This document shows, one piece after another, positions 1 through 64,000 of a DNA stretch of 64,000 nt. The stretch lies in contig NZ_JARHUJ010000004.1 in the NCBI RefSeq assembly GCF_029223285.1, positions 620,001 to 684,000 of the forward strand, in the 5' to 3' direction. Under the pieces are notes generated by a model. It saw nothing but the letters and a program-made list of their open reading frames with translations. It was not told the DNA's origin and made no database searches. The stretch's first letter is position 1. Each line of letters begins with the position of its first letter. This DNA is from Paraflavitalea sp. CAU 1676. GTDB lineage: Bacteria > Bacteroidota > Bacteroidia > Chitinophagales > Chitinophagaceae. Position numbers and translations under genes: made by a program.

Positions 1-1
1 C

Positions 2-3000
2 GATCCTGCTGCAACCCCCGCGGCCAATATTCTGGTAGAGAATCCACGTAAACAGGTGACCGCATTGAACATCAGCGATAAGGGAACAAAAATGATTATC
101 ACCAGCGCGAAGATCACTGTTCAGCTGGACAAGAAATCGCTGAGCCTTAGCATCCTCAACGGCGAAAACAAAAGCGTCGTTGAAGTAACCAATCTTTTTG
201 AGCTTACGAAGAAACAAGCTACGCTGAGGTTAAAGGAACAACCCCAGGAATACTTCTATGGCGGCGGTGTTCAAAATGGTAGGTTCTCACATAAAGGGAA
301 ATCCATCGCCATCGAAAATCAAAACAGCTGGACCGATGGTGGCGTCGCTTCTCCAACTCCTTATTACTGGTCTACCAATGGGTACGGTTTTATGTGGTAC
401 ACCTTTAAGAAAGGCAAGTACGATTTCGGCGCCCATGAAAAAGGGGTAGTCACCCTTTCGCACGAAACCGACTACCTCGATGTCTTTTTTATGGTAAATG
501 CAAAGCCGGTATCCCTGCTCAATGACTTTTACCAACTTACCGGCAACCCGGTCCTCATACCCAAATTTGGTTTCTACGAAGGCCACCTCAATGCCTATAA
601 CCGTGATTATTGGAAGCAGGATTCGTCCGGCATCGCATTCGAAGATGGAAAACGCTATAAAGAAAACCAGAAAGACAATGGCGGCACCAAAGAGTCTTTG
701 AACGGAGAAAAGAACAACTACCAATTCTCAGCCCGTGCCGTGATCGATCGTTATAAAGCACACGATATGCCATTTGGGTGGATCCTGCCCAACGATGGCT
801 ACGGAGCTGGCTATGGCCAAACGGGTACTTTGGACAGCAATATCCTAAACCTGAAATCCTTCGGTGATTATGCCAGGCAGCAAGGCGTACAAATAGGCCT
901 TTGGACACAGTCGGACCTGCACCCCAAAGACGGCATCAGTGCATTGTTGCAACGGGATATCGAGAAAGAAGTTGGCGTTGCCGGTGTACGGGTGCTTAAA
1001 ACGGATGTGGCCTGGGTAGGCAGAGGATATTCCTTCGGCCTCAATGGCGTTGCCGACGCAGCCCATATTATGCCGAAGTTTGGCAATGAGGCGCGTCCCT
1101 TCATCATTTCCCTCGACGGCTGGGCCGGCACCCAACGTTACGCAACGATATGGTCCGGCGATCAAACCGGCGGCGTGTGGGAGTACATACGCTTTCACAT
1201 CCCTACCTACCTGGGCACTGGCTTATCTGGCCAGCCCAACATCACATCGGATATGGATGGCATATTTGGCGGTAAGAGTACTCCGGTGAATGTTCGGGAT
1301 TTTCAATGGAAGACATTTACGCCCATGCAATTGAACATGGATGGTTGGGGTGCCAACGAGAAATACCCGCACGCGCTCGGTGAACCAGCTACTTCCATCA
1401 ACCGCACGTATTTAAAACTGAAATCCTCCCTGCTCCCTTATGCCTACAGTATCGCTAAAGAAGCGGTGCACGGGCTGCCCATGATCCGGGCCATGTTCCT
1501 GGAATATCCAAATCAGTATACGCTGGGGAAAGCAACACAATATCAATACTTGTATGGTCCGGGCTTCCTGGTGGCACCCATTTACAAAGAAACCAGGGCA
1601 GATGCTGCAGGCAATGATATCCGCAACGGCATTTACCTGCCCAAGGGCGAATGGATCGATTATTTCTCCGGCAATAGGTATGAAGGCAACCGCATCATCA
1701 ACAATTATGAAGTACCCCTTTGGAAATTGCCTGTATTTGTAAAAGCCGGCGCCATCATCCCGATGGTACAGCCCAATAACCAGGTTGTTGCGATCAACAA
1801 GGCCTTGCGCATCTATGAAGTTTATCCCGCTGGAAAAAATTCCTTTACTGAATACGACGATGACGGACTTACAGAGTCATATAAGAATGGCAAAGGAGTC
1901 ACCACCTTCATCGAGTCTGCCGTAGCGGGCAATACAGCCATGATCACGGTTCACCCCGCAAAAGGTAACTTCGATGGCTTTGAAAAGAATAAGGCGACTG
2001 AATTTCACATCAACGTTACTCAGGCGCCAACCGGCATTAAGGCAATAGTAGGCGGCAAACCAGTTGCGCTCAAAAAGGTCACTTCTTATGATCAGTTTTC
2101 AACCGGAACAAACGTATACTTCTATGAGGCCGCTCCCAATATGAACCAGTTTGCGACTAAGGACAGTGAATTTGAAAAGGTGGTGATCACGAAAAATCCG
2201 GTCGTCTACGTAAAGGTGGCGGCAACCGATATTATCCGGAATGCCGTAGCGCTTACCCTTACCGGTTTCCGTTTCGCCCCCAATGATCATTTACGCAAGT
2301 CCTCCGGACCGTTGACCATTCCGGTCCAGGCACAGGTGCTGAATTCAAACGCGCAGGCTTACACGTTACAACCAACCTGGGGCAAAGTGGCCAATGCCGA
2401 CTACTATGAAATAGAATTTCAAGACCAGCTCTACAGCACGATCAAAGACAATGCGTTTTTATTTGAAGATTTAGTTCCTGAAACTGTTTACGATTTTAAG
2501 CTGCGGGCAGTTAATAAAACGGGAATGTCCGCCTGGAAGCAGTTCAGCGGTAAAACAAAGGTTAATCCGCTTGAGTTTGCTATCAAAAACATAACGGCAG
2601 AAGCATCGGCCCCTGCACAGGAAGGAGCAGAAATAGCCAGCTTATTTGATTTTGATGAAAGCAGTATGTGGCACACGCAATGGGGATCGAAGGCCGTGCC
2701 CTTTACGTTTACCATCGACCTTAATTCAACCAACCAGCTTGAAAAATTACAATACCTGCCCCGCAACAGAGGTAATGGTATTTTGTTGAAAGGAACGATC
2801 GCTTACAGCGAAGACAAAGTAACCTGGTCGGCACCCAGCCCCTTTGAATGGGCCAGGAATGGCGACACAAAAGAGGTCCAGTTCCCCAACCATCCAATGG
2901 CAAAATATATCAGGATAACAGTAGCAGACGCCGTAGGTGGATTTGGTTCAGGCCGCGAGTTGTATGTGTTTAAAGTACCCGGTTCTGCCAGTTTCATTCC

Positions 3001-3586
3001 CGGCGATATCAACAACGACAACAAGATCGATCAAAACGACCTTACATCTTATATCAATTATACAGGATTACGAAAGGGGGATGCAGACTTTGAAGGCTAT
3101 GTGAGCAAAGGCGATGTTAATAAGAATAACCTGATCGATGCCTTCGATATATCTCAGGTGGCTACCCGTCTTGCGGAGGAAGAGAGTGCCCCTCAAAATG
3201 ATAGTATAGCCGGCACCATTGAGATCAGTACTGCCAAAAGATCCTGCAATAAAGGCGAGGTGATTGAAATTAGTGTAAAAGGAGTCAACCTGAAGTCGGT
3301 GAATGCGCTCAGCTTCGCTTTGCCCTATAGCCAGCAGGACTTTGAATTCGTGGGTATCGTACCGCGTGCAACTAAGAATATGCAAAACATGACGAATGAC
3401 CGCCTGCACAGCAACGGGAAAAAGTCATTTTATCCCACGTTTGTAAATGTTGGCAACCAGCAAACATTGCAAGGAACAGGCGAATTGTTTGTGATTAAAC
3501 TGATGGCGAAACGAAAGCTGGATGTAGATATCAAGCCAACCGATGGGTTGATGGTCGACAGGCAGTTGAATGTTATCAGGTTCTAA
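2..3586 (+). CDS. GH31 family glycosidase/transglucosidase with FN3, F5/8-C, dockerin-like and cohesin-like modules (5' truncated)
   Basis: The reading frame is open to the window edge, so the N-terminus and any signal peptide are missing; the GTG at 56 is unlikely to be the true start. Numbering from that GTG, the GH31 barrel covers about residues 70-480. The likely nucleophile is D317 in KTDVAWVG and the acid/base D369 in WSGDQ. The surrounding sequence (ISLDGWAG, SGDQTGG, SDMDGIFGG) resembles the 6-alpha-glucosyltransferase/cycloalternan-type branch more than plain alpha-glucosidases. A DUF5110-like beta domain follows (TEYDDDGLTESY), then an FN3 domain (about 769-835), an F5/8-type C domain (840-973), two dockerin-like calcium loops (GDINNDNKIDQ and GDVNKNNLID, 983-1040) and a cohesin-like beta-sandwich (1057-1176). 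Family assignment is firm; substrate and transferase versus hydrolase activity are inferred. It ends at a strong hairpin shared with the convergent kinase. Confidence 0.9.
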   Translation, partial: DPAATPAANILVENPRKQVTALNISDKGTKMIITSAKITVQLDKKSLSLSILNGENKSVVEVTNLFELTKKQATLRLKEQPQEYFYGGGVQNGRFSHKGKSIAIENQNSWTDGGVASPTPYYWSTNGYGFMWYTFKKGKYDFGAHEKGVVTLSHETDYLDVFFMVNAKPVSLLNDFYQLTGNPVLIPKFGFYEGHLNAYNRDYWKQDSSGIAFEDGKRYKENQKDNGGTKESLNGEKNNYQFSARAVIDRYKAHDMPFGWILPNDGYGAGYGQTGTLDSNILNLKSFGDYARQQGVQIGLWTQSDLHPKDGISALLQRDIEKEVGVAGVRVLKTDVAWVGRGYSFGLNGVADAAHIMPKFGNEARPFIISLDGWAGTQRYATIWSGDQTGGVWEYIRFHIPTYLGTGLSGQPNITSDMDGIFGGKSTPVNVRDFQWKTFTPMQLNMDGWGANEKYPHALGEPATSINRTYLKLKSSLLPYAYSIAKEAVHGLPMIRAMFLEYPNQYTLGKATQYQYLYGPGFLVAPIYKETRADAAGNDIRNGIYLPKGEWIDYFSGNRYEGNRIINNYEVPLWKLPVFVKAGAIIPMVQPNNQVVAINKALRIYEVYPAGKNSFTEYDDDGLTESYKNGKGVTTFIESAVAGNTAMITVHPAKGNFDGFEKNKATEFHINVTQAPTGIKAIVGGKPVALKKVTSYDQFSTGTNVYFYEAAPNMNQFATKDSEFEKVVITKNPVVYVKVAATDIIRNAVALTLTGFRFAPNDHLRKSSGPLTIPVQAQVLNSNAQAYTLQPTWGKVANADYYEIEFQDQLYSTIKDNAFLFEDLVPETVYDFKLRAVNKTGMSAWKQFSGKTKVNPLEFAIKNITAEASAPAQEGAEIASLFDFDESSMWHTQWGSKAVPFTFTIDLNSTNQLEKLQYLPRNRGNGILLKGTIAYSEDKVTWSAPSPFEWARNGDTKEVQFPNHPMAKYIRITVADAVGGFGSGRELYVFKVPGSASFIPGDINNDNKIDQNDLTSYINYTGLRKGDADFEGYVSKGDVNKNNLIDAFDISQVATRLAEEESAPQNDSIAGTIEISTAKRSCNKGEVIEISVKGVNLKSVNALSFALPYSQQDFEFVGIVPRATKNMQNMTNDRLHSNGKKSFYPTFVNVGNQQTLQGTGELFVIKLMAKRKLDVDIKPTDGLMVDRQLNVIRF

Positions 3587-3617
3587 AATACAAGCCGGCA
3601 GCGATCCTGCCAGGTCA

Positions 3618-3651
3618 GCAAAAAGCCTCTCAGCAATGGGAGGCTTTTTGC
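3618..3651. terminator. Bidirectional intrinsic terminator
   Basis: A perfect 12-bp stem, GCAAAAAGCCTC against GAGGCTTTTTGC, encloses a 10-base loop between the convergent GH31 and histidine kinase genes. A/T runs lie within both arms, so it can end transcripts from either side. Confidence 0.85.
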
Positions 3652-3660
3652 GTATTGGGA

Positions 3661-6111
3661 TCATATAGTTAACGTACTCATCCTTTCAGGTTCTCCGTTT
3701 CCGTGACGGTTGCCGTATTCTTTAGACAGATCCCTTTTCGGCGTAAACCGGATAGTCATCGTGGTTCCTTCGCTGCTCGTGATCTCAACAGTTCCGTTGA
3801 GGTCCTCAGCGAGTCCGTAAACGAGCTCCAGGCCCAGGCCCTGTTGTTTCCGGACTGCTGGCATGCCAACACCATTGTCAGCTACCTGAAGAACTGCCTG
3901 TACCTTATCCGTCATTGATAGGGTGATGATGATCGCAGGGTGCAGGATCTCTCTCGGGAAAGCGTGCTTGATAGCATTGGTAACGGTCTCATTGACGATG
4001 ATGCCAATGGGTACAGCCTGCGAGATATCGAGGTCAATCGAATCTACCACCGTTTCAAAGCGGATCTTTTGGCGCGTTTCAAATGCATCCTGGAGGTAGT
4101 TGATCAGTTCCGGCAGGTAAACCCGCATGTCAACGGATGACTTGTTATCATCCTGGTACAATTTCTGGTGCAACAAAGAGGTCGCATAGATCCTGTTCTG
4201 ACTGGCCTGGATAGCAGAAAGTGGGTCGTTTTGGCCATAGTTCGACTGCAACTCGAGCAGGCTCACAATGGTTTGCAGGTTGTTCTTTACCCGGTGGTGC
4301 ACTTCCTTCAGTAACCATTGCTTTTCATCAACCAGTTGCTGAAGCGCTTTGTTCTTTTGCCCGATTGCCCGCGCACTTCTCTGTTTCACCCGGAATTGAT
4401 TGTACAGCAGACCGGCCATCAGCGCAAGCAAAGCAAGACTTCCTATTACAATATTTCTGGTTAGCCGCGCCTGCTGCAGGTCCGACTCTTTGAGTAAACC
4501 TTCCTGTGTCAGGAACTTGATATCCTGGTCTTTTTTGGTTGTTTCATACTGAACGTTCAATTCCTGCATTTGAAAGCGTTGACGCAGGTTGAACATGGAA
4601 TCGCTGTAGAACTTGAATTGCTGCTGATGTTCATAAGCCGCCTTGTAATTGCCATCTATGGCGTCCAGTTTGCTAAGCAGCTGGTAGGTTTTCTGGTAAA
4701 AGTGGATAAAGTCATTACCCTTACTGAGGGCCAAACCCTTTTCCAATAATTGTCTGCCTTTGATATATTGTTGTTGATTGACATAGAAGCGCCCTATTAC
4801 AAGATAAAACATCAGGATGGAGCCATTGACATGCTCGGGCGGAAATCCGGAAATGGCATCCAGTACCTTTGTGTAATATCGCTCAGCGTCCTTCATTTGC
4901 CCCATTTTTTCATAGCAGTATCCGGTCCCGTAGTCTATCGATATCTTATCCATACCACCCTGTGGCGGGTAGCGGGCTACGATGGTTCTCATCCACGACA
5001 AGGCTTTGCCACCAGAACTATCGAAGGCCAGCGAGGTAGTCATTTGTGTAAAATTCTTGTACCAGAATTCCTGCGGTTCCAGGTTCATCCGGGCAATACC
5101 TTTCCTAAACCATTCATAGGCCTTTGCGTCTTCAGCAAAGAATTCATACACAGATCCTCTCCGGGCGCAGACCATACTGTACAAGAGCGAATCACCGGTC
5201 TCGGTCATAACTGCCATGCAGCTATCAACATCGTTCAATGCCGGGATATAATCAGAGCCTACAGTATGAATATAAGAACGTACAAAGTAATTGTCCATGG
5301 TATGGCGGTAACCGGTTGCTTGTTCCAGCGCGATCACTTCTGCCAGTTTGGGAATAGCCAACCGGTAATCGATGATGAAATTATAGGTCACAATGTCCGA
5401 TAGCACCTCAATAGCCTGTTCTTTTAAACCCAATTGCTGATAATCATGGAAAGCTTTTTCGAGATACTGCAGCCGGAGGGTATCACTAAATGGCAGATGC
5501 AGCGCCCATTGATGAAAGGCCATCGCTTTACGCTGGCTGATCTCTTTGGGCGCAAAGCGATTGGCCACGGCAGCAAAAAGCTTTTCACCTTCATCCATCA
5601 TCCCTTGCTGGTAAAGTAATTCTCCCTGCAAGGCATCGCATTCTGTTTTCCAGCGTTCCGTGGTACCAGCTGTACGTGCAGCTGTCAGATACTTTTTAGC
5701 ATTATCAAGGTCTGCTGAATCTTTGCCTGTTTGGTGCAGATAGTAGATGACCAACTCCAAAAGTAGGCGAGTTTTTCGTTCGCCGCTTGCCTGCGCCGCC
5801 ACAGCGGCAACGCGCTCAGGAGCTCGCTGCTGCAGCCATTCCACCTCTTGCTGCAAGCCGGGGTCATAGATCATTTCGTCGTAGGGAAACTGGCGATTGA
5901 TGCCGTATACGTGACAGGCATATTGCACGGAACTGTCGAGGTCCCACTGACCTTGAAAGACCATATAAATGAACCGTCCCATATTTTTTGTCAGCAGCCT
6001 CTTCTGCGGTTCATTATAGTGTTTGAGTGTTTGATACAACCTGGTTGGCTGAGCAGCTGCCAGGTAACAGCAGCAAAGAGCCATCAAACAGATAAGCAAG
6101 GTCTTTTGCAT
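3661..6111 (-). CDS. TPR-containing sensor histidine kinase, HisKA_2 type
   Basis: An 816-residue two-component sensor. A signal peptide (LLICLMALCCCYLAAAQ) leads into a long helical region with TPR-like pairs (about 25-530), placed outside the cytoplasmic membrane. One membrane segment (about 548-568, IVIGSLALLALMAGLLY) follows. The cytoplasmic kinase has a HisKA_2-type phosphoacceptor, HHRVKNNLQT, with H605 or H606 as the phosphate site. The ATPase domain has an N-box VNETVTNAIKHAF, a G1 box VADNGVGMP and a G2 box GLGLELV. No response regulator is adjacent, so it is an orphan kinase here. Signal and output are unknown. It is convergent with the GH31 gene and shares its terminator. Confidence 0.92.
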   Translation of the reverse strand: MQKTLLICLMALCCCYLAAAQPTRLYQTLKHYNEPQKRLLTKNMGRFIYMVFQGQWDLDSSVQYACHVYGINRQFPYDEMIYDPGLQQEVEWLQQRAPERVAAVAAQASGERKTRLLLELVIYYLHQTGKDSADLDNAKKYLTAARTAGTTERWKTECDALQGELLYQQGMMDEGEKLFAAVANRFAPKEISQRKAMAFHQWALHLPFSDTLRLQYLEKAFHDYQQLGLKEQAIEVLSDIVTYNFIIDYRLAIPKLAEVIALEQATGYRHTMDNYFVRSYIHTVGSDYIPALNDVDSCMAVMTETGDSLLYSMVCARRGSVYEFFAEDAKAYEWFRKGIARMNLEPQEFWYKNFTQMTTSLAFDSSGGKALSWMRTIVARYPPQGGMDKISIDYGTGYCYEKMGQMKDAERYYTKVLDAISGFPPEHVNGSILMFYLVIGRFYVNQQQYIKGRQLLEKGLALSKGNDFIHFYQKTYQLLSKLDAIDGNYKAAYEHQQQFKFYSDSMFNLRQRFQMQELNVQYETTKKDQDIKFLTQEGLLKESDLQQARLTRNIVIGSLALLALMAGLLYNQFRVKQRSARAIGQKNKALQQLVDEKQWLLKEVHHRVKNNLQTIVSLLELQSNYGQNDPLSAIQASQNRIYATSLLHQKLYQDDNKSSVDMRVYLPELINYLQDAFETRQKIRFETVVDSIDLDISQAVPIGIIVNETVTNAIKHAFPREILHPAIIITLSMTDKVQAVLQVADNGVGMPAVRKQQGLGLELVYGLAEDLNGTVEITSSEGTTMTIRFTPKRDLSKEYGNRHGNGEPERMSTLTI

Positions 6112-6355
6112 ACGGGTATTATTTAGATTGGCACGGGAGAGCAGGGCTGGCTGGCATTATCGAAATCAGTGATGCGGATTGTGCGGGAGGCGGATTGAAT
6201 CGCAAGATTGAACTGGGCGTTGAATATTTGCGCCAACAAATGTACGGCTTCCCGATTTTCCAACATGCGTCATTTTCACCCCGCCACCTGTCCACTTCAC
6301 GGTCCGATCTGTCCGATTGCCCTCAAAATCAATTCCTTCCGCAGAACCTTCGGAT

Positions 6356-6363
6356 TACATTTG
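6356..6363 (+). promoter_or_regulatory. Candidate -7 box upstream of the alpha/beta hydrolase
   Basis: TACATTTG matches the Bacteroidota -7 consensus TAnnTTTG, 60 bases before the ATG. No clear -33 TTG is seen at the usual spacing. The rest of the 312-base gap (6112-6423) between this gene and the divergent kinase shows no further gene or strong repeat. Confidence 0.35.
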
Positions 6364-6423
6364 TGTTGTCGGCGGGCATTAGAATGCGCCGCGACCTAAA
6401 AACCACTTAAAATAGTTCATCAT

Positions 6424-7464
6424 ATGAAAGCGATCATCAAACTCAACCGCTCCTTGAGCACAACTATCTTTGTTCTTGCCAGTTTCATACTGGCCCCAGC
6501 AGCTTTAATGGCATCAGACGCACACGATACTTCAAAGGTCCAGGCTGCTTCTATCGCATCAGCAACTGCTTTCGACAACATCAAACAGATCAGGGCCGGA
6601 TTGCTCGATGTAGGTTATGCAGAAATTGGTCCCCACAATGGTCAGCCGGTCATCCTCCTGCATGGCTGGCCCTACGATATACACAGCTACGAAGCAACTG
6701 CAGCGTTGCTGGCAGATAAAGGATTTAGAGTGATCGTTCCCCACCTGAGGGGGCATGGTACCACACACTTCCTGTCCGATAAAACATTCCGGAACGGGCA
6801 ACAAGCTGCGGTGGCGGGTGATATCATTGCATTGATGGATGCGCTCCAAATCAAAACGGCCATTTTGGGAGGCTTCGATTGGGGAGCCAGAACTGCCGAT
6901 ATTATCGCGGCCCTGTGGCCCGAACGGGTAAAGGCGTTGGTTTCAGTGAACGGTTACCTTATCAATAACCTCGAGAAAAACAAACAACCCCTTGCTCCAA
7001 AAGTTGAACTGGGCTGGTGGTATCAATTCTATTTCGCGACCGAAAGGGGCAAACAAGGGTACACGCAAAACTATTCCGACTTCAACAAACTGATCTGGAA
7101 AACAGTTTCGCCCAAATGGGATTTTGATTCTGCAACATTCAATCGCTCGGCCGCTTCGTTCAACAACCCCGATTATGTGCCCATTGTATTGCACAATTAT
7201 CGCTGGAGACTGAGCCAGGAGCCAGGCGAAAAACAGTATGATGCCATAGAAGCCAAACTGGCCGCCCGCCCCGCCATTTCGGTACCGGCTGTTACCCTCG
7301 ATGGAGATGCTGACGGCGTAGTGCCTGCCAGTGACGGATCGGCTTTTGCAAAATTGTTTACGGCAAAACATGTGCACCATATCGTTAAGGGTGCAGGGCA
7401 TAATCTTCCCCAGGAAGCGCCCCAGGCATTTGCCGATGCCATTATAGAAGCGGGCAATTTATGA
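6424..7464 (+). CDS. Exported alpha/beta hydrolase, epoxide hydrolase-like
   Basis: A 346-residue alpha/beta-hydrolase-fold enzyme with an N-terminal hydrophobic signal (about 11-31). The oxyanion-hole motif HGWP is at 80-83. The nucleophile elbow GGFDWGA places Asp152 where lipases have Ser, as in epoxide hydrolases and haloalkane dehalogenases. The catalytic His is probably H326 (GAGHNLPQ), and an acidic residue lies in the TLDGDADGVV strand. Asp nucleophile plus HGWP argues for an epoxide-hydrolase-type mechanism; the substrate is unknown. It ends 52 bases before the LytS-type kinase, so co-transcription is possible though the functions are not obviously linked. Confidence 0.85.
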   Translation: MKAIIKLNRSLSTTIFVLASFILAPAALMASDAHDTSKVQAASIASATAFDNIKQIRAGLLDVGYAEIGPHNGQPVILLHGWPYDIHSYEATAALLADKGFRVIVPHLRGHGTTHFLSDKTFRNGQQAAVAGDIIALMDALQIKTAILGGFDWGARTADIIAALWPERVKALVSVNGYLINNLEKNKQPLAPKVELGWWYQFYFATERGKQGYTQNYSDFNKLIWKTVSPKWDFDSATFNRSAASFNNPDYVPIVLHNYRWRLSQEPGEKQYDAIEAKLAARPAISVPAVTLDGDADGVVPASDGSAFAKLFTAKHVHHIVKGAGHNLPQEAPQAFADAIIEAGNL

Positions 7465-7516
7465 CCGGTAGATATTTCAAAAATTTTACCTTCACCAATT
7501 AATAAAGAAGTTTTTG

Positions 7517-8536
7517 ATGAAAAGAACTGCATTGAAGATTTCACCCGCCTTGATCTGGGGCAGTTCCCTGCTGCTGGGCCTATTATCTTCAGTGCCACAA
7601 CTTGCTTCCCGGCATTTCAATCCCGCGGAAGCCATCGTGAACGCGGCCATAACGGCCGCTTTCGCGTTGTTGATGTGGTACTTCAATATCTATGTCATCT
7701 CCCGCAGAAGTAATCAGCCGCGAAAACAAAGTATTTCCTATTCCCGGTTGATGAGCAGTCTGCTGTTCGGCCTCGTAGTAATGCTGGTGCTCGCCTATAT
7801 ACAACAGTTGATATTGTCGCATATCGATTTCGGTCCTGCTATGTTGATGGTAGAAGTACGCGGTATACTGATCAACCTGATCTTTTACATGTTCCTTCAT
7901 CTCTTGCAACAGAACCATGAGAACCAGCAGGTCAACATGGAGCTGGAAACCATCCGCAACGAACATTTGAGTGCACAGTATGAGCTGCTGAAGCAGCAGG
8001 TCAATCCGCATTTCCTGTTCAATAGCCTCAATACCTTAAAGGCAATGGTCGAAAGCGGGGAAAAGGAAGCTGTTCCGTTTATTATTAAACTGTCTAATTT
8101 TTATAGGTATACCCTGGAGAGCCGTAAACTCGATCTCATTCATGTACAGGAAGAGATGGAGATTCTCAACGCTTACCTCTTTTTGCAGAAGGCTCGTTTC
8201 GAAGAGGGGTTTATCTTTAAGAACTCCCTCAGTTCGGGCACGCTTGCCACGTTGATCCCGCCGTTTACCTTGCAACTGCTGGTAGAAAACTGCCTTAAGC
8301 ACAATATCGTATCGCTCGAAAAACCATTACATATTCACCTGTATGAAGAGAACGGCATGATCGTTCTGGAGAATCCTGTGCAATTGAAGAGCGGCGAAAA
8401 CAGTTCCCTGGGTGTAGGATTGAAGAATATTGAATTACGCTACAGCCATTTTATCGATAAGAAGGTTGAGATAGCCAACGATCAACAAGTATTCAAAATA
8501 AAACTTCCTTTAATATATGAACATCATCATCATTGA
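7517..8536 (+). CDS. LytS/YehU-family membrane sensor histidine kinase
   Basis: A 339-residue kinase of the His_kinase (PF06580) family. Four predicted membrane helices lie in the first 140 residues. The phosphoacceptor motif KQQVNPHFLFNSLNT is followed by a short ATPase domain with LLVENCLKHN and GVGLKNIELRY. I prefer the ATG at 7517 to the TTG just before it, because AAAGAAG precedes it at ribosome-binding distance. The last codons, GAA CAT CAT CAT CAT TGA, overlap the first codons of the response regulator by 20 bases, a strong sign of translational coupling. It should phosphorylate or otherwise control the LytTR regulator downstream. The signal is unknown. Confidence 0.93.
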   Translation: MKRTALKISPALIWGSSLLLGLLSSVPQLASRHFNPAEAIVNAAITAAFALLMWYFNIYVISRRSNQPRKQSISYSRLMSSLLFGLVVMLVLAYIQQLILSHIDFGPAMLMVEVRGILINLIFYMFLHLLQQNHENQQVNMELETIRNEHLSAQYELLKQQVNPHFLFNSLNTLKAMVESGEKEAVPFIIKLSNFYRYTLESRKLDLIHVQEEMEILNAYLFLQKARFEEGFIFKNSLSSGTLATLIPPFTLQLLVENCLKHNIVSLEKPLHIHLYEENGMIVLENPVQLKSGENSSLGVGLKNIELRYSHFIDKKVEIANDQQVFKIKLPLIYEHHHH

Positions 8537-9278
8537 AGATGAATTAAAGACCGCCCGATCGTTGGAGAACATGATTCTGGAGTTGAGGCCCAATGCAAAG
8601 ATCATCGGCCGGTACCAGAGTGTGGAAAGCTCGGTGAAGGCACTTTCGGAGGGACCGGCGCCCGATCTCATCTTTATGGATATACAGCTGGCCGATGGGG
8701 TCAGTTTCGAGATCTTTAAATCGGTGAAGATCACTTGCCCGGTAGTCTTTTGTACGGCCTACGATGAGTATTCGCTGGAGGCTTTCAAAAGTAATGGAGT
8801 CGATTATGTTCTTAAGCCATTCTCAAAAGAGGATATCCAGAATGCCTTTAAGAAAGTCGATGAATTGAAGAACTTCTTTCAGCAAAAGGCAACACCCGAC
8901 CTCACAGACCTGCTGTCGAAATTGACGGCGCCCGCGGGTAAAACCACCTTTCTCGTATTCCAAAGTCAAAAATACCGCACTGTAAGTGTAGAAGACATAG
9001 CCTTGTTTTATATCCGGCACGATAGTACCTGGATACTCTGTTTCGATAAGCAGCAGTATACGATCAGTCAGTCGCTCGACCAGATCACCCAATCGGTATC
9101 TGCCAAACAGTTTTTCCGGTTGAACCGGCAATACCTGGTAAACTTTAAAGCTATCAAAGAGGTAGAACCCTATTTCCTGCGCAAGCTATTTGTAAAACTG
9201 GTCATCGAAACGCCAGAGAAATTACTGGTCAATAAGGAGAAATCACAAGCGTTCCTTTCCTGGATGGAAGATCGTTAA
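8517..9278 (+). CDS. LytTR-family response regulator
   Basis: A 253-residue LytR/AlgR-type DNA-binding regulator. The receiver domain (1-120) has the acidic pair E7/D8, phosphoacceptor D55 (FMDIQ) and a conserved Lys in YVLKPF. The LytTR DNA-binding domain covers about 145-250 (YRTVSVEDIALFYI, FFRLNRQYLVN). It overlaps the LytS-type kinase gene by 20 bases, so the two form a cognate pair. A strong terminator follows directly, making the pair the end of its transcript. Regulated genes cannot be named from the sequence; these pairs often act on nearby or membrane-related genes. Confidence 0.95.
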   Translation: MNIIIIEDELKTARSLENMILELRPNAKIIGRYQSVESSVKALSEGPAPDLIFMDIQLADGVSFEIFKSVKITCPVVFCTAYDEYSLEAFKSNGVDYVLKPFSKEDIQNAFKKVDELKNFFQQKATPDLTDLLSKLTAPAGKTTFLVFQSQKYRTVSVEDIALFYIRHDSTWILCFDKQQYTISQSLDQITQSVSAKQFFRLNRQYLVNFKAIKEVEPYFLRKLFVKLVIETPEKLLVNKEKSQAFLSWMEDR

Positions 9279-9283
9279 AAGAG

Positions 9284-9318
9284 ATCGCCCGACTTACTAA
9301 GTCGGGCGATTTGTTTTT
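9284..9318 (+). terminator. Intrinsic terminator after the LytS/LytTR pair
   Basis: A perfect 10-bp stem, ATCGCCCGAC against GTCGGGCGAT, with a 7-base loop is followed by TTGTTTTT. It begins six bases after the regulator's stop codon. Confidence 0.88.
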
Positions 9319-9382
9319 GGGTGTATAATGTATTCCGTCTGCAGCCGTTACCGGCGGATCAATCATTGATGTGACAGCCTCC

Positions 9383-9808
9383 CTAAATGCCGGCCAACTT
9401 TTGTTGAAGGGTCATGCCATTATCGGGTCCCGAATAGTTGGCGGTATACAGTTTCCGGAACATCAGGTAGGTTACAGATACCATCACGAAGGCGACAATC
9501 GCATCGATGGTGGCTGCAAAACCAAGTACCAGCAGCTTGGAGGCAAAAGCGAAGATGATATCGAAGAAGATACCGGCAAATACCCATTCTTTAAGGCGCA
9601 ATAGCTTACCGGGGATCAGCAACACGGCAATGCCTGAAAGTTTGAAAATACCGAGTGTGTAAATGAAGTGGGGAGGGTAACCGAGTTGGCGGGTTATTTC
9701 CCAAACGATAGGATTACTGGTCAATTCAAATAAACCGCTGGAGCCAAACCACAAGGAAGTTAAAGAGGCGCCTGTCCAGTAAATTGCTTTGGTAGTTTTC
9801 TGTGTCAT
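9383..9808 (-). CDS. DoxX-like integral membrane protein
   Basis: A 141-residue protein with four predicted membrane helices and the DoxX_2 pattern (WTGASLTSLWFGSSG near the N-terminus, then YPPHFIYTLGIFKLSG and a helix with LRLKEWVFAGIFFD). DoxX-like proteins are small inner-membrane proteins often linked to redox or quinone stress; the biochemical role of this subgroup is not settled. It lies downstream of an HxlR-type regulator on the same strand, 154 bases apart, which suggests control by that regulator. The 154-base gap holds no clear promoter. Confidence 0.8.
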   Translation of the reverse strand: MTQKTTKAIYWTGASLTSLWFGSSGLFELTSNPIVWEITRQLGYPPHFIYTLGIFKLSGIAVLLIPGKLLRLKEWVFAGIFFDIIFAFASKLLVLGFAATIDAIVAFVMVSVTYLMFRKLYTANYSGPDNGMTLQQKLAGI

Positions 9809-9962
9809 ACTATTTTGTTTTAATTGTTATCGATGACACAAAATTGCAGCAGGCAAGGGCAGTTGACCAGCTTATTCACGGCGAAGCGGACAATTGAGGG
9901 GCCCAGTTAGACAAAGGCCGCGCGAGTCGGAGAACTAGTCTCCCGCAAAGGTTCAAACGTGC

Positions 9963-10295
9963 TTATTTTTTCGTTACTACAATACGGTGCGACTTACCCC
10001 ACTTGATCATTTCGGTAATAATACCGCCAAACGACCGGCAATGTTCTGTTGGCTCATATTCCACCAGTACGGGCGAATCGTCATAAACGGTTCGTTTCAC
10101 AAGTTTATTCATTTCCATTTCCTTCAGTTCTTTCGACAACATCCTGGTAGTAATGCCCGGAATGCTTCGCTCTATTTCCCTGAAACGGCGGTTTCCATTA
10201 CAAATGGAATTGATGATGGGCAGCCGCCATTTGCCGCCGATAAAATAAAGTGTATCCTGTAAAGCGCGTAATTCTTCCGATTGATTTCTAAGCAT
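9963..10295 (-). CDS. HxlR-family transcriptional regulator
   Basis: A 110-residue winged-helix protein typical of the HxlR family in length and sequence: DTLYFIGGKWRLPIIN, then the recognition region RRFREIERSIPGITTRMLSKEL and a wing with VYDDSPVLVEYEPTEHCRS. HxlR proteins are dimeric repressors or activators that often respond to aldehydes, quinones or oxidants, frequently through a Cys; the Cys in the N-terminal part (NSICNGN) is a candidate. It is divergent from an SDR dehydrogenase and upstream of a DoxX-like gene, and two interleaved inverted repeats lie in the shared promoter region. Confidence 0.92.
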   Translation of the reverse strand: MLRNQSEELRALQDTLYFIGGKWRLPIINSICNGNRRFREIERSIPGITTRMLSKELKEMEMNKLVKRTVYDDSPVLVEYEPTEHCRSFGGIITEMIKWGKSHRIVVTKK

Positions 10296-10301
10296 ATGCT
10301 A

Positions 10302-10363
10302 TTGTAAATTGGTATACTCTGTGATACTGGTTACAAATGTATACCAAAATGAGAATAGTTTTG
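10302..10363. promoter_or_regulatory. Divergent promoter region with interleaved inverted repeats (candidate HxlR operator)
   Basis: Two inverted repeats interleave: TTGTAA (10302-10307) with TTACAA (10331-10336), and TTGGTATAC (10309-10317) with GTATACCAA (10339-10347). They are followed by a -7 box TAGTTTTG (10356-10363) reading towards the SDR gene, 17 bases before its ATG. The arrangement fits a dimeric HxlR repressor bound just upstream of the SDR promoter and also over its own gene's promoter. Binding is inferred. Confidence 0.5.
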
Positions 10364-10379
10364 CACTAAACAAATAATC

Positions 10380-11126
10380 ATGCAACAGTTCAAAAATAAA
10401 GTGGCCATCGTTACGGGAGGTAATAGTGGCATAGGGTACGCAACTGCGGAATACCTGGTAAAAAGCGGCGCAACAGTTATCATTACAGGAAGGAGAAAAG
10501 AGGCGATTGAAAAAGCGGCAGCTGAAATAGGCGCGATCCCTTTTGTAGCTGATCAGGCCAGTCTGAAGGATACGGAAACATTTTACGAGGTCGTACAGCA
10601 GCAGTTTGGCCGGGTGGATATACTATTCATCAATGCCGGTATTACAGGCTACAACTCAACGATCGGACAGGCCACTGAAGAGAATTTCGACAATGTGATG
10701 AACATAAACTTCAAAGGAGCTTATTTCACATTGAGCAGGTTTGTACCCCTGTTGAGCGAAGGAGCTTCGGTGGTAATCCTATCCTCCATTGTCGCCTCGA
10801 CCCATATGCCCGGCAGTTCCATCTACCAGGCAAGCAAGGCAGCATTGAATTCGATCGCCAAAACCGCTGCTGCAGAACTGGCACCCAAAAAGATTAGGGT
10901 CAATATTGTAAGCCCCGGCCCCACACGCACAGAAGTATTAAGCAAAGCGGGTATGGACAGCGGCACAGCTGATGAAGTATTCAAGATGCTCGCATCGGAG
11001 AAAATTCCTCTGAAGAAGATTGGAACCCCTACAGATGTAGCAAAAATGGTAGCCTACCTATGTGATGATGCCGCAAGCTATATAACGGGATCGGAGTTCG
11101 TGATCGACGGAGGTATTACATTGTAG
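10380..11126 (+). CDS. SDR-family NAD(P)-dependent oxidoreductase
   Basis: A 248-residue classical short-chain dehydrogenase/reductase. It has the cofactor motif TGGNSGIG (12-19), NAG at 85-87, catalytic Ser near 135, Y149 and K153 in YQASK, and the C-terminal DGGITL typical of the family. R38/R39 after the second strand (TGRRKE) suggest NADP preference. The substrate cannot be read from the sequence. It is transcribed divergently from the HxlR regulator, whose proposed operator overlaps this promoter, so it is probably induced by the effector HxlR senses. Confidence 0.93.
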   Translation: MQQFKNKVAIVTGGNSGIGYATAEYLVKSGATVIITGRRKEAIEKAAAEIGAIPFVADQASLKDTETFYEVVQQQFGRVDILFINAGITGYNSTIGQATEENFDNVMNINFKGAYFTLSRFVPLLSEGASVVILSSIVASTHMPGSSIYQASKAALNSIAKTAAAELAPKKIRVNIVSPGPTRTEVLSKAGMDSGTADEVFKMLASEKIPLKKIGTPTDVAKMVAYLCDDAASYITGSEFVIDGGITL

Positions 11127-11263
11127 AATTGCCCGGATAGAAGCCGTAATGCTGTAGACTGCACTACGCATCTTCGATAAACTTGGCGGTCGCAATTGTC
11201 CACCCCGCCTGTCGATTTGTCGGCTTAATGGCGTTTCTCCTTTCCTTCGCACCAGGCCGCCCC

Positions 11264-11271
11264 TACTTTTG
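11264..11271 (+). promoter_or_regulatory. -7 box that helps set the start of the DUF1223 gene
   Basis: TACTTTTG matches TAnnTTTG. A transcript starting about seven bases downstream would leave the ATG at 11282 with almost no leader, whereas the ATG at 11303 would have about 25 bases. This supports the 11303 start. Confidence 0.4.
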
Positions 11272-11302
11272 TTAAAAATCAATGATAAATAATACACACG
11301 AT

Positions 11303-12070
11303 ATGAAAGCGATTAAAAGACTCGGGTTTGGGGCGGCCATGTTATTGTTGTTGTTTGTTACAGCCTCATTCCTGTTAAAACGGTCTGTAGAAAAAAACGA
11401 TACCATGAATAACACAGGAAAGGGATTTGCAGTGATAGAGCTGTTTACTTCAGAGGGATGCTCCAGTTGTCCGCCGGCCGATCGGCTGATAGAGCAGTTA
11501 GGGGCACAGGACCAGCAAGGCCAACTTTATATCCTGGCCTATCATGTCGATTATTGGGATCACCAGGGATGGAAGGATCGCTTCAGCGATAAGTCCTACA
11601 CCGCCCGTCAGCAGGAGTATGCCCGCTTACTGCATGTCGATCCCATTTATACACCGCAATTGGTGGTGAATGGTGCCGGTGAATTCGTTGGCTCCGATCA
11701 GCGCTCCATATCGGCTGCAATTGGTGAACAGCTGCAACAGGATCTGCCCCGTAAGTTGAAGCTAAATGGAGTGATCGATGGTAAAAATCTGATCATTTCC
11801 CACAATGGCGAGCAAAACACAAAGTCGGAGCTGGTGGTGGCCCTTGTTCAAAAAAAGGCAGAAAGCAGGGTAAAAGCCGGAGAGAATATGGGCCGGGATC
11901 TGTCGCATGTGCAGATTGTTCGGGACCTGAAGCAGGTGTCCCTGCAAAACGGCTCAACGGCAGAGATTCGATTGCCGAAGGATTTCGATAAGAGCAGCTG
12001 GGAGGTGATCGGGTTTGTTCAGGATAAAGAGTCCGGCAAAATAACGGATGCTACAAGGTTCGGTTGGTAA
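11303..12070 (+). CDS. DUF1223 thioredoxin-like exported protein
   Basis: A 255-residue protein of the DUF1223 family (secreted, thioredoxin-like fold). An N-terminal membrane/signal helix (GAAMLLLLFVTASFLL) precedes the motif ELFTSEGCSSCPPAD with the CxxC pair C53/C56. Other family motifs are HVDYWDHQGW and YTPQLVVNG. The family is annotated as a secreted thioredoxin-like protein, but no enzyme activity is established. An alternative ATG at 11282 would add seven residues ahead of the signal; the promoter box at 11264 favours 11303. A hairpin terminator follows. Confidence 0.88.
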   Translation: MKAIKRLGFGAAMLLLLFVTASFLLKRSVEKNDTMNNTGKGFAVIELFTSEGCSSCPPADRLIEQLGAQDQQGQLYILAYHVDYWDHQGWKDRFSDKSYTARQQEYARLLHVDPIYTPQLVVNGAGEFVGSDQRSISAAIGEQLQQDLPRKLKLNGVIDGKNLIISHNGEQNTKSELVVALVQKKAESRVKAGENMGRDLSHVQIVRDLKQVSLQNGSTAEIRLPKDFDKSSWEVIGFVQDKESGKITDATRFGW

Positions 12071-12106
12071 TATATCGTTGAGTTGGTAGTGTAGTGTTGT
12101 ATGGAC

Positions 12107-12135
12107 AAAGGCCAGGTAATCCCTGGCCTTTTTGA
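12107..12135 (+). terminator. Intrinsic terminator after the DUF1223 gene
   Basis: A perfect 10-bp stem, AAAGGCCAGG against CCTGGCCTTT, has a 5-base loop and is followed by further T residues. Confidence 0.85.
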
Positions 12136-12194
12136 TTGAGTAAGAGGCCATAAAGACCGGGCATCATTTTTTATACTATTCCATAAAAAGCTAT

Positions 12195-12731
12195 ATGAAC
12201 AGCATCAATAAGAACCAGCCGGAAGATAATCATGAATCATTATCCGGCGCTGCAGCTATTAAAAAGATCAGGGAGCTGGCTACAAAGGCCGATACCTGTT
12301 TTTTCTGTACACATATCACGCAGGGCGCGGAAATAAAAACCAGACCGATGTCGGTACAGGAAGTCGATAACGATGGCAATTTGTGGTTTCTTAGTGCCAG
12401 TGATAGTCACACAAACCAGGAGATCAATGAAGACGGATCAGTGCAGTTATTCTTTCAAGGGTCAGCACATGCCGATTTCCTGACGCTGTATGGAAAGGCC
12501 GTCATCAGCAATGATAAGAAGAAGATCGATGAGTTATGGAAGCCGTTGTTCAAAACCTGGTTTACGGAAGGAAAGGACGATCCGAGGATCACCATACTCC
12601 GTGTAACGCCCGAAAGTGGTTATTACTGGGATAATAAACACGGCAATGCCATTGCCTTTGTAAAAATGGTCGCTGGCGCTATGATGGGAAAAACATTGGA
12701 TGATTCAATAGAAGGCTCGCTTAAACTCTGA
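12195..12731 (+). CDS. Pyridoxamine 5'-phosphate oxidase-like (general stress protein 26) flavoprotein
   Basis: A 178-residue split-barrel flavin-binding protein of the general stress protein 26 group. It has the N-terminal strand ADTCFFCTHI, KTRPMSVQEVDNDGNLWFLS at the cofactor site, VQLFFQGS, and the C-terminal ITILRVTPESGYYWD typical of the group. Such proteins bind FMN or FAD and are linked to stress resistance; they are not the true PdxH. It is flanked by terminators on both sides, so it is a single-gene transcript. No clear TAnnTTTG box was found upstream. Confidence 0.88.
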   Translation: MNSINKNQPEDNHESLSGAAAIKKIRELATKADTCFFCTHITQGAEIKTRPMSVQEVDNDGNLWFLSASDSHTNQEINEDGSVQLFFQGSAHADFLTLYGKAVISNDKKKIDELWKPLFKTWFTEGKDDPRITILRVTPESGYYWDNKHGNAIAFVKMVAGAMMGKTLDDSIEGSLKL

Positions 12732-12748
12732 CAGCTAAGCCACAGCTA

Positions 12749-12786
12749 AAACCGGGTAAGCAATCCACGAATTGCTTACCCGGTTT
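12749..12786. terminator. Bidirectional intrinsic terminator
   Basis: A perfect 16-bp stem, AAACCGGGTAAGCAAT against ATTGCTTACCCGGTTT, with a 6-base loop lies between the convergent PNPOx-like and SRPBCC genes. TTTT follows on the plus strand and an A-rich flank precedes it, so it serves both directions. Confidence 0.92.
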
Positions 12787-12809
12787 TTTAATTCCCGTAA
12801 AAGGAACTT

Positions 12810-13481
12810 TTATTGCTTATTGTGCTTTTTCAGGTTGTCTTCGTTGAACTCGTTCACTTTCTCTTTCTTGTTGGGTTGCCCTTTGCCGGTTAACACCAGG
12901 TCGCGAAGGCTTTCTGTAATAAAATGAGTCCAGGCATCTTTGCAGATATCATAGCATTCATATTCCGGCACCAGCCCTTGCTGTGTGAACTGTAATTGCG
13001 TTTTGCCATCTTTTGAACTGAGTTCAAAAACCACCTTATTTCCTTTCCATTCGGATTGGTCTTTCGTGAATTTGAAATGATTGTCCAGCACCTGCCAAAC
13101 AACCTTTTTGTTGGGCACCACCTCAATGAGCTTCATCCTGGCAGTGTGCACATCCATGTAGTGATATTTAAACTCGTCGTTCAGGTTGGTAGTGCCCCCT
13201 TCTATTTCTTCCGACCACCAGCCCCGCACGTTGACCATTGCCTTATATACATCTTCAGGCGATTTGTCGATCAGCAGGGTAGTGGTGAAACTTTGATCGT
13301 TCATATTTGTATGTTTTGATTTGTTATTGATTCCGGAGGCATTTGTTGCGGGTAGAGTCGATTGGCCCATTGATGTGCCGACTGCGGTAACGATGATTAA
13401 TAGAGTAGTAATGAGGTAAATAGCCGCACCAAGGCCGCCATGGCGGTATGCCACGGCATTTTTGCTCTTCAAACTGTTCAT
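12810..13481 (-). CDS. SRPBCC/AHSA1-type domain protein with an N-terminal membrane or signal extension
   Basis: From the ATG at 13481 this gives 223 residues. Residues from about 60 onward are an SRPBCC (START-like, AHSA1) domain: FTTTLLIDKSPEDVYKAM, VRGWWSEEIEG, MKLIEVVPNKKVVWQV, WTHFITESLRDLV. Such domains bind hydrophobic ligands. The first 40 residues hold a hydrophobic helix (AAIYLITTLLIIVTAV) ending in SMGQS, which looks like a signal or anchor. Most homologues start at the position of the ATG at 13304 and are cytoplasmic, about 160 residues. A -7 box at 13485-13492 would start the transcript at about 13478, after the longer start. So the domain is certain and the N-terminus is not. 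It is divergent from a GlxA-type regulator. Confidence 0.82.
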   Translation of the reverse strand: MNSLKSKNAVAYRHGGLGAAIYLITTLLIIVTAVGTSMGQSTLPATNASGINNKSKHTNMNDQSFTTTLLIDKSPEDVYKAMVNVRGWWSEEIEGGTTNLNDEFKYHYMDVHTARMKLIEVVPNKKVVWQVLDNHFKFTKDQSEWKGNKVVFELSSKDGKTQLQFTQQGLVPEYECYDICKDAWTHFITESLRDLVLTGKGQPNKKEKVNEFNEDNLKKHNKQ

Positions 13482-13484
13482 GAC

Positions 13485-13492
13485 CAAACTTA
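13485..13492 (-). promoter_or_regulatory. Candidate -7 box for the SRPBCC gene
   Basis: On the minus strand TAAGTTTG matches TAnnTTTG and mirrors the identical box of the divergent GlxA-type gene. If used, it places the transcript start inside the extended SRPBCC reading frame and favours translation from 13304. Confidence 0.35.
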
Positions 13493-13577
13493 TTTTAAGT
13501 GATTTGATATTTATCAGCCCCCAAAGCTATTGTCCTGATCGGAAAGAGAAGGGGTGGTAATTAGACTTTCAGGTGGG

Positions 13578-13608
13578 TTGATTTGGACACGCTTCTTGCT
13601 TAAGTTTG
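13578..13608 (+). promoter_or_regulatory. Promoter of the GlxA-type regulator
   Basis: TTG (13578-13580), a 20-base spacer and TAAGTTTG (13601-13608) form a good Bacteroidota promoter. The ATG lies 16 bases beyond the -7 box. Confidence 0.55.
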
Positions 13609-13624
13609 GAGAAATAAAAAAGCC

Positions 13625-14614
13625 ATGAAACGCGTAACCATATTGGTACCCGACGGACAAACCAACCTTAGTAGCATAGCCTGTATAGTTGGGTCTTACG
13701 AAATGTTTTCTGTTGCCAATGCCTTCTGGAAGCAAAGCGGCAGGCAGGAGTTGTATAAAATAGAAACAGCCGGCGTATCGAATAAGATCGATTTTCAGAA
13801 GGGTATGTTGAGCGTTCATGCAGATACCCTGATCAACGATATTGATAAAACGAACCTGATCATAGTTCCGTCGCTGGAGGGCACTTACCAGCAGGCAATG
13901 AATGGAAATAAACCGTTGGTAGATTGGCTTGCCCGTCAGTACAAGCAGGGTGCAGAGATAGCCAGCATGTGTTCCGGCACGTTTATGCTCGCCGATGCAG
14001 GTATACTGGATGGAAAGAACTGCTCCACCCATTGGTGTTATGAAGAAAATTTCAAAGCCTTATTTCCCCGGGTCAATTTACAGATCGAAAAACTCATCAC
14101 CGACGAGCATGGCATCTATACCAATGGTGGGGCGTATTCCTTCCTTAATTTACTGATCTACCTGATAGAAAAATTCTACGACAGAACGACCGCTATTTTT
14201 TGCTCCAAGATGTTTCAGGTAGAATTGGATCGCCAGAGTCAAAGTGCCTTTGCCATCTTCACCGGTCAGAAGTTACATGGCGATGAGATGGTGCAAAAAG
14301 CACAGGCTTACATAGAGAGCAGGATCGATGAAAAGTTGTCGGTGGAGGACTTATCGTCCAGGTTTGCCGTGGGCAGACGAAACTTTGACAGGCGATTCAT
14401 CAAAGCCACGGGTAACACGCCTGTCGAATATGCGCAAAGGGTAAAGATCGAATCGGCAAAAAAAGCGCTGGAAACTACCCGTAAAACGGTCAATGAGGTC
14501 ATGTACGAAGTTGGCTATTCCGATGTAAAGGCGTTTCGCGAAGTATTTAAAAGATTCACGGGTATGTCGCCCCTCGAATACCGGAACCGGTATAACAAAG
14601 AGGCTTTGGTATAA
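13625..14614 (+). CDS. GlxA-family transcriptional regulator (DJ-1/PfpI domain plus AraC HTH)
   Basis: A 329-residue regulator. The N-terminal DJ-1/PfpI-like domain (1-190) has the nucleophile-elbow region ASMCSGTFMLADAGILDGK and the downstream CSTHW, as in GlxA regulators. The C-terminal AraC HTH (about 220-325) has two helix-turn-helix units: LSVEDLSSRFAVGRRNFDRRF and VNEVMYEVGYSDVKAFREVFKRFTGMSPLEYR. These proteins usually sense small amines or metabolites and activate a neighbouring gene; here the divergent SRPBCC gene is the obvious candidate. The ligand is unknown. Confidence 0.94.
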   Translation: MKRVTILVPDGQTNLSSIACIVGSYEMFSVANAFWKQSGRQELYKIETAGVSNKIDFQKGMLSVHADTLINDIDKTNLIIVPSLEGTYQQAMNGNKPLVDWLARQYKQGAEIASMCSGTFMLADAGILDGKNCSTHWCYEENFKALFPRVNLQIEKLITDEHGIYTNGGAYSFLNLLIYLIEKFYDRTTAIFCSKMFQVELDRQSQSAFAIFTGQKLHGDEMVQKAQAYIESRIDEKLSVEDLSSRFAVGRRNFDRRFIKATGNTPVEYAQRVKIESAKKALETTRKTVNEVMYEVGYSDVKAFREVFKRFTGMSPLEYRNRYNKEALV

Positions 14615-14648
14615 ATTTTCCTAAACATTGGCCAGTACGTTACATGCC

Positions 14649-15077
14649 CTATAGGGGCGTTCCCCAAACAGAGATCACCAGTTTTCTGCTCCCGCCCTGG
14701 TTGCGGTGCTCGCAGAGGTAGATGCCCTGCCAGATGCCCAGCGCCAGCCGCCCCCGGTTTACGGGTATCAGCACTGAACTGCCCAACAAGGCTGCTTTCA
14801 GGTGGGCAGGCATATCATCCGGACCTTCATCGGTATGTACATAGTCCGGATCATTTTCCGGCACCGATTTGTTGAACCAGGTTTCGAAATCCTCCCGTAC
14901 AGTTGGGTCGGCGTTTTCGTTGATAGTTAGAGAGGCAGAGGTATGCTGGATAAAGACCTGACACATACCGGCGGCAATTTCACCGATCTGGGGCATCGCC
15001 CGAACGATTTCGTTGGTAATGAGGTGAAATCCACGGGGCCTTTCCCGCAGGGTGAGTTGAGCCTGAAACATTTTCAT
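14649..15077 (-). CDS. yjbQ: YjbQ-family protein (UPF0047, secondary thiamine-phosphate synthase)
   Basis: A 142-residue protein of the YjbQ/UPF0047 family, close to the usual 130-140 residues. It carries the family motifs GMCQVFIQHTSASLTINENADPTVR, GPDDMPAHLKAALLGSS and GIWQGIYLCEHRNQGGSRKLVIS. The conserved His residues are probable metal ligands. E. coli YjbQ has weak thiamine-phosphate synthase activity; the physiological role is open. I chose the ATG at 15077 (MKMFQAQL) because it matches the family length; the frame stays open to 15128. It is convergent with the GlxA-type gene, with only a short CCCTATAGGG palindrome at the junction. Confidence 0.9.
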   Translation of the reverse strand: MKMFQAQLTLRERPRGFHLITNEIVRAMPQIGEIAAGMCQVFIQHTSASLTINENADPTVREDFETWFNKSVPENDPDYVHTDEGPDDMPAHLKAALLGSSVLIPVNRGRLALGIWQGIYLCEHRNQGGSRKLVISVWGTPL

Positions 15078-15266
15078 GCTGCAAAATACAAACGAAATGT
15101 CATGACTTTTCCTGACATAACCTGACATTCGCCGGCGAGTGCTGGGAGCAACTTATTTTCTTTGGTAAGTTTGTAAATCGGTTCAAGACGAGATCAGTCT
15201 GGTCATGGTCAAAAGATCTCTGCCTCCCTGATCGATCCGTCCGCAGGCACCGGCTCCGTAGCGCTC

Positions 15267-15299
15267 CCGTACCCGATCCGTACCCGACCCGTACCGGTC
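15267..15299. repeat. Three 11-bp tandem repeats in a 570-base gap
   Basis: CCGTACCCGAT, CCGTACCCGAC and CCGTACCGGTC follow one another without spacing. The gap 15078-15651 between yjbQ and the lipase gene contains no gene I can support. A 64-codon minus-strand frame across the repeats (15183-15377) has an arginine/glycine-rich composition that simply reflects the repeat, and I reject it. Confidence 0.6.
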
Positions 15300-15651
15300 T
15301 CGAATAAATAGCACAACTTTTGAAACAGCCTCATTTTCACTAAAAATGACAGGGCGTATTATGATCATCTCCCGCACAATTCACAGAGGCCCTAACAAAC
15401 AATGATGCGATTGGTAAGTTGAACAAGGTTACACAACCTGGCATCGGTACTAATAATTCCAGAAAACATGGACTTGAACGAGTACAATAACGGAGAAGCA
15501 ACACCCAATTTTGCGTAATGATACTTTAAGCTGATCCGGATAAACCCCCTACCTTAGTTCCGCTAAGCAACTTCCCCCACCCATACACTACGAAACGATA
15601 ACTCCTCCCTGATCGTTACTATTCGTTCATCTTAAAAAATTCACCATTACC

Positions 15652-16647
15652 ATGCAAGCAATTACCATCAATGCCAACAGCACCACACCACAACCTGCTG
15701 CTGCAAAACCTGCTGTGTTACTCTCTTATGTAACGTACGATCCGGATCCTGTCAGCGATATTGCCACCTACCTGCCGGGCTGGAAGGTAGTTTGGAATGG
15801 GGTCCAAACCGAAGATGGAAACTATGCCTTTATTGCACTTGAAACCGCCACTTCTACTTACGCATTGGCAATCCGTGGTTCACTGCCACCACAAGATGTA
15901 TTTGATAACTGGGATGCCTTTGCCAACTGGGTCCTGGAAGACATGGACGTAATCACTACCGTAAGCTGGCCCTATTCAAGTATTCCGAAGGCCATTATCA
16001 GCAATGGTACCAATACTTCCTTCACAAACCTGCAGGCAATGCAGGACTCGCTCGGGTCGGGCCAAACGATTACCGAATACCTCAATCAAAATGTGATAAC
16101 GCCCGGTAAGCAACTGATCATTACCGGTCATAGCCTCGGCGGAAATATTGCCAATGTGTACGCTTCTTATTTGGTAAGCAGTATTGCCAATACCAATTAT
16201 TCGTTGAGCAACCTTTCCCTCTTAACCTTTGCAGCGCCGGCAGCTGGCAATGGCGCATTTGCCAACGACCTCGATGCCAAAATTACCAATGCCTGGCATT
16301 ACCATAACTTTAACGACATCGTACCCTGCTTCCCCGTATGTGTATTGGTAGGTACCGTTGCTTATCAATACATACCCCAGCCCGATGCTGGCGCGATTAC
16401 AACAACCATCGACGGGGTAACCGTGAGTTTAAAAGAGGCATTCCTGATATTGGCCGGTACATTCTACGTCTATGGATACCAGCAACAGAACCGGAACTAT
16501 TTTGTATTCAACACTACGCTTGATAAAGATTACACCAGCAATACGATGAGCGATTTCTTCCAGCAGGCAGGATACCAGCATCACCTGCAAAATTATGCAG
16601 GGTATTTAGGCGTCACGATTCCCAATGCCACCCTGGTAGCTGGCTAA
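15652..16647 (+). CDS. Class 3 lipase-like serine hydrolase
   Basis: A 331-residue alpha/beta hydrolase of the lipase-3 type. The nucleophile elbow ITGHSLGG places Ser161, D222 lies in NFNDIVPCFP (the class 3 pattern), and the catalytic His is probably H310 or H311. FAAPAAGNGAFA after the elbow also fits the family. The N-terminus (QAITINANSTTPQPAAAKP) has no evident signal peptide, so it is either cytoplasmic or exported by another route. It stands alone between a long upstream gap and a terminator. The substrate may be a lipid or another ester. Confidence 0.85.
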   Translation: MQAITINANSTTPQPAAAKPAVLLSYVTYDPDPVSDIATYLPGWKVVWNGVQTEDGNYAFIALETATSTYALAIRGSLPPQDVFDNWDAFANWVLEDMDVITTVSWPYSSIPKAIISNGTNTSFTNLQAMQDSLGSGQTITEYLNQNVITPGKQLIITGHSLGGNIANVYASYLVSSIANTNYSLSNLSLLTFAAPAAGNGAFANDLDAKITNAWHYHNFNDIVPCFPVCVLVGTVAYQYIPQPDAGAITTTIDGVTVSLKEAFLILAGTFYVYGYQQQNRNYFVFNTTLDKDYTSNTMSDFFQQAGYQHHLQNYAGYLGVTIPNATLVAG

Positions 16648-16699
16648 AGTATTCTATTTAGGTCAATGGCCCACCGCATTGATACGCAACGAAACAGTA

Positions 16700-16740
16700 A
16701 AAGGCTGTAGTGAACCCGCAAGGATCACTGCAGCCTTTGT
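16700..16740. terminator. Terminator between the lipase and azoreductase genes
   Basis: A 14-bp stem with one G-U type mismatch (AAAGGCTGTAGTGA against TCACTGCAGCCTTT) lies between convergent genes. It has A residues before and T residues after, so it may serve both. Confidence 0.7.
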
Positions 16741-16828
16741 TACATGAATGACCAACCATTGTAGTGGGCTGTTCGCAACGCGTGTTGTTTCTTCTCTATT
16801 CGTCAACGTCTTCAAATCCTGTAGGCGT

Positions 16829-17428
16829 CTAAACCGCAACGCTTTCTAAACCTGCCGCGAGGGCCGATTCCATAAGGCCGGGAATACCAGCTCCTTCAAT
16901 GCGGTAAGTGGTTATATCGGTAATGCCCATAAATTCGAGGATAAAGCGCAGGTAAGGTTCCCCAAAATCGAAAGGTTTCATAGGTCCATCCGAATACACG
17001 CCATTGGAGGCAATGGCCAGATACACTTTTTTCCCTTTTAATAAACCTTCCGGCCTGCCGGTTTGGTAGCTGAAAGTTTTACCGGCCCGCACTATATGAT
17101 CGATCCAGGCTTTAAGGGCCGAAGGAATGTTAAAGTTGTACATGGGCACACTGATAACAATGATCTCGGCTGCAAGCAATTCTTTTACAGCTTGATCCGA
17201 ACTATACAGGGTATCTTTTTGTTCTGGTGTGTGTTCTGTATCAGCCAGTCTGTAAGCGACCGGGTGAATTTCATTGAGGTGGATATAGTTCTTCTTCACA
17301 GTATCGTTGATACTTACTTCACTGCCAGGAAATTGGGTAAGAAGTAGTTCAACAATCCGGCTCCCCAGGCGGGTGCTGTTCGATTGATCACCCCGCGGAC
17401 TGGAGGTGACATGCAAAATTTGTTTCAT
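16829..17428 (-). CDS. azoR: FMN-dependent NADH-azoreductase
   Basis: A 199-residue flavodoxin-like enzyme of the AzoR family. It has the N-terminal phosphate loop HVTSSPRGDQSNSTRLG, VPMYNFNIPSALKAWIDHIVRAGKTF and ASNGVYSDGPM, all typical FMN-binding segments. AzoR enzymes reduce quinones and azo compounds with NADH and protect against quinone stress. It is divergent from an HxlR regulator that very likely controls it, a well-known pairing in Gram-positive bacteria (for example the YodB/AzoR1 system). The start at 17428 gives the usual family length. Confidence 0.94.
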   Translation of the reverse strand: MKQILHVTSSPRGDQSNSTRLGSRIVELLLTQFPGSEVSINDTVKKNYIHLNEIHPVAYRLADTEHTPEQKDTLYSSDQAVKELLAAEIIVISVPMYNFNIPSALKAWIDHIVRAGKTFSYQTGRPEGLLKGKKVYLAIASNGVYSDGPMKPFDFGEPYLRFILEFMGITDITTYRIEGAGIPGLMESALAAGLESVAV

Positions 17429-17505
17429 CGTGTATTATGCAAAGTAGTTACGAAATGTTAAGTCATCCAGCTGATCCCTGCGCAGGTTTCATGATGCAAG
17501 CTATG

Positions 17506-17566
17506 TACATTTGTAAATGGAAAAGACTTACTAACCTCGAGGTTAGCAGTTACTTGTAGTATACTA
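17506..17566 (+). promoter_or_regulatory. Promoter and palindromic operators of the HxlR gene
   Basis: A -7 box TACATTTG (17506-17513) is followed by a perfect 16-bp palindrome CTAACCTCGAGGTTAG (17531-17546), about ten bases past the expected transcript start. A second perfect palindrome TAGTATACTA lies at 17557-17566. Their positions in the leader between azoR and the HxlR gene suggest autorepression and joint control of azoR; this is inference. Confidence 0.55.
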
Positions 17567-17583
17567 TCCTGAATATCATTATT

Positions 17584-17946
17584 ATGGAAAATGCACACAA
17601 CGGTCATCATCTTTCTGGTCAATGCGTTTCCGTATTGGATACGGTAGATGATGCGCTCTATGTGATCGGAGGTAAATGGAAATTGAGGATCATTATTGCA
17701 CTCTCGGATGGGAGGAAGCGGTTCAACGAACTGCAGCGGTCCATTAAAGGCATATCAGCCCGTGTGCTCTCCAACGAATTGAAGGATCTTGAATTGAATG
17801 GATTCGTTAAACGCATCGTCGATGAAAATTCAGCGCTGTCATCGGTGGCTTATGAGCGAACAGATTATGCCAATACTTTGCGCTCCGTGATCGGGTCCCT
17901 GCATGAATGGGGAGAAATGCACCGCAAAAAGATCATGCAGCCTTAA
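17584..17946 (+). CDS. HxlR-family transcriptional regulator next to azoR
   Basis: A 120-residue winged-helix regulator: DTVDDALYVIGGKWKLRIIIALS, RRFNELQRSIKGISARVLSNELK (shown here as KRFNEL in the protein) and a C-terminal helix LHEWGEMHRKKI. C13 or C15 near the N-terminus (GQCVSVLD) sits where YodB/QsrR-type members carry the redox-sensing Cys. It is divergent from azoR, with perfect palindromes in its leader. It overlaps the convergent xthA by four bases at the stop codons (TTAA). It is probably a quinone- or thiol-stress sensor; the effector is inferred from the family. Confidence 0.93.
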   Translation: MENAHNGHHLSGQCVSVLDTVDDALYVIGGKWKLRIIIALSDGRKRFNELQRSIKGISARVLSNELKDLELNGFVKRIVDENSALSSVAYERTDYANTLRSVIGSLHEWGEMHRKKIMQP

Positions 17947-18719
17947 CCCTTCGAAAGCTCGATCCACACCGGCGCATGGTCGCTGGTTTTCTCCCAGCCC
18001 CGCACTTGTTTGTCGACACCGGCTGCTTTTAACCGGCCTTTGATCTCGGGGCTCAGCAGGAAATGATCGATCCGCAAACCGGCATTGCGGCCAAAAGCAT
18101 CACGAAAATAATCCCAGAAGGTATAGATGGTTTCGTTGGGGTGCAAAGTACGTAGCGCATCCGTCCAGCCCTGACCAGCGAGCTTTGCAAAGGCTGCCCT
18201 TGTTTCGGGTCGGAATAAGGCATCGTCTACCCAGCGTTCCGGCTTGTAAACATCCTTCTCAGTAGGCATCACATTATAATCACCCGTCAGGATCACCGGC
18301 TTCTTTTGGGCCAGTAAGGATTGTGCGTGTACAGCAAGTCTTTCAAACCATTGAAGTTTGTAATCGAATTTGGGTCCCGGTGCCGGGTTGCCATTGGGTA
18401 AATACAGGCAGCCGATGATGATGCCATCGATAGTTGCTTCGATGTAGCGGCTATGAAGATCTTCCTGGTCTCCCGGCAAAGCACGCCTGATCTCCTGGGG
18501 AGGTTCGTGGCGCGAAAGGATGGCAACACCATTCCAGCTTTTCTGCCCGTGCCAGATGGCATGATAACCTGCATCCCGGATCGCCTGTTCGGGAAATTTT
18601 TCCTGCGGGGCTTTCAGTTCCTGCAGGCAGGCAACATCCGGTTTCGACTCTTCGAGCCAGCGTAACAATACAGGCAACCGGCCATTCACACCATTCACGT
18701 TATAAGTAGCAATCTTCAT
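17943..18719 (-). CDS. xthA: Exodeoxyribonuclease III
   Basis: A 258-residue exonuclease/endonuclease/phosphatase-family enzyme for AP-site repair. It has MKIATYNVNGVNGRLP at the N-terminus, the metal-binding Glu in LQELKAP, YLPNGNP, the GDYNVMP box with catalytic Asp and Asn, and the C-terminal SDHAPVWIEL with catalytic His. I chose the ATG at 18719 because the family begins with MKIATYNVN; the frame continues to 18815 without homology. It is convergent with the HxlR gene, stop codons overlapping by four bases, with no terminator between them. Confidence 0.96.
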   Translation of the reverse strand: MKIATYNVNGVNGRLPVLLRWLEESKPDVACLQELKAPQEKFPEQAIRDAGYHAIWHGQKSWNGVAILSRHEPPQEIRRALPGDQEDLHSRYIEATIDGIIIGCLYLPNGNPAPGPKFDYKLQWFERLAVHAQSLLAQKKPVILTGDYNVMPTEKDVYKPERWVDDALFRPETRAAFAKLAGQGWTDALRTLHPNETIYTFWDYFRDAFGRNAGLRIDHFLLSPEIKGRLKAAGVDKQVRGWEKTSDHAPVWIELSKG

Positions 18720-18879
18720 ACAAGCATTTTTACAAATGGAACATCTTCGGTAAGTCAACCGAAACAATAAAGCTACATTCTTTTCCGCACGCTGCCTTCG
18801 GTAAAATGTTATCAATTCCCTGCATAAAGTGGAAGATCCTATACATCACAAGAGGGGAAATGCGTTTGACTGGATGTAT

Positions 18880-18953
18880 AAAAAAGCGTGCGCCCGCACG
18901 GGAGTGTCGTCAAAAGGGTAGCCCCTTTAACGGCATATCACACGCGGGCGCAC
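18880..18953 (-). terminator. Large branched hairpin ending in a U-run, downstream of the NlpE/META gene
   Basis: On the minus strand GTGCGCCCGC (18953-18944) pairs perfectly with GCGGGCGCAC (18897-18888), followed by GC and six T residues (18885-18880). Inside lie a second stem AAAGGG/CCCTTT and a short GTGT/ACAC pairing. It therefore looks like an extended intrinsic terminator of about 70 bases for the lipoprotein gene. The size and inner hairpin leave room for a small stable RNA. The rest of the 265-base gap up to xthA is empty. Confidence 0.6.
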
Positions 18954-18984
18954 CCACCGAGGTTATTACTGCTGTTTGTATTAC

Positions 18985-19812
18985 TTAATGAAAGGCCGAT
19001 TTGAACCTGGCCAATGGGGCCATGCGGGCCCTGTTGAGCACCAGTTCATCACCCGAGACTGTAAAGTTATCAGCCATTTCCAATGCTTTCAGGTACTTGG
19101 TTTCAATCTCCATGTTCTTGCAGAACATACGGGTAGAGATCATTTTTGAGAACTTGATGCGATTGAGCGGCCCTGTCTCGAACTGCCCCGAAAAGGTATT
19201 GCAGCTGCCATTACCGCTCGCACGGCCCGTGCTATCGATTAAAGTAAGAAAAGGTTCTTTGGCAAAGGACGAATCTACGGCTATAGGTTGACCATTCAGT
19301 TCCACTAGCTTCCACCTGCGGTAGAGTATGGCATAGTTGTCTTTACTGAGAACATAGTTGGCTGCCAGATCGCCGGTGATCTTCGCACCGTTCAGGTCCA
19401 GTTGGGTGAGGGTACGTTCGCCTACAAAATACTTGGCCGGGCCCGAAGCGCTTTCCAGCGTGATGGTATTGCCTTCTGCATTCCAGGTAAACTTCCCTTT
19501 TTCATCGGCAGGCGTTACAGGCCGCTCGAGGTATTTGGTTCTTCGCAGGTAGGTAAGATCCCTGTTGAGGTAGATAGTAGTTTGAATACCTGGACAATCT
19601 GCGCACGGCAACACGCCCCGGTAAATACCATCCCAGTCCAGCGAATTGTTGCTGTTGTGTGCTTGATCCGCAGCAGGGACGTTGCCGGTCGTGGTGGTGG
19701 CGGCACTATCGGTCGATCCGGGTCCTTCCTTCGAGGCAGGCGTGGGGGAATCGCAGGCGGTCCACGCAGTAATAAGCAATGTGTACAAGAAAATAGATAG
19801 GCGTTTCTTCAT
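18985..19812 (-). CDS. NlpE-like plus META-domain lipoprotein
   Basis: A 275-residue envelope protein. The N-terminal signal ends in TAWTAC, with Cys20 as a plausible though non-canonical lipidation site, followed by a low-complexity linker. Residues 55-160 are an NlpE N-terminal-type domain (YRGVLPCADCPGIQTTIYL, with the CxxC of NlpE, and FTWNAEGNTITLE). Residues 165-275 are a META/HslJ-type domain (RRWKLVELNGQPI, SGNGSCNTFSGQFE, KMISTRMFC, DNFTVSGDELVL). NlpE is a copper and surface-stress lipoprotein in E. coli; META domains occur in heat-shock and motility proteins. The NlpE-META fusion is common in Bacteroidota. Function here is inferred to be envelope stress sensing. Confidence 0.88.
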   Translation of the reverse strand: MKKRLSIFLYTLLITAWTACDSPTPASKEGPGSTDSAATTTTGNVPAADQAHNSNNSLDWDGIYRGVLPCADCPGIQTTIYLNRDLTYLRRTKYLERPVTPADEKGKFTWNAEGNTITLESASGPAKYFVGERTLTQLDLNGAKITGDLAANYVLSKDNYAILYRRWKLVELNGQPIAVDSSFAKEPFLTLIDSTGRASGNGSCNTFSGQFETGPLNRIKFSKMISTRMFCKNMEIETKYLKALEMADNFTVSGDELVLNRARMAPLARFKSAFH

Positions 19813-20026
19813 GATGAATACTTTAGGTGAAATGGAAAGGATGGATCTTCTGCGGAGGGGGTGGGGAGCTTCGGAACCGGAGCTTGTTAAAGGTACTTAT
19901 TTTGCAATTCTTGTGCCTCGGAAAGCAATTTGGGGAAGTTTGAGCAATAAATAGACATGGCCCATACTGCAGGAGTGCAATACTGGCATGAGGTTGGTCG
20001 CTGGAGACCGGCGGTGAGTTGAATTG

Positions 20027-20335
20027 TTAAGCGCGTCTGTACTGTGGCAGTACAAAAAGTTTCACAATGCTATGTGCGATCAATGAAAGCGCAAAGGATA
20101 CCACCACCAGCAATAATTGTTTACCAGGCGTGTTGAAAGTATCGATCACCGGCGATACATCCTTGCCCGCATATAAAAAGGCAGTCAGGCAGGCCAAAGC
20201 GCCCGTGATCCACAACGTAAGGTGAGAATAAAAATAACGGGTCTTTTTAAGACCTCCGGGACCGAAACTGGTAAATAACAGGAATACATGGGCGAGAAAG
20301 CTAACGGCCATTAAGGCAAGCAGCATGACGATCAT
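20027..20335 (-). CDS. Small membrane protein of unknown function
   Basis: From the ATG at 20335 this gives 102 residues with three hydrophobic helices (LLALMAVSFLAHVFLLFTSF, LTLWITGALACLTAFLYAG, LLLVVVSFALSLIAHSIVKLF). I do not recognise a family. The frame is open to 20428, but the upstream part looks less protein-like. It lies between the NlpE/META gene and the molybdopterin-fold gene on the same strand, 194 bases beyond the latter, so it could be the last gene of that unit. Upstream in the same strand lie two near-identical 23-base repeats. A His in the second and third helix is the only suggestive feature. Confidence 0.6.
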   Translation of the reverse strand: MIVMLLALMAVSFLAHVFLLFTSFGPGGLKKTRYFYSHLTLWITGALACLTAFLYAGKDVSPVIDTFNTPGKQLLLVVVSFALSLIAHSIVKLFVLPQYRRA

Positions 20336-20453
20336 AAGTAGTGTTTTAGATGTTACCCAAATAAATACCACAACGTATGTAGCTATGGGTTGCAGGTAGC
20401 AACCCTTTCTGCGATCAAGATAATACAATTACCCGAGATCGCTGCGCTTGCCA

Positions 20454-20530
20454 TATACCGTAAAGCCGCAAGTAAATAAACCTTCTTGTGCAATACCCCC
20501 ACGATCGTATACCGTTTAGCCGCAAGTAAT
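20454..20530. repeat. Pair of near-identical 23-base direct repeats
   Basis: The two copies (20454-20476 and 20508-20530) share TATACCGT and AGCCGCAAGTAA and differ at about two positions. They start 54 bases apart. The second copy reaches the stop codon of the molybdopterin-fold gene, and the first lies in the following gap. No terminator is evident there. Confidence 0.6.
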
Positions 20531-21033
20531 CAATCCTTTGCAAAACGTACCACCATTTCCACCACTTGGAAGCAGCTGCGGGCCGGCCGCTTTTCACCCG
20601 GCACCACCAGCCGGAACGGGCCTTTACCAGATGGCAGGGGCCCCCCATCCACCTGGTGCGCCAGGATCACCTGCCTGTCTGTAAATTCATTATCGAGCTC
20701 GGCCAGCGAGAACACCACTTCGTAGCCATCGGCGCATTTTACCAGTAGGTACTTGGCCAGATTTTCTCCATGAAGTTGCTTGCCGGTGGTCACCCCCGCT
20801 TTATTCAGTAGGTCCTGAATGGGCACCCCCGTATAGGTATGCTCTTTACCATCGCGGTCTTTTAACATGGCTGGTGTTTGTTTCATGCCGAGTATTTCCG
20901 CAGCGGTTATTTTGGTGGGCGCTTTTACCTCGCCGTTGATCGCAAGAGCTACCGGATTGTCTTTATTTTGAGTCCATGCAGCCTTTGTCAGTAAACAGGT
21001 GGACAGCAATAGAAAAAACAGTCTTGTTTTCAT
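20530..21033 (-). CDS. Exported molybdopterin-oxidoreductase-fold (Oxidored_molyb) protein
   Basis: A 167-residue protein: signal peptide (LFFLLLSTCLLTKAAWTQ), then a single domain like the sulfite-oxidase-type molybdopterin-binding domain (PF00174): TYTGVPIQDLLNKAGV, LLVKCADGYEVVFSLAELD and GGPLPSGKGPFRLVVPGEKRPAR. It is shorter than sulfite oxidase or MsrP, and I see no clear equivalent of the molybdenum-ligating Cys in its usual N-terminal region, so it may bind a cofactor or oxyanion without redox catalysis. Its ATG overlaps the stop codon of the di-heme peroxidase gene (ATGA), showing translational coupling. It belongs to the unit with the ModE-like regulator and TonB receptor. Confidence 0.82.
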   Translation of the reverse strand: MKTRLFFLLLSTCLLTKAAWTQNKDNPVALAINGEVKAPTKITAAEILGMKQTPAMLKDRDGKEHTYTGVPIQDLLNKAGVTTGKQLHGENLAKYLLVKCADGYEVVFSLAELDNEFTDRQVILAHQVDGGPLPSGKGPFRLVVPGEKRPARSCFQVVEMVVRFAKD

Positions 21034-22112
21034 TTCGATTGATTTTTGAAAGGATCCGAGAATCGTTGGTCGCTAATAAATGTTGAATCGGTAAGCATTT
21101 GTAGAAAAGCCAGCAGGTCTTTTTTTTCAGCTGCAGAAAGTCCCAATTGATTACCACGCATTCCTTCGGCTCCCTGCTGCAAAAACACGCTTAGGGTTGA
21201 ACTGCTGTGTATATGCTCATTGTAATGGTCGATCACGGCATCCAGCTTGTCGAAGCGTCCATCATGCATATAAGGAGCCGTCAGCGCAATGTTGCGCAGT
21301 GTGGCAACGCGAAACCGGCCTGCGTCGAACGACTGGCCCGTAATGGCGGCGCGCCCTGCGTCTTGCGGCACACTATCGAGACCGTTGTTATGATACAATT
21401 CAAGAAAGGTCTTCGGGCCTCCATGACAATGACCGCAGGCCGCGCCGCGGATGCCCTTTTCGCGGTTGGGATTGGTAAAGAACAGTTGGATGCCATTTAA
21501 CTCCGACGGGCCTGGTTGGTATTCACCCCGCAGGTACTGGTCGTACTTCGAGTTGGAGGAGATCAGCGTACGTTCAAACTGCGCGATTGCCTTAACAATA
21601 AGATCACCGGTGATGACCGGCGTGCCGAATGCTTTTGCAAACAGGGGAGGATACACCTTCGTGCGTTGTAGTAGTTGTGCCGACCGTTCCGGCGACTGCC
21701 CCATTTCATGCGGATCTGTCAGGGGTATGGAAGCCTGCGCCTCCAGCCCTTTTGTCCGTCCATCCCAGAAGAAGTTGCGCACCCACAGCAGGTTGGCCAG
21801 CGACATGGCATTGCGTGGCGTGGAGGTCCCATCCACGCCAAGGCTGAAACGAAGGCCATCGGTAAAGGCTTTCTCCTGCTGGTGACAGCTGGCGCAGGAA
21901 ATACGACCGTTGGCCGAAAGACGGGGTTCATAGAATAAATGCCTGCCAAGGAAAACACCCTCTTCTGTAAGCGGGTTGTTTGCCGGCATATCAAAGCGGT
22001 TACCGAAGTAGGAGGGGTATTGCAGTTGCATGGGGGTAGCCACCGGCTGCTCCACCCAGGCCGCAAGGCAAACCAGTGTAACCATCGTACCTATTACTTT
22101 GATCCGTTTCAT
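21030..22112 (-). CDS. Di-heme cytochrome c peroxidase (MauG/CcpA family)
   Basis: A 360-residue periplasmic di-heme protein. It has an N-terminal hydrophobic signal (IGTMVTLVCLAAWV), first heme site CASCH (C73, C76, H77) and second heme site CGHCH (C226, C229, H230). Other family motifs are EGVFLGRHLFYEPRLS, RNAMSLANLLW, DPHEMG and APYMHDGRFDKLDAVIDHYNEH. The family reduces hydrogen peroxide or, as in MauG, performs protein oxidation. I chose the ATG at 22112 as the start of a normal signal peptide. It lies 16 bases after the TonB receptor gene and overlaps the molybdopterin-fold gene, so the three are co-transcribed. Confidence 0.94.
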   Translation of the reverse strand: MKRIKVIGTMVTLVCLAAWVEQPVATPMQLQYPSYFGNRFDMPANNPLTEEGVFLGRHLFYEPRLSANGRISCASCHQQEKAFTDGLRFSLGVDGTSTPRNAMSLANLLWVRNFFWDGRTKGLEAQASIPLTDPHEMGQSPERSAQLLQRTKVYPPLFAKAFGTPVITGDLIVKAIAQFERTLISSNSKYDQYLRGEYQPGPSELNGIQLFFTNPNREKGIRGAACGHCHGGPKTFLELYHNNGLDSVPQDAGRAAITGQSFDAGRFRVATLRNIALTAPYMHDGRFDKLDAVIDHYNEHIHSSSTLSVFLQQGAEGMRGNQLGLSAAEKKDLLAFLQMLTDSTFISDQRFSDPFKNQSK

Positions 22113-22128
22113 AGCATGCTTTCCGGTA

Positions 22129-24153
22129 TTACAAACGATACACGACATTCACGAAATAGTTTCTGCCTGGTTCAGGATAGCCTTCCACTAGCGAATAATT
22201 CACATCGCCAATATTGTTAATGCCGCCTTCCACCGAAAAGTATTTCCATACCGGTACCAGTGCCCGCGCATTCAACAGGGTAAATGAACCTGCCTTGGTG
22301 CCATAAGTGGTGCTGTAACGATCAGCATTGTATTCTATATTGGCCTGCAATGAAAACCAGTGCTGAAGTTGGTATTGCGCAAAGCCAAACACCTTATGTT
22401 CCGGTACATCCGTAAACCGGATCGCCGGATTGCTGAGGTTATTACGTTTTACATAGGTATAGTTGGTGCCCAGTTTAAGCGATGCGATCAATAGGTATTC
22501 GAAACCGGCTTCAACGCCCATGAACTCCGACTCACCTACATTTTGCAATTGACTTTGCCACACTTTGCGCACAGAGTCGTACTTCACATTGCTGACGCTC
22601 TGTATCGTATTGTGGATCTTGCTGTAGAAGAGGGCCGCTTGCAGGCTCAGCCGGTTGTTGAAATAGCCCCGGTAACCCAATTCGTAATTGAGGGCATATT
22701 CAGCAGCGAGGTAAGGATTGGGAATCGCTGTGCCGAGCCGGTACGAATACCGGTCTTTCGTGGTGGCAAACCGCGTTTTCCTGGCTGCACTCGCAGTGAA
22801 TGTACTGTTGTTGTTTAAACGGTATTCCAATCCACCTTGTATGTTAAAGGCATCGTTGTCATTAGAAGGGTAGTCGGAGATGGTCTTGGTGGTGGAATTA
22901 TAATCCTGGGCCTTCAGGCTGTTGCGGTTATTGTAGCTAAGTCCTGTCAGCAACAATAACTGGTCCGTGATTTTGAATTCGTTTTCCAAACCGGCCGTAA
23001 AGGTATTGTCGCTCATGGTACGTTCTGGCTCCCCTTCATTGTGCTCGCGATGCACGTCCTGCTTAAACTGAACGGTGAGCTTCAGTTGATCACGCTGCTG
23101 CCAAAAACCTCGTCCGTATTCTGCAATGCCGCCGAAGGTATAATCATTGTAATGGCTCTTGAAGGCGTAAGGCCGGGATATACTGGTATAGGTAGCGTCG
23201 TCGTAAGAGTTGAGCTGGTTCTTGAACTTGTCGTAATATAAGCGGGCCTTTATATATTGGACACTATCGATGGCTGTATTGGCAATGAAGTAGAGGCTTT
23301 GCTTATCCCAATAGGGCCACTGCCAGTACCGCGGACTTTTGAACTGACTGTTCAAAGTATCTTTCCCTGTGTATACCGGCGATCCCTTTTTGCCGTGCTG
23401 ATAAATATAACTCAGGGCATACTCCGATCTTTTGTTGGGGGTAAAGCCCACCTTCACACTGTACTTCTCATCGGAGTTGTAGGAGTTGTTGCGTCCATCT
23501 CCATTTTCTGTTTTAGTGCCAATGAAATTATTCGATAACGGAAACGAGTCACGGTTCAGTTTGGAAGCGCCTGCCTGAACATAGAACTTGCCAAGGTTGC
23601 TGCCTACATTGATATTCATGCGGTACCCGCCCGATAGCCAGCCACTGGCGCCATTTATTTCCAGTTTCTTTTCGGGCCGGCTGCTCACGAGGTTGATAGC
23701 CCCTCCCAAAGCGTTGGGTCCATAGAGTACAGAGGTATATCCTTTCGAAACGTGGATGGCCGAAAGGTCGAAAGTAGTGAAACGGGCCAGGTCAACATAG
23801 CCGTCATAGGGAATGTAAACCGGAATACCGTCTATCAGTAAGGGTACCTGCCGCAGATCGAATCCACGCACATACACCATGGCCTCATTACGCGGACCTA
23901 CAGCAGACAGATGTACGCCGGGCAGCAGGTTGAGCGCTTTGGAAACATCGTTTTTGGCAAACGTTTGTAGGCGGTTACGGCTGAGAAAACCGTTCAGGTC
24001 CGATTGTTTTTTGCTGATCACCTCAACGGTGCCAAGGGTAAAAATGCGTGGTGGCAGTGAGTCGGTCGGCTTTCGGGATTGGGTAGGAGAGCGTTCTTGT
24101 GCTTCGCACCAGGACGCAGCCAGTAGGCTTGCCCACAACAGCATTTTAGTCAT
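22129..24153 (-). CDS. TonB-dependent outer-membrane receptor, ModE-box controlled
   Basis: A 674-residue receptor. The signal peptide (LLWASLLAASWCEAQE) is followed by a plug domain with VEVISKKQSDL, LNLLPGVHLSAVGPRNEAMVYVRG, LLIDGIPVYIPYDG and LYGPNALGGAINLVSS. A 22-strand barrel extends to the C-terminal GRNYFVNVVYRL. There is no carboxypeptidase-regulatory N-terminal extension, unlike SusC proteins, and no SusD partner. I chose the ATG at 24153 because it opens a signal peptide. A ModE-like box lies 19 bases upstream and a ModE-like regulator gene is next in line, so the cargo may be molybdate, tungstate or a chelate of either; the barrel sequence alone does not show this. Confidence 0.93.
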   Translation of the reverse strand: MTKMLLWASLLAASWCEAQERSPTQSRKPTDSLPPRIFTLGTVEVISKKQSDLNGFLSRNRLQTFAKNDVSKALNLLPGVHLSAVGPRNEAMVYVRGFDLRQVPLLIDGIPVYIPYDGYVDLARFTTFDLSAIHVSKGYTSVLYGPNALGGAINLVSSRPEKKLEINGASGWLSGGYRMNINVGSNLGKFYVQAGASKLNRDSFPLSNNFIGTKTENGDGRNNSYNSDEKYSVKVGFTPNKRSEYALSYIYQHGKKGSPVYTGKDTLNSQFKSPRYWQWPYWDKQSLYFIANTAIDSVQYIKARLYYDKFKNQLNSYDDATYTSISRPYAFKSHYNDYTFGGIAEYGRGFWQQRDQLKLTVQFKQDVHREHNEGEPERTMSDNTFTAGLENEFKITDQLLLLTGLSYNNRNSLKAQDYNSTTKTISDYPSNDNDAFNIQGGLEYRLNNNSTFTASAARKTRFATTKDRYSYRLGTAIPNPYLAAEYALNYELGYRGYFNNRLSLQAALFYSKIHNTIQSVSNVKYDSVRKVWQSQLQNVGESEFMGVEAGFEYLLIASLKLGTNYTYVKRNNLSNPAIRFTDVPEHKVFGFAQYQLQHWFSLQANIEYNADRYSTTYGTKAGSFTLLNARALVPVWKYFSVEGGINNIGDVNYSLVEGYPEPGRNYFVNVVYRL

Positions 24154-24171
24154 GGAAATATCAGTTTTAAG

Positions 24172-24195
24172 CGTTATTCCCGTAAAGATATAACG
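24172..24195. promoter_or_regulatory. ModE-type operator in front of the TonB receptor gene
   Basis: CGTTAT (24172-24177) and ATAACG (24190-24195) form a perfect inverted repeat with a 12-base spacer. As I recall it, the E. coli modA operator has the same half-sites with the same spacing. It ends 19 bases upstream of the receptor's ATG. A weak -7-like TATCTTTA on the minus strand lies inside it, so binding would block transcription. The adjacent regulator has a ModE-type DNA-binding domain. Confidence 0.65.
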
Positions 24196-24311
24196 ATGTC
24201 GCTGAATTACCATACGGCACACTCCAGGCAGTAAAACAAACCAAATCAGAAAGGGCACTGGTATTTACATGAATGCAGCAAGCTGTCCGTCAGTTTGTAG
24301 AGGCCGGCAAC

Positions 24312-24686
24312 TCAAATCATCTCTTGCAAGCTGCTGGTTTCTGCTTCGAGGAATTGCAGAAACCTTTCCCGCAGTTGGTGGTGATATTCGATCATAGCTT
24401 TGGCGGCCACCGAAATGGAGGAACCACCTCCTTTTTCGCCGCCGGTGGCCGTTACGACCATCGGTTCTTTGCTCATGGAGTTTAGACGGGATACGATCTC
24501 CCAGGCCTTCTTATACGACATGCCCATTTCTTTGGCCGCCTGGTTGATGGAACCGGTCGACTCGATATGTTCCAGCAGTTCCACAGGGCCCGGACCCCAA
24601 AACCGGGTGCCATCGCCCTCAATCCAAAGGCTGCCCTTTACGGAATAGGATCCCTTCTTGAAGATATCCTTGGTAGACTTTTTCAT
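24312..24686 (-). CDS. ModE-like DNA-binding protein without a molybdate-binding domain
   Basis: A 124-residue winged-helix protein clearly related to the N-terminal domain of ModE: LLEHIESTGSINQAAKEMGM, SYKKAWEIVSRLNSMS and the glycine-rich TGGEKGGGSS. ModE proper continues with two Mop (molbindin) domains that bind molybdate; here the protein ends about 25 residues after the DNA-binding domain. It may therefore be a constitutive repressor, sense an oxyanion at the dimer interface, or need a separate partner. It is the first gene of the minus-strand unit with the receptor, peroxidase and molybdopterin-fold protein, and a ModE box precedes the receptor gene. Confidence 0.9.
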   Translation of the reverse strand: MKKSTKDIFKKGSYSVKGSLWIEGDGTRFWGPGPVELLEHIESTGSINQAAKEMGMSYKKAWEIVSRLNSMSKEPMVVTATGGEKGGGSSISVAAKAMIEYHHQLRERFLQFLEAETSSLQEMI

Positions 24687-24690
24687 GCTG

Positions 24691-24721
24691 CAAATGTATC
24701 TAGTTTAAACAAGGCATGCAA
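24691..24721 (-). promoter_or_regulatory. Promoter of the ModE-like gene
   Basis: On the minus strand TTG (24721-24719), a 20-base spacer and TACATTTG (24698-24691) make a full Bacteroidota promoter. The -7 box ends only four bases before the ATG, so the mRNA would be nearly leaderless. The remainder of the 315-base gap to 25001 shows nothing else I can support. Confidence 0.5.
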
Positions 24722-25001
24722 TGCTCGTTCCCATTACGTTTGTGGGACCCGGAAGAACAGCCACTGGCAAGGTTCACCGGGCTTACCATACTCAAATTGA
24801 ACCATGATAGCGGTCGTTGACCCTTGGCGTGACTATGCCAGTGCGCTGCCTTTGTGGAGTAACCCGTTTGCCGGCCGCCGGCAGGCAGAAAGTTTTGCCG
24901 TATTTTAATGGCGACACCAAAGCAACTTTACTATCTTGCCCCGGCCAATAGCTGCCTTCGGCAGCCAATAAAACCAACCTTTAGTTATTAAACCCGATTG
25001 C

Positions 25002-25859
25002 ATGAAGCGATTATTATTGATCCCTTTTCTGTTCCTGAGCATACTGGTAGCTGCTCAGTCTGCCTCCAATGACATGTTATTACCCGATTCGCTGGGCTGG
25101 CGGCTCGGCAGCCAGGCCTATACATTCCGCCTGTTCAGTCTCGAAGAAGCACTGGGCAAAATGAAAAGTATCGGCATTAAGTACGTAGAATTGTTTCCCG
25201 GTCAAAAGATCACCAAGCAAGGCACAGCCACTACTGCCCCCAATGCTACCCCCGAAGACCGTGCGCTGATCAAAAAGCTGCTGAAGGATAATGGCATCAA
25301 AGCCGTTTGTTATGGTGTAGTGAATGGTAAGAACGAAGAGGAGTGGAAAGCCGTCTTTGAATTTGCCAAAGACATCGGAATCGAACACATCACCACCGAA
25401 CCTCCTTTCAACCAACTGGAGCTGCTCGATAAATTCTGCAATGAATATAAGATCCGCGCTGCCCTGCACAATCACCCCGTGCCTACCACCTACTGGCATC
25501 CTGCCATCGTGCTCGACCAGTTGAAGAATCGCAGCAACATGATCGGTGTATGCGGTGATATTGGTCACTGGGTGCGCTCTGCGCTCGATCCTGTTGCAAG
25601 CATCAAGGAATTAAAAGGCCGGTTGATTGCATTTCACGTAAAGGACCTGCATGTATACGGCTCCAAGTCGGCCCACGACGTACCCTGGGGTACCGGTGTA
25701 AGCAATATTGCTGGTGTGCTCAATGAATTAAAAGCACAGGGCTTTAAAGGTTATTTCTCGGTGGAGTATGAATACCAGTGGGAAAACAACCTGCCTGCAG
25801 TGCAGGAAAGTACACAGTACTTCATGCGCGTGGCAAAACGTATCAATGCCGGAAACTAA
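25002..25859 (+). CDS. Exported sugar phosphate isomerase/epimerase-like TIM barrel
   Basis: A 285-residue protein of the xylose isomerase-like TIM-barrel superfamily (AP endonuclease 2 fold) with a signal peptide (LLLIPFLFLSILVAAQS). Metal-binding features are spread as usual: ELFPG, ITTEPPFNQ, ALHNHP, CGDIGHWVRS, HVKDLH and the C-terminal FSVEYEY Glu. Secreted members are common in Bacteroidota near sugar-oxidising enzymes; the substrate is unknown. No such partner is adjacent here: the next gene is a convergent metallophosphoesterase, and the closest Gfo/Idh/MocA enzyme is at 43.6 kb. Confidence 0.88.
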   Translation: MKRLLLIPFLFLSILVAAQSASNDMLLPDSLGWRLGSQAYTFRLFSLEEALGKMKSIGIKYVELFPGQKITKQGTATTAPNATPEDRALIKKLLKDNGIKAVCYGVVNGKNEEEWKAVFEFAKDIGIEHITTEPPFNQLELLDKFCNEYKIRAALHNHPVPTTYWHPAIVLDQLKNRSNMIGVCGDIGHWVRSALDPVASIKELKGRLIAFHVKDLHVYGSKSAHDVPWGTGVSNIAGVLNELKAQGFKGYFSVEYEYQWENNLPAVQESTQYFMRVAKRINAGN

Positions 25860-26014
25860 GGAACCAATAGGTACACCAAAAGGTACAATGTTCTTACAAC
25901 TATAAGGATCAAGACTGATCCTGTTCAAACGGCCGCCCGATAACTGGCTTTGCGCTGGCTCATCACAAATGGATGAGTGTATTAGCAAAAGCACAGCTTA
26001 TCCGGTGGCCGTCG

Positions 26015-27028
26015 TTATTTAGTAAGCTGATTATTTACTGATCTTCCTTTTGCTGATCGCACCATATCTGCATGATAGGCGTTTGCGGTAGCATAGTAGT
26101 TGAGCTCGTCCGGCGTTTTGCCCACCCAGTCGGTTGAGCGGCCTTCAAAATAGAGCACCGACCGCTGCGGATCGATGGTGAGCGTAGTGAACAGGGCATC
26201 CTTATATGGACAGGTACTGGCAAGCACGGGATGCGATTGATGAATATCGGCGCTATAGCTCTCGTGGGCAAACTTGTTGCCCAACCAGAAGTAAGAAGCT
26301 GAATTTACATGTACGTAATGAACATTCTTTACCTGGTAGGCCGCATCGATATGGGTGTGTCCGTTCAGTGCCACCAGTATTTTATCGGCAGCATCGCTGA
26401 GAATATCCTGCAATTCGGCCGCATTGTCTACCGCAACGGGCCCCGCCAATGGTTGGTGCGAAACGATCACGATCGGGCCGTCTATAGTCTGCAGTTTTTC
26501 TTTCAGCCAGGTCGTTTGTTCACTGCCGATGAAAGCGGGGTAACCGCTTTTATAAGCAGGCGATCCCTTATCATTGCCATCCAGTACGATGAAAGAGATG
26601 CCATTCACTTCCTGTACGTAATAAGGAGCCGACATACCCCAGGTAGCGATCACCTGGTCTTTCGTGTATCCCGTATCAGTATCATGGTTGCCGATCACGT
26701 GCAGGCGTTTGTCATGAGCCTGGTTGAACAACCCAATGAAGTCTTTATTCTTATCCGCCGGAATGGCGAAGTCGCCCATCTGCATGATCGCATCTGGCTT
26801 CACCTTATTAATGTGTTGTACAAACGACCCGAGGCGCGCAGGCGCATCGTGAATGATATCCTGGTGCAGGTCGGTGATGATGCCCACTTTTACAGTCTTC
26901 TTTAGACGATGGATAGCGCTGCTGCTGTTAAATGGAATGAGTAATGATAAGCAGGCGCCGGCAGTACTGGCAATGAAACGACGGCGGCTAAGTCCATTGG
27001 GCTGGTGAATCGAGGAAAGGTGGTTCAT
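26015..27028 (-). CDS. Tat-exported calcineurin-like metallophosphoesterase
   Basis: A 337-residue phosphoesterase. The N-terminus has a twin-arginine signal (SRRRFIAS followed by a hydrophobic stretch). The five metallophosphoesterase motifs are visible: ITDLHQD, MGDFA, GNHDTD, SHQPL and NGHTHID, giving a two-metal site. Tat export suggests cofactor loading in the cytoplasm before secretion. The substrate could be a phospho-sugar, nucleotide or phospholipid head group. It is divergent from the first BlaI gene, separated by 236 bases, and convergent with the TIM-barrel gene. Confidence 0.92.
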   Translation of the reverse strand: MNHLSSIHQPNGLSRRRFIASTAGACLSLLIPFNSSSAIHRLKKTVKVGIITDLHQDIIHDAPARLGSFVQHINKVKPDAIMQMGDFAIPADKNKDFIGLFNQAHDKRLHVIGNHDTDTGYTKDQVIATWGMSAPYYVQEVNGISFIVLDGNDKGSPAYKSGYPAFIGSEQTTWLKEKLQTIDGPIVIVSHQPLAGPVAVDNAAELQDILSDAADKILVALNGHTHIDAAYQVKNVHYVHVNSASYFWLGNKFAHESYSADIHQSHPVLASTCPYKDALFTTLTIDPQRSVLYFEGRSTDWVGKTPDELNYYATANAYHADMVRSAKGRSVNNQLTK

Positions 27029-27222
27029 ATGGTTGTTTTTCGACCGGCTTTAATTGCCGGCCCGGCAGTATTAGTAGTTAAAGGCAAAGTACCGAATTCT
27101 CCGGTAACGAATTGGGTTGTCTCCTATTTGTTGATTATTAAATTGTTATGTGCTGATTGGCATCTCCGGGGAAGTGGCTTTGCCCCACCGTTCATCATTA
27201 TTCTCCTAATAAGTTAGTTGAA

Positions 27223-27245
27223 CTACTAATTAATTAGTAGTATTG
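27223..27245 (+). promoter_or_regulatory. BlaI-type operator overlapping the promoter
   Basis: A perfect 18-bp palindrome CTACTAATTAATTAGTAG (27223-27240) overlaps a -7 box TAGTATTG (27238-27245), 20 bases before the BlaI ATG. Size, A/T-rich centre and position fit a BlaI/MecI operator with autorepression. Confidence 0.65.
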
Positions 27246-27264
27246 TTGTACAAAGCAATCAGCC

Positions 27265-27627
27265 ATGCAAAAACTCGCTAAAAGGGAAGAACAGATCATG
27301 ATCGTATTCTGGGATTTGAAGAAGGCCTTTATACGGGAAGTGATCCCCCACCTGCCCGACCCCAAGCCACACTATAATAGTGTAGCTACGATGGTGAAGA
27401 TCTTAGAAGATAAAGGCTTCCTGAGCCACGAAGCAGTTGGTAATATGTATAGTTACTTTCCGCTCATCGAACGGGAGGATTATCAGAAGCACGCCATCAA
27501 AGACATCGTTAGCCAGTATTTCGACAATTCCTACCCGCGTATGCTGGCTTTTTTTGCCAAAGAGCAAAACCTATCAGAAGACGAACTCAATGAAATAGTG
27601 AACATCATTAAAACCAAGAAAAAATGA
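27265..27627 (+). CDS. BlaI/MecI/CopY-family repressor (locus 1)
   Basis: A 120-residue winged-helix repressor: MQKLAKREEQIMIVFWDLKK at the N-terminus, HYNSVATMVKILEDKGFLSHEAVGNMYSYFPLI for the recognition helix and wing, and a C-terminal dimerisation helix. In the classical system BlaI represses until cleaved after activation of BlaR1. Here the stop overlaps the start of the BlaR1-type gene by four bases (ATGA), so the two are translationally coupled. A perfect palindrome covers its promoter. No beta-lactamase gene is nearby, so the regulated target is probably something else. Confidence 0.94.
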   Translation: MQKLAKREEQIMIVFWDLKKAFIREVIPHLPDPKPHYNSVATMVKILEDKGFLSHEAVGNMYSYFPLIEREDYQKHAIKDIVSQYFDNSYPRMLAFFAKEQNLSEDELNEIVNIIKTKKK

Positions 27628-30197
27628 TGCATTATATCACCAATGCAGGTCTTATCCTGGCGGGATGCTTCATCTTCTACAAGCTCCTGCTGCAGAAAGA
27701 AACCTTTTTCCGCGCCAACCGCTGGATATTACTGGCCTGCCTGGCGCTCTCGTTCAGCTTGCCGCTCGTTCGGGTACCCGAACAGTGGTCGTTGCGCAAG
27801 CCAGGCATAGCGACTTCAACAGAAGAAGCGGGCTCAGGCAGTATTACCGCCAACGAAACTACCAACGAACCCGTGAATACGGGAGCAACGGAAGGTAATA
27901 CCAGCGCAGAAACAAAGCAGGAGAATACAACAGGTGCGTTGAAAGCGCCTCAAAATAGTGACCCTGCTACGGCAGCCGCATCAACACCACCAGTCACCAA
28001 CAATACCAGAGACACGGATACCAACTTCTTTACCTGGCAGCAGGCACTTACCTGGGCTGGCTGGCTGTATTGGTTTGGTGTGTTCGTCTTTGCCGGTAAC
28101 TTCCTGGTTCAGCTCTTTACATTATTGTATCGAGCCTATTCGCGGCCGGTGATCCGTGATGGTAAATTCCGCATCGTAGAGCTCTCCGGTAACCAGGCGC
28201 CCTGCTCTTTCCTCAATAATATTTTCATCAACCCCGAGAAGTATGATTGGGAAACCTACAACCAGATACTCGAGCATGAAAAGATACACATAGAACAAAA
28301 GCATAGCTTCGATCTGCTGGTTGCCGAACTGGTGATTGTATTCCAGTGGTTCAACCCCTTTGCCTGGCAATACAGGAAGGCCCTGGAAAATAATCTCGAA
28401 TACCTGACCGACGATCAGCTCGTCAACTACAAACAGGTAGAGAAAGCAACCTACCAACTAAGCCTGCTCAAAGTTTCGGCTCCCCACTTTCCGCTAAACC
28501 TGACCACCAATTATAATCAATCACTGCTCAAAAAACGTATAGCCATGATGAACGTAAAAAAATCAAATCTTCACACCGCGTGGAAGTATTGCTTCCTGCT
28601 TCCTTTGCTCGTATTGTTTGTGTGCCTGCTCAATGAGCCCATCGCGTCGGCACATGAGCCCGCTACTAAAAAGTCTTCCATGATGGGCGAAAACTTCTTC
28701 CGTACAGATATGGAAACGGAGGGCGCCTGGTTCGCTACCATCAATGCTAAAAAGCAGGAAGTGAGCATCCAGTTCAAGAGCGATGGCGATGAACACTCCA
28801 ACAACAGTACTACTTTTCCTCTGCGCGACCTCGGAGAGCTGCCAAGAGACAAATCGGGCATCTTTACCGTTACCCGCGAAGCAGGTATCATGCAGTTTAC
28901 CGGCAAGTTCGAAGGCGATCAGGGCATGGGGCGCTACAAATTCACACCGGCTGCCGGATTTGCAGAGACCATGAAAAAGGAAGGCATCGAACTGCGCCAT
29001 GACAAAGATGTGCTGGTATTCTTCTTCGTGAATGTCACCCACAGCTATGTAAAAATGCTGAAGAACAATGGTTACAACGATATCGACCGGGATGATGTAA
29101 TACCACTGGCTGCCCTGAAGATCGATGAGCCCTATATCAAAGCCATAAAAGCCAGCGGCATCAAAGGGTTGTCGCAAAAGGACCTGGTGCCTTTCAAAGC
29201 ACTTGGCATCAATGGTGAATATATTGCCGAGATCCGCAAGGCCGGATACCCTGATGTATCTGCTCAGCAACTTATTTCCTTTAAGGCACAGAATATCGAT
29301 GCAAAGTACATAGCAGATGTGAAGGCGGCCAGCGCTGTTACCGCAAAGCCATCTGCATCTGGCACGGGAGCCAAACCTGCTGCGGCAGCCAAGGGAACCA
29401 ATCCAAACGCTAATCCCAACGTAAATGTGCATAACGATGTCGAGGTCAATACAGAAGTGTCCGCACAGGATATGATATCGATCAAGGCACTCAGGATCGA
29501 TCCGGAATACATCAGGTCGTTGAAAGCCGTTGGTTTCGACAACCTGCCCAATCATCAGATCATATCTATGAAAGCGAATGGCGTAACGCCGGAATATATT
29601 AAAGGATTAAAAGCAGCAGGTATAAATGATCTCCGGGCAGAGGATGTGATCTCCATGAAAGCGCTGAACGTAGACGCAGCCTATATTAATTCAATGAAGG
29701 CCGTTGGCGTCAACGATATCCCCACGCGTGAATACGCCAACATGAAAGCGATGGGAGTGGATGCAGCCTATGTAAAGTCTTTAAAGTCATCCGGGTTTAG
29801 TGATATATCCTCCCGCGATATATTGTCCGTTAAAGCACTGAATGTAACGCCGGAGTACGTAAAGTCGTTCGAAGCCCTTGGATATAAGAACATCATGCCC
29901 CGGCAGGCAGTATCTATGAAGTCGCTGGGCGTTACCTCCGATTATGTAAAAGGATTTCAGGATATCGGATACAAAGACTTCAGTCTTAACCAGGCAGTTA
30001 GTTTTAAAGCTATGAACATAACACCGGGTGTAGTAAAAGAGTATACCGACCTCGGCTTTGACCATCTTTCACTCAACGATGTGCTGAGCGCCAAAAGCAC
30101 CGGCACTACACCTGCCTTTATATCGTCGATGAAAGAAAAGGGACACAATTTCAAGAGCCTGCAAAAATATGTTCAACTGAAAACGATCATCGATTAA
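27624..30197 (+). CDS. BlaR1-type M56 membrane metallopeptidase with a long 29-residue repeat array
   Basis: An 857-residue protein. Membrane helices lie at about 6-22 and 33-50, then after a Thr/Asn-rich linker at about 145-170. The M56 peptidase domain carries the zinc motif HEKIH with a downstream Glu ligand (ENNLEYLTDD). A fourth helix (FLLPLLVLFVCLL) places the rest outside the membrane. Residues from about 475 to the end hold about twelve units of 29 residues with the pattern YI-x2-LK-x2-G(Y/F)-x-D-(I/L)-x4-(D/Q)-x-(I/V)-S-x-KA-x2-V-x-P-E-Y. Unit four is broken by an Ala/Asn-rich insert. It lacks the penicillin-binding sensor domain of true BlaR1, so the array may be the sensor or a scaffold. 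Confidence 0.92.
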   Translation: MMHYITNAGLILAGCFIFYKLLLQKETFFRANRWILLACLALSFSLPLVRVPEQWSLRKPGIATSTEEAGSGSITANETTNEPVNTGATEGNTSAETKQENTTGALKAPQNSDPATAAASTPPVTNNTRDTDTNFFTWQQALTWAGWLYWFGVFVFAGNFLVQLFTLLYRAYSRPVIRDGKFRIVELSGNQAPCSFLNNIFINPEKYDWETYNQILEHEKIHIEQKHSFDLLVAELVIVFQWFNPFAWQYRKALENNLEYLTDDQLVNYKQVEKATYQLSLLKVSAPHFPLNLTTNYNQSLLKKRIAMMNVKKSNLHTAWKYCFLLPLLVLFVCLLNEPIASAHEPATKKSSMMGENFFRTDMETEGAWFATINAKKQEVSIQFKSDGDEHSNNSTTFPLRDLGELPRDKSGIFTVTREAGIMQFTGKFEGDQGMGRYKFTPAAGFAETMKKEGIELRHDKDVLVFFFVNVTHSYVKMLKNNGYNDIDRDDVIPLAALKIDEPYIKAIKASGIKGLSQKDLVPFKALGINGEYIAEIRKAGYPDVSAQQLISFKAQNIDAKYIADVKAASAVTAKPSASGTGAKPAAAAKGTNPNANPNVNVHNDVEVNTEVSAQDMISIKALRIDPEYIRSLKAVGFDNLPNHQIISMKANGVTPEYIKGLKAAGINDLRAEDVISMKALNVDAAYINSMKAVGVNDIPTREYANMKAMGVDAAYVKSLKSSGFSDISSRDILSVKALNVTPEYVKSFEALGYKNIMPRQAVSMKSLGVTSDYVKGFQDIGYKDFSLNQAVSFKAMNITPGVVKEYTDLGFDHLSLNDVLSAKSTGTTPAFISSMKEKGHNFKSLQKYVQLKTIID

Positions 30198-30227
30198 GGA
30201 TCGTTTCAATCAATAGCCATGATCACA

Positions 30228-30262
30228 AAGGGCCGACTATTTCAAAATGGTCGGCTTTTTTG
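30228..30262 (+). terminator. Intrinsic terminator after BlaI/BlaR1 locus 1
   Basis: GCCGAC (30232-30237) and GTCGGC (30250-30255) form the core stem, extended by A-U pairs, and seven T residues follow. A second small hairpin, AAACGATC (30181) with GATCGTTT (30199), spans the stop codon. Confidence 0.75.
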
Positions 30263-30484
30263 TGCATGGTAGTTACGGGCACACAGGTCCGGTCACGATC
30301 AATAAGATGTAGGGACAGTATTTTATACGTTCCCGCAGCTCGCTCACCGGCGACCAGGTGGCAAAAGAACAGGCACCGACCGAATAAGTGAATTGCGCAC
30401 AATTCATGTTAAATGGTTTACGGGTCACCCCGTAAATCTGCCAGTTGGGTACTACTACCTATAAAAAAACATGTATTGGAAATC

Positions 30485-30492
30485 TATATTTG
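30485..30492 (+). promoter_or_regulatory. -7 box for the secreted protein at 30515
   Basis: TATATTTG matches TAnnTTTG and lies 22 bases before the ATG. No good -33 element is seen. The rest of the 317-base gap (30198-30514) holds only the terminator described separately. Confidence 0.4.
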
Positions 30493-30514
30493 CCGCCACT
30501 GAAATCATAGGCAA

Positions 30515-31669
30515 ATGAAAACAATGACCAGGAAATATAGGGTGCTGCTGTTGGGCATGATCGGGGTTGGTATTTATACAAGCAGCCTGGCGCAGGTACC
30601 CCAGGCGCCCTGCACGAAAGAGGATGTGGTAAATATATCCACCAATTGGACCACGCCTTTGGTGAAAAGCAGCACAGCCCAATCTCAACGGCAGCAAAAG
30701 ATATTGCAGATACTCAAGGCTGCTTATCCCAAACCCACCGGACTCGTTCCCAATGTACATGGCTTCCTGCCTGTAGATGGAGATCCGGGTAACGAGTATA
30801 TTGATCAGCCCAAAGGGTCGCCATTGCGTTATTCGGTCACAACTTACTTTCATACCCTGCTGTGCGACGCTAAAAAGGGAACCACCTACCGGGATGGAGA
30901 AACCCATACCTGGATTATTGCTTATATCAATTCACTGACCACCTTTTTGGTGCCGGCCCATTTTAAACTTCCCAACGGACAACCGCTGTACTTTATGCCA
31001 AGAGTGGTTGGCCAACTGAAGGGTTATCCTGTATACGATACGCAGAAATGGAAAGATATACCGGATGAATCCGTAGTATTGGCTGTCGGCGACAAATTGC
31101 CGGTAAGGCCTGTAAGCCGCGACGAAGTGTTGTCGGTATTGACGGCCGAAGTCAACATGCAAATGGCCGAATTGGAAGCAGCACAAATAAAATTAGCGGA
31201 AGCATTAAAAGAGTCACTGGCAGAGGCCGATAAAATGAGTTTCAAGACACCCGAAGAAAGGGAAAAATACAAGCAGGGTAATATCCGTGAGGTTGAGAAT
31301 GGAAAAAGTAAAAGCACTCAAATGATCGCTTCCTTTCGCCAACGGCTTCAGGCCATAGAACAGTTAAGAGCATCGATGTCACCAGCGGATAGAGCAAAAC
31401 AGGCGGTATTGAATGATATCCGGGATCTGGTTCCCATCAAAGGAAAAGCCATCAGTTTTGAGGAGCAGGAAAAAACAGGTCGTGCCCTGGTGGTGCGTGA
31501 CCTTACCTGGGGAAACAAAAAACAAGCTCCACATAGTATCCAGTTGATCCAACTGCTCATGCACCATCAAACCGATGCCCGCCACGTCGCCAAAAAAGAA
31601 ATGATCAGGCAATTCAAGGAGAATATTGATGTGGAGGCATTGAGAAAGTTACTGGAAGTCGGATCATAA
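30515..31669 (+). CDS. Secreted protein of unknown function with a central coiled coil
   Basis: A 384-residue protein with a signal peptide (VLLLGMIGVGIYTSSLAQ). The N-terminal third (30-200) is a mixed alpha/beta region (KAAYPKPTGLVPNVHGFL, YSVTTYFHTLLCDAKKG). A charged helical stretch (about 205-300, LTAEVNMQMAELEAAQIKLAE) is likely a coiled coil, and a final helical region ends at 384. I do not recognise a family. It follows the BlaI/BlaR1 locus with a terminator between, so it is a separate transcript. Codon use looks like that of its neighbours. It could be a periplasmic structural or assay-specific surface protein; no function can be assigned. Confidence 0.78.
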   Translation: MKTMTRKYRVLLLGMIGVGIYTSSLAQVPQAPCTKEDVVNISTNWTTPLVKSSTAQSQRQQKILQILKAAYPKPTGLVPNVHGFLPVDGDPGNEYIDQPKGSPLRYSVTTYFHTLLCDAKKGTTYRDGETHTWIIAYINSLTTFLVPAHFKLPNGQPLYFMPRVVGQLKGYPVYDTQKWKDIPDESVVLAVGDKLPVRPVSRDEVLSVLTAEVNMQMAELEAAQIKLAEALKESLAEADKMSFKTPEEREKYKQGNIREVENGKSKSTQMIASFRQRLQAIEQLRASMSPADRAKQAVLNDIRDLVPIKGKAISFEEQEKTGRALVVRDLTWGNKKQAPHSIQLIQLLMHHQTDARHVAKKEMIRQFKENIDVEALRKLLEVGS

Positions 31670-32121
31670 TAATTCACTTCCTGTAATACTCCACCTTCTA
31701 TACAGCTCCTTCAAAAGTCGGCACCAGCAATAGAAATTGCCGGTGCCTGTAACTATTATTATTGAATGGATGCTAATAACGTAATTTTTAAGGCATTGTG
31801 ATTTTGTTTCGGATAAAATAGCGATTCAGTCGTCATGGGTTGTACAATATAGGTAGTGAACGGCAGCTGGCTGATCCTCATTGATCCATGTATATTTTAT
31901 CAACCATAAAATGTTATTTCGGGCGAATCAGGTTGGGTAGCTTCCTGAACTGGCAGGAAAGGGCGTTCAAAGATTGAAACGTGCCAGAATGCTTTTCATG
32001 CATCAAATTGATGCTTTTGACCGATTTCGATTTTACCTTATATAACGAAATACTATTTTAGACTCACCTTACTCCTATAGCAACATCCTGTTGCTCTATT
32101 GAGCACCCTAAATCCATACAT
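31670..32121. other. 452-base gap with a hairpin and a perfect palindrome
   Basis: A stem-loop at 31720-31747 (GGCACC/GGTGCC extended by GCAAT/ATTGC) follows the unknown secreted protein but has no T-run, so it is a weak terminator at best. A 15-base palindrome GCATCAAATTGATGC (32000-32014) is flanked on each side by ATGCTTTT-like sequence and may be an operator of the delta-60 protein gene. No gene or clear promoter box is seen. Confidence 0.45.
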
Positions 32122-33681
32122 ATGAAGACAGTACTAGCCCTGGTAGTTTTTCTACTATTGGGTACCTGCACCATGTCCCAGGAATTGAAACGGGACGTCA
32201 CCTTTAATAATAATGACACTACGGCGAACTCCAGTGTTCGTTGTATCGCCATTCAGGCCGATCAGAAGATCATCTTTTTTGGCGACAATACATTTTACAA
32301 CGGCTACTGGCCGCTGGGAAATGGTATGCCCATCAATTATGGCGGGCGATTGAATATGGATGGATCCTGGGATGCCTCCTTTCAGGGTATAACACTCGAT
32401 GGAAGGGTGGATGATGTACAGATCCAGGACTGGGATCAAAAGGTGCTCATCGGTGGATCCTTTACCCAGGTAAATGGAATACCACGCAGTGGTATTGCGC
32501 GGTTGAACACGGATGGAACAGTGGATATGTCTTTCAATCCGGGCACGGGTATATCGGGCAGATGGGATGGTGATCTGCGCGTATGGAGTATCCAGGTAAA
32601 AAATGCAGCATTGCCGGCTGATCGAAGGATCTATATCGGTGGACATTTTGAGTACTACAATGGTACTTATGTCGGTTTACGCGGTGGAGTAGCCAGGCTG
32701 TTGGAAAACGGGAGCAAAGATATGGCGTACGATCCGCAGGTTACCAATGGGGTAGTGTACTGCATCCTGCTAGATCAGGCAACAGATCAACTATATGTAG
32801 GAGGTGATTTCTGGAAAGTGGCGGGAGCAGATAAAATACGGTTTGCCCGGTTAAATTCGAATGGTTCACTGGACAATGCGTATACGATAGGGAACTTCTG
32901 GGATTTTCCCGATGGAACCCTTACATCCATGACGCTTACTCCCAGCGGAAAGCTGCTTATCGGGGGATATTTTACTTCTATCAAAGGCTTTACCCGTCGT
33001 GGGCTTTGTAGAATGAACCTGGATGGAACTGTTGACGCTTCTTTTAATATGGGCAGAGGATTTGAGAACGGTGGATCGGCATTGGATAACGGAACTGAAG
33101 TTAGAACAGTGCTCACATTAAAGGATGGTTCAATAATAGCAGGCGGCAATTTCACCAAATACAATGGAGTATCATGTCCTTATATTGTTAAGTTGGAAGA
33201 AGACGGCAGGATCGATACGGATACCACTTTCGGTACAGGATTTAATGAATGGGTGACCGATTTGAAAGTTCAGAATTACGCAGGCGTTGAGAGCCGCCTG
33301 GTGGTAGGAGGGTTCTTTACCAGGTACCAGGGCTTTTACCAGGGCGCCATCATGCGATTGTTTACGATGATCGCGCTGGCGCAAACGCCAACGGCAGAAA
33401 AACCACCCATCGTTAAGCCTGCCGCCGAACTGGCAGTCTATCCCAATCCTGTGGCGTCGGTGATGCAGGTGAAGTCGGCTTTTACGAAAGCCACTACTTG
33501 CTATTTCAAGTTGGTAGACATGAATGGACTGGTGATCAAAAGCTGGCGCACCCGGATCGCCGGCGGCAACCAGTCGACGCAATTTCAGATGCCGCCTTTT
33601 GCCGGAAAATATATTGTATTGCAAATGACCGATGAAGGAGGATATCCTCTGCTCATCACAACATTAAGAGCTCGTCCATAG
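32122..33681 (+). CDS. Delta-60-repeat beta-propeller-like protein with T9SS sorting domain
   Basis: A 519-residue secreted protein. A signal peptide (VLALVVFLLLGTCTMSQ) is followed by at least six delta-60 repeats of about 55 residues, recognised by units such as IARLNTDGTVDMSFNPGTG, ARLNSNGSLDNAY and CRMNLDGTVDASFN, alternating with VLIGGSFTQVNG-type strands. The C-terminal 80 residues (LAVYPNPVASVMQVKS to the end) look like a type A T9SS sorting domain, so the protein is probably exported through the type IX system and anchored or released at the surface. Role unknown; such repeats are structural and binding elements. Confidence 0.88.
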   Translation: MKTVLALVVFLLLGTCTMSQELKRDVTFNNNDTTANSSVRCIAIQADQKIIFFGDNTFYNGYWPLGNGMPINYGGRLNMDGSWDASFQGITLDGRVDDVQIQDWDQKVLIGGSFTQVNGIPRSGIARLNTDGTVDMSFNPGTGISGRWDGDLRVWSIQVKNAALPADRRIYIGGHFEYYNGTYVGLRGGVARLLENGSKDMAYDPQVTNGVVYCILLDQATDQLYVGGDFWKVAGADKIRFARLNSNGSLDNAYTIGNFWDFPDGTLTSMTLTPSGKLLIGGYFTSIKGFTRRGLCRMNLDGTVDASFNMGRGFENGGSALDNGTEVRTVLTLKDGSIIAGGNFTKYNGVSCPYIVKLEEDGRIDTDTTFGTGFNEWVTDLKVQNYAGVESRLVVGGFFTRYQGFYQGAIMRLFTMIALAQTPTAEKPPIVKPAAELAVYPNPVASVMQVKSAFTKATTCYFKLVDMNGLVIKSWRTRIAGGNQSTQFQMPPFAGKYIVLQMTDEGGYPLLITTLRARP

Positions 33682-33792
33682 TTTTGATGGTTAAATTGTT
33701 TTTGCCAATAACCTATTCCTTCGAAAGAAAATTGTTTCAGGCCATTAAAAACAAAGTACAATGAATTGCATCCCATTCATAAAGCATCATCT

Positions 33793-34566
33793 ATGGATAA
33801 CCGTACACCCTCTCTCAATGCTCACTGGCTTCCTGCTTTGTCTTTTCGTTTTGCCATTGCTCAGGAACAAAGAAAGTGCAGTGACCTGAATTTTATACCG
33901 GCCAGGGTCGATGTAGGACAGGCTGGTGTGAGCGCTGCTATCGAACAGGCCCGCCAGGAAGAACGCAACCGGATTGGTGGCGAGCTGCACGATAATATCA
34001 GTCAGCTCCTGGTTACCTCCAAATTGCTCTTAACCCTCATGCAGGCCGATCCAAGGCAAGCCGATGAGGTATTGCCGAAAGCTATAGAATTGCTATCCAA
34101 ATCGATCAATGATGTGAGAAGTTATGCCCATGCGATCGCCAACGCAGGAGAAAGCCGGAAGCCGCTGGCCGCAGAGATCGAAACCCTGTTGGAGATGGTA
34201 ACCCTGGCAGCGGGCATCGAGATACATTTTCCGCAGGAGGCTAAGGATAATTTATCGGTCGATCGCCGGCAGGAAACCGATCTGTACAGGATCGTACAGG
34301 AAGCGATCCACAACATCATCAAACATGCAGGGGCCACCCGGGTGGAGATCGCCTGCCAACGTTCAGGCGAACGCCTGGAATTAACCATCTGCGATAATGG
34401 CAAAGGCTTCGATCCTTTCGAAGTGGAGAAAGGGGCTGGTTTAGAGAATATGCATCAGCGGGCGCTGCGATTACAGGCACTATGCATGCTCGATACATCG
34501 CCCGGTAAGGGAACCTCTGTGTTTATCAGCTTACCGGTAAACGTTCACCAACTCAAAACTGCCTAA
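33793..34566 (+). CDS. Soluble sensor histidine kinase, HisKA_3 (NarX/DegS) type
   Basis: A 257-residue kinase without membrane segments. The phosphoacceptor helix ARQEERNRIGGELHDNISQLL has the HisKA_3 pattern with His in ELHDN. The ATPase domain has LYRIVQEAIHNIIKHAGA, ICDNGKGFD and GLENMHQRA. The N-terminal 50 residues show no known sensor domain. The ATG at 33793 is preferred to the upstream TTG at 33766. No response regulator is adjacent; the partner would be a NarL-type regulator elsewhere. Its stop overlaps that of the convergent PL6 lyase by four bases. Confidence 0.88.
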   Translation: MDNRTPSLNAHWLPALSFRFAIAQEQRKCSDLNFIPARVDVGQAGVSAAIEQARQEERNRIGGELHDNISQLLVTSKLLLTLMQADPRQADEVLPKAIELLSKSINDVRSYAHAIANAGESRKPLAAEIETLLEMVTLAAGIEIHFPQEAKDNLSVDRRQETDLYRIVQEAIHNIIKHAGATRVEIACQRSGERLELTICDNGKGFDPFEVEKGAGLENMHQRALRLQALCMLDTSPGKGTSVFISLPVNVHQLKTA

Positions 34567-35966
34567 TATTCTTTCACAGTAACTTCATGACCTACTTCTT
34601 GCGAAGTAAGGGCATGTGCTTTTGCCGGTGCTGTTGAATATTGATCGGCGCCCGCATCCAAAGGCGCTTTTCGCAACTGACCGTCCTGGTCTACAGTAAT
34701 GCCTCTCCAATCGTTGCCGGCTGCGCCGATTGCCGGACTGCCTTTTTGCAAATGATAAACCCCGGAAGCATCCTTGATAAATAAAGGATCTGCGGAGAAG
34801 TAGGCTGAATCCGGTAATTGACCGGCTCCCTTTGTTTGAAAAAGCAAATTGCCCTTCCATACGGGCTGCAGGTAGGGGCCTTTAATACTCACCGCTTCAC
34901 CACCACCCTGGATAATGTTGTATGCGATCGTGATATTGGTTGAACCAAGCCCATTAGGCCTTTCGGTGCGGGTTATATTCTCTTCATTATTCACCAGCGT
35001 ATTGAAGAGGATCAATACCCGGTCGGGCCGGTCGTGCGAACGAAGGTCGGCGCCATCCGCCACTTCTGCACCGCCGTTTCCAATATTGATGGCTGGCTTG
35101 CATTGCTCGAAGTAATTGCTGTGTACAATATGGTCGTCCCCGAAAATGCGCAAGCCGGGTGTGCGGAAGAAATAATTGCCATACACTTCACAATGATTGC
35201 CATGGCGCAGGGTAAACTGCGCTTTGCAATCGCGGATGGTATTGTAGCGAAGGGTGACGAAAGAGGCCTTTACCGAGATCAGTTCGTTTTCGCCCGCACA
35301 TTGTTCAAAGAGGTTATTTTCTACCAGGCTATGGCTGGAAGAAAGGCTGTATCCGCTTAAGCCAAACTGAACGGCTTCGGCCCCATTGCCTTTTTGCGGC
35401 TGGAAGTCGAAGAAGTAATTGTGGTGTATCCAGAGCCGCTCTGCAATCTGGTTGCCTTCGCCGCGCACACCAATGAATTTGCCGAGGGCATTTTTGTGGT
35501 GGAACGTATTGTAGTCGACCTGGTGATCGCTCCCCATGATAGTCAGGTAGTTTCCTTCGCCGGCGGTTTGGAAAATGTTGTGCGTCCAACGGCAAAACCG
35601 GCTGCCGGGTTCCATTAGCGCTTTATCGGAGGTATGCAGGAAGTGAAAGCCACGGATAACGATGAAGGCGGTATTGCCTGCAATGCGAAAGCCGCCGCTG
35701 CCTTTGATCAAGGCACCGCCGTTTTTTTGAGCCGCAATGGTAATAGGGTGGGCAGCTGTGCCGCTATTGCGAATGATAATATCACCGGTAGTCGTATAGT
35801 CGCCATTGGCAACCAGGATCACATCGCCTGGCTGCGATTTGTCAATAGCGCTTTGCAGTGCCGAAACAGATTTAACCAGAATTTCTTTGGCGGTAATAGT
35901 GCCGGCAGTCAGCAATAAGGCCAGTAATGTACAGGCTCGCAAACACGTCATTTGTTGGGATGTCAT
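34563..35966 (-). CDS. Polysaccharide lyase family 6 (alginate/chondroitinase-B-like)
   Basis: A 467-residue parallel beta-helix lyase with a signal peptide (TLLALLLTAGTITAKE). Catalytic residues match chondroitinase B: Lys233 in ENELISVKAS and Arg254 in FTLRHGN, spaced 21 residues apart as in the reference enzyme (K250 and R271). Other family motifs are WIHHNYFFDF, LRIFGDDHIVHSNYF and the N-terminal LQSAIDKSQPGDVILVANG. PL6 enzymes cleave alginate, poly-MG or dermatan sulfate by beta-elimination; alginate is the more likely substrate in this phylum. No SusC/SusD genes flank it, so it is not part of a complete utilisation locus here. Confidence 0.93.
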   Translation of the reverse strand: MTSQQMTCLRACTLLALLLTAGTITAKEILVKSVSALQSAIDKSQPGDVILVANGDYTTTGDIIIRNSGTAAHPITIAAQKNGGALIKGSGGFRIAGNTAFIVIRGFHFLHTSDKALMEPGSRFCRWTHNIFQTAGEGNYLTIMGSDHQVDYNTFHHKNALGKFIGVRGEGNQIAERLWIHHNYFFDFQPQKGNGAEAVQFGLSGYSLSSSHSLVENNLFEQCAGENELISVKASFVTLRYNTIRDCKAQFTLRHGNHCEVYGNYFFRTPGLRIFGDDHIVHSNYFEQCKPAINIGNGGAEVADGADLRSHDRPDRVLILFNTLVNNEENITRTERPNGLGSTNITIAYNIIQGGGEAVSIKGPYLQPVWKGNLLFQTKGAGQLPDSAYFSADPLFIKDASGVYHLQKGSPAIGAAGNDWRGITVDQDGQLRKAPLDAGADQYSTAPAKAHALTSQEVGHEVTVKEY

Positions 35967-36061
35967 GGAATTGATCGCTTAAGCCACAAATAACGAAATA
36001 ATTGAAGCATGCTCCGTCTATAGTATTTGCTTTTTGTACAGGTATATTGGCGCCAGACCGG

Positions 36062-37417
36062 TTATTTCCCAACGCCGAAATCGTACAACGTGTCACCACC
36101 CTTAAACCAGGTGTCTTTCACAGCGCCCAAACCCTCGAAGCGGTATTGAACACCCACAATCCCGGTAGGATCATTGGGAAAATCAAGTTGGTAGGCCATC
36201 GTTCCATTTACATAGAATTTCATGTGGCGGTTGCTGCTTTCAACCCGCAGGATAACCCAATTGGAGAGGTCGGCGCCAAACCCGGAAAGGTCAGCATGTT
36301 TACTGTAAATATTGGCGCCACAGGCAGTGAGGTGGAGGTCACCCGTACAGGTCTTGGCGGCCAGCGGAATGAATATGATATCGTTCTTGCATTGTATCAG
36401 TACATCTGCATACTGGCAGGCTCCAGAGCCTGATGAAAAGTCACTCTTCACTTTTGTTTCAAAAACAAAGCGGTCGCTTTGCAAGGTGCCCAGGTCGCGC
36501 TCATTGAAAAAGCGCAGGCGGGGCGCTGTAGGATAGAGGGACAGGCCATAGGTTTTCAGGGTGGTCGTATCCACTTCCACCCTGTCAGCTTTCAGGTATT
36601 CTTCTTTCCGGAAATAATGCGGTACAGGATTGTTCTCTGCCAGGCACAGCCAGCCATTGGAAGAGATCATGAGGTTATGGGCCTTCACTTCTTCGCCATC
36701 AGCGATCAGCCTTGCCCTGAAAAAGCCGGGATAATAGTAAATGGCGGAGTGTTCATGTTTGTCTTTGGGCACATGTGTTTTGCGCCGAATATCCCAGGTT
36801 TGCACGATAAAAGTCGAATCGGTATGGGCGGCGGATGCATCGTAATGAAAAATGACGGTATTGGGTACACCTTCCGACGCGATCTTGTTGGCCGAAAAGC
36901 GAAACTTGCCGGGATCGGGTCTTTGCAGTTGCTTAACTCCCATGAAACCGATCACCGCCAACGCGAGCAGTATACCTCCGGCTGCATACAGCAATCCTTT
37001 CTTTTTCCTTGGCGGGGTATGCCCGAGGTGGCCAACGGCTTCGTTGGCTGACCTTTCGGCCACGGTTGTATCGTCGATGATTTCGACGGGGCGAACCTCT
37101 GTGATGGTTGATAAACTTGTCGAGGCAGGCACTGGTGCAGGCCTGAATTGCTGCTGGTAGGTACGCCAATCCGCATAACCCAGGTACATGGCGAGGGTAT
37201 TGAGCGTGGTTTGGGAAGGCGCGTTGAGATAGGTAACTTTGCCCCATACCCTTTTAAGCGTGGACACGCTGAGTTGTACCTCCGTATCATCGGCTATCAA
37301 AGCAGCCAGCTTTTCGAAGTCTGCACTAGACCAGCCCGAAGCAGCTCCCCAGTTCAATTTGGTCTCGATGGCCTGCAGACAGGCTTTGATATGTAGTTGC
37401 TCATCATTTGTTGTCAT
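36062..37417 (-). CDS. HTH-like transmembrane protein with extracytoplasmic beta-sandwich domains
   Basis: A 451-residue protein. The N-terminal 110 residues (IKACLQAIETKLNWG, WSSADFEKLAALIADDTEV, LSVSTLKRVWGKVTY, TLNTLAMYLGYADWRTYQQQ) look like a helical DNA-binding-type domain common in Bacteroidota; LSVSTLKRVWG is the helix-turn-helix-like part. A membrane segment (about 141-160, AAGGILLALAVIGFMGV) follows. Outside are a PKD-like stretch (FRFSANKIASEG, NTVIFHYDAS) and a LamG/concanavalin-like region (WVILRVESSNRHMKFYVNG). This could be a one-component membrane regulator in the style of CadC or ToxR. It is divergent from a secreted lectin-like protein gene, its likely target or partner. No experimental function is known to me. 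Confidence 0.75.
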   Translation of the reverse strand: MTTNDEQLHIKACLQAIETKLNWGAASGWSSADFEKLAALIADDTEVQLSVSTLKRVWGKVTYLNAPSQTTLNTLAMYLGYADWRTYQQQFRPAPVPASTSLSTITEVRPVEIIDDTTVAERSANEAVGHLGHTPPRKKKGLLYAAGGILLALAVIGFMGVKQLQRPDPGKFRFSANKIASEGVPNTVIFHYDASAAHTDSTFIVQTWDIRRKTHVPKDKHEHSAIYYYPGFFRARLIADGEEVKAHNLMISSNGWLCLAENNPVPHYFRKEEYLKADRVEVDTTTLKTYGLSLYPTAPRLRFFNERDLGTLQSDRFVFETKVKSDFSSGSGACQYADVLIQCKNDIIFIPLAAKTCTGDLHLTACGANIYSKHADLSGFGADLSNWVILRVESSNRHMKFYVNGTMAYQLDFPNDPTGIVGVQYRFEGLGAVKDTWFKGGDTLYDFGVGK

Positions 37418-37543
37418 TTGGTAATGAGCTGTTTAATGCGTGAATAAAAATGAACAGAACTTGCATTGCTTTTGTGCAGGCCGCATAGGCCGGTACGCAT
37501 CAATTTTGGGTTCATCATCACATAAACCATCAAATTCCATTGC

Positions 37544-38188
37544 ATGAAAAAAATGATACGCTGCACGATGCTGTACCTCCTCGCTGTAATGACAGCTACT
37601 ACCTCTTTCGCACAGGGCAAAATACAAAAACTCCCGCTTGACGATCAGACCAACTGGCAAATATTTAACAGGAGCATCGTAACCGTCAGCAAAGATAGTG
37701 TGGCTTTCGGCCAGGGCGAGAACGAAGGCATGTGGATCTGGAAAGGGACGACTTTTACGCCACAAACGATCGAATTCGATGTGCGCGGTGAAAACAATAT
37801 GGACAGAAGTTTTGTCGGCATTGCCTTCAACCTGCAGGATGAAAAGACCTATGAAGGCATTTACTTCCGTCCTTTCAACTTTTACAATCCCGATACCATT
37901 CGTCGCTGGCGCGCGGTTCAATACATCTGCGCTCCAAATTACCCTTGGTTTAAGCTACGGGAAGACAGCCCGGGCAAATACGAGAACAAGGTATGGCAGG
38001 CGCCCAATGGCGACGATTGGTTTCATGTAAAGATTACGATCGATCATCCCGTCATTAAAGTGTATGTAAACAAAAACAACACGCCCACGCTGGTCGTGAA
38101 CAGTCTTTCCGAACACAAGTCGGGCAGGGTGGCACTTTGGATGGGTAACCAGGCACGCGGCACTTTCGCCAATCTTGTCGTGAAATAA
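37544..38188 (+). CDS. Secreted concanavalin-like (DUF1080-type) protein
   Basis: A 214-residue protein with a signal peptide (CTMLYLLAVMTATTSFAQ) and one beta-jelly-roll domain resembling DUF1080/3-keto-glycoside hydrolase or LamG folds: IEFDVRGENNMDRSFVGIAFN, EGIYFRPFNF, WFHVKITIDHPVIKVYVN, VALWMGNQARGTFANL. It may bind or cleave a glycan; I see no certain catalytic residues. It is divergent from the HTH-like membrane protein, whose outer domain has a similar fold, sharing a 126-base promoter region. That suggests a sensor and effector pair. Confidence 0.8.
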   Translation: MKKMIRCTMLYLLAVMTATTSFAQGKIQKLPLDDQTNWQIFNRSIVTVSKDSVAFGQGENEGMWIWKGTTFTPQTIEFDVRGENNMDRSFVGIAFNLQDEKTYEGIYFRPFNFYNPDTIRRWRAVQYICAPNYPWFKLREDSPGKYENKVWQAPNGDDWFHVKITIDHPVIKVYVNKNNTPTLVVNSLSEHKSGRVALWMGNQARGTFANLVVK

Positions 38189-38312
38189 AGCAAACGTCTT
38201 TCAATGTGTCAAAGGCATTACTGGCCGTCTTCTGTAAGGGAAGGAACGGCTTGTGATGCACTTTGATCGTTGTGGCAATGCATGCCGGAGAAACCGTAAC
38301 TTTAAATCAAAA

Positions 38313-39395
38313 ATGCCCCAGCAAGGCCTGCTCTTCATTCCGGATATCAGTGGCTTTACGAGGTTTGTGAATGAAATAGAACTTGAACACAGCCGCCACA
38401 TCATTCAGCAATTGCTGGAATTGCTGATCAATGCCAATGAAGTGGGGTTGGAGGTGTCGGAAGTTGAAGGCGATGCCATCCTCTTTTATAAATTTGGTGA
38501 GCCCGACGAACTGCCTACCCTGTACAAACAGGTGGAAAAAATGTTCCTGTCATTCCACCAGCATGTGGCGGCCTACAACAAACGCCGCATCTGTCAATGT
38601 AAAGCCTGCATCACGGCTGTCGACCTTACGCTGAAAGTGATCACGCATTATGGCGAGTTTACCACCTACAATGTCAAAAACTTCAACAAGCTGATCGGCA
38701 AGGATGTGATCGTTGCCCACCAGTTGCTCAAAAATGATATTGACCAGCACGAATACTGGCTGGTGACCGGCAACCTGCTGAAAGATCAACAGCCTGTTGG
38801 CCTGGCAGGCTGGATGGAGTGGAACAGCAGCACCAAACAAACTGAGAACGGACAAATACCGTTTTATTATACGCAACTCAGCGAGCTCAAGAATGACCTG
38901 CCACCCGATCCGCTGCCCGATGTAGAGGTGGCCGATAAAGTGAAGGTGGTATCGGTCTCGAAAGTCTATGATGTGGGAATCAAGGTGCTTTGCTTCACGG
39001 TAGTTCATTTTGAGTTCCGGCACGAGTGGCAGGTAGGGCTAAAGGCAATCGATGAGGTGGAACATTTTCTGCCGGGTATCGGAAGCAGTCACCGCCACCT
39101 GTACGACAATGGCAAAAGCACGATCCTCCACACCAGCAGCTTTGTTTATGACCCCGCCGTGAAAGTAATGTTCAGTGAAACCGATGAACCTAAAAAAAGA
39201 GGCCTGTATTATACGATCGAGCCGGCCGGCGATGGCAGAACAAGGCTCACGCTCGATTTTTACATTGCCAAAGGCTTTGTACGTGAAACACTTTTCAACC
39301 TGTTTGAAAAGCAGAAAATGCAGCGTGATCTCGAGCAGTCGCTAAAAAACCTGGAGCCTATTGCACGGGATATGGTGTTACCCGTTGAGTTTTAG
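38313..39395 (+). CDS. DUF2652 cyclase-like domain fused to an SRPBCC-like domain
   Basis: A 360-residue cytoplasmic protein. The N-terminal half is a class III nucleotidyl cyclase-like DUF2652 domain: LFIPDISGFTRFV (D11) and VSEVEGDAILFYKF (D54) retain both metal-binding Asp residues, and NKLIGKDVIVAHQLLKND matches the later cyclase strand. The C-terminal half (about 220-360) resembles an SRPBCC/polyketide-cyclase fold (WQVGLKAIDEVEHFLPGIGS, TRLTLDFYIAKGFVRE). The ATG at 38313 is chosen because homologues start at MPQQGLLFIPDISGF-like sequence; the frame is open from 38253. Whether it makes cAMP or another nucleotide is unknown. No adjacent effector gene suggests a pathway. Confidence 0.85.
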   Translation: MPQQGLLFIPDISGFTRFVNEIELEHSRHIIQQLLELLINANEVGLEVSEVEGDAILFYKFGEPDELPTLYKQVEKMFLSFHQHVAAYNKRRICQCKACITAVDLTLKVITHYGEFTTYNVKNFNKLIGKDVIVAHQLLKNDIDQHEYWLVTGNLLKDQQPVGLAGWMEWNSSTKQTENGQIPFYYTQLSELKNDLPPDPLPDVEVADKVKVVSVSKVYDVGIKVLCFTVVHFEFRHEWQVGLKAIDEVEHFLPGIGSSHRHLYDNGKSTILHTSSFVYDPAVKVMFSETDEPKKRGLYYTIEPAGDGRTRLTLDFYIAKGFVRETLFNLFEKQKMQRDLEQSLKNLEPIARDMVLPVEF

Positions 39396-39504
39396 GGCGC
39401 AGCAAAACAGCGACCTTACCGTGGCGGCAACAGTAATTAGCGATTCATAAACATTAATTGTCCGACAGTCGCCAAAAAAAGCGAGAAATCGGTAATATTG
39501 GTTA

Positions 39505-40380
39505 ATGAAAGTGCTACAGTTTACTGTGCCGATGACGCAGCGGGGTTCCGTCGTGGTGCAGGAGGATAACCTTCCTTATTTCTACAACTTCTTTCACCGG
39601 CATACGGAAGGGCAGGTTACGCTTATCCTGAAAGGGGAGGGAACACTGATAGCCGGCAATTATACACAGCCTTTCAAAGCAGGGGAGATCTATATCCTGG
39701 GCGCCAATCAGCCGCACATCTTCAAAGCTGCCCCCCGCTATTTCGAAACCGAGGTGCCCAACAGCATACACGCCATCCACCTTTACTTTGATCATGACAG
39801 GCTGCTCTCGGGCATTTTTAATATGCCGGAATTCGATCAGATCAGGAAATTTGTAAGGGCTAGCAATAATGGCTTCCAGCTGCCCGAACGCCTGGCGCCG
39901 CAAGGCGGCCGGTTGATCAGGAAGATCAATAGTGCCGGCGGCACTGAACGCCTGATCACTGTGATCAGACTGTTCCACTTTTTCGCCAACGAGGTCAAAG
40001 AATGGAAGTCGCTCTCGACTGGTACATCGAAACAGGCATTTACCGATATGGAAGGCCTGCGGATGAACGATATTTACCAATACACCATCGACCATTTTAC
40101 CGACGATATCTCGCTTTCGCAGATAGCAGGCATTGCCCACATGACGCCCCATGCATTTTGTAAATACTTCAAGAAGCACACCCGTAAAACGTATATGGGA
40201 TTCCTGAACGAAGTGCGGATCAACGAGGCCTGCAAGAAGCTCATCAATGGAAACTTCGAATCTATTTCCACGATTGCCTATGCTAACGGCTTTAATAACA
40301 CGATCACGTTCAACCGTGTCTTTAAGAAGGTAATGGGTATGAATCCCACAGACTATATCAACAGCTACAAGCGTAAGTAA
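39505..40380 (+). CDS. AraC-family regulator with cupin sensor domain
   Basis: A 291-residue AraC/XylS regulator. The N-terminal cupin (FFHRHTEGQVTLILKGEG, FKAGEIYILGANQPHIF) probably binds a sugar or other small ligand. The C-terminal HTH pair is ISLSQIAGIAHMTPHAFCKYFKKHTRKTY and ISTIAYANGFNNTITFNRVFKKVMGMNPTDY. It resembles regulators of carbohydrate-use genes in Bacteroidota. No catabolic gene is adjacent, though the PL6 and lectin-like genes are within 5 kb. The target is unknown. Confidence 0.93.
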   Translation: MKVLQFTVPMTQRGSVVVQEDNLPYFYNFFHRHTEGQVTLILKGEGTLIAGNYTQPFKAGEIYILGANQPHIFKAAPRYFETEVPNSIHAIHLYFDHDRLLSGIFNMPEFDQIRKFVRASNNGFQLPERLAPQGGRLIRKINSAGGTERLITVIRLFHFFANEVKEWKSLSTGTSKQAFTDMEGLRMNDIYQYTIDHFTDDISLSQIAGIAHMTPHAFCKYFKKHTRKTYMGFLNEVRINEACKKLINGNFESISTIAYANGFNNTITFNRVFKKVMGMNPTDYINSYKRK

Positions 40381-40519
40381 CGAAGCTGCCTCATTTCTTT
40401 AATGTGGGGTATGAACGAAATTCCATGAAACAGCAAGCTGTTGATTGTTCTTACACGGCAAGACGCATATGCCCCTGCTTTTGTCTTTTTATCCCCCCGA
40501 TAGTGAGCCAACAGGCAGG

Positions 40520-40527
40520 TAAATTTG
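40520..40527 (+). promoter_or_regulatory. -7 box that excludes an upstream TTG start for the DUF1801 gene
   Basis: TAAATTTG matches TAnnTTTG. The in-frame TTG at 40525 lies within it, so translation must start at the ATG at 40549, 21 bases further on. Confidence 0.5.
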
Positions 40528-40548
40528 TTGCAACCAACAAAACCTTCT

Positions 40549-40932
40549 ATGTCACGCACCGACTTCAAAACAGTAGATGAATATCACGCCATTTTCCCTG
40601 CCGACATTGTAGCAAGGCTCGATGCAATCCGTACCATCATCAAAAAAGTGGCGCCAGACGCAGAAGAGGTGATCAGTTACCAGATCCCCGCTTATAAATA
40701 CCTGGGATTTTTGATATACTACTCCGCCTATAAGGGGCATATCTCGTTGTCGTATCCTTTCAGCGCAGCGTTGCTGGCTGAATTCAGTAAAGACCTGGCA
40801 AAGTATAAAGTGAGTAAGTCGGCCATTCAGTTTCCGCACAACGGGCCGTTGCCGGAGGCATTGATCAAAAAGATCGTTCAGTTTCGGTTGCGGGAAAATA
40901 AAGAAACGGCAGCTTTGAAGGCAAAAAAATAA
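40549..40932 (+). CDS. DUF1801 family protein (YdhG-like)
   Basis: A 127-residue small protein of the DUF1801/YdhG fold, related to frataxin-like iron-binding chaperones by annotation. Typical motifs are YHAIFPADIVARLDAIRTII, APDAEEVISYQIPAYKYLG, HISLSYPF, KYKVSKSAIQFPHNGPLPEALIKKIVQFR. The K/P/L-rich C-terminal motif around SAIQF is the family hallmark. The role is not established. It is a single-gene unit between two AraC-type regulator genes. Confidence 0.9.
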   Translation: MSRTDFKTVDEYHAIFPADIVARLDAIRTIIKKVAPDAEEVISYQIPAYKYLGFLIYYSAYKGHISLSYPFSAALLAEFSKDLAKYKVSKSAIQFPHNGPLPEALIKKIVQFRLRENKETAALKAKK

Positions 40933-41075
40933 CCAGTCGAAGTACTTATGTAAATCCTGTTCTGTTCGAATATATCCATCCTGTATGCATCTTCTCCGAC
41001 TGCCGTGTTCGTTTGGCGACGTTTAGCTTAGTCAGGTCCTATTGATAGGGTGGGGCTGGAAAGGAGGTTAAAAAA

Positions 41076-41495
41076 CTATCCGGTTTTCCGGTAGTTGAGA
41101 GGAAGTTCAAAAGCGAGGTCGTTCCGGATAAAATCGGAAGGAACCTGACCGGTAAACCGTTTGAAAGCTTCCCGGAAAGAGTTCCGGTTATTGAAGCCAC
41201 ACTGGGTGGCCAACCCATCCAGGCTCCAATGACAAGCCTCTCCCTGCTTTATGAGCAGCACTGCGTGCCCGATCCTGTGCAAGTTGACAAAATCGGTGAA
41301 GCGCATGTCGTACGACTGATTGATAAACGCAGACACCCGGTAAAGCGGGATCCCCAATCCGTCCGACAATTCCTGAAGGCTAAAACCATGTCTCAGATAA
41401 GGTTTTGAGTCCCTGAACAAGCTCTCCAACAAGGATTTAAGACCGGAATCTTTAACATCCCCATTCGCATTTTCGACGTAGATAATGGTACTCAT
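41076..41495 (-). CDS. Short AraC-type HTH protein without a sensor domain
   Basis: A 139-residue protein whose second half is an AraC HTH (LQELSDGLGIPLYRVSAFINQ; WSLDGLATQCGFNNRNSFREAFKRFTGQVPSDF). The first 40 residues hold no recognisable ligand-binding domain, so it is either a stand-alone DNA-binding protein or a shortened regulator. It is downstream of the FlgO/TPR gene on the same strand, with a perfect 20-bp palindrome 56 bases before its ATG. Its role could be control of that neighbour or itself. Confidence 0.87.
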   Translation of the reverse strand: MSTIIYVENANGDVKDSGLKSLLESLFRDSKPYLRHGFSLQELSDGLGIPLYRVSAFINQSYDMRFTDFVNLHRIGHAVLLIKQGEACHWSLDGLATQCGFNNRNSFREAFKRFTGQVPSDFIRNDLAFELPLNYRKTG

Positions 41496-41550
41496 TAGGA
41501 TAAATTTAGTGATGTAAAATTATGAGCTACCTACGCTTACGGGCAGTATG

Positions 41551-41570
41551 TTACCGTTAATTAACGGTAA
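41551..41570. promoter_or_regulatory. Perfect 20-bp palindrome upstream of the short AraC-type gene
   Basis: TTACCGTTAATTAACGGTAA is fully self-complementary with no loop, so a dimeric protein site is more likely than a terminator. It sits four bases beyond the stop of the FlgO/TPR gene and 56 bases before the AraC-type ATG. No T-run follows on either strand. Confidence 0.55.
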
Positions 41571-41574
41571 TAAT

Positions 41575-43185
41575 CTAACTATGGTCGAGGCTGATACCTG
41601 CCGCTTCAACACCATCCATGATGCGTAAAGTGATGTCTTCGAAGAGGATGAACTTCTCGAGGAATGCTTTTAATTCCCGGTGGATGTCTGGCCAGATGGC
41701 TTTCAATTCACGCACCAGTATTTTACCTTCTTTGGCGAGTTTAAGTTTGCCCATCGTAGCCGTACGGATCACCAGGTCGAATTTGAGGGAAGGCATATTG
41801 ATCTTTTCGCCCCACGCGCGCGCCATTTCGTAATCTTCGTGAATATAGTAATAGACCGACATCGTGAAGCTATAGCACCACGGGTAAAAAGGATTCAGTT
41901 CGATCGCTTCTTCCAGCAAGGATTTCCCCCGCTCATATTCACCCAGGTAGATCAGGGTAAGGCCCAGCCAGCCGATATTGTTGGAAGAACTGTAGTTGAG
42001 GGCCAGGCATTCGTCGATCACCTTCAAGCTGGCTTTGCGTTTTCGGGCCAGCAGCAAAGCCCACGCGAGGGTCTGGTAGCCATGCATGCAATAACGGTCG
42101 AGGTTGATGGCCTTGCGTGCATATTCAATGCCGCTGCTGATAACGGATACCGGGTGAAGGTCCATCAGGTAGCTATCGAGATGCACTTCACCCAGCACTG
42201 CCCAGGCCAGCGCGTTGGCAGGCGTTACCTGCAGCGTATGTTCCAGGGCTTCTTTGGCCTGCAGCAAAACCGGTACATTGTATTCTTTATGGTATTTGTA
42301 ATGCCAAAAAGCGGCATTGTGGGTGCCGAGTATGTCGGCCTGTTCGGCCGGAGATGCAATAGACAAGTGGTGAATGATAGCGCCGTAATACCCGGCGATC
42401 ACGGAAGCGATATTCCTGGTAACATCGTCCGATACGTTGTTAAGCGGTGTAGCCGAGAGCGGCTGATCGTAAGTGCCCGCCCATATTTGCTCGGAGGTAA
42501 ACGTATAGATCAATTGAACATTGATGCGTATGTTCTCTTCGATCACCTGCACACTGCCGGTGAGTACGTAGTGAATACCATATATGGCGCTCAGCTGGTT
42601 AAACTCCGTAAGCCTGTTGGATATCATGCGCATGGAATAATAAGAGATCACCGATACGTTGCGGAAGTGCGATATCTCGGTGCTTAACTGCTCGCTGATG
42701 ACATCGGCAAAGAAATGTTTGCCCGTTTCGGGACCCCGGTTATGGAACGGCAATACTGCAATGGTAAGCCGGCCAGGTGAACTGGGAGGCAATAGCGTAG
42801 CGGGAGGTTCCACAGGAGTTACTTCTGAGGGCATAAAAGAAAAAACGGGCACATAGGTGCCTTTGGGGATGGCGATCTTTACCGGGTCGCCTTTACCGGT
42901 ATTGGAGTAATAAGCGTCCAGCGTCTGGCGGAGGCGGCCCGCATGGATGCGGACGCAGGCATCGAACTGCGGATTGAAATCGGCCGGCCTGCCCAGTGCG
43001 CGGGTGCCAATGGTATATTCCTTGATCTCGTTAACGCGTCCGGCGATGGTCTCTTCTACTACATAATCCAGGAACCGGCATAGCAATTCCTTATTATTAA
43101 ACTCCTTACTCATCCGGATGCGAGCCATTTGCATGGTAATGTCTTCTGATAACGGCGTTAGTTCCTTGACAGATTGGTTGGCCAT
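41575..43185 (-). CDS. Predicted regulator with winged-helix-like, FlgO-like and TPR regions
   Basis: A 536-residue protein. The N-terminal 120 residues (NKELLCRFLDYVVEETIAGR, IKEYTIGTRALGRPADFNPQ, VRIHAGRLRQTLDAYY, VKIAIPKGTYVPVF) match a winged-helix-like domain often fused to TPR proteins in soil bacteria. Residues about 140-260 are FlgO/adenylate-cyclase-associated-like (LTIAVLPFHNRG, FADVISEQLSTEI, YVLTGSVQ). The rest contains TPR repeats (for example EALEHTLQVTPANALAWAVLGE). No membrane segment or cyclase catalytic residues are visible. It is likely a cytoplasmic regulator or scaffold; the ligand and targets are unknown. Downstream on the same strand is the short AraC-type gene. Confidence 0.8.
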   Translation of the reverse strand: MANQSVKELTPLSEDITMQMARIRMSKEFNNKELLCRFLDYVVEETIAGRVNEIKEYTIGTRALGRPADFNPQFDACVRIHAGRLRQTLDAYYSNTGKGDPVKIAIPKGTYVPVFSFMPSEVTPVEPPATLLPPSSPGRLTIAVLPFHNRGPETGKHFFADVISEQLSTEISHFRNVSVISYYSMRMISNRLTEFNQLSAIYGIHYVLTGSVQVIEENIRINVQLIYTFTSEQIWAGTYDQPLSATPLNNVSDDVTRNIASVIAGYYGAIIHHLSIASPAEQADILGTHNAAFWHYKYHKEYNVPVLLQAKEALEHTLQVTPANALAWAVLGEVHLDSYLMDLHPVSVISSGIEYARKAINLDRYCMHGYQTLAWALLLARKRKASLKVIDECLALNYSSSNNIGWLGLTLIYLGEYERGKSLLEEAIELNPFYPWCYSFTMSVYYYIHEDYEMARAWGEKINMPSLKFDLVIRTATMGKLKLAKEGKILVRELKAIWPDIHRELKAFLEKFILFEDITLRIMDGVEAAGISLDHS

Positions 43186-43582
43186 ATTAGCGTTGGTTGA
43201 ATGGTCGCTGGGAAAATAGAACTACAATTAAAAAAGCAAGAGCCGCTGATAATGTAAAGGTTGATTGTCTGTGCAGAAGCAAATCGGTCGCCTGCCAAAT
43301 TAAAATAATATTTGAACATGGCAATATTATGTATTGGCATCCTGTTCATTCGGATTAGCTTTCACCAGGTATGTGCGCTGGCAATATAGATAATTTCCTT
43401 GCTAAACCGTTATTCTATTGACTTTTTTAACCATGCTCCATTTGACCGGGAGGCTGGTGAAAATGCAGGCCGGCTGATTGACAGGTAACACTGGTACTTG
43501 AAAATGTGTTTCCCGGCTTCGGGATATATTGCCTGTAAACCTTAAATTGTGTAATCATAACACACCCATAAAAAGCCTTGCT
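43186..43582. other. Gap of about 400 bases without a gene
   Basis: This A/T-richer interval separates the divergent FlgO/TPR and Gfo/Idh/MocA genes. I see no full TAnnTTTG box, strong hairpin or palindrome, and no open frame with protein-like composition. Confidence 0.5.
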
Positions 43583-44698
43583 ATGAACACACGTCGCTCG
43601 TTCCTGCAGAAATTGTCTGCCGCAGCTATCACCTTTCCACTCATTTCATTTGAAGATTGTACCAATGCCGATCAGGCTGGCAGCAAAACCTACGACGGCC
43701 CTGTATTGCGCGTGGCCATCATGGGACTTGGTGGTTATGGAACACGTGTGGCCGATGCCATGGTCGACTGTAAGAAAGCGAAATTAGTGGGCGTCATCAG
43801 TGGCACACCTTCAAAAGTCAAAGCCTGGCAGGCGAAATACAATATCCCCGATAAGAATTGCTATAACTACGAGAATTTCGATGCCATCAGTAAGAACCCC
43901 GATATTGATGCAGTATACATCATAACCCCCAACTCTCTGCACCATCCACAGGCCCTCAGGGTGGCGAAAGCAGGCAAACATGTGATCTGCGAAAAGCCGA
44001 TGGCCCTCAATGCGAAGGAAGGGCAGGAAATGGTCGATGCCTGTAAGAAAGCCAATGTAAAACTCCTGGTGGGGTACCGTATGCATTTTGAGCCTAAAAC
44101 ACTGGAAGTAGTGCGTATGCGAATGGATGGCGAGTTGGGAAAGATCCTGTTCTTCCAGGGCTTGTCGGGTTTCAGGATCGGCGATCCCACACAATGGCGC
44201 CTCAACAAACAACTGGCAGGCGGTGGTTCGATGATGGACATTGGTATTTATTCTATTAATGGCGCAAGGTATATGGTGGGCGAGGAGCCGGTATGGGTAA
44301 CGGCACAGGAAAGCAAAACAGATCCGGTGAAGTTTAAAGAAGGGGTAGATGAGACCATTCAATTTCAATTGGGCTTTCCTTCGGGTGCGGTAGCCTCCTG
44401 TTTATCGACGTACAGCATGAATGGATTAGATAAATTCTACCTCAATGGCGTCAATGGCTTTGCGGAGATGCAGCCCTCCACGGGTTACGGCCCTATCAAG
44501 GGCCGCACGCACAAGGGCGAACTGACCCAGCCGCATGCCACGCATCAAACCGTTCAGATGGAAGAGTTTGCGGCCATAATACTGGAAGGACGTAAGCCGG
44601 TAATACCTGTTGACGGTGAAGAGGGCCTGCGCGACCTGCGGATCATCGACGCCATTTACGAGGCCTGCAAAACAGGAAAAAAGATAGAACTGAGATAA
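43583..44698 (+). CDS. Exported Gfo/Idh/MocA-family oxidoreductase
   Basis: A 371-residue NAD(P)-dependent oxidoreductase. The N-terminus has a Tat-like signal (NTRRSFLQKLSAAAITFPLIS). The Rossmann motif MGLGGYGTRVADAM is followed by ITPNSLHHPQALRVAKAGKHVICEKPMAL, with the catalytic Lys in EKP. The C-terminal alpha/beta domain includes GGGSMMDIGIYSINGARYM. Exported members act on glycosides or sugar alcohols in the periplasm. The ATG at 43583 is chosen for the Tat signal; the frame is open from 43529. It is a single-gene unit; the secreted TIM-barrel isomerase at 25 kb could be a functional relative. Confidence 0.93.
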   Translation: MNTRRSFLQKLSAAAITFPLISFEDCTNADQAGSKTYDGPVLRVAIMGLGGYGTRVADAMVDCKKAKLVGVISGTPSKVKAWQAKYNIPDKNCYNYENFDAISKNPDIDAVYIITPNSLHHPQALRVAKAGKHVICEKPMALNAKEGQEMVDACKKANVKLLVGYRMHFEPKTLEVVRMRMDGELGKILFFQGLSGFRIGDPTQWRLNKQLAGGGSMMDIGIYSINGARYMVGEEPVWVTAQESKTDPVKFKEGVDETIQFQLGFPSGAVASCLSTYSMNGLDKFYLNGVNGFAEMQPSTGYGPIKGRTHKGELTQPHATHQTVQMEEFAAIILEGRKPVIPVDGEEGLRDLRIIDAIYEACKTGKKIELR

Positions 44699-44956
44699 TT
44701 TACTGGTGATACGGGTGGCCAATGAACAGGTTGAAGCTTTTCACGAACGGTTGTTCATATGGCAAACAATAACCATGGTAACGCGTATGGGTCGGTTACC
44801 GTTTGGTGAATGATCCCATTGTATAAAGCCCGCTTACTGTTGCAGAAATGCTGTTTTTCTTCTCTCACAAGACGTATTCCACCCGTCATAATGCCGCATT
44901 TACCCCTGAGAATAAGCACGTAATCAATTTACTTTTGTAAACGCGAACCATGCCGC

Positions 44957-44991
44957 GGGTAACCTTGTTATCAATAACCTTTGGTTTACCC
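44957..44991 (+). promoter_or_regulatory. Nested inverted repeats upstream of tetR
   Basis: GTTAT-CA-ATAAC lies inside GGGTAA and TTTACCC, giving a dyad centred at 44972-44973. It follows a -7 box TACTTTTG at 44930-44937, so a first promoter may exist there with this hairpin in the leader. The remainder of the 395-base gap after the Gfo/Idh/MocA gene is featureless. Confidence 0.4.
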
Positions 44992-45039
44992 GATAGGCAA
45001 CCGGTTGGCTCCCTACTGGGAAATTTCTTTGAAAAAAAC

Positions 45040-45082
45040 TTGGCTGTATCTCAAACGTTGTTACTTTTGCTAACACTGTTAG
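45040..45082 (+). promoter_or_regulatory. tetR promoter with an overlapping TetR-type operator
   Basis: TTG (45040-45042), a 19-base spacer and TACTTTTG (45062-45069) make a full promoter. Directly after it comes CTAACACTGTTAG (45070-45082), an inverted repeat CTAACA/TGTTAG around one central base, over the expected transcript start. The ATG follows 11 bases later. The site shares CTAA-N5-TTAG with two sites before the efflux operon. Confidence 0.65.
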
Positions 45083-45093
45083 ATAAAATAACA

Positions 45094-45699
45094 ATGGGAA
45101 TATCTGAAAGAAGGTTACGGCAAAAAGAGGAAGTGCGGTCCAGCATACTGGCAACAGCGTGGCAAATTGTTAAAGAAGAAGGATGGCAGGCACTCTCCAT
45201 CCGGAAGATTGCCGATGCGATAGAATACAGTGTTCCGGTCGTATATGATCATTTCGTGAATAAGGAGTGTATCCTGCTGGAGTTTGCCCGGGAAGGCTTT
45301 TGTTTGTTGGCCAGGAAGATGCAGCAGGCCAAGGGAAAGCACGCTGATCCTGCCCAGCAGCTGAAGGCGATGGCTGATGCCTATTGGAACTTTGCCTTTA
45401 AGAACAAGGAATACTATCAGGTGATGTTTAACTTGGGTATACCCTGTAGTGAAGCAGATGATTGCAGCTGTTTGCCCGAGAAGATCAGTTTCAGGAGCCT
45501 GGTTTCGGATTCGATCACCACGATCCTGGTAAAAAACAAACGAACGGACATTAGTGTATGCATGAAGAGCCATACCTTCTGGTCGGTGATCCACGGACTT
45601 ATTTCCATTAAAATGATGAGAACATCCGATGTATCGGATGATTTGAATAAGATGGTGATGGATGATGCGATAGAGGGGTTCATTAAAAACCTTGCCTGA
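45094..45699 (+). CDS. TetR-family repressor of the RND efflux operon
   Basis: A 201-residue regulator. The N-terminal HTH is typical: RSSILATAWQIVKEEGWQALSIRKIADAIEYSVPVVYDHFVNKECILLEF. The ligand-binding domain (about 65-200) is helical, with a TetR_C-like segment (YWNFAFKNKEYYQVMFNLG). I place the start at 45094 because the promoter and operator end just before it, although the frame is open from 44950. It precedes the adaptor/pump/channel operon on the same strand, with two copies of the same CTAA-N5-TTAG site in between. It therefore probably represses itself and the pump; the inducing compound is unknown. Confidence 0.92.
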   Translation: MGISERRLRQKEEVRSSILATAWQIVKEEGWQALSIRKIADAIEYSVPVVYDHFVNKECILLEFAREGFCLLARKMQQAKGKHADPAQQLKAMADAYWNFAFKNKEYYQVMFNLGIPCSEADDCSCLPEKISFRSLVSDSITTILVKNKRTDISVCMKSHTFWSVIHGLISIKMMRTSDVSDDLNKMVMDDAIEGFIKNLA

Positions 45700-45742
45700 T
45701 CTTTCTCTGAGGGGAAACTTATCCAGTGGGTAAAAAAAGGCG

Positions 45743-45783
45743 CTAATTTATTTAGTGATTCGTGACTAATTTAATTAGCTTTG
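45743..45783 (+). promoter_or_regulatory. RND operon promoter with two TetR-type operators
   Basis: CTAATTTATTTAG (45743-45755) and CTAATTTAATTAG (45766-45778, a perfect palindrome about one base) are 23 bases apart, centre to centre. The second overlaps the -7 box TAGCTTTG (45776-45783). Both fit CTAA-N5-TTAG, as does the site at the tetR promoter. The transcript would have a leader of about 310 bases before the adaptor ATG; two 18-codon frames lie in it (45808 and 45866). Confidence 0.6.
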
Positions 45784-46104
45784 CTTCCGCTGTTTATTAA
45801 AGGGAAATGATGGCACAACATTCGTTTGCTGAGTATAGACAGTTCTTGAAAGGGAAAGATTAGCCATGAAACAACAAATCCTCCTGCGCCCAACGGTAGG
45901 CAAGAGATCGGTCGAAATATAGTATACCGGATTTGTCTGTCTTCGTCTCAACTGTTCGTCTTAGCTACAAAAAAGTATTGATTATCCTGCCCGACTGATA
46001 GAAACTCAAGTCGATTGCATGCTTTTGCCATAAGCATATTGTTGATATACTGACCTGTTTATTTAATAACCGGAGGTGCTGCAGCCTCCCGTAAACAACC
46101 TGTT

Positions 46105-47340
46105 ATGCAATACACACTGAAGATGAATAAAAGAACACACCAATCAATTGCTGCTGCCGGTCCGGCGTTGCGCCTTCCGGGTGCACCGTTGGGTCAGTTC
46201 ATGCTCGGCGCCATTGTCTCTATCTTATTATACAGCTGCGGATCTTCTGCAGCTCCCGGACCTGCCATGGGTGCTATGCCTCCTCCCCAGCTGCCGGTGA
46301 TAGCAGTCTTTACTTCACCTGCTACAACCTACAAGGAGTATTCAGCTACCCTGGAGGGGAGAGTGAATGTGGAAATACGCCCGCAGGTAGAAGGTTATCT
46401 CGAAAAGATCTATGTTGATGAAGGCGCCTTCGTAAAAGTTGGTCAGCCCTTATTTAAGATCAACGACCGCATCTACAACGAACAGCTCAACAGCGCTCAA
46501 TCGAGTGTGCTGGCTGCCCAGGCCAATGTGGCCAAAGCACAGGTAGAGGTTGACAGGCTGATACCACTGGTAGATGCAAAGGTTGTTTCCGAAGTACAGC
46601 TTAAAACAGCCCGCACGGTACTGGACGCTGCCAAAGCATCCGAAGAGCAGGCGAAAGCTGCCGTAGGCAATGCGCGTATCAATGTAGGTTATACCTATAT
46701 CACGGCTCCTGTTAGTGGTTATATCGGTCGCATTCCGCATAAAACGGGTAGCCTGGTAGGAAAGGGAGAATTTCTGCCGCTAACCGTACTGTCGGACATC
46801 AACGAAGTATATGCTTACTTCTCCATGAGTGAGCCCGATTTTATCGTGTTCAAGCAACAGTTTGCCGGTAACTCGGTCGAGGAAAAGATCAGTAAAGCAC
46901 CAGCAGTTGAGCTGCTGCTGGCCGATAACAGTGCCTATCCTCAAAAAGGAAAGATCACGTCGGTTGATGGTCAGTTCGATAAAACAACGGGCACCATCAG
47001 CTTCCGCGCCACTTTCCCCAATGCCGGCGGAACACTTCGATCGGGCAATACCGGTAAAGTACGTATCCCGCAACCGCTGTCGGAAGTGGTGATCGTACCG
47101 CAGGAAGCGACCTTCGAGATCCAGGACAAGGTATTTGTATTCGCTGTAGGCGATAGCAATAAAGTGGCCAGCAAGCCCATTACCGTGGCTGGTAAAACGA
47201 GTACTTACTATTTCGTGCAGAGTGGTGTTAAAGCCGGTGAGAAGATCGTATTCTCCGGTACCGGTAACCTGCAGGATGGAATGGTGATCGTACCGCAGCC
47301 TATTTCGACCGACAGCTTATTAAAAGTAAAACCATTGTAA
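46105..47340 (+). CDS. RND efflux periplasmic adaptor (membrane fusion) lipoprotein
   Basis: A 411-residue MFP subunit that links pump and outer-membrane channel. The N-terminal signal ends in LLYSC, with Cys as the lipid site, after a longer than usual leader. The barrel-sandwich motif VEIRPQVEGYLEKIYVDEGAFVKVGQPLF is followed by a helical hairpin (AQSSVLAAQANVAKAQVEVDRL) and YTYITAPVSGYIGRIPHKTGSLV. A beta-barrel domain and a membrane-proximal domain (VIVPQEATFEIQDKVFVFAV) complete it. It is the first gene of an operon with the pump and channel and is probably controlled by the upstream TetR protein. Confidence 0.94.
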   Translation: MQYTLKMNKRTHQSIAAAGPALRLPGAPLGQFMLGAIVSILLYSCGSSAAPGPAMGAMPPPQLPVIAVFTSPATTYKEYSATLEGRVNVEIRPQVEGYLEKIYVDEGAFVKVGQPLFKINDRIYNEQLNSAQSSVLAAQANVAKAQVEVDRLIPLVDAKVVSEVQLKTARTVLDAAKASEEQAKAAVGNARINVGYTYITAPVSGYIGRIPHKTGSLVGKGEFLPLTVLSDINEVYAYFSMSEPDFIVFKQQFAGNSVEEKISKAPAVELLLADNSAYPQKGKITSVDGQFDKTTGTISFRATFPNAGGTLRSGNTGKVRIPQPLSEVVIVPQEATFEIQDKVFVFAVGDSNKVASKPITVAGKTSTYYFVQSGVKAGEKIVFSGTGNLQDGMVIVPQPISTDSLLKVKPL

Positions 47341-47453
47341 ATCTCATGCGATTCGTACGGATACCCATTGCATGCATGTATCTGTACTTCCTTAAGATTG
47401 AATGCTGATTTCTATTAGATGAATTCTGTATTCTGAATTCTAATACCATTCCC

Positions 47454-50400
47454 ATGCTTAAAAAATTTATTGAAAGGCCCGTATTATCAACGGTCGTTTC
47501 CATCATATTGCTCCTGTTGGGCGGACTGTCGTTGTATACACTGCCAGTAACCCTGTTCCCGGATATTGCGCCACCCAGTGTGCAGGTCACTGCACTCTAT
47601 CCAGGCGCCAATGCCGAGGTGGTTGCCCGCTCGGTGGCTACGCCGCTCGAAGAAGCCATCAACGGGGTGGAGAACATGACCTACATGACCTCCAACTCGA
47701 GCAATGACGGTAGTATGACGCTCACCGTTTTCTTCAAACAGGGTACCGATCCCGATATCGCTTCGGTGAACGTACAGAACCGCGTATCCAAGGCTGTTAA
47801 CCAGGTGCCTGCTGAAGTTGTTCAGTCCGGTATCTCTACCCAGAAAGTGCAGAACAGTATCATCATGTTCGTAGCACTTTCCAGTGAAGACAGCGCGCAG
47901 TACAACGAGCTGTTCCTCGAAAACTATATTAAGATCAACCTGATCCCCCAGGTACAGCGTGTACCCGGCGTAGGTCAGGCGCTGGTATTCGGCACCAAAG
48001 ACTACTCCATGCGCATCTGGTTGAGGCCCGATCGCCTGATCGCCAACAACCTGTCGCCCCAGGACGTATTGAGTGCCATTCGCGACCAGAACCTGGAAGC
48101 GGCCCCCGGCCGTTTGGGACAAAGCAGTCCGGAGACCTTCGAATACGTACTTAAATACAAAGGGAAACTGAGCCACAACGAAGATTATGAGAACTTCGTG
48201 ATCAAGGCCAACAACGACGGATCTATGCTGCGCCTCAAAGATGTGGCACGTATTGAATTTGGTTCCTTTACCTATTCGAGTAACAGCCGCATGGATGGCA
48301 AACCGGTTTCGGGTTTTGCCGTATTCCAGACCGCTGGTTCCAATGCGAATGATATCCTTACCGAAGTAGAAAGACAATTGAAAGAGTTCGAACGGACCCT
48401 GCCCAAAGGCGTTAAGACAACGGTGATGTACAACTCGAAGGAATTCCTCGATGCATCGATCCACCAGGTTCGTGAAACGCTGATCATTGCCTTTGTACTG
48501 GTGTTCCTGGTAGTGTTCATGTTCCTCCAGGACTTCCGTTCAACGTTGATCCCGGCCATCGCGGTACCGGTAGCGATCATCGGTACGTTCTTCTTCCTCC
48601 AGTTATTCGGTTTCACCTTGAACCTGCTGACGCTCTTTGCCCTGGTACTGGCCATCGGTATCGTGGTGGATGATGCGATCGTGGTAGTGGAGGCAGTACA
48701 CTCCAAAATGGAACGAACCAACCTGCCGGCGCGTACGGCCACCGTACAGTCGATGAGCGAAATTTCCGGAGCCATCATTTCTATCACACTGGTAATGGCT
48801 GCGGTGTTTATCCCGGTAGGCTTCATGCAAGGCCCGGCTGGTGTATTCTACCGTCAGTTTGCCTTTACCCTGGCCATTGCGATCCTGATCTCGGCGGTGA
48901 ACGCCTTGACATTAAGCCCCGCACTTTGTGCCCTCTTCCTGAAGAGCCCGCATGGAGATGAAAGCCATGGCAGCCGTAAAGGATTTGCCGGCCGTTTCTT
49001 CGGAGCTTTCAATTCAGGGTTCACCTCGATTACCAATAAATATATCAAGAGCCTTCAATTCCTGATCAAACATAAATGGGTACCTATTTCAGGGCTGGTG
49101 CTCATCAGCGCAATAACCTTCTGGCTGGTGAAGAAAGCACCTACCGGTTTTATTCCCGATGAAGACCAGGGCTTCGTACTCTACGCCGTGAATACGCCTC
49201 CCGGTAGCTCGCTCGACCGTACCAACCAGGCTACCCGTCAGATAGAGAACATAATCAAAACAGAAGAAGCCGCCAACCACCACTATGTGATCGATGGTTT
49301 AAACTTCATCAGCAATGCCAACGCATCTCCTTATGCCGCCGGCTTCATCCGCCTGAAGGATTACAAGGATCGTGGTGCTGTGAAAGATGCCACACAGATC
49401 GCCAATGGCATTGCCGGTAAGGTTTCTTCTGTAAAAGGAGCCAGCGCCTTCTTCTTTAACTTCCCCACCGTGCAGGGTTTCGGTAACGTGAGTGGTTTCG
49501 AGTTCATGCTCCAGGACCGCAGCAACGGGCCGCTCGACAAATTGGGCAACACTGCCTGGGGATTCATTGGTGCGCTCATGCAAAGGCCCGAGATCGCTTA
49601 TGCATTCACCACCTTTGCTACCGGCAATCCGCAATACATGATCGAAGTAGATAACATCAAGGCTAAACAGCTGGGTGTTTCCATTACCGAGTTGATGCAA
49701 ACTATGCAGATCTATTACGGTAGTAGCTTCGTTTCCGACTTCAATCGTTTCGGTAAATATTATCGTGTAATGGCACAGGCCGATCCTGCTTTCCGGACAG
49801 ACGCCTCTTCGCTGGATGGTATCTATATAAAGAACGACCGGAAAGAAATGGTGCCGGCTAAAACACTGGTTCGCCTGAAACGGGTATATGGTCCGGAAAC
49901 TGTAACAAGGAATAACCTCTTCAATGCCGTAACCATCAACGGAGTGCCTAAGCCAGGCTACAGTACCGGTGATGCGATCAAAGCGATCGAAGAAACGGCG
50001 AAACAAGTATTGCCCCGTGGTTATGCTTATGAGTGGACGGGTGTTACCAGGGAGGAGATCAATACCGGTGGTCAAACAGGTTTCATCTTCCTGCTGAGTA
50101 TCATCTTCGTGTACTTCCTGCTGGCAGCGCAATATGAAAGTTATATCCTGCCGCTGGCGATCATCCTTACCATACCGACGGGGGTGCTGGGTGTGTATGC
50201 GTTCATCGGATTCGCCGGCATTGAAGCGAATATCTATGTGCAGATCGGTTTGATCATGTTGATCGGTCTGTTGGCCAAGAACGCGATCCTGATCGTGGAA
50301 TACGCTGTACAACGCAGAAGAGCCGGTATGGGCCTCATTGAGTCGGCGCTGGAAGGTTCCAGGCTGCGGCTTCGCCCCATCCTGATGACCTCTTTCGCAT

Positions 50401-50606
50401 TCATCGTGGGCCTGCTACCATTGATCTGGACGCACGGCGCATCTGCAAAGGGTAATGCTTCTATCGGTACCAGTGCGGTAGGCGGTATGCTAACCGGCGT
50501 AATACTCGGTGTTTTCATTATCCCCGTATTGTTTGTGATATTCCAGTACCTGCAGGAAAAACTCACCGGCAGAACCGGACCCAGAGAGATTAGCCTTAGC
50601 GAATAA
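47454..50606 (+). CDS. RND multidrug efflux pump, HAE1 (AcrB) family
   Basis: A 1050-residue inner-membrane pump with twelve predicted membrane helices and two large periplasmic loops. The proton-relay residues are present: two Asp in GIVVDDAIVVVEAVHSKME and the Lys in MLIGLLAKNAILIVEYA. N-terminal FIERPVLSTVVSIILLLLGG and ATPLEEAINGVENM are typical HAE1 signatures. It should export hydrophobic or amphiphilic compounds by proton antiport. It lies 113 bases after the adaptor gene and 82 before the channel gene, with a perfect hairpin before the latter. The full length and intact motifs suggest a working pump. Confidence 0.96.
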   Translation: MLKKFIERPVLSTVVSIILLLLGGLSLYTLPVTLFPDIAPPSVQVTALYPGANAEVVARSVATPLEEAINGVENMTYMTSNSSNDGSMTLTVFFKQGTDPDIASVNVQNRVSKAVNQVPAEVVQSGISTQKVQNSIIMFVALSSEDSAQYNELFLENYIKINLIPQVQRVPGVGQALVFGTKDYSMRIWLRPDRLIANNLSPQDVLSAIRDQNLEAAPGRLGQSSPETFEYVLKYKGKLSHNEDYENFVIKANNDGSMLRLKDVARIEFGSFTYSSNSRMDGKPVSGFAVFQTAGSNANDILTEVERQLKEFERTLPKGVKTTVMYNSKEFLDASIHQVRETLIIAFVLVFLVVFMFLQDFRSTLIPAIAVPVAIIGTFFFLQLFGFTLNLLTLFALVLAIGIVVDDAIVVVEAVHSKMERTNLPARTATVQSMSEISGAIISITLVMAAVFIPVGFMQGPAGVFYRQFAFTLAIAILISAVNALTLSPALCALFLKSPHGDESHGSRKGFAGRFFGAFNSGFTSITNKYIKSLQFLIKHKWVPISGLVLISAITFWLVKKAPTGFIPDEDQGFVLYAVNTPPGSSLDRTNQATRQIENIIKTEEAANHHYVIDGLNFISNANASPYAAGFIRLKDYKDRGAVKDATQIANGIAGKVSSVKGASAFFFNFPTVQGFGNVSGFEFMLQDRSNGPLDKLGNTAWGFIGALMQRPEIAYAFTTFATGNPQYMIEVDNIKAKQLGVSITELMQTMQIYYGSSFVSDFNRFGKYYRVMAQADPAFRTDASSLDGIYIKNDRKEMVPAKTLVRLKRVYGPETVTRNNLFNAVTINGVPKPGYSTGDAIKAIEETAKQVLPRGYAYEWTGVTREEINTGGQTGFIFLLSIIFVYFLLAAQYESYILPLAIILTIPTGVLGVYAFIGFAGIEANIYVQIGLIMLIGLLAKNAILIVEYAVQRRRAGMGLIESALEGSRLRLRPILMTSFAFIVGLLPLIWTHGASAKGNASIGTSAVGGMLTGVILGVFIIPVLFVIFQYLQEKLTGRTGPREISLSE

Positions 50607-50624
50607 GATACATTGACACTATAG

Positions 50625-50652
50625 CGATCCGGCAGCGCGAGCTGCCGGATCG
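50625..50652 (+). other. Perfect 12-bp hairpin with GCGA tetraloop between pump and channel genes
   Basis: CGATCCGGCAGC and GCTGCCGGATCG enclose GCGA, a GNRA tetraloop. No T-run follows, so it should not terminate transcription. It starts 19 bases after the pump stop codon. A role in mRNA stability, processing or partial attenuation is plausible. Confidence 0.7.
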
Positions 50653-50688
50653 TAAAACCAACAACAGAAGACATTAAACGGATATAGC

Positions 50689-52104
50689 ATGCAATACAAG
50701 CATATTCATTTTTACATAACAGTAGTAGCCGTCCTCCTGGTAACAGGCTGTAAGGTTGGCAAGGATTACCAGCGTCCGGAAGTACAGCTGCCACAGCAGT
50801 TCAACGGACAAAGCTTTGCCGATACCAACAGCATTGCTGAAATAACCTGGAAGGACTTCTTCACCGACCCTGCCCTCCTGGAATTGATCAATAAAGGCAT
50901 TGCCTACAACAACGATCTGCTGGTGGCGATCAAGCGCATCGATATCGCACAGGCGCAAGCCCGGCAGGCGAAGCTGCTCCAATTGCCTGAAGTAAACCTT
51001 CAGATAACCGGAGCCATCAACCGGCCATCGGATAATAGTTTGAATGGTCTTAGTGCCAGTGCCTTCCTGGGCAAAAGCTATATCGAGAATTACCAGGTGC
51101 TCACCAGCATTTCCTGGGAGGCCGATATCTGGGGAAAGATCCGCCGGCAGAAAGAAGCCGTACTGGCGCAGTACCTGCAAACGCAGGAAGCAGCCAGAGC
51201 GGTACAAACACAGGTGGTGTCCAGCATCGCCCAGGGATATTATAACCTGCTGATGCTCGACAGGCAATTGGTCATTGCCCGCAACAACCTGGCACTGAAC
51301 GACACTTTCGTGAATGTTACCAGGATATTGAGAGATGGTGGCGTGGTGACTACGCTGGCGGTACGCCAGGCCGAAGCCCAAAAGCAAACCACCTCGTTAC
51401 TGATTCCGCAATTGGAGCAGGATATCGCACTGCAGGAAAATGCCTTGCAGGTCCTCACCGGCCAGTTACCGGGCACGGTTTCCCGCACGGCTGTACTCAA
51501 CGACATTCCCTTGCCTGCCTCCATGTCTACGGGCTTGCCCGTGGCGATGGTGAGCAGAAGGCCTGATGTACGAACCAATGAAATGGCGCTGGTGGTGGCC
51601 AATGCGCAGGTAGGCATAGCACAAGCCAATATGTACCCCGCGCTCAGCATTACCGCCGGCGGTGGCCTGGAATCATTCAAATCAAGTAACTGGTTTAATA
51701 TACCCGGATCGCTGTTCGGACTGGCGGCTGGTACCATTGCGCAACCTATTTTCAGGAAGCGGCAACTAAAGACCCAGTTCGAGATCGCTAAACTGGAAAG
51801 AGAACAGGCTGTCATCGAGTTCCGTCAGGCGGTGCTGCTCGCCACCGGTGAGGTCAGTAACGCACTGGTGCAGGTGGAGAAACTGAAAGAACAGCGTGTA
51901 ATCGCCGTGAATCAGGTAGATACCCTGAAAGAAGCCGTTGGAAACGCTCAACTGCTGTTCAAAAGCGATATGGCAAATTACCTGGAGGTGATCGCCGCAC
52001 AAACCACCGCATTACAGGCCGAATTGAACCTGGCCGCCATTCAACGCAGCCAGCTGGGCGCTGTGGTGGAATTGTACCGCTCACTGGGTGGCGGTTGGAA
52101 GTAA
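50689..52104 (+). CDS. RND efflux outer-membrane channel lipoprotein (NodT/OprM family)
   Basis: A 471-residue TolC-type channel. The signal ends in LLVTGC, a good lipobox, followed by KVGKDYQRPEV, the family N-terminus. It has the two outer membrane efflux repeats: LLVAIKRIDIAQAQARQAKLLQLP with SWEADIWGKIRRQKEAV, and SRRPDVRTNEMALVVANAQVGIAQANMYPAL with the closing LVQVEKLKEQRVIAVNQVD. It completes the three-part efflux system with the adaptor and pump upstream. A terminator lies about 90 bases after the stop. Confidence 0.94.
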   Translation: MQYKHIHFYITVVAVLLVTGCKVGKDYQRPEVQLPQQFNGQSFADTNSIAEITWKDFFTDPALLELINKGIAYNNDLLVAIKRIDIAQAQARQAKLLQLPEVNLQITGAINRPSDNSLNGLSASAFLGKSYIENYQVLTSISWEADIWGKIRRQKEAVLAQYLQTQEAARAVQTQVVSSIAQGYYNLLMLDRQLVIARNNLALNDTFVNVTRILRDGGVVTTLAVRQAEAQKQTTSLLIPQLEQDIALQENALQVLTGQLPGTVSRTAVLNDIPLPASMSTGLPVAMVSRRPDVRTNEMALVVANAQVGIAQANMYPALSITAGGGLESFKSSNWFNIPGSLFGLAAGTIAQPIFRKRQLKTQFEIAKLEREQAVIEFRQAVLLATGEVSNALVQVEKLKEQRVIAVNQVDTLKEAVGNAQLLFKSDMANYLEVIAAQTTALQAELNLAAIQRSQLGAVVELYRSLGGGWK

Positions 52105-52193
52105 AAGAGTGTAGTGGTCATTAATGACCTACTTACGACAACAAACCGTCTCACAAGGCGCTTAAATAAAGTTGTTTTTTAGCCATGAAGAAC

Positions 52194-52234
52194 AAATGGG
52201 TCACCCGGGTTATACCGGTGTGGCCCATTTTTTG
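52194..52234 (+). terminator. Terminator of the RND efflux operon
   Basis: AAATGGG and CCCATTT form the base of a stem with an inner CCGG/CCGG pairing, followed by six T residues. A 69-codon frame starting at 52185 runs through this hairpin and is rejected as a gene. The remainder of the gap 52105-52491 shows no clear promoter box. Confidence 0.8.
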
Positions 52235-52491
52235 TTATGCAATGCCTGCGCTTTTCCCGGAAAATGCCAGGTGGGGTAAATATGCCGACAAATTATCATC
52301 TGGTAATTCGTCTGTGAATTTGTTCAAACAAACATTTCTTTGGGGCAACTCAGATCACTCCCTTCCCGTTTACCGTAAAATAGTCATCACTTAGCCATCC
52401 CTGCGAACTGTCCGTAGCCGGGAGAATTAGTCTTTGAAACAGTCCATTTGCGCCATCGTTCATTCTAAAATTGGAGTAATTTAGTATTGGC

Positions 52492-54879
52492 ATGAGAGGA
52501 GTGACCAACACCAACTACATTATCCGTTACCTCGTGTTGCTTTTATTGGGTATGATGACGCAGGCATCCCAGGCTCAGCAGCATACCCTGACAATACAGG
52601 TAGTGGACAGCACACTGATACCCGTGGGCCACGCCACTATAAGAATCAATAAGCGGGAAATGCTGGTGGATTCATCCGGCACTTATACAGCCGGCTTTTC
52701 CCGTGGCAACTACCGGATTTATATAACTGCGGTAGGACATAATCCTGCAGTGCAGGAAATATTCCTGCGTTCAGATTCCAACCTGCGCTTTATTTTGCAT
52801 CCCAGAGAAAGTTTGTTGACCAGCGTATTCGTATCGGCCTATTCGAATGTGCGGCGCAATCAAATGAGCGCACAGCGGCTTAGTATTACACAGATCAAAA
52901 AACTACCGGTGATACTGGGCGAAATAGATCCGCTCAAGACCATTACCCTGTTGCCCGGCGTGAAGAATGGGGGAGAGGCGAGCGCCGGTTTGTATATCCG
53001 CGGCGGCGGACCCGATCAAAACCTGGTATTACTCGATGGAATACCGGTCTATAATCCCAATCACCTCCTTGGGTTCTTTAGTATATTTAATGGAGACGCG
53101 ATCAGGAATATCGAAGTGATAAAAGGTGGTATACCAGCTGAGTTTGGTGGCCGGCTAAGCAGCGTCATTGATGTCAATTCGCGTGAAGGGGACAAAGATA
53201 GTTTCCATCTTTCGGGCGGAATAGGACTTATTTCTTCACGCCTTGCCGTGGAAGGCCCATTAAGTAAAGGCAAATCCTCCTATCTCATCAGTGCCAGGCG
53301 AACTTATATAGATCAGGTGGCGAAACTCGTAGCGAAGGACAGTTTGGGCGATAATGGCTATTACTTTTATGATGTAAATGCAAAGCTCGATTTTCAATTG
53401 AATAAAAAGAATGCCCTTGCGTTTACCTTCTACCTGGGTAAGGATGATTTCTCTTTTGTGGATGATGATGAGGACGGACCAGACCGCCGCTTCAACGCTA
53501 TTTGGGGCAATACTATCCTTGGTCTCACCTGGAAACAGCAGCTGAGCTATAAACTCCGGCAGGAATTATCTGTTGTGCGCAACGATTTCGATCTCGATAG
53601 CCGCATGATATACGGCACTACCACCTATATATACGCATCGGGCCTCACCGATTATGCCGCAAAGAACGATTGGGTGTACACGGCCAATCGCTGGCTCAAG
53701 GCGAAGGCTGGCTGGCAGTATACCTGGCACAACTTCAGGCCCGGTGCAGGAAGCTCAACTGCTGGCCTCCAGGATTTCAAAAGCAATATCGAAGATCGTC
53801 ATGCACATGAGGCGGCAGCCTATGTCAGTGCCGATCTGAATATAACGCCAGCCATTAATCTCGTGGCTGGCTTGCGCTACAGTTACTTTAACCAGGTTGG
53901 TCCTACTTCGTTCGTGGTGTATGATGCCGATGGGTCGCCCACCGGCGAAACAGAACAATATGGTAAGGGGCAAAGTATCGGCAGTTATCACTATCCGGAA
54001 CCAAGATTTTCCCTATTGTACAAGCTATCTCCCCAGTCAAGCATTAAATTATCCTACACACGTACCGTTCAATACCTGCACCTGGCCACCACAAGCGCGG
54101 CCACCTTCCCCGGCGACCTGTGGGTGCCTTCGGGCAGAAAAATAAAACCAGCTCAGGCCGAACAGGTGGCAGCCGGTTATGCGTGTGACTGGCATGACGG
54201 AGCCTGGGAGCTCAACGTGGAGGCGTATTACAAAACGATGTCGAACCAGATCGAATTCAAGCCCGGTGCAAGGTTGTTGCTGAACCAGAACCTGGAAGGC
54301 GAAATGGTATTCGGAAAAGGAACCGCCTATGGGCTCGAAGTATTTTTCCAAAAAAAGACGGGCCGGCTTACTGGCTGGATCGGTTATACACTGAGTCGTA
54401 CAGAACGCACGTTTCCCGACCTGAACAAGGGCAAAACCTTCCCTTACCGCTACGATCGTACGCATGATGCAAGTCTTGTGCTTAACTATAAGCTCAGCAG
54501 GAAATGGGATATAGCCTCCGTGTTTGTATATGGTACTGGCAATGCATTGACGATGCCTACAGGCAGGTTTGCGTACAGCCTCGGCTTTAACCGCAACGAG
54601 CGTACACCCATATTTACGAACATCAATCAATATGAGCAGGTAAACGATTACCGCATGCCGGCATACCATCGTTTTGATCTTGCATTCACCTTTACTCCCA
54701 GACCCGATAGTAAGAAACGATTCAAAAGCAGCTGGAATTTTGGGGTATACAACGCCTATAACCGGTACAATCCGTATTTCATCTATATCGATGTGGACGA
54801 AGACCTGCAGACGATCAAAGGCAAGAAAGTATTTCTTTTTCCCATTGTGCCCTCCGTTACCTGGAACTTTAAATTTTGA
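52492..54879 (+). CDS. TonB-dependent receptor with carboxypeptidase-regulatory-like N-domain
   Basis: A 795-residue outer-membrane receptor. A signal peptide (LVLLLLGMMTQASQAQ) is followed by a carboxypeptidase-regulatory-like/CarboxypepD_reg domain (about 30-110), a plug domain (LPVILGEIDPLKTITLLPGVKNGGEASAGLYIRGGGPDQNLVLLDGIPVYNP, FGGRLSSVIDVNSREG) and a barrel. The plug resembles the group usually paired with a DUF4249 lipoprotein, and such a gene starts four bases after this one. The cargo is unknown; the pairing differs from SusC/SusD. A molybdenum hydroxylase follows further downstream on the same strand. Confidence 0.93.
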   Translation: MRGVTNTNYIIRYLVLLLLGMMTQASQAQQHTLTIQVVDSTLIPVGHATIRINKREMLVDSSGTYTAGFSRGNYRIYITAVGHNPAVQEIFLRSDSNLRFILHPRESLLTSVFVSAYSNVRRNQMSAQRLSITQIKKLPVILGEIDPLKTITLLPGVKNGGEASAGLYIRGGGPDQNLVLLDGIPVYNPNHLLGFFSIFNGDAIRNIEVIKGGIPAEFGGRLSSVIDVNSREGDKDSFHLSGGIGLISSRLAVEGPLSKGKSSYLISARRTYIDQVAKLVAKDSLGDNGYYFYDVNAKLDFQLNKKNALAFTFYLGKDDFSFVDDDEDGPDRRFNAIWGNTILGLTWKQQLSYKLRQELSVVRNDFDLDSRMIYGTTTYIYASGLTDYAAKNDWVYTANRWLKAKAGWQYTWHNFRPGAGSSTAGLQDFKSNIEDRHAHEAAAYVSADLNITPAINLVAGLRYSYFNQVGPTSFVVYDADGSPTGETEQYGKGQSIGSYHYPEPRFSLLYKLSPQSSIKLSYTRTVQYLHLATTSAATFPGDLWVPSGRKIKPAQAEQVAAGYACDWHDGAWELNVEAYYKTMSNQIEFKPGARLLLNQNLEGEMVFGKGTAYGLEVFFQKKTGRLTGWIGYTLSRTERTFPDLNKGKTFPYRYDRTHDASLVLNYKLSRKWDIASVFVYGTGNALTMPTGRFAYSLGFNRNERTPIFTNINQYEQVNDYRMPAYHRFDLAFTFTPRPDSKKRFKSSWNFGVYNAYNRYNPYFIYIDVDEDLQTIKGKKVFLFPIVPSVTWNFKF

Positions 54880-54882
54880 TGT

Positions 54883-55806
54883 ATGAAAACAGTACTACTA
54901 AAGCGGAAATGGATGTGGTTGGCTGTTTGCCTCGCAGCGGTAGGTTGCGAGCGCGATTTTGAAATAGACCTCAATGATGGCCAGCCGCAACTTATCGTGG
55001 AAGCATATATCAATAACGAAATGCCCCTGTACAATTATGTGGTGTTGAGCAGGAGTAAGGACTTTTATGAATCGGGCCTGCAAAATGTGGCCGTAACAGG
55101 CGCAATGGTAACGATCACAGAAGGCATGCGCATGCCCGACAATACCTACCAGTGGGATGGCGCCACCACGGTACAAATGAAGGAAGGGCGGTTGCAGCAA
55201 TTGAACAATTCGAGCCTGCCAGGCTTTTATTTCGATCAACGCCTGGCTACCGATTCAATCAATGCATTGATGGGCAAACCCGGTAAGAGTTATAAACTGG
55301 ACATAGAAGCAGATGGGAAAAAGTACAGCGCCATAACCGAACTGCTGATACCCGTTGCCATCGACAGCCTGACCCTCGGAAACTATTACCTCGACAAGAA
55401 CGAAGACACCGTTTACAGAAAAGCGCGTATAACCGTGCATTATAAAGACCCGGATACCATTGGCAACACCCAACTCTATTATTGGCGCCATTGGGAAAAT
55501 CGTAATAGTTTTGGCTGGGGCGCCCTGGGTACCAACCGCTATACGCCGGGTACCGACGACCTCATCAACGGACAATATGTAGACCTCACCTTATCGAATG
55601 GTTTTGTAATAGGCGATACGGTCAATTACTTTATGTCCAGTGTGGAACGCAAAGTGTATAATTTCTGGGACAGCTTCAATAAAGCCCGGAGCAATGGAGG
55701 CCCCTTCGCAACCCCGGTTTCGTTGCAGAGCACCATCTCCGGAGAAAACGTGGTGGGCTGTTTCAGTGGTTTCAGCCTGAGCGGAAAAACGATCTCTATA
55801 AAGTAA
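54883..55806 (+). CDS. DUF4249 lipoprotein, partner of the TonB receptor
   Basis: A 307-residue surface lipoprotein. The signal ends in AAVGC, a good lipobox, followed by ERDFEIDLNDGQPQLIVEAYINNEMPLYNYVVLSRS, the DUF4249 signature. Further typical stretches are GKSYKLDIEADGKKYSAITELLIP and a Tyr/Trp-rich core (LYYWRHWENRN). DUF4249 proteins are nearly always next to a TonB receptor in Bacteroidota and are thought to help capture its cargo. The four-base gap to the receptor gene shows co-transcription. Confidence 0.9.
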   Translation: MKTVLLKRKWMWLAVCLAAVGCERDFEIDLNDGQPQLIVEAYINNEMPLYNYVVLSRSKDFYESGLQNVAVTGAMVTITEGMRMPDNTYQWDGATTVQMKEGRLQQLNNSSLPGFYFDQRLATDSINALMGKPGKSYKLDIEADGKKYSAITELLIPVAIDSLTLGNYYLDKNEDTVYRKARITVHYKDPDTIGNTQLYYWRHWENRNSFGWGALGTNRYTPGTDDLINGQYVDLTLSNGFVIGDTVNYFMSSVERKVYNFWDSFNKARSNGGPFATPVSLQSTISGENVVGCFSGFSLSGKTISIK

Positions 55807-55932
55807 TCTGGCCGAGATCGGGCTGGCCTTGTAACAAATGGTATTGTTGTAACGACAAATGGCCCTGACCGGGAACTGGCTTTGCAGGTAAGAATGGGTG
55901 GCAACCGGCATTTCTTCATAAAATGCTTAACC

Positions 55933-56397
55933 ATGGAACAAACCATCGTGTTGAAGGTCAATGGCAAGTCTTCATCGGTAACCATCGATCCCGAAACGCC
56001 ATTGCTGTATGCCTTGCGCAATAACCTGCACCTGAACGGACCAAAATACGGTTGCGGAATGGCGCTATGCGGTAGTTGTATGGTTTTACTGGATGGAAAG
56101 GCACAACCCTCCTGCATCATGCCCTGCAGTGCGGCAGCCGCTCACAACATTACCACCCTCGAAGGGATAGGAACTGCCCAGGCACTACACCCCCTGCAGC
56201 AAGCTGTGATAGAAACGCAGGCCGCCCAATGCGGCTATTGCCTCAACGGTGTCATCATGTGCGCCAAACAACTCCTGGATGAGCACGGATCGCCTTCCGA
56301 AGCACAGATCAAAGAAGCATTGCAGCGGGTATTGTGCCGTTGCGGCACCCATACCCGGTTTATTGCCGCTATAAAAAAGGCTGCAGCCATGAAGTGA
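55933..56397 (+). CDS. 2Fe-2S subunit of a molybdenum hydroxylase (isoquinoline 1-oxidoreductase alpha-like)
   Basis: A 154-residue iron-sulfur subunit of the xanthine dehydrogenase family. The first cluster uses C41, C46, C49 and C61 (GPKYGCGMALCGSCMVLLDG). The second uses C100, C103, C135 and C137 (AAQCGYCLNGVIMC and VLCRCGTHTR). It passes electrons from the molybdenum cofactor to an external acceptor, possibly a cytochrome. I chose the ATG at 55933, which gives the normal length without a signal peptide; the frame is open from 55882. The catalytic subunit starts 35 bases later. Lacking its own signal, it is probably carried across the membrane with the Tat-dependent partner. Confidence 0.94.
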   Translation: MEQTIVLKVNGKSSSVTIDPETPLLYALRNNLHLNGPKYGCGMALCGSCMVLLDGKAQPSCIMPCSAAAAHNITTLEGIGTAQALHPLQQAVIETQAAQCGYCLNGVIMCAKQLLDEHGSPSEAQIKEALQRVLCRCGTHTRFIAAIKKAAAMK

Positions 56398-56432
56398 TAA
56401 AACTACCATTCACTATCTACCCATAACAAACC

Positions 56433-58655
56433 ATGCCAATTCCTGTCAATAATACACCCACCAACGAATCCCGCCGGCGATTCCTGCGCCACACCGGCCA
56501 ACTGCTGATCGGCTTTCATTTATTACCCGCTTCTCTCAGGCTGGCACAGGCGGGCGAAACGATCAGTCCCATGCCAGACGAAGGCAATATCAATACCTGG
56601 TTGAGGCTGGATGCCGAAGGCAACCTAACGGTGCTTACCGGCAAAACGGAACTGGGTCAGGGTATTAAAACGGCCCTGATGCAGATTGCAGCAGAAGAAT
56701 TGGATATATCCATGCAGAAGGTAAACATCATTATAGCCGACACAGCCCAAACAGCCGATGAAAGGTATACGGCGGGGAGTGCCTCCATCACCGCCAGCGG
56801 CAGCGCCATACGGTCGGCAGCGGCAGAAGCCCGGAAAATATTACTGGAACTGGCAGCAGCACAACTCCACACAACTGTGCAGCAACTGGCCGTAAAGGAT
56901 GGCGTAGTTACAGCGCTGAACACCAAAGAGGCAATTAGTTATGGGGCATTGCTGAAGGGAAGATCGATAGAAGGAAAAGTTACGGAGAAAGCTCCTTTGA
57001 AGGATCCTGCTAAATATACCATTGTAGGTACTGCCTGGCCGCGCGACGATATCAAAGCCATGGCAACCGCACAACCCGTATATGTGCAGGATATCAGGAT
57101 GCCCGGCATGGTGCACGCGCGGATATTGCGTCCGCCGGTGTATGGGGCAAAACTATCCTCCCTGCCCAATGATGATCCTGCCGGTGTTACGGGCCTCCTC
57201 AAAATATTTCGCAATGGAAGTTTCGTGGCAGTGGTTACCAGCGAAGAATACCAGGCCATCAAGGCACTTAAATACCTGCGTGAAAAAGCGATATGGCAAA
57301 AGCCGGTACTGTCGCCGGCGCAGGATAAATTATTCGATCAAGTTACCGCATTACCCTTGAAAGGTGAGGAGGTGGCGAAGAACGAGGCGGCTGAAGCTGC
57401 CATCGCCGGGGCGGCTGCCAAAGTAGAAGCTGTCTATAAACGGCCCTATCAGATGCATGGCTCCATAGGCCCCTCCTGTGCCGTGGCATTATGGAAAGAG
57501 GATCTGCTTACCGTGTGGTCACATTCACAGGGAGCTTTCCCATTGCGCAGTACACTCGCCGATCTGTTGCACCTTCCCGAATCGAAGATCAGGGTGATCG
57601 CGGTGCCCGGTTCGGGCTGTTACGGTCATAACGGAGCCGACGATGCAGGTGCAGATGCGGCCCTGTTGGCAATGGAATTACCCGGGCGGCCGGTACGCGT
57701 GCAGTGGATGCGCGAAGATGAACATTGCTGGGAGCCTTACGGATCTGCGATGGTCATGAAACTTACCGGTGGTTTGGATGCCAGCGGGCAACTATTGGCC
57801 ATCGATACCACCTTGTGGTCCGATACGCACGTCGCGAGGCCCGGCGGCAAAGCCGGGCACTTCCTGGCTGGCCGCGATCTGGCAACCCCCTTTACCTTCA
57901 CACCCGGTGGCTATTCGGGCGGTAGCTACCGCAATGCATTGCCGTTGTACGATACATTGCGTAAAGTGACCTTGTTCAATTATAAAGGACCGCTGAGAAC
58001 TTCGGCCCTGCGTAGTCTTGGCGCTTATGCCAACATCTTTGCCCTCGAATCATTCATGGATGAACTGGCCATTCGTGCCGGTAAAGACCCTGCCGCCTTC
58101 CGTCTGCAAAATTTGAAAGACGAGCGGGCTAAGGCCGTTATTCAAAAAGTAATGGACATAACGCAGTGGGAAAAGCGAACCGGAGCAAAAGCGGCTTCGG
58201 TTGGATGGGGCATCGCATTCGCACAATACAAGAATGATGCAGCTTATTTTGCCGTGGTAGCCGAAGTTGCGATCGACAAAACGGCCAAACAGTACCGCGT
58301 CAAATCACTCACCGGTGTAATCGATGCCGGGCAGGTGATCAATATAGACGGACTAAAAAACCAGACCGAAGGGGGCATGATACAATCAACCAGTTGGACC
58401 CTGCTGGAGCAGGTACAGTATAACGAAAAGGGAATATTGAGCCGCGGCTGGGATTCCTATCCCATCCTGCGTTTTCAGGCTGTGCCGTCTATAGCCGTGG
58501 AAGTCATCAACAGACCTGGGTCACCACCCGTGGGCGCCGGAGAAGCGGCTCAGGGACCTACGGCGGCGGCCATTGCCAACGCCATCTATCAGGCCACCGG
58601 CAGTAGGCTGCGCGAGCTGCCACTCAAACCAGACAAAATAAACTGGCAATACTAA
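56433..58655 (+). CDS. Molybdopterin-binding catalytic subunit of an exported molybdenum hydroxylase (IorB-like)
   Basis: A 740-residue catalytic subunit of the aldehyde oxidase/isoquinoline oxidoreductase type. It has a Tat signal (NESRRRFLRHTGQLLIG), FTVLTGKTELGQGIKTALMQIAAEEL-like cofactor-binding segments, YTAGSASITASGSAIRSAAAEARK, and the active-site Glu704 in VGAGEAAQGP. It should hydroxylate an aldehyde or N-heterocycle using water; the molybdenum ligand is presumed to be molybdopterin cytosine dinucleotide. It forms a two-gene unit with the 2Fe-2S subunit. Dependence on molybdenum links it by function to the ModE-type unit at 20.5-24.7 kb, though no ModE box was found here. Confidence 0.94.
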   Translation: MPIPVNNTPTNESRRRFLRHTGQLLIGFHLLPASLRLAQAGETISPMPDEGNINTWLRLDAEGNLTVLTGKTELGQGIKTALMQIAAEELDISMQKVNIIIADTAQTADERYTAGSASITASGSAIRSAAAEARKILLELAAAQLHTTVQQLAVKDGVVTALNTKEAISYGALLKGRSIEGKVTEKAPLKDPAKYTIVGTAWPRDDIKAMATAQPVYVQDIRMPGMVHARILRPPVYGAKLSSLPNDDPAGVTGLLKIFRNGSFVAVVTSEEYQAIKALKYLREKAIWQKPVLSPAQDKLFDQVTALPLKGEEVAKNEAAEAAIAGAAAKVEAVYKRPYQMHGSIGPSCAVALWKEDLLTVWSHSQGAFPLRSTLADLLHLPESKIRVIAVPGSGCYGHNGADDAGADAALLAMELPGRPVRVQWMREDEHCWEPYGSAMVMKLTGGLDASGQLLAIDTTLWSDTHVARPGGKAGHFLAGRDLATPFTFTPGGYSGGSYRNALPLYDTLRKVTLFNYKGPLRTSALRSLGAYANIFALESFMDELAIRAGKDPAAFRLQNLKDERAKAVIQKVMDITQWEKRTGAKAASVGWGIAFAQYKNDAAYFAVVAEVAIDKTAKQYRVKSLTGVIDAGQVINIDGLKNQTEGGMIQSTSWTLLEQVQYNEKGILSRGWDSYPILRFQAVPSIAVEVINRPGSPPVGAGEAAQGPTAAAIANAIYQATGSRLRELPLKPDKINWQY

Positions 58656-58677
58656 ACTTTGCATAAACTGCCTGGAC

Positions 58678-59133
58678 TTATCCCACGCTCACCTTCATCA
58701 CCACTTTCTTGACGGGGGCTGCACCCTGTACCTGGATATTTGGCATATGCAGATCGGTAGGATAGAAAATGGCAAACATGCCTGTCTTCATATGTGAAAA
58801 GAAAGAGGGTTTGCCACCAAAGAGCCAGAAGTCATTCGTATCGTCGTAGGCTTTGGAAGGTTCCTGCTGACGCAGAAAATCATGACCGATCAATTCTTCC
58901 CCACGCACAATGTATTGAACGTCGATGTATTTCTTGTGGGCTTCCATTTGCTCACCCGAAGCCGCAACGGTGTCATACTCATTCACGATGGCAATAACAT
59001 CGGTGCCATCTATCTCATATTTTCCTTTGGGCACATTGCTGAAGTCAGTTTCGGAAAGGTAGCGGAATGCTTTTACGAACTTAGGACCAAGGTGATTATA
59101 CAGCGCCGCATTTTCTAAAGTGTCGATAACCAT
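58678..59133 (-). CDS. YhcH/YjgK/YiaL-family protein (DUF386)
   Basis: A 151-residue cupin-like protein of the YhcH family, anomeric-sugar-handling or beta-galactosidase beta-subunit type. Motifs: MVIDTLENAALYNHLGPKF, GKYEIDGTDVIAIVNEY, MEAHKKYIDVQYIVRGEE and FFSHMKTGMFAIFYPTDLHMP, with the metal-binding His and Glu of the fold. The family is linked to sialic acid and galactoside use. It is convergent with the molybdenum hydroxylase and divergent from the second BlaI gene; neither suggests a pathway. Confidence 0.92.
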   Translation of the reverse strand: MVIDTLENAALYNHLGPKFVKAFRYLSETDFSNVPKGKYEIDGTDVIAIVNEYDTVAASGEQMEAHKKYIDVQYIVRGEELIGHDFLRQQEPSKAYDDTNDFWLFGGKPSFFSHMKTGMFAIFYPTDLHMPNIQVQGAAPVKKVVMKVSVG

Positions 59134-59285
59134 GCTGGATAGGTAATTTATGGAGCAGCAAGATAGGCTAATAAGCTTACAATCAAAACCAGGACAACCT
59201 TTGACTCTCTTATAATCAATTATAAATCATAGGGTATTTGCCTCTTTAACTTGTTTTAACAAAAAAAAGAAGAGCTTCTATATAC

Positions 59286-59295
59286 AACGTACGTT
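59286..59295. promoter_or_regulatory. Short palindrome before BlaI locus 2
   Basis: AACGTACGTT is a perfect 10-bp palindrome, followed by TTTTT and a second CGTACC. It lies 20 bases before the BlaI ATG, where an operator would be expected. It does not resemble the operator of locus 1, so the two repressors probably differ in specificity. The 182-base gap holds nothing else. Confidence 0.35.
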
Positions 59296-59315
59296 TTTTA
59301 TCGTACCTTGGCGTT

Positions 59316-59717
59316 ATGAAAGTCAGGAAAGACAATAATGCCCGCGATACCGTGCCTACCAAGGCAGAAATGGATGTATTGCAGGTATTGTGGAAACATG
59401 GCCCCTCTACCGTTCGGTTTGTGCACGATACCCTCAATGAGCAAAAAGAAGCTGTTCAATATACGTCCACGCTCAAGCTCATGCAGGTGATGACCGAAAA
59501 GGAAATGCTTACGCGCGATGAAACGAACATGAAGCATGTGTATAGTGCAGCACTGGAAGAAGAAAAAACCAAAGGCACCATGCTAACCCGTTTCGTCGAT
59601 TCGATGTACGATGGTTCTGTGAGCAACCTGATGGTGGCCCTGTTGGGCAATGATAAAACGTCGGAGAAGGAAGTAGAAGTGCTGAAGGCGATGTTGAAGA
59701 AACTGGATCAGCAATAG
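59316..59717 (+). CDS. BlaI/MecI/CopY-family repressor (locus 2)
   Basis: A 133-residue winged-helix repressor: VPTKAEMDVLQVLWKHGPSTVRFVHDTLNEQ, QYTSTLKLMQVMTEKEMLTRDETNMKHVYSAAL and a C-terminal helix (VEVLKAMLKKLDQQ). It has a short basic N-terminal extension. The BlaR1-type partner starts 18 bases after its stop. As at locus 1 no beta-lactamase is present, so the repressor probably controls its own operon, including the secreted heptad-repeat protein. Confidence 0.94.
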   Translation: MKVRKDNNARDTVPTKAEMDVLQVLWKHGPSTVRFVHDTLNEQKEAVQYTSTLKLMQVMTEKEMLTRDETNMKHVYSAALEEEKTKGTMLTRFVDSMYDGSVSNLMVALLGNDKTSEKEVEVLKAMLKKLDQQ

Positions 59718-59735
59718 TCCCCAATAAATCACAGC

Positions 59736-61517
59736 ATGACTGGCGCATATTTATTCATACACGGCACATTGACCCAAAAGATATTGCAGGCATTTACCTG
59801 GATGCTCGTACATTCTATATGGCAGGGATTCCTCTTGGCGCTCCTCGCTGGTGCAGCTATGTTGTCGATGCGAAAGTCGGCCCCCGATAAGCGATACAAG
59901 GCATTGGCCGTACTGCTGGCTGGGTACCTGGTTACTTGTTTGTTAACGTTTGTATATGTATGGAATGATGCACCGGCCGTTAATGATGCACCCGGAACAG
60001 GGATGGCGATTGCCGAATGGAAAGGATTTGCCATCACCAACATCATACATTGGCTTAACGATTATTGCACCACACATGCTACCTTAATTGTAGCCACCTG
60101 GTTTTTCCTCTTTGCCTTCCGTTGCTGGCAAATGACGATGGCCATCAAATACGTCAAAAAGGTAAAAACGAAACAACTGTCGGGCCCGCCGGATGGATGG
60201 CAGCAAAAGGTCAATACGTTCGCATACCAACTCGGTATCGGCAAAGCCGTAACCTTGCTGGAGTCGGGTGTTACCAAAGTACCGGTAGTCATCGGCCACC
60301 TGAAGCCCGTTATCTATATGCCGCTTGGTTTACTGGCCAACTTGCCGCCTCACCAGGTAGAAGCCGTGTTACTCCATGAACTGGCCCATATCCGCCGCCA
60401 TGATTACCTGTTCAACTGGGTGCAGCATCTGGCAGAAACGGTTTTCTTCTTCAACCCCGGATTGTTGTGGGTATCGGCCTTGTTGCGGGAAGAAAGAGAG
60501 CATTGCTGTGATGACATCGCCTTGTCATATACCGGCAACAGGAAACAATTTATACAAGCGTTGATCAACTTTAAGGAACAGGTAAGTCAACAGGGCGCTT
60601 ATGTGATGGCGTTTCCCGGTAAGAAAAGCCAGTTGTTGCAACGGGTTACCCGCATCGTTCACAACCGAAACAATGCATTTAATGGCATTGAGAAAGGGTT
60701 CCTGCTACTGAGTGCTTTTGTTTGCCTGCTGTTGCTGGCAACCTTTGTCACCGATCAAAAGCAGGTTCAAACATGGACAGCCGAAACAATAACAGCAACT
60801 CCATTGATGCACGTTAGCCAGCCTGCGAACGCAGAACCGCCTGCTGATCGGTCTCGTACGGTTTTGCCCGTCAAATCATCTGGCCGTTCACGTAAGTCTA
60901 ACAATACTGCCACCTCCGAAATACCGGCCTCCATCGTGATAGGGACAAGCGTAGAGCCGTCAACGGTTCCACAAGAACCCGTTCAGCAACACCCAACGGA
61001 GTACACCGGGCAGCAGGAAGAAATGAAGTCTGAAATTGATGTAACAGCGCAGTACCATGCAGCTTTGATTGAGCAGCATCGTCGCCAGGCGGCGCAGGAT
61101 AACCAGCAGGCAGCCGTGCAACGCGAAAAGGCCGAACAGGATAGAAAGGAGGCTGAACGTCATCGTGCACAGGCAGCTATCGAACGTATACAAGCGGAAC
61201 GGCACCGGGAGCGGGCCGAGGCAGACCGTCGCAAAGCGGAGCAAGACCGCGAACAGGCAGAACAATATCGGCAGCTGGCAGCTGATGATCAGGCGAAGGC
61301 GGATCATAATCGCGAGAGGGCCGCCAAAGACCATCAACAGGCACTGCAGCATGCCGCACAAGCCGAGAAAGACCGGCAGCGTGCAGAGATCGATCGCCGG
61401 CATGCCGAACTTGATAGGGCACGCGCAGAGCGCGACCGGGTACAGGCCGACAAAGACAGGGCTCGCGCAATGACCGGACGAAACCTGGCCGAAAGCAGGC
61501 AGTATAGCCGGCAATAA
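59736..61517 (+). CDS. BlaR1-type M56 metallopeptidase with C-terminal heptad-repeat helix
   Basis: A 593-residue membrane protease. Membrane helices are at about 12-38, 48-70, 108-130 and 323-345. The zinc motif is HELAHIRRHDY, with the downstream Glu in REEREHCCDDIAL. After the last helix come a Pro/Thr-rich linker (about 365-430) and a helical tail (about 438-593) of roughly nineteen heptads with the pattern x-x-A-E-x-D-R (EKAEQDR, ERAEADR, ARAERDR). The tail lies outside the membrane. It has no penicillin-binding domain. The next gene codes for a secreted protein of the same heptads, so a coiled-coil or matching-helix contact between the two is plausible. Confidence 0.93.
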   Translation: MTGAYLFIHGTLTQKILQAFTWMLVHSIWQGFLLALLAGAAMLSMRKSAPDKRYKALAVLLAGYLVTCLLTFVYVWNDAPAVNDAPGTGMAIAEWKGFAITNIIHWLNDYCTTHATLIVATWFFLFAFRCWQMTMAIKYVKKVKTKQLSGPPDGWQQKVNTFAYQLGIGKAVTLLESGVTKVPVVIGHLKPVIYMPLGLLANLPPHQVEAVLLHELAHIRRHDYLFNWVQHLAETVFFFNPGLLWVSALLREEREHCCDDIALSYTGNRKQFIQALINFKEQVSQQGAYVMAFPGKKSQLLQRVTRIVHNRNNAFNGIEKGFLLLSAFVCLLLLATFVTDQKQVQTWTAETITATPLMHVSQPANAEPPADRSRTVLPVKSSGRSRKSNNTATSEIPASIVIGTSVEPSTVPQEPVQQHPTEYTGQQEEMKSEIDVTAQYHAALIEQHRRQAAQDNQQAAVQREKAEQDRKEAERHRAQAAIERIQAERHRERAEADRRKAEQDREQAEQYRQLAADDQAKADHNRERAAKDHQQALQHAAQAEKDRQRAEIDRRHAELDRARAERDRVQADKDRARAMTGRNLAESRQYSRQ

Positions 61518-61708
61518 GCAAAAGACAAATTCCCGATATATATCAATCATTCAGGGGCTACCCAGTACAGGTTACTGATGCGCAGGTAACTGGTAGCGTG
61601 TGTGTATTGCCCGGATGAAGACAGATTATTCTCATTTACAAGCTGGGTTTCCAAAAAATCACTGCATGGTGAACAGGGAAAGTATTGCCCATTCTAAAAA
61701 AAGAAAAC

Positions 61709-62743
61709 ATGAAAAACAAAATGTTCAATGTAAAACTACTCCTGCTGGTAAGTACACTGGCAGCAACAGGCGACGCGGTACAGGCTCAAACAAAAACACA
61801 TTCCAGTACACGCTATAGCACTACCGATTCAAACACCGGGTCGGGTATTACCTGGCTCAATGTCGATTCAGATTCGCTGAACGATCCCCGCAAATTGATC
61901 ACCCTGTACAAGAACAATCAGGTATACAAGATCAAGACCGATGAGGGAAAGATCACAGAACTGTTCATTGATGAAAAGAAGATCGCAGAAGCCGACTACC
62001 CGCAATACCAGCCTATGGTAAAAGACCTGCTCGAAAAGATCAGGAAAGACCAGGAGCGGGCAGAAGCAGATCGTAAACGTGCTGAAAAAGACCGTGCAAG
62101 AGCCGAGGTGGATAGGGCCGTTGCTGAGAAATACCGCGAGGCCGCCAGTCGTGACCGGGAACGGGCCGAGGTAGACCGCCGCAAAGCAGAGAAAGACCGG
62201 GAGCAGGCTAGGGGCGGCCAGGAGCGTGCTGAAAAGGACAGAGAACATGCCACGCATCAACGGGAAACGGTAGAAGCCTACCAACAGGAAGCCCAGAAGC
62301 ATCGTGCGGAGGCCGAAGCCGATCGCAAGCAAGCCGAGGCGCACCGGCAGCAGGCAGCAAAAGATCATGCACAGGCCGAAAAGCACCGTACGGAAGCTGA
62401 AGCCCACCGCGCGCAGGCCGAAAAGGACAGGGCCCGCGCAGTAGTGGATCGTCAACGGGCCGAAGTCGATCGCCAACGGGCCGAGATAGACCGTAAGCGG
62501 GCGGAAGAAGACCGTAAAATGATGGAGCAGATGATCGAAGAGCTGATCAGCGAAAAGATCATCAGTGATCGCGAAGAGCTGCGCGTGGTGCAATTATCCG
62601 AAGAAGCCCTTATCATCAATGATACGAAGCAACCTGCAGCCTTGCACCAGAAGTTGAAAGGCAAATACCTGAAGAAGAAAGGTGGCAGGATCACTTATGT
62701 ACACAGTCCCAACCGTACGTACTTCGATGTAGATAACAAGTAG
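61709..62743 (+). CDS. Secreted heptad-repeat protein, partner of BlaR1 locus 2
   Basis: A 344-residue protein with a signal peptide (LLLLVSTLAATGDAVQAQ) and a small N-terminal region (DPRKLITLYKNNQVYKIKTDEG, KITELFIDEKKIAEADYPQYQ). Residues about 113-266 are 22 uninterrupted heptads of the type ERAEADR, KRAEKDR, ARAEVDR. A conserved tail (LRVVQLSEEALIINDTKQP, HQKLKGKYLKKK) follows. The heptads are nearly the same as those in the BlaR1 tail just upstream. I start at the ATG at 61709, which opens the signal peptide; the frame is open from 61685. The role is unknown: a periplasmic ligand, lever or inhibitor of BlaR1 are options. Confidence 0.88.
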   Translation: MKNKMFNVKLLLLVSTLAATGDAVQAQTKTHSSTRYSTTDSNTGSGITWLNVDSDSLNDPRKLITLYKNNQVYKIKTDEGKITELFIDEKKIAEADYPQYQPMVKDLLEKIRKDQERAEADRKRAEKDRARAEVDRAVAEKYREAASRDRERAEVDRRKAEKDREQARGGQERAEKDREHATHQRETVEAYQQEAQKHRAEAEADRKQAEAHRQQAAKDHAQAEKHRTEAEAHRAQAEKDRARAVVDRQRAEVDRQRAEIDRKRAEEDRKMMEQMIEELISEKIISDREELRVVQLSEEALIINDTKQPAALHQKLKGKYLKKKGGRITYVHSPNRTYFDVDNK

Positions 62744-62764
62744 GCTGCAGAGCACTACAACAAC

Positions 62765-62808
62765 AAAGTCGTTTGGCGAAGCAGTTCCTGCATCAGCCAA
62801 ACGACTTT
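62765..62808. terminator. Bidirectional intrinsic terminator
   Basis: A perfect 13-bp stem, AAAGTCGTTTGGC against GCCAAACGACTTT, with an 18-base loop lies between the convergent heptad-repeat protein gene and zwf. T-rich sequence follows on the plus strand. Confidence 0.85.
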
Positions 62809-62829
62809 CTATTTTGAGATGGGTTGGTC

Positions 62830-64000
62830 TTATTTCCTCGTATGAGAAGCCCAGGTATGTCCCTGGCGGGCGATCAGGGCCTCTGCATTCTCCGGACCCC
62901 ACATACCGGCCGAGTAATTGGGAAATTCGATCGAGTTGTGCGATTCCCACGCTTCGAGAATAGGTGTCACCACATCCCACGCGATCAGCACCTGGTCCGA
63001 GCGCATAAAGAGGGTAGCATCGCCCTGCAGTGCATCGAGCAACAACGTCTCATACGCTTCTGGTGTACTGGTAGAGCAGGAGTCGTAATCGAACACCATT
63101 TCCACCGGGTTCAGGTTCATCTCGAGCCCCTGGCGTTTAGCGGTAAACCGCAGGCGGATGTCCATTTGCGGCTGTATGTTTATGATCAGCCTGTTGGGCG
63201 TTACACTGTCATACAAATGCTCGGGGAACGAAGAGTGGGGTATGGGATGGAACTGGATGGTGATGGACGAAGTCTTTTCGGGCATGCGTTTACCGGTGCG
63301 AATATAGAAAGGCACGCCTTGCCAGCGCCAGTTGTCGAGGTGGAATTTGATGGCCACATAGGTCTCGGCATTGGAGTTGGGGCTTACGCCCGGTTCCTCG
63401 CGGTACCCGGGCACCTGCTTACCCTCTATCCACCCCGCGTCATATTGTCCACGCACGGCATACTTACTAACTTCTTCGGGTTTGATGGGCTTGATGGCGC
63501 GCATCACATCGGCTTTCCGGTTGCGGATCTCTTCGGCATCAAAAGTCACCGGCGGTTCCATCGTGATCATGCACAACAGCTGCAGCAGGTGATTTTGCAC
63601 CATATCGCGCAGCGCTCCGGCGCTTTCGTAATAGCTGCCCCGCTCTTCCACGCCCACCTGCTCGGCCACGGTGATCTGCACGTAGTCGATATAATTCCGG
63701 TTCCACAAGGGCTCAAACAAGGCATTGGCAAACCGGAATGCCAGGATGTTCTGCACAGTCTCTTTGCCCAGATAATGGTCAATGCGGTACAACTGCTGCT
63801 CCTGGAACAGGCCGGTCAGCAGGTTGTTGAGTGCAATAGCTGTTTCCTTGTTGTGGCCGAATGGCTTCTCGATCACGACACGGTCGGTAGCAGCATTGGA
63901 GGCCAGCCCTTGCTTGTGCAGGTTAACGGCTACCACTTCCACAAAGCGCGGAGCGATCGAGAGATAAAACAAGCGGTCGGCACGCAGTCCCCACTGCTTG
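62830..64000 (-). CDS. zwf: Glucose-6-phosphate 1-dehydrogenase (5' part beyond the window)
   Basis: The C-terminal 390 residues of the first enzyme of the oxidative pentose phosphate pathway, which makes NADPH. The reading frame is open to the window edge, where [13 protein letters not shown] continues the Rossmann domain. Visible motifs are [10 protein letters not shown], the active-site [13 protein letters not shown] with catalytic His, and the substrate-binding YVQITVAE, followed by [25 protein letters not shown] sequence (here [16 protein letters not shown]). The gene is intact in the part seen. It usually lies in an operon with gnd or pgl; those would be outside the window. Confidence 0.96.

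Follow-up and report, generated by a model that had tools for sequence, protein, structure and literature searches.

A minus-strand operon of Paraflavitalea sp. CAU 1676, in which the gene for a ModE-type DNA-binding protein is followed by genes for a TonB-dependent outer-membrane receptor, a di-heme protein, and a small exported protein of SUOX fold, most probably serves the acquisition of molybdenum (or tungsten) at the outer membrane and in the periplasm under ModE-type regulation, a reading to which we assign a probability of about two in three. The gene order, the site ahead of the receptor gene, their conservation, and the co-occurrence with Moco and mod genes are directly observed, and the ModE-type site, the linkage, and that co-occurrence support the molybdenum (or tungsten) role put forward in the original prediction, which as a whole is upheld in part. 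The DNA analyzed (the window) is a stretch of 64,000 nt from assembly GCF_029223285.1 (NZ_JARHUJ010000004.1:620,001-684,000, forward strand), and all coordinates are positions within it; the host belongs to the Chitinophagaceae (Bacteroidota; Bacteroidia; Chitinophagales). The features, in the order of transcription, are as follows.

24312..24686, minus strand: ModE-type DNA-binding protein, 124 aa, helix-turn-helix only (TIGR00637 and Pfam)
24172..24195, minus strand: putative ModE-type operator CGTTATATCTTTACGGGAATAACG (exact palindrome, conserved in relatives)
22129..24153, minus strand: TonB-dependent outer-membrane receptor (TBDTa), 674 aa (plug and barrel profiles; moderate-confidence model with Foldseek)
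21030..22112, minus strand: MbnH/MauG-like di-heme protein, an optional member (TIGR04039, CCP_MauG, and relatives)
20530..21033, minus strand: small exported SUOX-fold protein, PruR-like (FOLD), 167 aa, without the Mo-ligand Cys (profile and fold model)

The order of the four genes is as first described, as are the gap of 16 bases between the receptor and di-heme genes and the ATGA overlap of the di-heme and FOLD genes. The receptor gene starts at ATG 24153; the mechanical open reading frame begins at GTG 24258 and would enclose the operator. An alternative ATG for the di-heme gene lies at 22148.

The regulator and its putative operator

The regulator had been called ModE-like, and its winged helix-turn-helix domain bears this out, while the molybdate-sensing domain of ModE is missing, a point against the molybdenum reading. 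In a profile search the protein matched the ModE helix-turn-helix model TIGR00637 (E 1.6e-22) with 79.4 bits, under the cut-off of 98.5, and a full-length ModE model matched residues 29-105 only, with 62 bits against 369; Pfam assigns HTH_1 and no molbindin (Mop) domain to the 124 residues. Compared with E. coli ModE, the window regulator represents the DNA-binding domain alone, and the gene that it is chiefly predicted to control encodes an outer-membrane receptor. Other ModE proteins reduced to the DNA-binding domain are recorded in the relevant passage of PMC545781 for genomes of the Desulfovibrio and Desulfotalea type, the Desulfovibrio site being a different one.

The inverted repeat CGTTAT-N12-ATAACG is present exactly as reported, at 24172-24195, 116 bp past the ModE gene and 18 bp ahead of the receptor ATG. 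Its half-sites and spacing do match the E. coli ModE site, for which the same source, in the part concerned, gives the consensus ATCGNTATATA-N6-TATATANCGAT and names molybdate-uptake and Moco genes among the targets (PMC545781). The 64-kb window holds one exact copy, with 0 expected from shuffles, and none of 5000 dinucleotide-shuffled versions of 24101-24312 contained the exact operator. Genome-wide (8.84 Mb), too, no second place holds an exact copy, which is unsurprising on its own because a control with the pattern reversed matched twice on each strand. A chance palindrome was considered and rejected: the single genomic copy fits chance, but the placement of the site and its recurrence do not.

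This recurrence was assessed at several sets of loci. Around ModE genes, scanned from -500 to +700, an exact site was found at 19 of 62 loci and one with at most one mismatch at 33 of 62, against shuffle means of 0 and 0.11, and 29 of the 62 had no site within one mismatch. At 29 further loci gathered by the receptor alone, blind to ModE and to the site, the site precedes the receptor orthologue in 26, with 25 of the 29 loci coming from one green-sulfur family and not being independent. It also lies upstream of a second, distinct type of TonB receptor (10/13), a type that Chitinophaga filiformis carries, and, in relatives, of Moco genes and a Mo hydroxylase. Weighing against the molybdenum reading, besides the ModE loci without a site, 18 of 80 other genes at receptor loci have one upstream as well, and seven Bacteroidia triads had no site (up to two mismatches) before the receptor; among box-less triads, a variant box has weak candidates at L171, L172, L173, L180, L186, and L187 and none at L164, L177, L188, and L205. 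The motif TAnnTTTG, which we take to be the Bacteroidota -7 element, occurs in 6 of 27 oriented exact boxes and in 0 of 27 reversed ones, and is absent from the window's own box. The search for orthologues lacking ModE neighbors or boxes turned up some without a box, and the idea itself stood; judged from the sequences, the palindrome is probably a ModE-type operator ahead of Mo-related genes, conserved though missing or weaker at some loci.

The receptor and its candidate periplasmic partners

The receptor carries a plug domain (PF07715, 67.6 bits) and a barrel domain (PF00593, 112.4 bits). Foldseek placed its structure model, which is of moderate confidence (mean pLDDT 69), closest to chains of OprC at about 15% identity, a similarity that is generic to the class. 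The copper receptor OprC is likewise a TonB receptor under a metal regulator, which is CueR according to a passage of PMC8602904; its regulator and partners differ from those of the window receptor, and the likeness of fold depends on the same model. By sequence the nearest solved relatives are BtuB, which is the closest, and CirA, and the position of BtuB makes a corrinoid or other chelate possible as cargo. Green sulfur bacteria have the receptor, the FOLD protein, and the site in common with the window. Their loci of f82 and of one f84 genus have a FecCD permease after the receptor and a tetrapyrrole methylase nearby, each in 2/2 loci tested (the permease with Pfam), and a plasmid of P. aeruginosa carries the exact site, the receptor (36% identity in alignment), and a FOLD gene beside moaA and nar.

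The product of the last gene had been described as a small molybdopterin-fold protein, and this holds for the fold itself (Oxidored_molyb, E 4.6e-12; SUOX), while the Mo-ligand Cys is lacking and PruR is closest by model. Foldseek ranked PruR (7KOM, 7KOS, and 7KP2), which binds pterin in the periplasm, best, with E 4.1e-8 for the first match and TM by target of 0.70-0.75, followed by SUOX molybdoenzymes. No Cys is present in the window protein where the SorA Cys region aligns, and the missing Mo-ligand Cys led us to reject an ordinary SUOX molybdoenzyme. In most receptor-linked FOLDs outside the window's lineage, a Cys (VCQSG, VCDSG, etc.) appears, as aligned, to lie in the SUOX Mo-ligand stretch; this applies to 12 receptor- or ModE-linked FOLDs of the class set, to 16/17 of the phylum set, and to L198, L200, and L201. 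Two FOLDs inside modA-modB operons that were checked (L070 and L199) have no Cys in that stretch. PruR binds its pterin through a Tyr, a Trp, and an Asn/Asp. A D-x-Y motif (D102-x-Y104) is invariant (39/39) among the aligned FOLD proteins and may correspond to PruR residue 102 and Tyr104; the window protein shows no evident counterpart of PruR Trp160. PruR is another small exported SUOX fold that lacks the Mo-ligand Cys, in common with the window FOLD and in contrast to many of its relatives. PruR pairs with a dcpA-type cyclase, whereas none is found among the neighbors of the window FOLD, and FOLD relatives are paired with a TonB receptor, ModE, ModAB, or Moco genes.

The di-heme protein has two CxxCH motifs and a CCP_MauG domain (E 2.3e-56, 191 bits), both of which it shares with MbnH/MauG enzymes. 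Against the MbnH profile TIGR04039 it scores 264.1 bits, below the cut-off of 362.85, and no MbnP was matched in the window by a small home-made profile from few MbnP-type sequences, which is a weak test. Its gene lies within the operon in the window and at L014, L015, L025, L059, L062, and L204, is reduced to remnants at L016 and L027, and was not seen at the remaining receptor loci. The L062 locus, from Niastella yeongjuensis, has all of ModE, the box, the receptor, the MbnH-like gene, and FOLD. The protein had been counted as part of the unit; it is so in the window but falls outside the conserved core, and its candidacy as a core part was dropped, as it is present at only part of the receptor loci. 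MbnH-like genes also occur outside this operon type, at L052 and L082 (adjoining MbnP-type genes) and at L081, L176, L196, and L197.

Molybdenum linkage and rival explanations

As expected, the genes for the regulator, the receptor, and FOLD keep together in relatives: ModE-receptor-FOLD triads recur in Bacteroidia, as do FOLD-ModAB and FOLD-Moco clusters. Pararhodonellum has the order ModE-FOLD-ModA-ModB-ModC (ModA and ModB above the profile cut-off, ModC below), Cyclobacterium has the same order by clustering, and Deinococcus has modA-TOBE-FOLD-permease. Of 40 FOLD loci within the class, 21 are neighbored by ModE, by a receptor of this kind, by ModAB, or by two or more Moco genes; the other 19 have no such Mo link, which counts against the molybdenum reading. 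Among the family genomes, MoaA occurs in 12/12 FOLD carriers and 11/11 ModE carriers, compared with 56/117 overall. ModABC was rejected as the inner-membrane partner in this genome, where no ModB scores above the cut-off (best 21.9 bits); a TauE/SafE gene is found beside moaA-moeA, and one FecCD permease is located elsewhere.

It is unlikely that the operon instead salvages molybdopterin or Mo-pterin, with the receptor importing it and the PruR/SUOX-like protein binding the pterin, its Cys perhaps on the metal in many relatives. Such a role would be in keeping with the modeled proximity of FOLD to the pterin binder PruR and then to SUOX molybdoenzymes, with the D-x-Y motif that may correspond to PruR residue 102 and Tyr104, and with the Cys of most receptor-linked FOLDs outside the window's lineage. 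The window FOLD, however, has no Cys, FOLD also occurs within modA-modB operons in Cys-less form (L070, L199), MoaA is present in all 12 FOLD carriers among the family genomes, and the PruR pocket is, in the relevant part of the PruR review, likely too restrictive for Moco. An iron-siderophore or corrinoid receptor in a ModE-controlled operon, supplying a cofactor needed alongside molybdoenzymes, is suggested by the sequence kinship with BtuB and CirA and by the FecCD permease and tetrapyrrole methylase at green-sulfur receptor loci (2/2 each), but is improbable given that the same receptor is found elsewhere with FOLD, ModA, ModE, and Moco genes. MolBC is an importer of the FecCD type. Its description, in the part concerned, is as a molybdate importer (PMC4031551), which also weighs against this alternative. 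Far more remote is a signaling unit in which ligand-bound FOLD would regulate an enzyme in the membrane the way PruR regulates DcpA, the receptor supplying the signal; PruR is a signaling protein in the portion of its description drawn on here, but no cyclase is present among the scanned window neighbors, and the neighborhoods inspected in relatives abound in genes for transport and for Moco.

A proposed outer-membrane molybdenum route

Acquisition of molybdenum (or tungsten) remains the reading we prefer. By analogy with E. coli ModE, the ModE-type protein would occupy the palindrome before the receptor gene and block the operon when Mo is sufficient, and repression would lift upon Mo shortage. 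Energized by TonB, the receptor would import into the periplasm either molybdate or tungstate or, likelier in view of the usual size of TonB cargo, a Mo compound, for example a chelate. There the PruR-like protein may take over the cargo and pass it to an inner-membrane system, presumably ModABC in some relatives and perhaps TauE/SafE in this genome, with the MbnH-like di-heme protein as a possible accessory that might oxidize the cargo or a partner. The fuller proposal, in which Bacteroidota, green sulfur bacteria, and at least one Pseudomonas plasmid would share a dedicated TonB-dependent Mo route leading from a ModE-controlled receptor for Mo-pterin or Mo-chelate through a PruR/SUOX-like carrier to ModABC or TauE/SafE, is tentative and should be read as a possibility.

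Molybdate is usually thought to cross the outer membrane via porins, and to our knowledge a dedicated outer-membrane molybdenum route has hardly been studied. The view that no system of such composition has been described held up in the literature on ModE and on molybdate or Mo uptake combined with TonB or the outer membrane, where none was found among the matches listed; nor, among the listed matches for ModE and for molybdate or Mo uptake, does any title describe a TonB receptor for molybdate. A study of the ModE element by Studholme and Pau from 2003, which reportedly includes green sulphur bacteria, could mention such a target. The H2-T6SS ModA-IcmP system of P. aeruginosa provides an outer-membrane step of molybdate acquisition, like the role proposed for the operon, and employs secreted ModA and IcmP; the passage that describes it mentions neither a TonB receptor nor a partner of SUOX fold (PMC8602904).

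If the proposed role is true, a conserved TonB receptor that is controlled by ModE and has a periplasmic partner of its own would constitute a dedicated outer-membrane route for Mo. It would also give a new job to the PruR/SUOX-like fold, so far known to us as an enzyme or a pterin sensor, and the idea of a Mo-carrying siderophore could be tested on a named receptor, both in Bacteroidota and in green sulfur bacteria.

The operon and its ModE-type site

Four minus-strand genes, a 16-base gap, an ATGA overlap, and a 24-bp inverted repeat had been described in the original prediction, and all were found again in the sequence. The 124-aa regulator has a ModE-type helix-turn-helix (TIGR00637, 79.4 bits; cut-off 98.5), and domain and profile searches found no molbindin domains in it; for Desulfovibrio, molybdenum sensing by a molbindin-less ModE is already raised as a question in PMC545781. 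The TonB receptor carries plug and barrel domains and probably starts at ATG 24153, where its signal peptide begins, with the repeat 18 bp upstream; a mechanical ORF from GTG 24258 would include the repeat. For the di-heme protein, the domain match is to CCP_MauG (E 2.3e-56), and its score of 264 bits against the MbnH profile stays under the cut-off of 362.85. The last gene encodes a small exported SUOX-fold, PruR-like protein (here, the fold protein), which matches Oxidored_molyb (E 4.6e-12) and has a signal-peptide-like N-terminal stretch.

Features of the window
20530-24686 (-): operon of ModE-like, receptor, MbnH/MauG-like, and fold-protein genes
27265-30197 (+): two-gene pair, presumably BlaI/BlaR1-like, the second protein with many SxKAxGxxxxYIxxxK-type repeats
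55933-56397 and 56433-58655 (+): two-subunit molybdenum hydroxylase (2Fe-2S subunit, large subunit), 31 kb from the operon and resembling ModE-boxed hydroxylases of Chitinophaga; the best box-like match upstream (55501-56000) has four mismatches
59736-61517 (+): another SxKAxGxxxxYIxxxK-type repeat protein, with long charged repeats

The exact site, CGTTAT-N12-ATAACG, occurs once in the window, where shuffles expect 0. It is also single in the 8.84 Mb host genome, a lone copy that proves nothing, because the pattern reversed as a control was matched 2 times. Its place does carry weight, since 0 of 5000 shuffles of 24101-24312 contain the exact site.

Spread of the site

The ModE-type site is real and general. 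Of 395 genomes in the phylum, 40 matched a profile built from 16 receptor orthologues; loci were taken for 30 matches, the window among them, and 12 further match rows were left out. The box expected upstream of receptor orthologues was present, with at most one mismatch within ~250 bp, at 26 of the 29 non-window loci examined (10 exact), a count that overstates independence because 25 of the 29 belong to one family (f84). The expectation failed at L204, L205, and L219; at L219, the upstream sequence is just 248 bp long. By family, sites were present in f82, f84 (24/25), and f89 and absent in f55 and f91; the green-sulfur FMO protein was found in 4/4 genomes tested from f82 and f84 and in 0/4 others tested. 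As controls, 0/51 window genes had a site of up to two mismatches (the receptor being counted from its mechanical start, so that its own box lay outside the scanned stretch), and 80 other genes in receptor loci gave 6 exact sites and 18 with at most one mismatch, which we ascribe to neighbouring genes that share the stretch or own a site.

By gene order, the fold-protein gene lies downstream of the receptor in 17/29 loci (the L203 stretch breaks off before this could be seen); a FecCD permease follows instead in f82 and in a single f84 genus (Pfam, 2/2 tested). In part of the green sulfur loci (listed below), two ModE-type boxes precede the receptor, mostly 110-185 bp apart. A second, distinct TonB receptor type has a site in 10/13 loci. 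Among Bacteroidia loci with ModE, receptor, and fold protein, reached via the last, the site is exact at L168 and has one mismatch at L174 and two at L173; L164, L171, L172, L177, L180, L187, and L188 have none, though ModE adjoins or is near.

Five ModE queries gave 62 loci from titled records, some in genomes of the earlier sets, so that the sets overlap. These hold 23 exact sites, spread over 22 loci. From -500 to +700 of ModE, 19/62 have an exact site and 33/62 one of at most one mismatch (means in 100 shuffles, 0 and 0.11); the 29/62 without the latter include Niastella (4/6), Longitalea (2/2), and Runella (7/7). Genes adjoining sites of at most one mismatch encode both receptor types, the fold protein, MbnH, a DUF2490 protein, ModE itself, MoaA, MoeA, cysteine-desulfurase-led Moco operons, a Mo hydroxylase, and an exported protein without a Pfam match. 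At L042, L044, L057, and L118, a 180-209 aa exported protein, probably an outer-membrane barrel, stands in the receptor's place downstream of a ModE box; it has no Pfam match (L044 alone tested) and is followed by TauE at L118.

Eleven regions around family fold-protein matches were also scanned. Exact sites precede MbnH-fold protein (L014), receptor-MbnH-fold protein (L015), receptor-fold protein (L017), and a different receptor (L024), and a one-mismatch site precedes the fold protein alone (L018); 6/11 have no site with fewer than two mismatches.

The fold protein, molybdenum genes, and the di-heme protein

Genome content supports the fold protein's belonging with molybdenum. Among 117 family genomes, host included, 12 carry the fold protein, 11 carry ModE (in one case a broken piece), 56 have MoaA, and 15 have a ModB that scores above cut-off. 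MoaA is present in 12/12 fold-protein carriers (Fisher 7e-5) and 11/11 ModE carriers (Fisher 1.7e-4), and fold protein and ModE occur together in 6 genomes (1e-4). In the class, 41/395 genomes carry the fold protein. Of 41 matches other than the window, 40 were fetched; 21/40 lie near ModE, either receptor, ModAB, or two or more Moco genes (11 ModE with receptor, 6 ModAB), and 19/40 have none of these in the stretch. Pararhodonellum has ModE-FOLD-ModA-ModB-ModC, FOLD being the fold protein (ModA and ModB above cut-off, ModC 216.5 of 285 bits), as does Cyclobacterium by clustering; their sites have two mismatches. Among plasmids searched by tblastn, one from Pseudomonas aeruginosa has an exact site, a receptor (36% identity in alignment), the fold protein, moaA, and nar genes, and one from Deinococcus has modA, a TOBE protein, the fold protein, and a ModB-like permease.

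The window protein's structural model (mean pLDDT 90.6) ranks PruR pterin-binding proteins first in the PDB and SUOX enzymes next. Where SUOX enzymes have their Mo-ligand Cys, the corresponding stretch is free of Cys in window-lineage proteins and in the checked ModA-ModB-linked copies L070, L077, and L199. Cys absence as a trait of the whole family was rejected, since many relatives have Cys there: 12 receptor- or ModE-linked proteins of the class set (by their sequence segments), 16/17 of the phylum set (exception L204), and copies from Pseudomonas, Caballeronia, and Burkholderia, in contexts such as VCQSG and VCDSG. Across 39 sequences, G69, D102, Y104, and R152 never vary. According to a 2026 review, PruR lacks the SUOX Mo-ligand Cys, holds tetrahydropterin by Tyr104, Trp160, and residue 102, and is likely unable to hold Moco. 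The D-x-Y of the fold protein resembles PruR residue 102/Tyr104, a motif likeness that is no more than suggestive.

The MbnH-like protein is an optional operon member, and any role for it is speculative. In the receptor loci seen, its gene occurs only beside Cys-less fold proteins; L017/L040 have neither the gene nor the Cys. MbnH may be one solution and the Cys another. Short receptor and/or MbnH gene remnants lie beside the fold-protein gene at L016:7196-7608 and L027:10778-11077, where the operon seems to be decaying with the fold protein kept. At L176, L196, and L197, without ModE or receptor, an MbnH-like gene adjoins the fold-protein gene or lies two genes before it.

Loci grouped by receptor boxes, fold-protein Cys, and MbnH-like gene
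Two-box receptor loci: L211, L214, L216-L218, L220, L222, L224, L226-L229
Class-set fold protein with Cys: L164, L168, L171-L174, L177, L178, L180, L186-L188
Receptor-linked, Cys-less, with MbnH-like gene: window, L015, L025, L059, L062, L204
Receptor-linked, Cys-bearing, none with MbnH-like gene: L164, L168, L171-L174, L177, L178, L180, L187, L188, L198, L205, green sulfur loci

A proposed molybdenum uptake route

Beside the site, gene order, conservation, and co-occurrence established by the analysis stands a proposed mechanism. Going by ModE biology, the ModE-type protein would repress the operon at high molybdenum; judging from their families, the receptor would import cargo, driven by TonB, and the fold protein would hand it on in the periplasm. 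TauE/SafE is a candidate for the inner-membrane step, because the host genome has no ModB above cut-off and does encode moaA, a 93 aa protein, moeA, a TauE/SafE permease, and mobA (L112:12027-17645, contig C12); TauE also occurs within ModE or Moco operons of relatives. It may carry molybdate across the inner membrane in genomes that lack ModABC.

Among the papers listed in literature searches on ModE, molybdate, or molybdenum uptake with TonB or the outer membrane, none describes such a system by its title; a 2003 ModE-element paper covering green sulphur bacteria could mention a receptor. Metal-regulated TonB uptake is known already, and what we rate as new here is molybdenum together with a PruR/SUOX-like partner.
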